Below are positions 1 through 22,562 of a DNA stretch of 22,562 nucleotides, one piece after another. A program made the position numbers and the translations under genes. The notes below the pieces were generated by a model that was given only the letters and a program-made list of their open reading frames with translations, was not told the origin of the DNA and made no database searches. Location: positions 93,449 to 116,010 of the forward strand of contig JAMYWO010000080.1 of the NCBI GenBank assembly GCA_024220525.1, in the 5' to 3' direction. This DNA is from Cochliopodium minus (Eukaryota > Discosea > Himatismenida > Cochliopodiidae). How positions within the stretch are numbered: the stretch's first letter is position 1; every line of letters starts with the position of its first letter.

Positions 1-689
1 GGTTTGAAAGGATATTCTGAAGGATATTGAATATGTAAAAAAAATTTGAAATTTTGCCAGCATCCCTCTTCCTCTTTTATTTCACAACAAATCAGGTAGT
101 TTCGAGAATTTATTTTCTTCATTTTCTTCACTTTTTGTTCTACCAGTCCCAACTCTTTTTCGATTCTCCTCACTTGATTTGGGGCAAGTCTTGAACAGTT
201 GAGGAAAAAAAAAAGAAAAATTTTAAAAAGCGTTTGGTTTTCAATAAAATACAATAATTAGAATGTTCATTTTTATTTTTTTTGTTCTTGGGAATAGAAT
301 TAATTTAATTTATAGATTTAAATTAAATATAAAAATATTAAAAAAAATTACACAGAATCTTCAAAATCAAGTGGAGGAGAAGGAGGATTGCAATCCAATC
401 TCAATATCAAATGTACAGTGGTTTCTGGTTTGAGATTATAATCTTTAATCCAAAATTTTAAATTTTGTATTAAAATGACTGTATGATCTTTTTTAATTTT
501 TTTTTTTTTACAGCTCAGAGTTTTTTCATCTTCCATTCCTTTCCCTGAATAGATCAATCTTTGCGAATCCACCTCGTAATCTGATTTCTCCTTTATTTTG
601 GTCTTCAGATCAAGGGTGGTATATTCCACCCCATTATCCAATTCTATTGATATGGTTCTCCCAGTCAGAGATTTAACATATATAATCAT
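1..689 (-). CDS. Ubiquitin-like domain fused to E2 (UBC)-like domain, 3' partial
   Basis: Three exons on the minus strand: 689..512, 442..352 and 189..1 (runs off the window). The ATG at 689 gives MIIYVKSLTGRT, matching the ubiquitin N-terminus; the fold continues through KTKIKEK, QRLIYSGKGMED, TLSYYNL and VHLILRL. Lysines equivalent to K6, K48 and K63 are kept. The terminal GlyGly is replaced by Asp-Cys, followed by a proline/acidic linker (PPSPPLDFEDSV). A donor GT|GTAATT at 351 and acceptor TTCAAG at 190 splice in phase to RRIEKELGLVEQ and FFLHIQYPSEYPFKP, which align without gaps to the N-terminal helix and the 'FFLTVHFPTDYPFKP' strand of E2 enzymes. The catalytic Cys lies beyond the edge. 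Without the second splice the reading stops at 348 and the Ubl would stand alone. Intron 443..511 is 69 nt, a multiple of three with no stop. Ubl assignment is firm; the fusion is inferred from splice phase. Confidence 0.72.
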
Positions 690-955
690 TTGCTCCAAAT
701 TATTTGAAACAAATTTTTTATTTTTAATTCATTTTCTTTGTCTTAAAAATTCTTTTTCCATTAAAGTTTAATTATAACAAAACTCTATCAATTGCTCTGA
801 AATATTTAAATATATTTAATTTGATTAAAAGGTTTTCACATGTTTCATTAACTATTTATATTGCAAAAAGTCTTTACGAAGCATTCATTCTGATTACAAA
901 AACTTTTCAAGAATTCTAAATTGTTTTAATTTAAACAAAAAGTTTTCTTGAATCT

Positions 956-1807
956 TCAAGAAGCCCCAAAAAAACAAATTGCACATCCAGATCCACAATC
1001 AAGTTCTTCTTCAATGTTATTCAAAGCATAAGTGAAACAATAGGGGTTTTCTTGTAATTTTTTTAACGTGGTTTGAGTGTTTGGATAGGGAGGTTTGACA
1101 GGATAATAATTGTTTCCAATGTTGTTGAAATTGGTTTTAAGATAGGTATGATTTTTACATTTGCAGAGGAGATCTTTTGATCTGAGGCAATGAAAAATTG
1201 TGATGATCTATAAGTTTTTAACAAAAGAAAATTCAAGATTTCATTTTTTTTAAAAAAAAATATATAAAATCATTCACCCATATCAAAATTCGGAGAAATT
1301 CAATCAAATAAAAAAGAACTGTAATTGAAACAAATACTGGATAAAGGATAACATACAGAAAGAATGATACTCCCTGGCATTGTGATTCTCTATTCACATT
1401 GAGTCCTTCGTGGCAACATATACAAAGATATCCACTGCAAAAATGGCTAAGATAGATTTAAGGTCAATATCAATTATAAACTATTATATATTCTGTTTTA
1501 ACGAACAAATCGAGATTTACGTTGGAGATAATAATTTTCCATAGCAACATTTTATATTGATTGGTGATTGATTTGATGCCAATATTTTTCCTGTCAAATA
1601 GAATCCCCTATAAAATTTTCTTCCCTCATACCATTCATCACTCATTTGTTTGCCACGATCATATCTATCCCTCAAGAGAGGAGATTTGCTATTTTCAATG
1701 TTGTTCTTCCATTTTTTGGAAATTATCCTTAATTCATAGAATTCTTTTTCATCCAAATAACTCCATATCTCTTCTTTCAAAATTCTTGGCAATTGATCAA
1801 AGCTCAT
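956..1807 (-). CDS. F-box protein with Cys-rich/transmembrane C-terminus (inverted paralogue A)
   Basis: Exons 1807..1521, 1434..1278 and 1207..956 (231 aa). The ATG at 1807 opens an N-terminal F-box (FDQLPRILKEEIWSYLDEKEF, then ISKKWKNNI), the Skp1-binding motif of SCF ubiquitin ligases. A shared block follows (KFYRGFYLTG, CCYGKL), then after the first intron a Cys motif (CICC), the anchor NVNR, a long hydrophobic segment (FFLYVILYPVFVSITVLFYLIEFLRILIW), a CKCKN motif and the tail YYPVKPPYPNT ... EEELD ... CAICFFGAS. Introns are 1435..1520 (86 nt) and 1208..1277 (70 nt). Every block recurs in order in the gene at 2821..4049 in the opposite orientation, with the first intron at the same position and phase (AC|GTAAA). 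Family beyond the F-box is not recognised; a membrane-tethered SCF adaptor is an inference. Confidence 0.72.
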
Positions 1808-1987
1808 TAGTCAATCTTCACAAGAATTTTTTTTTTCTATTTTGAAAATTGAAAACATAATCCTTTATCCAATAAATCAACAAATATATGTTGATATATC
1901 TTCATATCCAATTTATTTGCTTTAAAGAATACAATTCTTTTGAAAGTTCTTTCCATTTATTTTCTTTATTTTATTAAAAAAAAAAAA

Positions 1988-2737
1988 ATGAAGGAAATAG
2001 AATATAAAATTTTGGAGGAAAGTGATTTGGAAGAAACCATTGATGCTCTATGCGAGGTATTCCCAAAGGATGAGCCAATGTGCAGTATAATGAAGATAAC
2101 CAAAGAAGAATTCAGAGATTTCGCATCTGCTGCATGTACTGAAGGAATGAAATGTGGATTGTCACATATAGCAAAGGATAAGCAAACAGGAAAGGTTGTA
2201 GGTTATAAAATCTCAAGGGATTTCATCACAGAGCCAAATAAAGACATTGAAAAATCCCTTGAAAATTTTGCTTTGAATGATCAAGGAATAAATAAGATGA
2301 AAGCAGTGATGACGTTGATAGATGAATTAGAGCATAAATATATGGAAACAAGAAAATACAACAAAGGGGAAGTTTTATATTGGTTCATGGTTGGAGTAAA
2401 AGAAGGTATAATTTGATATTATTTTATACCAATTGTTTATTTTAAGATTATTATGATTGATATCATATTACATTTTATTTTTATTTTTTTTCCAGGATAT
2501 AGGGGCCAAAGCATAGCCATAAAATTGATGGATTTGAATTTAAACCATGCTAAAAGCAAAGGATACAAATACTTGGTTGTTGAGGCAACTGGAGTGATTT
2601 CACAACACATTTGCTACAAGTTGGGTTGTCTCAAAAAAGAATCAATAGAATATAAAAATTTCACTTATGAGGGAAAGAAAGTTTTTGAAAATATAGAGAC
2701 TCATAAAGAGTGTATGTTCATGGAAAAAATTCTTTAA
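1988..2737 (+). CDS. GNAT-family N-acetyltransferase
   Basis: Exons 1988..2405 and 2496..2737 (219 aa), joined G|GA across a 90-nt GTATAA...TTCCAG intron. The start is the first in-frame ATG, after a poly-A leader; upstream in-frame sequence has no ATG. The acetyl-CoA-binding motif A of the GNAT fold spans the splice: FMVGVKEG|YRGQSIAIKLM (R/Q-x-x-G-x-A type, residues about 133-150), followed by KGYKYLVVEATG and the C-terminal strand ECMFMEKIL. The length and the spread-out N-terminal half resemble the eukaryotic arylalkylamine/polyamine-like group that transfers acetyl from acetyl-CoA to an amine, but the substrate cannot be told from sequence. It sits exactly between the two inverted F-box paralogues, so it may have travelled with them or marks the centre of the inversion. 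Confidence 0.85.
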
Positions 2738-2820
2738 ATTAATTAAATTTTTTTTTTTCATCCCTATGAAATTTCATCACATTTTTAAAAAAAAAAATAA
2801 AAAAAAAAGTTAAAAGTTAA

Positions 2821-4049
2821 ATGAATCCCATTCATTTTGATATATTGCCTCGAGATATAAAGGAAGAGATTTGGAGCTATCTAAATGATAAAGAATTCTA
2901 CAGATTAAGGAAAATTTCCAAAGAATGGAAGACCAATATTGAAAACCCAAGATCTCTTGTATTAAAGGAAAGATATCAACTAGGATTAAAAATGACATTT
3001 GATTGGGAACATGGAAAGAAATTTTATCGGGGCTATTTTCTCACAGGCACCATTCTTGCATCCTCATCGAATCACATTGGATTGAACTGTTGTTATGGAA
3101 GAGTACTTGATCCAACGTAAAATTTCCACAAAATTTTTATATAATTAGTACAAAATTTGTATTCAGTTAGTCATCTCGATATTAATTATATATAATAGAA
3201 TTAAACAGATTAATCTGAATCATTTAATTCTCATTTGATAGATTTGTTCTCAAATTAATTTTGCTATTTATTTTAAACTAACATTTTAAAATATCCGCAA
3301 CAAATAAAAATAAAAAGAAATTATTCAAAATTAAATTATTCTTTCCTTCTTAATCCTATCTGAATCTTCTATAAGTATTTATAATCATTATCATTTTAAA
3401 TTAAAATTATTTTAAATCCCTTTATCGAATGATTAAAATTAATATAATTTTAATTAATATGATTTTGTGAATTCAATTAAAAAATGTAGGCAATGTTTTT
3501 TATCATGGAACTGCTTTTATTGCTCAGACAGACTCAACGTCAACAGAACACAAAGTTTCACAAGGGGAGAGATCTTATATTTGTTGGCGTACATAGCAAT
3601 TTATCCAATTACCTTTGTTGCTATGTTTTTACTTTTCTTCATTGAGTTTTTGAGAATTTTCATTTGGATGGCCACTTGTCTCCACTTTTGCACAAAGACC
3701 AACTTGTTTCCATGCAAATGTAAAAATTTGAGGGCAAAAGAGTCAGGTAAAAATTTGTGTTAAAAATTGTTAAAACAATAATTTTTTTTTGTTTAAATTT
3801 TTTTTTTTACCAGACATTGTTTTTTACACACAAACCATTTTTATTTTCCATTTTTTTTTACCAGACAATTTCCTCCCAACTAAAATGGAATACTACCCCA
3901 TCAAACCTCCTTATCCTAACACAGAAAAAACCATCTCCATGCTGAAAGAAAGCCCCGATACACTGTATCCAGCCCTAACTACGGTCGAAGAAGAGTTAGA
4001 TACCCTTTCCGCTATTTCTATTTGTTGTTTCGGAAATTTTGATTTTTGA
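2821..4049 (+). CDS. F-box protein with Cys-rich/transmembrane C-terminus (inverted paralogue B)
   Basis: Exons 2821..3116, 3490..3746 and 3865..4049 (245 aa). The F-box is FDILPRDIKEEIWSYLNDKEF plus ISKEWKTNI; the block KFYRGYFLTG...CCYGRVLDPT ends at the first donor AC|GTAAAA. Exon 2 begins at 3490; the upstream GTG-initiated reading at 3467 is intron read-through and not a start. Exon 2 carries CFLSWNCFYC, NVNR, one long hydrophobic stretch (about residues 125-160: GEILYLLAYIAIYPITFVAM and LLFFIEFLRIFIW) and CKCKN. Exon 3 has YYPIKPPYPNT and EEELDTLSAISICCFG. Intron 1 is 373 nt, against 86 nt in the paralogue. Intron 2 has two usable acceptors 51 nt apart. Function beyond Skp1 binding by the F-box is unknown. 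Confidence 0.75.
3801..3870 (+). repeat. Duplicated 3' splice site (ttttttttaccagaca)
   Basis: The motif ttttttttaccagaca(t/a)t occurs twice, with AG at 3813 and 3864. Both acceptors are in the same phase, so exon 3 of the F-box gene could begin at 3814 or 3865, adding 17 hydrophobic residues. The shorter form matches the paralogue better. Confidence 0.6.
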
Positions 4050-4288
4050 AGTTAAAGAAATGCATTTATTTGCTAAAAAAAAAATAACACCATGTATATA
4101 ATTAAAAACCATTACTTTTATGTTTTCATTGTTTTTTTAAATGCTCCAGTTCATACTTTAAATAATCAAAAAAATAAGATCAAATTGTAAATGATGAAAG
4201 AAAATAAGTAATTCTTTGTTGAAATTTCTTTTGATAAAATTTTTTTTTTCAAATTTAAATATATATTAAATTAATTAAAAATAAAAAA

Positions 4289-4651
4289 ATGACATCTTTG
4301 AAATCTAAATCAGATACTTATAATGCATCCATCACTTTGAATCAAGACAATACATTCAATTTTGTGTTCGATATGGAATCCCAACAAACGTATAAGCCCT
4401 TATTAAAAATTCAAATAAAAATTTTTTAACAAGAAATTAGCCACTATCAAGGGAGAGGTAATTATAATGAAAATGGATCCAATATCGTCATCAATTTTGA
4501 ATTATTGCAATTCAGAAAGGGAGATCGTTGGTTGCCAGAAAATTCCATCCCTTATAGTGGCAGAGTATTAAGCCATAATAAGGATAACAATTCTTATACT
4601 TTAGAGGGATATTTCGTTCCTGAAAATATCTCTTTGACATTGTTCAAATAA
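4289..4651 (+). CDS. Small orphan protein, beta-rich
   Basis: Exons 4289..4389 and 4441..4651 (103 aa), joined AC|C across a 51-nt GTATAA...TTAG intron that contains an in-frame stop, so splicing is required. The start is the first ATG after an A-rich leader. The product begins MTSLKSKSDTYNASITL; the second exon reads HYQGRGNYNENGSNIVINFE, a WLPENSIPYSG segment and ends EGYFVPENISLTLFK. Alternating polar/hydrophobic stretches and many Asn, Gly and Ser suggest a compact beta fold. No signal peptide, membrane segment or cysteine is evident. I do not recognise the family. Codon use matches the neighbouring genes and it has a clean splice, so I regard it as real. Confidence 0.6.
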
Positions 4652-4831
4652 AAATATAAATAAAATTTTTATCCAATCAAAATATATTCAAGTTTGAACA
4701 AATTTCTCAAGGTGTACATATATGAAACATTAAGTTTTGCAATTGAACAAATTATTATTCAAAAAATTTAATTTTGAAACATTGAAGTTTCATAAACAGT
4801 TTTATTATAAAAGATGAATTTCAAAAGAGGT

Positions 4832-6099
4832 TCATTTCTTTTGTTTGATTTTGATGATAGCAGCAGATACTTGCACTATACAACTCTTGATAAATTGAGT
4901 AAAGCTGGTAGCCATGCTAAGAAGTCTATCATGGCTACCCTTTTGACCCAAACTAGCAGAGGAAATTATAGCAACGATCTTGAGTTGGACAGCATAGTTT
5001 TTGAGACCTTGAGCATCTCTCAACATCTGTTCTCTTACAAAAGGATCAGGACTTTGGTTAGCAAGATTGGTGAATTCTTTTACGAGTTCGTTGATGTTAA
5101 CAGCAACACTTCTCCCAGCATTGATGACGCCTTGTTTATCTTGTTTCTCTGCAGCCTCTGCCATTATGCCCAAATCTTCAGCAATTTGGAGTATTCTCTT
5201 GATGGCAGGCTCGTTGGAAAAGTCGTTGTTGATTGCTTTCTTCATTACAGAAGACTCAATATCAGATGTGAGGTTACTGATCTGACCTCCCAAAGAGTTG
5301 AGATCCTTGTTGGAGTGTTGGTTCTTCTTTTGGATTCCTTCCTCCTTTCTTTTTCTCTCTTCTTCTTTTCTATTTTTCTCTTCTTCTTCCCTTCTAATTC
5401 TTTCCTCCTCTTCTCTTCTAATTTTTTCCTCCTCTTCCTTTCTCCTTCTTTCCTCTTCCTCTTCCTTTTTTATTCTTTCCTCTTCTTCCTTTCTAATTTT
5501 CTCCTCCTCTTCCACCCTTCTCTTTCTTTCCTCTTCCTCTTCCTTTTTGATTCTTTCCTCTTCCTCCTTTTTGATTCTTTCCTCTTCTTCCTTTCTAATT
5601 CTTTCCTCCTCTTCCTTTCTCCTTCTTTCCTCTTCCTCTTCCTTTTTGATTCTTTCCTCCTCTTCCTTTCTAATTTTCTCCTCCTCTTCCACCCTTCTCT
5701 TTCTTTCCTCCTCTTCCTTTTTGATTCTTTCCTCCTCTTCCTTTCTAATTCTCTCCTCCTCTTTCTCCCTTCTCTTTCTTTCCTCCTCTTCCTTTTTTAT
5801 TCTTTCCTCCTCTTCCTTTCTCCTTCTTTCCTCCTCTTCCTTTCTCCTTCTTTCCTCTTCCTCCTTTTTGTTCCTTTCCTCTTCTTCCTTTCTAATTCTT
5901 TCCTCCTCTTCTCTTCTAATCCTTTCGACCTCCTCCCTTCTCTTTCTTTCCTCTTCCTCCTTTCTAATTCTCTCCTCCTCTTTCTTATTATCAAGATTAA
6001 TTTGTTCAACTTTCAATTGTTGCCTGATTTTGTTTTGATCTTCAAGGAGATTAATGTTTTTGATTTTGCAACCACAATACCATCCTCTTTGAATCCATC
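4832..6099 (-). CDS. Long charged coiled-coil protein with C-terminal helical (talin/I-LWEQ-like) domain, 5' partial
   Basis: One long minus-strand exon from a probable acceptor NCAG at 6103-6100 to the stop at 4832. There is no in-frame ATG before the C-terminal domain, so the 5' end is missing; the model stops at the ambiguous base 6103. After about 40 residues comes a roughly 220-residue array of near-identical units built on (R/K)(I/K/R)(R/K)KEEEER, predicted as a continuous charged alpha-helix/coiled coil. The last ~160 residues (from SNLTSDIESS to the end) are an all-alpha domain with IKRILQIAEDLGIMAEAAEK, DPFVREQMLRDAQGLKN and LLSMATSFTQFIKS, which resemble talin-rod, vinculin or I/LWEQ helical bundles that bind actin. 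That similarity is judged by eye. The plus-strand Leu/Ser/Phe-rich reading over the same bases is a shadow of the GAGGAA repeat. Confidence 0.68.
5340..5990. repeat. GAGGAA-type coding tandem repeat
   Basis: On the plus strand this is an almost pure pyrimidine tract (tcctcttcctttctaattct and variants), encoding on the minus strand the KEEEER coiled-coil units. Longer units of about 80-100 nt recur, for instance the segment around 5480-5530 is closely repeated around 5660-5710 (VEEEEKIRKEEEERIKKEEE in protein), which points to tandem duplication within the array. Copy number from such a tract is vulnerable to assembly collapse. Confidence 0.85.
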
Positions 6100-6102
6100 C
6101 TG

Positions 6103-6103
6103 N
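6103..6103. other. Ambiguous base at a likely contig join
   Basis: A single N separates the truncated minus-strand coiled-coil gene (exon reaching 6099) from the truncated plus-strand RCC1 gene (first visible exon at 6138). Neither gene has a start, and their missing 5' ends would have to overlap each other. This pattern fits two contigs joined by a one-base placeholder better than a single uncalled base. Confidence 0.6.
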
Positions 6104-6137
6104 AAATAAACTAAAAAACTTTAAAAAAAAGATACAG

Positions 6138-8214
6138 GAGATGTTTATACATGGGGACCTAATTCTAAAGGTTTTTTTTTGTTTTGGTTTTTTTTATTAA
6201 TGCTTTTAAATTAATTGTTCAAATTAAATGACTGAAGGAATGTTTTGAATATTCAAAGCGATTAGAAATTATTTCATTTTATTTTTCAATCATTCCGAGA
6301 GTCAACCTTCGAAAAAAAAATTTTGATTTGATTTCATTTCATTTCATTTCATTTCATTCAGTTTTTTTATTATATTTTTATTGATATTTTTTTTAATTTT
6401 TATTTAATACAAAAATTTTAATTGTTTACTTTTATTTTTTAATTATTACTTTAAAAAAAAATTTTATAAAGGGGACTTAGGAATGGGAGATACAACCCCA
6501 AGAAATATACCCACTCTCATCAAAAAAATAGAAGAACTTTTGCCAAACGAAAAAATCATTTGTGGATCAGGAGGATTCGAGTTCACCATTTTATTATCTA
6601 ATTTAGGAAGAGTTTTTGGCAGTGGTAACATAACCAAAAAAAAAAAATGTTAAACTTTTTTATCTCTAATTTTAAAGGGTAAAATTTCATTTTTTCTGAT
6701 TTACGTTATTTTTTATTTTATTTACATTATTTTTTTTTATGATTTATATATTTTTTTTTTTTCTTTTTATATCAAATGTCCATATTTTGTTGATTAATTA
6801 ATTATCCAGATCATTTTAAACAAATTTTCATTTTTATTTTTATTTTTTAATTATTATTTATTTTTATTTAATTTTATTGAAATTAATTTAAATTTATATT
6901 GTAAAATTTTTATTAATATTTTTATTTAATTTTATAAATTAATGTTATTGGAATCGCATTCATTTTTTCTATTTAATTTTATTTTTGTACATAGTTCGAA
7001 TAATAAAAAACAAATCGCACCTACCGAAATTATTTCTTATCACTCATTCAAACTGGTGGGACATGAAGAATTGAAAAATTTGAAACTGAAGAATATAAGC
7101 TGTTCTAACTACCACACGACCGCTATCACGACGGATTCTATAGTTGTAATCTGGAGTTATTGTGATAGTGTAAAATTAATTATTTTTTTTTTTTGGTATA
7201 ACATTTGAGAGTTTTAATTTACTTTTATTGAAACTTTATTTTTTATTTTTTTGATTGAATGTATTAATTTTTTAATGAGATAAACAACCGATCAATTTTT
7301 TTATTTTCATTACATAAATATTATTAAAATCTTTTTTTTTTTTTTCGCATGTTATTTTTAATTACATTTTTGGATGAATTTTTTTTTAATTTTTATTTTA
7401 TTTTATTTTCACCTTTCTAATTCGAATTCATTTCTTCATTTTTTCTTTGAATTGTTTCATATTATTTTTTAATTTTTTTAATTATAAATTTTTTTTTTTA
7501 ATTAAATTACATTTTTCGATGATTTTTAATTGATTGAATATTTTTTTTAGTTAAAGAAACACAACAGTTTCAATTTTGTAAATTTGCCAACTACATCAAA
7601 ACCAGTCGAAATCAGCTCAGGTGGGTCATCCGATCTCATATTCTACGAAGATGGCTCCATATTTACAACGATGGATGTTACCTCACAATATGCCACAAAT
7701 TTGAAACATGTTGATGAAAATTGTGCCAAATTCAAAAAGATTGTTCCTCCTTCTCACATTGAATTAGAAGGTTGTTTGTCTCATTTTTCTGAGATTTATT
7801 TCTTTGACAAACAAGGGTTTTTTTTAAAATTTTTTTTTTATTTATTTGTTTCAGTTTTTTCTTTTGTTGGAGGTTTTTAAAATTTTTTTTTTCTTAAAGG
7901 AAAGTGTATAACAAACGTTTTGAAGAATTCGTAATTAAGAATAATAATGTAATGAATTATTTCACTTTTAACATTTTTTGTGGTTTCAAATATTTTTTTT
8001 ATAGAAACAAATAGCTAAAATAGTAAGATTGACAGGATCAAGTGCTCAATTATTGATGGAATGGAACCAAGACAGTCACCATCTTTTCCACCATGAAGCT
8101 AGAAACAGAATTCTTCATTTTTTGCTGATCATTTATTCTTTTCAAAAGAAATCACAACTCAAATTTCCAAGGCCTATTCGAAACCTGATCATCCAATCTT
8201 TCACAAATTATTAA
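6138..8214 (+). CDS. RCC1-repeat (beta-propeller) protein, 5' partial
   Basis: Visible exons: 6138..6170, 6472..6624, 6995..7169, 7551..7816, 7900..7948 and 8005..8214 (stop 8212). The first reads GDVYTWGPNSK|GDLGMGD, a classic RCC1 blade; later blades are IICGSGGFEFTILLSNLGRV, ISCSNYHTTAITTDSIVVIW and ISSGGSSDLIFYEDGS. RCC1 blades form a seven-bladed propeller used for GTPase exchange or protein binding; only part is present. The last exon leaves the propeller (AQLLMEWNQDSHHLF..., FPRPIRNLIIQSF). The 5' end is missing at the N at 6103. The splice from 6624 to 6995 is one base short of phase: either a 1-nt exon at 6678 or a missing base. Other junctions agree in phase (AGT|TTA, GG|G, AAT|AAA). 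Confidence 0.72.
6331..6358. repeat. (ATTTC)n microsatellite
   Basis: Five or six consecutive ATTTC units lie in the 301-nt intron between the first two visible exons of the RCC1 gene. It is a simple repeat with no further feature. Confidence 0.85.
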
Positions 8215-8315
8215 AAAATCATTTAAAATGTATAATATTTATACTGTGATAAATATTAGATTAATAAAGAAAGGGATAAATCTTTGGTTATTGATGAAAG
8301 CATTTCTTATTTTCT

Positions 8316-8645
8316 TCAAAATGCTCTTTTAATTTTAATGTTATTTTGCTGATCCAAATCCTTGACCTTTTGTTCGAGAGATCTCTGACCTGATTTTTGA
8401 ATTGATGGCTTAATCCCCTCCGTCTCGAGGATTTTCCTAATTTCAAGTGCTGCTTGATTTCTCAAGTTAGGATCTGATAATCCGGGTGAATCTAGGAATG
8501 TATATTCCTCATTGAATTCATTTTCTTGCATGAACTTGATCAATCCCTCCCCAAAGTTCAATCCGCTCTTTAAATTCCTCTTTTGCATAAATCCATTCAT
8601 CCTACTTTTTCTTGCAGCAATATTCCCCAAGAATTTTTTTTTATC
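8316..8645 (-). pseudogene. Degenerate AIG1/Era-like P-loop GTPase fragment
   Basis: The minus-strand reading is open from 8645 to a stop at 8316, with no in-frame ATG before MNGFMQK and an in-frame TGA further upstream. The segment FLGNIAARKSRMNGF sits where a G1 loop would be (GxxxxGKS, with Arg replacing the last Gly). SGLNFGEGLIKFMQE, then FLDSPGLSD (G3, DxPG) and LRNQAALEIRKILETEGI follow in the order seen in AIG1-type GTPases of protists. The reading then becomes polar and stops, with no G4 (NKxD) or G5. The lost start, damaged P-loop and missing C-terminal half point to a decayed gene fragment rather than a working GTPase. A split gene with unrecognised exons is the alternative. Confidence 0.5.
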
Positions 8646-9440
8646 TTTTTTACAAAAGGAATTTAAATGTCATGATTCATTCTGTTTTCATAATTAAAAA
8701 AAAACAAAGATTAAAGTGATTCAAATCTCCTTCCAAAGATTAAAATCTTATTTTCAGAAAAAACTTGTTTCTTTTTACATAAAACTTCGAAGAAAATAAA
8801 TTTTGATAATTCTTGTGTTGGATAAAGTAAATTCTTGAATGGGTTACAACATTAAAATCGATATAAAAAACATTTTACATCAATTTTAATGGGTTAGGCT
8901 AAATAATTAACTGAATCACACTTTTATTAGAAGAAATCAAGATTATCCTCGACAATGAAGGAATTTTGGTTGTGTTCATTTGTGAAATGGTTGCAGGAGA
9001 GTGAGAAACGAATTTGGAGGAATAGAAAGGTTCCAAACGGATTTATAAAAAAAAATCTAATCACCTCTTCAGCAATTATTTATGTTTCATTCATTTTCCA
9101 ACAAAATGAGAAAAATTATCTGAGATAATTTCATGATTAAAATAAGAAATTTAATAAAACAAAAAAAATATTTAGCTGAAAAAAAAAAAAAAAATGACAA
9201 GCCAAATATGAAATGTTGCATGATCATGAATTGGATTTGATAGTCAAAGAATTTAAAAAGCTTTTTAATTAATTTATTTTTATCATATAAAAATTTATTC
9301 TTTCTTTTTCTTAAATACTTGTCTCTTTTATGCACAAAATTTAGCTCCTGTGATGATTTTTTTTGGAGATTTTATTTGAAACTTTGCCAAAATATTAATT
9401 TTATAAATTTAAAAATAAAAAAAAAAAATCAAAAATATTA
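8646..9440. other. Intergenic stretch without a supported gene
   Basis: About 800 nt of AT-rich sequence between the GTPase fragment and the RRM gene. Apart from the short remnant at 8931-9004 I see no splice-bounded coding stretch, tRNA-like T-loop or tandem repeat. Minus-strand open frames here are Lys/Phe-rich read-throughs of A/T runs. Confidence 0.5.
8931..9004 (+). pseudogene. Possible second GTPase remnant (short exon-like piece)
   Basis: After an acceptor-like TTTTATTAG the plus strand reads EEIKIILDNEGILVVFICEM, then VAGE and a stop. EIKIILDNEGI matches EIRKILETEGI of the minus-strand fragment at 8316..8645, and the hydrophobic strand plus Gly resembles the next strand of AIG1-type GTPases. 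No start or flanking exon could be found. The piece is short and the call is tentative. Confidence 0.25.
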
Positions 9441-11366
9441 ATGCATAAAGTTCGTATATCAAATTTAAACAAAAAGACTGATGAGGACAGACTCAGCGCA
9501 GTGTTTTGTGATATTGATTTCATAAAAATAAATGTTGCGAGGACAGAAAAAAATGTGAGCAAAGGGTACTGCCACATGGAACTCTCTTGTGAAAAAGATC
9601 TAGAAAAAGCTCTCCAATTGAATGGGATAGAATTAGATGGAAGAAAGTTGAAAGTAGAAAAAGATGAAGAAGAAATGTACAAAATTAACCAAGATTTTTA
9701 TAAAACTGAATCTAAAATTCAAAGATTGAACGAGAAGATTGAAAAAGAAAAAAACCAAGAAAGAAAATCAGATGAACAAATTTCTGATAAAGTTTTTCAT
9801 TCTTATGGTAGAATGATCAATTTTTTTTTTAATCAATTAAATATTAAAAAAAAAAAATTATAGATAAGGACATATCTGTGGCTTTATCAACAGAAAACTG
9901 CCAATTAATTTGTGAACTGAGGCAAATATTCAAGGAGATGGAAGATTTAGAGTTTAAACATCAAATAGAGAGGAACGATGAATTGAAAAAGATTTATGGC
10001 AACTGCTGCTCCCTCGAGAAAGTGACACTCGAACAAAAACTGAGCAAAATAAACCACCTAAAATTCGACGATAACCCATTCAGAGATGAGCAACTAAAAA
10101 TCCTTTCTTGCGTCCTAGTAAAAGCTTTCGAAGATAGTGAATACATTGATTTCAACATTTGCAACAAACTCCAATCTAATTTGAAATCAGTAAACAGTGC
10201 ACCCGAAAAAGGTTTGTTTTTAAAAAAAAAACCAATTTATTAAATAAATTTTCCTAGCTATTGTATTTGAGTTGGGATTCTCCAAAGAAATATTGGGAGA
10301 ACACACCTTTTTGGAATTTTCTATGGACAAATGGAAACAGAAACTTTTAGAGATGACGCTCCAAAAGAAACTGGGAGAGATTTTGGAAGTACCATTCGGG
10401 GAAATAGTGTTCTTGAAAATAAGGGAAGGAAAGGTGAGGTTTGAGGGAGTGATTCCATCAAAAATTCTGGCAAAGCACATTGATGTAAAATAAGCAAAAT
10501 TTTTTTTGAATTAATTCAAAGAAATATTCAAAAAAAAAAATTTTTCTTTTTTTCAGAAAGGAGTTGATGTGAACGATTATATCAACAACGTGCTGAAAGA
10601 GAAAATAAGGAAAGGTCTCAGCAAAATCTATCCTTTGAAAACAGTGGAGGTGGCTCTCCAATCCTTCAAGTCGAAACTCAATCTCAATCCTTCTGACTTC
10701 GACACCAAGGGAGATTATTACTTTGACGAGGAGAATGGGAAAACATATGAGAGGGGAGGATTGATTTATTATCAACCCAGCAATCAATGGAGAAGGTGAA
10801 ATTAATTATTCTTTTTAATTCAGTGAAAATTTAAGTTTATTTCATTTTATTCTTTATTTTGTTGGGTCAGATATGGCCTCAGGGTGATGGGAGTGTATGA
10901 GAATGATGATTGGCTCAAAATGGATGGAAATCCAAATGAGTGGGCCATTGCATTCCATGGTACGAGCGTTTGTGGAGAAAGAGGTATTGATTCCATCTTG
11001 AAATCAAGGTAAGGAAAACTTTCATAAAGGATACGTGCCATATTATTATTTTAACTATATTGATCCAAATTATCATATTTTTTCATCCTCTGCAAAACAT
11101 ATAGAAGGACCAATATCTATGCTGGAAAGAAATCAAAAAATAGAGAGGATCCAATCCCTGATGCTGGATTATGTTTTGCCCAAAATGTGGAGGATTGTTG
11201 CAAGAAGCCTGTGGAGCTGGATGGTGTCAAATATGAGGCTTGTTTCCAATGTAGGATCGATCCTGAGCATATCTGGATCACTGAAGATCGCACCTTTATT
11301 GTAGTTGATGATCCACTGTACGTGAGACCATATGGAATTGTATTGAAGAATTATAATGATGTATAA
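9441..11366 (+). CDS. RRM RNA-binding protein with C-terminal 'YGLRV-HGT-RPYGI' (ADP-ribosyltransferase-like?) domain
   Basis: Six exons: 9441..9807, 9864..10211, 10258..10484, 10557..10795, 10871..11008 and 11105..11366 (526 aa), all splices in phase. Residues 3-75 form an RRM: RNP2 VRISNL, RNP1 KGYCHMEL (41-48) and a final strand GRKLKVEK. A coiled-coil region follows (KIQRLNEKIEKEKNQE), then an unrecognised helical middle. The last ~140 residues start YERGGLIYYQPSNQWRRYGL, continue WLKMDGNPNEWAIAFHGT (HGT 423-425), YEACFQCRIDPEHIW and end RPYGIVLKNY. This C-terminal block is found, from memory, in many uncharacterised protist and fungal proteins. Its HGT and GIxSIL spacing resembles the His strand of ADP-ribosyltransferase folds, but activity is not shown. 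An RNA-linked signalling enzyme or ligand-binding protein is an inference. Confidence 0.8.
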
Positions 11367-11550
11367 ATTTCAAAAGCATTGGGCCATTGAAATCATTTGA
11401 TTTTCACTTTTTTATATTTTCACTTTTTGAAAAAAATTAAATAAATTCTTGAAAAATTAAGAGAATTATGGAAATTCAATTTGTTTTTATAGATTTCCCT
11501 TGCAGTTGAAAAAGAGCCATCCATATTTAAGAAATATAAATATAAAAAAA

Positions 11551-13034
11551 ATGAAAGGAAATTTTGATTGGAAAAAATATTTAGAAAAGAAGCCACAAGA
11601 AAGATGGATAGAATACAATATTAGAGATATCATTATTTGTAATGAATAATTACCTTTTTATTCTCGACCATAATTAATGTTTTTGAAAATTTCAAAGATT
11701 CAGTGAGTATTGGATCCAAAGATCTCAAATATGTTTATGAATTGGACAATGAATTCAAAATTAATCCCACCTATCTGACTGTTATCCCCTTCAATCCATC
11801 AACACCCCATGAGGTGGTGCAATTCAATAAAAAGAACAAAGATAGATTCCCAGGAGCTAATTTAGGTACATTTCACAAAGATAATAAAATGGATGATTTG
11901 GAATTATAATCTGTTTTATTCTTCATATCATATTAATATAAGCTCAAAATTAAATGATAATGTGATTTTTTTATTGTTTAATATCTTATCAGAAAGTTTT
12001 TTAAATATTTTATTTTTTGTTAGACAATTCTTTTTTTTTCTGTTTAAAAAAAACATTTTAATTTGAAATCTAATTTCTCTATAAATTTAGATCCTTCAAA
12101 GTTTTTACATGGAGAAGAAGAAATAGAAATTCTCAAACCCCTCAAAACATCAGGAAAAGTGAAATTGACAGAGAAAACAATCGAAATTTTGGACAAAAGT
12201 AAACATTTTTTTTTTTTAACAATAAATTATCAAAAAAAAAAAAAATTAATTTGCTTTTTAAATTTATTCAAAAAAGCCAGTGGAACAGTTGTAGTTTCTG
12301 AAACACTTCTAACATATAACGGAGAAAGTGATCCTTTCGCAAAAATTGTTACTTTTTTAAATATTCTTGTCAAATTTTGTTTATAATTTTTCTTTTTATT
12401 TTTTAAAATTTTTTTTAATTTTATTATTTGAAAAAGAGAATGACCTCTTTTATTGTCGGGTTGACTGGACACGGAGCACCAAACAAATCAACTTTGCCTA
12501 TCAGGCACAACGTGCCAAAACTCACAAGTAAGGAAGCAGATTTCATTTTAGAAGAAAAAATTCAAGAAAACCAGGCTCAACTCTACCGACTCAACGGAGA
12601 TTATAATCCCTTGCATATTGGTGAATAAATAATTTTTTACAATTTTGATTTTAACATTTTTTTCATTTATACTTTCATTTTTTTATTTTAATTATTTTTT
12701 CTTTTAGTAGTTTAATTTTCAATCAAATATTTTTTTAGATCCTAAAGTAGCAAAATCAGTTGGTTTTCAAGTGCCCATTCTCCATGGACTCTGCTCATTT
12801 GGTGTTTCAACAAGACTAATCATAGAAAACGTTCTAAACGGTAACGGGGACCACATCAAACTGGTGAAAGGCAGGTTCACCTCTCCTGTTCTCCCTGGAC
12901 AAACTCTGAGAGTTCATGTTTGGAAGGTTTTCCCCTGGATCATTTTTGATGTTTATGTCAAAGAAACCAACAAAAAAATTCTTGGTGATTGTGCTATTTT
13001 GACCAATGTCACTCAAAGTGGTTCCAAGTTATAG
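11551..13034 (+). CDS. Peroxisomal (R)-specific enoyl-CoA hydratase 2 (MaoC/hot-dog family) with PTS1
   Basis: Six exons: 11551..11638, 11704..11865, 12091..12198, 12277..12347, 12437..12620 and 12739..13034 (302 aa). It hydrates trans-2-enoyl-CoA to (R)-3-hydroxyacyl-CoA in peroxisomal beta-oxidation, the activity of the hydratase domain of multifunctional enzyme 2 or of stand-alone ECH2. The first half shows DLKYVYELDNEFKINPTYLT, DPSKFLHGEEEIEILKPL and SGTVVVSETLLTYNGE. The second hot-dog carries the hydratase-2 signature YRLNGDYNPLHID (catalytic Asp198 and His203) and PILHGLCSFGVSTR. The protein ends GSKL, a canonical type-1 peroxisomal targeting signal. Length is that of a stand-alone hydratase, with no dehydrogenase or SCP2 domain. 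The donor of exon 4 (ATT|GTTACT at 12348) is the least certain join; others are unambiguous. Confidence 0.9.
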
Positions 13035-13229
13035 AAAAATATTAAATAAATTTTCCTTTTTGAATTTAATTTCTTTTTTATCTTTCATATATTCTTTGTA
13101 CAATAATTAAAATAAATGTTACTTGGTCAAAATTTTTTTGAATCATTTGGTTTTTTTTGTGATCAATTTGTCTTTTCATTAATTAACTTCAAAAATAAAA
13201 ATCTAAATAAAAAAATCGAAAACTTTGGT

Positions 13230-14763
13230 ATGGGAATACCAAAAACATGGCGTTTATTCCCAATCTTGATTTTGGTTGTGATGATTACATTGTGGATTTT
13301 ATATATGTGGATGAATGATGAAAAAGATCAACAGAGGGAAGAAATTTTGGAGAAGGAGGATATCAAAATTCCCTTCTATATCTATGAATCAGAGAGGATA
13401 TCTTTGTTATGGGAGAATTGTTATTATGTGAATCCGAAAATTAAGAATAGGGCAGCCTTCATCTTTGTTGAACAGATGAGGAATCACAAATGGAGGGTCA
13501 AAGATCCTGAAGATGCAGCGATGTTCATCATCCCATTGATCATGATGGAATTTGAATTCACCACAGAACATATGTGCAAAGATTTCAAGTTTATGGTGCA
13601 AACCATGGTGAAGGAGATTGAAAAGAACAAATATTTCAAAAGAATGGAAGGAAGAGATCATTTGTTCATAGATCCATGGTGGAGGACACCTGTAATGATG
13701 GGTATAAAAAAAAAAATTTTTTTCAGATTTATATAATTATAAAATTCAGAGAATTCTATTTTTCTTTTTTTATTTATAATTTGAAAAGATGAATTGAATC
13801 TGTTGGAGTTCTTCAGCAAAGTGATATGGGGAATGTACGGAGTGACGAGACCATTCAAAGTATCAAAGTACATAGTGACACCTTTCAGTCGGAAATGTTC
13901 CATAATAGTGCCCAACGATCCAAACTATGAAGAAGTGGAATTAAAACCAAAGAAAATTAATGAAAGACAAATTGATTATTTTTTTTTAGGAGAAATCGAC
14001 GAAAACAAACCAATTAGAGAAGAAATCTTCAAGAAATTTCCCAGCATAAAAAACAAAGTGACGAGACTTGTGGATGTAGGAGAATATCTTAACCTTGAAG
14101 AATGCAAATTGCAGAATTCTTCGGATTTGTATGCAAGTGGCGAAGAGTCTATGAAGTGCCATATGGAGAGGACCCATCTTTTTAAGGAATGGAGCGAGAA
14201 TTCCAAGTTTTCTTTAATGTTAAGGGGGCATGATTATAATAGCGAGAGGTACCATTATAAATAAACTATATTTTCCGCTTTAAAACATAAAATTTTGGTT
14301 TTTTAATCAAATTTTTAAATTGAGGTTTTTTTTAATTTTTCTTCCAATTAGAATCTACTCCTCTATGAACTTCGGCTCAATTAATCTCATTTTCAGCGAC
14401 TTTGTCTTTGAAACAAGCGTTCCCTTCCAATGCTTCATCCCCTGGAAAGAATTCACCTTCCAAATCGACACCAAGAAATTTTTGGAGAACCCTTTAGGAT
14501 CATTGAAAGAAGTAAATAGTTTAAATGAGGAGGATCTTGAATTAATCCAAAAAAAAATTGTTAAATATCAATCTGATGTTCTTTGGCATCATCCTGAAAG
14601 TAAGGTTGGTCAAAATGTCTTGTTGACAGCCGCCATGAAGTGTTTTTCTTTGGATTGGTTGGATGACAAGGGTTTGCAAAAACTCCGAAAGTATCATTGT
14701 CCATTTAAAGATGTACAAGGCAAATACACTGACAAAATAGATATTTTAAACGAGATCTATTGA
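13230..14763 (+). CDS. Exostosin-family (GT47-like) type II membrane glycosyltransferase
   Basis: Exons 13230..13701, 13789..14248 and 14352..14763 (447 aa). The chosen ATG gives MGIPKTWRLF followed by a single signal anchor (PILILVVMITLWILYMWM) and a lumenal domain; an in-frame ATG at 13116 would only add 38 AT-rich residues. Exostosin-fold hallmarks run in order: FYIYESERIS, HKWRVKDPEDAAMFIIPL, a DHLFIDPWWR strand, VTPFSRKCSIIVP, FLGEIDENKPIREEIF, LMLRGHDYNSERIYSSMNFG (nucleotide-sugar-binding region split by an intron AG|A), LIFSDFVF and VPFQCFIPWKEF. Such enzymes transfer sugars onto glycans in the Golgi. The donor and acceptor sugars cannot be told. Splices are G|AT and AG|A, both in phase. 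Confidence 0.85.
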
Positions 14764-14964
14764 TTCTTTTTTGTAAATTAAAATTATTATTAAAATTATT
14801 ATTTATTAAAATTTATCTACGAAACTAAAAGAAGATCCATTTAATGGACTTTGCAATATTTATTTGATCGTAAAGAAAATTCCACAAGATTTTTTTTAAA
14901 AAGGAGAATTTTCTTTATTTATAAATAAAATTTGGAAAGATTTTCTTTTGAACCTGGAAAGAGG

Positions 14965-17615
14965 ATGAATACTGAGAAATTAGAAAATTATTACAATGAT
15001 ATCAGCGACATCTCCCATGATTTTCAATCTTTTTATAACTTCTTTGTAGAGGAAAGAATAATGCATCAATCAAATTTATGTGAATTGGGAATAAAAGTGT
15101 AAAGAACCGATTTTTTATATTATCATACTGGTTATATCCAAAGAGATATCTATTAAATTTTAGTACATCCATTTCTTAACATAAAAATTTTATGTTTCAA
15201 TCTTTTATTTTTCATATTGCACATAAAATCGAATATAAGAAATCACCAATATCATCATGATATATAAAGATACATTCATTATATTGGATCATTATTAATC
15301 AACAATACATGATAATATGGATCTCATTTGATAAAAAAATTGAATAAGAAGCGAATAAATAAAAAAAAATTTTTTCATTCCAATATGTATCTAATGTTCC
15401 ACAGAAAGAACATGATCTATTACAAAAAACTGTTTAAGGGAGAAATTTTTTTTTTAATTATTTTTTATAAAGATTGATAAAGGGATATTTTGAGTTGTTG
15501 GGCAATGTGGGCAAAAAAGAGAAGGAAAGAGAAAACATCCATCTTTTGTTGTCCATTCTCGCCATTCTGAAAAATGGCGCCAAATTATTTATTAGCTCCT
15601 TCGAGGAAATTTCCAAGCATAATGACAAAATGAGAAAATCTTTGTACAGGTAAAAAAATTGTTTAAAACAAAAATAATTTTAAATTTTATAAATCACAAA
15701 TTAAATTTAAAGAAACACAAAATGAAATGAAAACAAAATCAATAAAACAAAATAAAAATAAAGAAATAAAATAATTTCAACTGTTTATGAACAAAAAAAA
15801 TTAATTTAAATAAAAAACAGAATTAATTTAAATAAAAAACAAAGATTCAATTTTTGATTTTTTTGAAATTTTTATTTTTATTTTTATTTTTTTTATTTAT
15901 TTTCTAATTTTTATTCAAATTTTATTTATAAAATGTACTATATTCATTTATTTTAGGGACTTCACGATATCCCTCCTTAAAGAGCAAAGAAGAAGCAAAA
16001 ACGCCTATGAAAACATGAAACAAATAATGTACCCCATCCTACCCTGCATCATCCACAAACAAAACAACTACGAAGATAAAGAAGGAGAGCAAAAAGAAAG
16101 TTTTTTGAGCAAAAAGTTTTTCGGGGATCTCCTCCCTTTTTACAGGGGCTTCTTCGAGTTTTTTGAAGTTGTCGACTTGAAGGACGAACGCAACAAAGTC
16201 TTTTTGAAGTCTGTTTTTTTGGTGGGTGAAGGTGGCACCAGCGAAATTTTTTTTGGCATCGATTTTGAGAATGAAAAGGGTTCCAAATACTTCTTTTTAT
16301 TTTTTTTTATTTTTTTCAATTTTTTTTATTAATGTTTTTTTTTATTTTTTTATTTTTTATTTTTTTATTTTTTTATTTAAATTTAAATTTTTTTTTGATT
16401 TTGATTTTTTTTTTTTCAATTTTACATTGATTTAACAATAAATTATTGTTTTGTTGCAAAATATTTTTTATTTATTTTTATTTCATGTTATTCATTATCC
16501 ATTTTGTTTAGTTTTGAATTTTCTTTTATTTAATTTTTTAAAATTTTTTTTTTTAATTTTTAACATTTTTTTTTATTTTTAATATTTTTAAAGACTACAA
16601 AATGATAATTTTGAAAATATTCAAGAGAAACTTCGCCTACTACCAAAACGAGAGGTTCGTGAGAGAGTGCAACTTCCTCAAGCAAAACACCAACAACAAA
16701 AATCTTCCTCATCTCGTCGCTTTCGGGGAAAAGAAACACGATGATTCTACTTTAGTTCAAGTCATGCATTTCATTGAGGGTTCTGACCTCAAATTTTTTT
16801 TGAGAGGTTTTTTAATTATTTTTTTTATTTTTATTTCTAATTTTTTTATTTTCATTTCCAATTTTTTCTCTATTATTTATTTAGTTTTAATTTTTTTTAT
16901 TATTTTTATTTATTTATTTATTTCAGTTTTTTATTTATTTTTTTTTATTTTTCTTGTTAAGAAAATGGAAGTTTCCCAGAAAGTAAAGCAAGAGAAATTT
17001 TCCAACAGGTGGTGCAAGTTTTGATCAGTATCGGACTTGCCCACAGAGATCTCAAACCAGAAAACATGTAATTTTTTTTTTGATTATTTATTTTTATTTT
17101 TATTTTTTTTGATTTTTGATTTTTGATTTTTATTTTTTTTTTGATTTTTTTATTTTTTTATTTTTTTATTTTTTTAGTTTAATTTTTTTATTTTTTTAGT
17201 TTAATTTTTTATTTTTTTAGTTTAATTTTTTTATTTTTTTATTTATTTTTATATTTTTTTATTTTTTTGTAGAATGCTGAGGTACGATCACAGCGTGGTG
17301 CTGATAGATTTGACGATGCTGTCACAAAACTCGGATTTGGACAAAAGCTTTGTGGGCACCATGAAGTACAAAGCTCCTGAAATCGAAAACAATTCTCAAC
17401 TTTATGATTCTAAAAAAAGTGTAAATAATGAACACAAAAATAATAAGATAAAAAATAAAAAAAAAAAAAAAAATAGAAAATAATCAAAAATAAAATAATA
17501 AAAAAATAAAAAAATAAATTAAGATGTTCTTTGATACTTGATTTTAAATTTTTTTTTTGGTGTAGGATGTTTGGAGTTTGGGGATCATGTTATATAAAAT
17601 GATTTTTGGCAAAAG
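14965..17615 (+). CDS. Protein kinase with N-terminal helical region, 3' truncated
   Basis: Exons 14965..15096, 15483..15649, 15957..16279, 16594..16806, 16962..17067, 17273..17420 and 17566..17615 (379 codons, ending in mid-codon). Residues 1-140 are helical (QSFYNFFVEER, ENIHLLLSILAILKN, SSFEEISKHNDKM) and faintly recall an F-BAR domain. Kinase motifs follow: glycine loop VGEGGTSEIFFG (about 189-200), the ATP lysine in MIILKIF (K215), FVRECNFLK (alpha-C Glu), AREIFQQVVQVLISIGLAHR, HRDLKPENIML, VVLIDLTML in the DFG position (Asp kept, FG replaced by Leu-Thr), GTMKYKAPE and DVWSLGIMLYKMIFGKR. Subdomains X-XI are absent because the sequence enters an A/T-only tract at 17616. The first exon joins through a 386-nt intron and is the least certain part. 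Confidence 0.7.
16280..16593 (+). other. Long T-rich intron in the kinase gene
   Basis: Bounded by G|GTTCCA and TTTTTAAAG|AC, this 314-nt intron is almost entirely T with scattered A. It separates the glycine-loop exon from the ATP-lysine exon. Phe/Ile/Leu-rich readings through it are artefacts. Confidence 0.7.
17068..17272 (+). repeat. T-rich intron with short tandem units
   Basis: This intron splits the HRDLKPEN|I codon (AT|A). Inside it the unit ttttttagtttaattttttt repeats about three times between roughly 17170 and 17235. Each copy contains an AG, but only the terminal GTAG at 17272 gives the kinase frame. Confidence 0.65.
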
Positions 17616-18031
17616 GTACAAATTTTCTTTATTTATTTTTGATTTTATTTTCACTTTAATTTTTATTTTATTTTTATACATTATTTCATATTTTATTTTA
17701 TATTTCATATCTCATATTTTATATTTTATATTACATATTTTATTTTATATTTCATATTTCATATCTCATATTTTTTATTTTATATTTTTTATTTTATATT
17801 TTTTATTTTATATTTTTTATTTTTTATTTTTTATTTTATATTTTTTATTTTATATTTTTTATTTTTTATTTTTTATTTTTTATTTTTTTATTTTTTATTT
17901 TTTTTAATTTTTTTTGATTATTTGATTTTTGATTTTGATTTTGATTTTTTCTTTTTTATTTCTCATTTTTTTATTTTATTTACTTTTTATTTACTTTTAT
18001 TTTTTTTACATTTTTATTTATTTTTTGATAG
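17616..18031. repeat. A/T-only low-complexity tract between truncated kinase and helicase
   Basis: About 415 nt made of TTTTATATTTTTTA-like units with very few other bases. It starts at the GTACAAA after the kinase GK(R) and ends at the acceptor GATAG before the helicase motif IV exon. It holds no exon that could supply either the rest of the kinase C-lobe or the N-terminal half of the helicase. Phases at the two ends do not match (exon 17615 ends with two spare bases; exon 18032 begins on a codon). Confidence 0.7.
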
Positions 18032-18794
18032 GTTTTGGTTTTCACATCTTCTTTGGATTCTACTCACAGGCTGTTCACCGTTTTGAAGCTGATGAATTTG
18101 CCGTTCAAGTACTCTATCTATTCTTCCCAGCTCCCAACGAAAGAGAAGAACCATACTCTCAATCTTTTTCGTGAAGGAAAAATTAAGATGTTGGTTTGTT
18201 CTGATGTAATGGCGAGAGGTTATTTTATTTTATTCTTTTATTTATCTTTTATTTTTCATTTTTTCATTTTTTTTTTTTGTTTTTTTTATTTTTTCATTTT
18301 TTTTTTTATTTTTTTTATTTTTTTTATTTATTTCATTTTTTATTTTTATTTTTATTTTTTAATTTATTTTTTACTTGAATATAGGTATTGATATTTTGAC
18401 TGTCAAATGTGTAATCAACTATGATGTGCCAGTATTTGTCAAAACATACGTACATCGTGTGGGTAGAACAGCAAGAGCAGGACAAAAGGGAGTCTCCTAC
18501 TCGCTCCTAACAAAACTCGAAGACAAAGAATTTGTCAAAAACTTGTACAAAAAAATAGACAACAAAATCCCCAATGAACTTAAAATTCCAAAGTCTAAAC
18601 AGGAACAACTCATTCCAAAGTTTAGACAGGTTTTGGGTGAGTTGAAGCTGGAGTTGGCCAAACAGAATGTCATTCATGTTGATTACAGCAGTGTTGGGGA
18701 GTTTGACCTTTCTTTAAGGAAGAAGGTTGACAGTGAAGACAATGAGCAAAAAGATGTTCTTTTAAAACTTTTTCTTTCTCAAAATAAATTATAA
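18032..18794 (+). CDS. DEAD-box RNA helicase C-terminal half, DDX51/Dbp6-like, 5' truncated
   Basis: Exons 18032..18218 and 18385..18794 (198 aa to the stop), joined G|GT across a T-rich 166-nt intron. RecA-like domain 2 is clear: motif [25 protein letters not shown], motif [26 protein letters not shown] and motif [12 protein letters not shown], then a C-terminal extension. The STHRL and SSQLP wording matches the DDX51/Dbp6 group that works in 60S ribosome assembly. Motifs Q, I (Walker A), Ia, Ib, II (DEAD) and III are missing, since the upstream sequence is an A/T-only tract. As it stands it could not hydrolyse ATP; I infer an assembly gap rather than a natural half-gene. Confidence 0.8.
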
Positions 18795-18853
18795 AGTTAC
18801 TCTTTCTATTTTTATTTATTTATAAAATTTGATCTTTTCTCTTTCAAAATATT

Positions 18854-21093
18854 TTATGATAAAAAAATTTGTTTCAATTCAGAATAAACTTTGGATAGTT
18901 TTTCATTATGAGAAAAAATGGAAAGATCCACACTAAGAAGTGGGTTTTTATCAAAAGATCCGTTCTGAATAATCTTCCATTGTCTTTGTAAATGATTAAA
19001 AATTTTAAAAGAATAAACAAAAAAAATAAAATACAAAGTTCCCAAGGAAATAGAAAAACAAGTGAGACTGTTGATGTCCAGAGATTTGTTGTCCTTTAAA
19101 GAAGACTGCAAAAGATTGGCCAAACCCAAAAGCTTGTTGTGCTCACTCTCCTCATAAAAAATGGTCAAATTTAAAAGATAAGCAGAAACTGCAAACTTGT
19201 GATTGTCGGTCCCCTTTGAAAGAATATATAAAGCAATATCGACAGAAAAGGTGTCCAAGTTGATATTTTTAGAGTTAGAAAGCTTGAAACAGTTGCAGAG
19301 GAAGTGTACTGCAAATTCGAAGGTTGCTTCATCGAACTTTCCGTTGAGCTGGTTGTACTTGGAAAGGATGTGTGTTTTGAGTAGCTCTATCAACTCTAAT
19401 TTAATGTAATTCTCTGAATCGTGATGCCTAAAGAAAAAATTTTGATTAAAAATAATTTTGAAGGAATTTAAAAAAGATTAAAAAAAATGTAAAATAAATA
19501 ATTTAAAATAAATGAATAAAATAATATTACAAAGAAAATTGTCTTAAAAGATCAAGGACAGGAAATAATTTGGCTAATGGCCACAACTTGATAGAAGTAG
19601 ATATAGTTTCTATAAAGGTGGAAGCGCTCTCCTTGTCAAAAGAAGAAGAGTGGTAGTAGCTTCTGTTGCTCAACACGGACTCCACTTTGTTTATTGAAGA
19701 AATTTCTTTTTGGGTGAATGGTTTGATTACCAATGTGTTTTCTTTTGAAAGTTGTTCGTTTGTAGTAACTATTCTATTTGCAACCTAAATTAGAAAGAAA
19801 GTAAAAAAAAAAATTAGATTGAAAAAATGTAAAATTAAAAGTTAAAGAAAAGGAGAAAAGATAATAAATAAAAAATAAAAGATAAAAAATTTGAAATAAA
19901 AAATAAAAATTTGAAATAAAAAATAAAAAATTTGAAATAAAAAATTTGAAATAAAAAATTTGAAATAAAAAAGATAAATTTGAAAACGAAATTTTTTCCA
20001 CAATGAAACATTTACTTTGGAGAGATCGTTTTTGTTCAAAAAAGTGAAAATTTTTGTCTCAGGAAAATGTTGATATGGAGACTTTTTCTTTGACGAAGTT
20101 TGTAAACTAGAAGAAGAGTGAAAATCAATCTTATTTCTTAAATCTAAGTCGAAATAAAAAAAATTTTTTAAAAAAAAAAATGGAAAAATATTCAAAAAAA
20201 AAAATGAAAAAAAAAATGAAAAAAAAAAATTTTTTTTTAAAATTTTACCAGATTCAGAAGCTCCTTCCAACATATCTTTTTTTTTGTAATTTTTTTTTTT
20301 TAAGATTTTTTTAATTTTTAATTTTTTTTTTAGATCCTTGCCTACTTCTTGGTTGTTCTTGAAAAACTTGAAAGTGGGATATGCTCTCACGTTTTTGCTC
20401 ATTGCCACTTCTCTGAGCTGATCTCCGTCTACTTTTAGAAATACCACATTTTTGTATTCCAATGACATTTGTTCCTAATATAAAAAATTAAAATAAAATT
20501 AAGCTTTCTTTGTATTTTTAATGTAAAAATTCTTACAAAAATCTTTTTTTAATTTTATTTTTTTAGTTGTGAAATAACTTTTCTTTTCATTTTTTTTTTA
20601 CTGGCGCAATATACTGTTTAGATTTTTAAAAAGAATCATTTTGTTAGATAAATTTGGATTATTATTTTTATTTTAAGAATATGCCTTGCATGGACCACAC
20701 CTTTAGAATTTGTTTTTCAATTAATCACCATTTTTTATAGAGAACAATTATTTACCATACTGCATAAAAATCGACAACAACTATTTTTTGATGTTGAATA
20801 AGTTTATTGTTGGAAAAATAATGAGTTTATTCCATTTGAAAATCTTTCTAAAAAAATATTTTTTACCCAATTTATCCCCTATTGTTCCATATCATCAATT
20901 ATAAAAAGTTTGTTAATTGATTTCTTTTGTTATTTTACCAGCAGTTTCAATCAATATATCAAATTCATCTTTGCCTTTAAAAAAATGAATATATTAAAAA
21001 TTATGAAGCAGATGTTGAATGATTTGAAGAAATGATTTTGAAAAAGGAAGAATTTATTTTACTTTGAACTAAAGTAACATTTCCATGACTCAT
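18854..21093 (-). CDS. Thioredoxin-PUL domain protein built from many microexons
   Basis: Thirteen exons (minus): 21093..21063, 20974..20939, 20878..20867, 20780..20756, 20700..20685, 20613..20602, 20542..20537, 20474..20342, 20275..20249, 20143..20016, 19784..19531, 19427..19035 and 18983..18854; total 400 aa. Residues 1-~105 are a thioredoxin that aligns without gaps to the animal protein: DEFDILIETAGDKLVVVDFY, active site WCGPCKYIAP, VVFLKVDGDQ and the cis-proline region AYPTFKFFKN. A Ser/Lys linker leads to a PUL domain (QHFPETKIFTFLNKNDLSK, LWPLAKLFPVLDLLRQFSL, NGKFDEATFEFAVHFLCN). PUL is an armadillo-like fold that, in Doa1/PLAA, binds Cdc48/p97. Thioredoxin plus PUL is known in proteins that also carry a PPPDE peptidase; none is seen here. 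Two introns are GC-AG; the last (51 nt) is in frame without a stop. Confidence 0.85.
19885..19985. repeat. Tandem repeat of aaaaatttgaaataa units
   Basis: Five or six imperfect copies of a 15-21-nt unit (tttgaaataaaaaa with variable A runs) inside the 231-nt intron 19785..20015 of the thioredoxin-PUL gene. It makes the Phe/Tyr/Ile-rich false reading on the minus strand. Confidence 0.75.
20276..20341 (-). other. GC-AG intron before the EGAS exon
   Basis: The donor GTAG|GCAAGG matches the usual GC-donor consensus (AG|GCAAGT). Splicing GTA G|AT gives NNQEVDMLEGASES with thioredoxin spacing. Reading through would insert a Lys-rich stretch, and using GT at 20345 breaks the frame. Confidence 0.65.
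20537..20700 (-). other. Microexon cluster (16, 12 and 6 nt) encoding CGPCK-YIAP-IF
   Basis: Three consecutive tiny exons: 20700..20685 (completes Trp, then CGPCK), 20613..20602 (YIAP) and 20542..20537 (ATTTTT, Ile-Phe). The flanking sites are CTAAAG|, AAG|GCATAT, AACAG|, CCA|GTAAAA, AAAAG| and |GTAAGA. Together they give CGPCKYIAPIFEQMSLEY, the exact thioredoxin spacing; leaving out any exon deletes conserved residues. Intervening introns are 71, 59 and 62 nt. Confidence 0.8.
20614..20684 (-). other. GC-AG intron after CGPCK
   Basis: The donor is AAG|GCATAT and the acceptor CTAAACAG. No GT dinucleotide exists between the CGPCK codons and the YIAP exon, so a GC donor is required to keep the thioredoxin frame. 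Confidence 0.7.
20756..20878 (-). other. Microexon pair (12 and 25 nt) encoding GDKL-VVVDFYAVW
   Basis: Exon 20878..20867 (GGGATAAATTGG) lies between AATAG and GTAAAA; exon 20780..20756 lies between AAATAG and GTAAAT. Spliced in phase they give AGDKLVVVDFYAVW, the thioredoxin beta-strand before the active site. The intron between them is 86 nt and contains an in-frame stop. Confidence 0.78.
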
Positions 21094-21424
21094 TTTTTTT
21101 AAAAAAAAGTTAATTAAACTTTAAAAATTTTGGTAAGTTTAATTTCAACAAATGTGTTATCATTAAGTACCATTCATCCAATACTAATTTATCTTGTTTG
21201 AAATAATTCAGACTTTGAAATATTCTCAGTAAAAATAAAAATATAAAAAAGAATATAGAGTAAAGAAATCTTTTAAATTTTTTTTTATTTTCTTCATAAT
21301 TGTCACTTTCTTTTCAAGAGAGGAAAAGAGTATTTAAATCAAGAAGATCGCCGCAATATTCATTATGAGGAAAAATAAAAAAAAAATGTGATGTCAATCA
21401 AAAATAATATTAAAAAAAAGAAAA

Positions 21425-22562
21425 ATGGATAATAAAAGCAAAAAAGAAGAAACACCATTGATATCTACGATTCAAACTGTCACACCATTGCCCATGAAAC
21501 AAATGATAATCATAATGATTGCCACAGCGAGTGAAGCGTAAAATATTTCAAATGAAATAATACTCTGAATATATCAACTAAAATGCAATTTATTTTGATC
21601 AGATTGACAACTACTTTGGTGCTGCCTGTATATCTGATAAAAATAAAAGATTATTCAAAAATTAAATGGATTTTTCATTTCTTCTTTGTTAGTTCATTGT
21701 GTTTATGATCAGAGGATTTGGATACGAAGAGAAAGATGTTGGATATTATGCAGGCATTTTAATTTTTAATTTTTATTTTTTTTTTACAATTTAAAATTTA
21801 AAAATAATTAAATAATACATTTCTCCAATAGGTATCTTGACATCATCTCTCTATTTTAACCAATTCATATCTTCATACGTATTTGGAAGACTGTCAGACT
21901 GGAAAGGTTTGCATACAACTACATTCAAAAAAATTCTTCGAATTAATTTTTCAAATCAAAAATAGGGAGAAAACCTTTTCTATTGTTTGGTTTATTCTCA
22001 AATGCTGTATTGATAATTGGGTAATTTTTTAAAGTATTATTCAAATAAATTAATTTTTTTTGATTAGATTTGGTTTAAGCAAAAACTTTTGGATGGCGCT
22101 TGTGTTGAGAAGTCTCATTGGATTATTGAATGGAAATTCAGGATTGATCAAGTGTGTTGTGAGGTAAAAATAGAATAGAATGAGAAATAAGAAAATTAAA
22201 CAAATTTTTTTTTTAAATAAAGAGAAGTTGCAGATAATACAAATCAAAGTAGATCTTTTTCATTGAGAGCAACTGCATGGGTATTAAAAATCAAATTTAG
22301 TTTCAATATTAATTTTAATTTTTTAAAAAATTTTTCTAAAAAAAAAAAGGGAGTTGGGTTTTCATTGGGTCCTATTGTTGGAGGATATCTTTCAAATCCT
22401 AATGAAAATATTGCCAATGTTTTTGGTTCTTTTTTCACCAAATTTCCATACTTTCTCCCTTGTCTTTTTTCTTCGCTAATCAATTTAGTTGGATTTATTT
22501 TGTGTGTGATCTGGTTTAAAGAAACAAAACCTCCAAAACCTCTCTTTGAAAACAAAATAAAA
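21425..22562 (+). CDS. Major facilitator superfamily transporter (ZIFL/Tpo-like), 3' partial
   Basis: Exons 21425..21537, 21603..21627 (25 nt), 21693..21753, 21832..21906, 21966..22020, 22068..22163, 22223..22280 and 22350..>22562; 232 codons to the window edge, all in phase. TM1 spans PLPMKQMIIIMIATASEALT; then DVGYYAGILTSSLYFNQF, the MFS loop 2-3 signature GRLSDWKGRKP, FWMALVLRSLIGLLNGNSGL, REVADNTNQSRSFS and AWGVGFSIGPIVGGYLSNP. These wordings are typical of the ZINC-INDUCED FACILITATOR-like/multidrug H+-coupled group; the substrate is unknown. TMs 1-6 are present and the second half lies outside. The intron after YYAG (21754..21831) is GC-AG. A dileucine-like acidic N-terminus (EETPLI) suggests an endosomal or vacuolar membrane, as an inference. 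Confidence 0.88.
21754..21831 (+). other. GC-AG intron in the MFS gene
   Basis: The donor is GCAG|GCATTT and the acceptor CCAATAG|GT. No GT occurs between the YYAG codons and the acceptor, and the join G|GT restores YYAGILTSS, so the GC donor is required. Confidence 0.78.

Follow-up and report, generated by a model that had tools for sequence, protein, structure and literature searches.

Microexons are familiar chiefly from animal neurons, where they are regulated, and from scattered examples in plants. The available extract of a plant study describes small microexons of 1–15 nt, for example in APC11 and VPS55, some of which are absent from the genome annotation, and adjacent microexons of 5 and 12 nt in rice (PMC8831610). 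The gene described here, a fusion of a thioredoxin and a PUL domain, resembles those cases in that tiny coding exons (down to 1 nt in plants) lie inside conserved proteins, but the plant microexons of that extract are single or two adjacent, whereas here five exons of at most 25 nt are consecutive (PMC8831610). The MEGs of Schistosoma likewise have many short exons (3–81 bp); in the part of the source available their products are secreted and highly variable, and their introns reach 5 kb (PMC10526429). The thioredoxin-PUL gene differs from them as they appear in that text (PMC10526429) in encoding conserved Pfam folds, in being fragmented only in its 5′ part and in its introns, which are 51–231 nt in length, so that the long introns between tiny exons by which MEGs are recognized were not found.

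For animal neuronal microexons, an excerpted C. elegans paper treats intron definition as the default for short introns, holds exon definition across microexons to be sterically infeasible, and reports that PRP-40 becomes less necessary where the flanking introns are very short (PMC8378409). The exons of the thioredoxin-PUL gene are like these in being of a size held too small for exon definition, but neuronal microexons are, in the same excerpt, mostly regulated (PMC8378409), while those of the thioredoxin-PUL gene are probably constitutive. Microexons of 3–15 nt have also been searched for in the ichthyosporean Creolimax, as far as the extract at hand goes (PMC4739763). A search of the open-licence PMC literature found no report of microexon runs in conserved protist genes.

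Structure of the thioredoxin-PUL gene

The window is a stretch of 22,562 nt (C80:93449-116010) from a 44.65-Mb assembly of 598 contigs, whose introns mark it as eukaryotic. The evidence comes from the window, from six-frame searches of the same genome and from stretches taken from that genome. The gene lies on the minus strand of the window from 21093 to 18854, where it ends in a stop codon, and consists of 13 exons encoding 400 amino acids (Table 1). When the exons were joined by computed splicing, the reading frame was open through all 13, with no frameshift and no premature stop. A first-pass annotation of this DNA had proposed nine exons of 31, 36, 12, 25, 16, 12, 6, 133 and 27 nt, and we located them exactly as claimed, on the minus strand from 21093 to 20249; their phases, said to agree throughout, did so when the nine were joined in frame. 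The extent assigned to the gene, 20249 to 21093, was correct for these nine exons but too short for the whole, as four more exons (128, 254, 393 and 130 nt) lead down to the stop at 18854.

By length and splice dinucleotides, six internal exons of 6–27 nt qualify as microexons of 30 nt or less (exons 3, 4, 5, 6, 7 and 9), all with AG acceptors and with GT donors except for a GC after exon 5. Five of them, of 12, 25, 16, 12 and 6 nt, are consecutive. Fragmentation is confined to the 5′ part of the gene.

Table 1. Exons of the thioredoxin-PUL gene (positions in the window; shuffles are single-exon interval shuffles reaching the score) and two Rab loci with very small exons (positions in their contigs).
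Feature	Position	Strand	Content	Donor	Following intron	Basis or control
Exon 1	21063..21093	-	31 nt, start codon	GTAAAATA	88 nt	ATG, frame and donor; outside aligned part
Exon 2	20939..20974	-	36 nt	GTAAAATA	60 nt	aligned at penalties 6 and 8
Exon 3	20867..20878	-	12 nt, GDKL	GTAAAAAA	86 nt	aligned at penalties 6 and 8; shuffles 15/300
Exon 4	20756..20780	-	25 nt, VVVDFYAVW	GTAAATAA	55 nt	aligned; shuffles 0/300
Exon 5	20685..20700	-	16 nt, active-site CGPCK	GC donor GCATATTC, 3rd percentile	71 nt	shuffles 0/300
Exon 6	20602..20613	-	12 nt, YIAP	GTAAAAAA	59 nt	aligned; shuffles 0/300
Exon 7	20537..20542	-	6 nt, IF; acceptor AAAG	GTAAGAAT	62 nt	shuffles 2/300
Exon 8	20342..20474	-	133 nt, greater part of the remaining thioredoxin domain	GC donor GCAAGGAT, 3rd percentile	66 nt	
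Exon 9	20249..20275	-	27 nt	GTAAAATT	105 nt	first 23 nt aligned
Exon 10	20016..20143	-	128 nt, thioredoxin end, linker and PUL start		231 nt	
Exon 11	19531..19784	-	254 nt, PUL domain		103 nt	
Exon 12	19035..19427	-	393 nt, PUL domain	2nd percentile	51 nt	
Exon 13	18854..18983	-	130 nt, including stop codon			
L083	C72:18100-20050	minus	Rab gene, 2-nt exon TG			needed for conserved WDTAGQ frame
L124	C375:13574-15500	plus	Rab gene, 4-nt exon GCGG			needed for conserved WDTAGQ frame

We compared the spliced nine-exon product with thioredoxins in the PDB. It matched the LECA thioredoxin at E = 1.5e-28 and gave a gap-free alignment with chain u16335 across residues 8-98, which upholds the earlier description of one gapless thioredoxin domain. 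Both Pfam domains scored over their curated cut-offs: Thioredoxin (PF00085) at residues 8-105 with E 1.5e-27 and 96 bits against 23.5, and PUL (PF08324) at residues 126-359 with E 5e-17 and 62.5 bits against 25.5. Part of the PUL domain was matched even in unspliced sequence (E 5.1e-6). The WCGPC active site is present, and WCGPCK straddles the junction of exons 4 and 5. The product had been taken for a housekeeping thioredoxin, but it is not a plain thioredoxin; the gene is a thioredoxin-PUL fusion (PF00085 plus PF08324). A PDB search with the PUL part gave weak, unrelated matches only, and a search of the literature on a thioredoxin-PUL protein found nothing relevant. PUL proteins are adaptors of p97/Cdc48, and binding of p97/Cdc48 by this protein is predicted from the family; the protein would then be a p97/Cdc48-type adaptor carrying a CGPC redox domain.

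To recover the exons independently of their earlier description, a purpose-written spliced protein-to-DNA aligner (GT/GC-AG introns, BLOSUM62) was run with the LECA thioredoxin as query. Exons 2-9 were recovered unprompted at intron penalties of 6 and 8; being local, the alignment missed the outermost ends of exons 2 and 9 by 1 and 4 nt, respectively. At penalties of 10, 12 and 14, exons 4-9 were kept and exons 2 and 3 were swapped for an in-frame extension of exon 4. The spliced score at penalty 6 was 205, and the alignment from the 133-nt exon onwards scored 118 by itself. When the part 5′ of the 133-nt exon was replaced by dinucleotide shuffles, none of 500 reached 205 (maximum 135), nor did any of 169 genuine window segments inserted there instead (maximum 143). 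Given these two controls we reject a chance assembly of the thioredoxin as very unlikely, as the first-pass annotation had also thought.

An intron-poor second copy had been named as a finding that would count against the locus. Such a copy was looked for in the genome and not found, and the same search found no second thioredoxin-PUL gene of any kind. The nearest thioredoxin elsewhere is a plain thioredoxin at C27, with 46% identity and its domain in one open frame. There are three other PUL matches in the genome, and the stretches around them gave no credible thioredoxin alignment (scores 40-49).

Rfam and tRNA scans of the window found nothing. On its minus strand, 4832-6016 is a long reading frame whose charged repeats abound in Glu, Lys and Arg; it has no Pfam match at E 0.01. 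A search of the genome for Fe-hydrogenase gave a single place with two neighboring matches, whereas a rich set would be expected of an anaerobe.

Small exons and intron turnover in other gene families

Other thioredoxin-fold loci were sampled in 20 stretches, which did not take in the C1 cluster and C367; in 19 of them there were 0-3 introns under 200 nt. Small exons do occur elsewhere in the thioredoxin family, with one of 22 nt in L027 and one of 21 nt in each of L019 and L026. The latter two (C186 and C276) are PDI-like paralogues in which the 21-nt exon coincides in position and phase, and the L019 intron before it has a GC donor. Another thioredoxin-fold locus, L028 (C266:36600-40000, minus), contains consecutive candidate exons of 21, 19, 32 and 8 nt at a low score (84). 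At C1:447875-451663, minus strand, ten successive thioredoxin-domain matches lie in one open frame of 1521 aa.

We also spliced 60 Ras-family loci against a profile built from 20 of the genome's own single-exon paralogues; these loci are enriched for 5′ introns because they were picked for a matched piece lacking the N-terminal part. Across the first 40 of these loci we counted 0.60 internal exons of at most 30 nt per locus versus 0.23 in shuffled runs, so some unscreened calls must be false, and each candidate was therefore put through a single-exon shuffle test. Counting internal exons that measure at most 30 nt and have an intron of up to 400 nt on each side, we obtained 42 candidates, 38 of which passed (0/25 shuffles reached the score). 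The supported exons measured 2-30 nt, most commonly 18 or 20 nt (17/38). The remaining four, of 1, 4, 4 and 8 nt, were matched in score by 4 to 12 of 25 shuffles and were not counted. The smallest supported exons were a 2-nt TG belonging to the tryptophan codon of WDTAG in L083 and a 4-nt GCGG in L124; neither length is a multiple of 3, so skipping either exon would break the frame.

The thioredoxin-PUL gene exceeds these loci in two respects. Consecutive internal exons of at most 30 nt numbered no more than two in the Ras family (9/60 loci) versus five here, and the number of introns within 100 nt of coding sequence was at most four versus six. Of 18 UBC-family loci, 5 had one unscreened internal candidate of 3-13 nt each, and several of these adjoin introns of 30 or 261-782 nt. 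The UBC figure, together with the few introns of most thioredoxin-fold stretches, indicates that dense fragmentation is not uniform. Judged by these gene models, tiny exons recur in the genome, unevenly across genes, and the thioredoxin-PUL gene is the extreme among those examined. A Ras-like match at C1:633782-634150, minus strand, lies inside an open frame listed at 14711 aa, which is extraordinary beside such intron-rich genes.

Among the 150 listed of 164 Ras matches, 38 pieces span the domain, 87 lack the N-terminal part only, 9 lack the C-terminal part only and 16 lack both. Pieces are not equal to genes, and the 5′ bias is a property of these 150; within them, the ratio of 87 to 9 indicates that introns crowd the 5′ half. 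Intron positions were compared in 56 of the 60 loci, with four dropped, and sharing counts by subfamily were left out, as a simple subfamily rule misplaced L074 and L090. The 56 loci had 194 introns at 84 positions, 52 of which were seen once. Common positions amounted to 18/63 in pairs at 60-70% identity and 5/12 at 70-80%, and L055 and L057, which are 79% identical, had only one intron in five in common. In a strict set (introns of 40-300 nt, GTA donors, 6 nt of slack), 14 pairs with at least 60% identity shared 21 of 56. Because Ras paralogues at least 60% identical share only about a third of their intron positions, fast intron turnover, with gain, is likely in this lineage.

Dense introns could instead be ancestral, with an extremely intron-rich ancestor losing them differentially, mostly at 3′ ends via reverse-transcribed mRNA, and with little gain. 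The strong 5′ bias of the 150 listed Ras pieces would suit such a history, as would the 38 that have the domain in one frame. So would two thioredoxin introns that agree in position and phase with introns of other loci, one after W27 in phase 2 with L027 and one after K32 in phase 0 with L020, in our reading, which allowed an offset of one residue. However, loss by itself would need a Ras ancestor with 66 exact intron positions, of which 63 would fall within the first 240 nt, or with 24 clusters if positions within 6 nt are merged (156 strict introns), which makes repeated gain the simpler reading. The L055/L057 pair also speaks against it, and we regard an ancestral origin as unlikely. The massive intron gain suggested at first for this lineage is thus supported indirectly, by Ras-family paralogues with few common intron positions, and we do not claim it for the thioredoxin-PUL gene itself. 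Introners reportedly drive fast intron gain in some lineages. The likeness to the present case would be the fast gain; the difference is that no introner family was evident in a sample of 114 Ras introns, in which there were 4 between-locus similarities at E<1e-4 versus 1 in shuffled introns.

Individual exons and splice sites

Single-exon shuffles covered exons 3-7; exon 1 lies outside the aligned part. Taken alone, exon 3 is weak, with 15 of 300 shuffles reaching its score; two candidate exons were found around it, and only the 12-nt one is stop-free. Only one in-frame AG..GT exon of 3-90 nt fits into the 127 nt that separate exons 6 and 8, namely the 6-nt ATTTTT. It encodes Ile-Phe at a place where the LECA thioredoxin has Phe-Phe and LAFCA has Lys-Phe. 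Swapping this exon for a run of T improved the score by 6, since TTTTTT reads as Phe-Phe, the pair found in the LECA sequence.

Ten of the 12 donors are GT and two, those of introns 5 and 8, are GC, while all 12 acceptors are AG. The claim that every small exon has its own acceptor and donor holds, with the correction that exons 5 and 8 are followed by GC in place of GT. We trained a donor matrix on 185 Ras-family introns and tested it on 21093-20249, where the six real GT donors scored above the other 23 of 29 GTs. Acceptors were scarcely informative (17 of 40 AGs pass; 8 are real). Measured against Ras donors, three are weak, with both GC donors standing at the 3rd percentile and that of intron 12 at the 2nd. 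No branch-point motif was widespread in the 185 Ras introns, the best 5-mer being TACTC in 9 of them versus 2.1 expected. By eye, a transporter-like gene on the plus strand of the window has an apparent GC donor (GCAG/GCATTT) within 21754-21831, with its acceptor at 21830-21831, also read by eye. Three GC-AG introns, this one and introns 5 and 8, would then lie close together, versus about 1% among the 185 Ras introns.

A real thioredoxin gene might still contain decoy or alternative exons, with the symmetric exons 3, 6 and 7 (12, 12 and 6 nt) skipped in some or all mRNAs. All three are multiples of 3 and could act as in-frame cassettes, and shuffles did reach the scores of exons 3 and 7, the latter in 2 of 300. 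Skipping any of the three, however, leaves a gap against residues present in the aligned PDB thioredoxins, in agreement with the earlier statement that dropping exons removes conserved residues. Exon 6 was never equalled by its shuffles, the interval of exon 7 holds that candidate only, and the donors of exons 3, 6 and 7 stand at the 84th, 77th and 26th percentiles of Ras donors. We therefore consider skipping improbable.

A decaying pseudogene retaining thioredoxin-like fragments might be suspected from the three weak donors (introns 5, 8 and 12), but we reject this as very improbable, given an open frame over 13 exons, free of frameshifts and premature stops, two domains over their Pfam cut-offs and no second copy found in the genome. 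Least probable of all, and likewise rejected, is that the interruptions are DNA segments eliminated from the genome, as the internal eliminated sequences of ciliates are: many short AT-rich interruptions do lie within one coding sequence, but every one of the 12 starts with GT or GC and finishes with AG, the majority having the donor consensus of the genome, and the segments that Paramecium eliminates have TA at their boundaries.

A model for splicing and its implications

At the level of the sequence, the exon order, the phases, the conserved residues, the quality of the donors and the completeness of the gene are established. We consider it quite probable that this is an intact gene, found once in the genome, whose 5′ part has been cut by short introns into a run of microexons that are spliced by intron definition, in a lineage with fast intron gain and loss. 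The spliceosome would recognize each intron as a unit. Intron definition across introns as short as these, mostly with GTAAAW donors, would leave exon length little constrained, and the median intron length of 70 nt in the Ras family (121 introns, first 40 loci) fits such a mode. For the 6-nt exon, one flanking intron would probably be removed first, which would join the microexon to its neighbor, and the second intron would then be recognized. Clusters of microexons may accumulate through quick intron gain and loss in the lineage, mostly near the 5′ ends of genes.

A broader proposal, which we offer tentatively, is that the spliceosome of this lineage is almost exclusively intron-defining and tolerates serial constitutive microexons in many genes (6 nt here; 4 and 2 nt in the two Rab genes), with turnover so fast that paralogues of 60-80% identity share a minority of intron positions.

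Ordinary gene prediction may miss exons of this kind, and misannotation is described as pervasive in plants in the extract available (PMC8831610). A microbial eukaryote with conserved domains in consecutive microexons would let the minimum exon size, the order of intron removal and the 5′ pile-up of introns be asked about directly, and the lineage is a good place to study the splicing of very small exons. If it does combine splicing almost only by intron definition with fast turnover, it would offer a natural laboratory in which to study intron gain and how short an exon can become.
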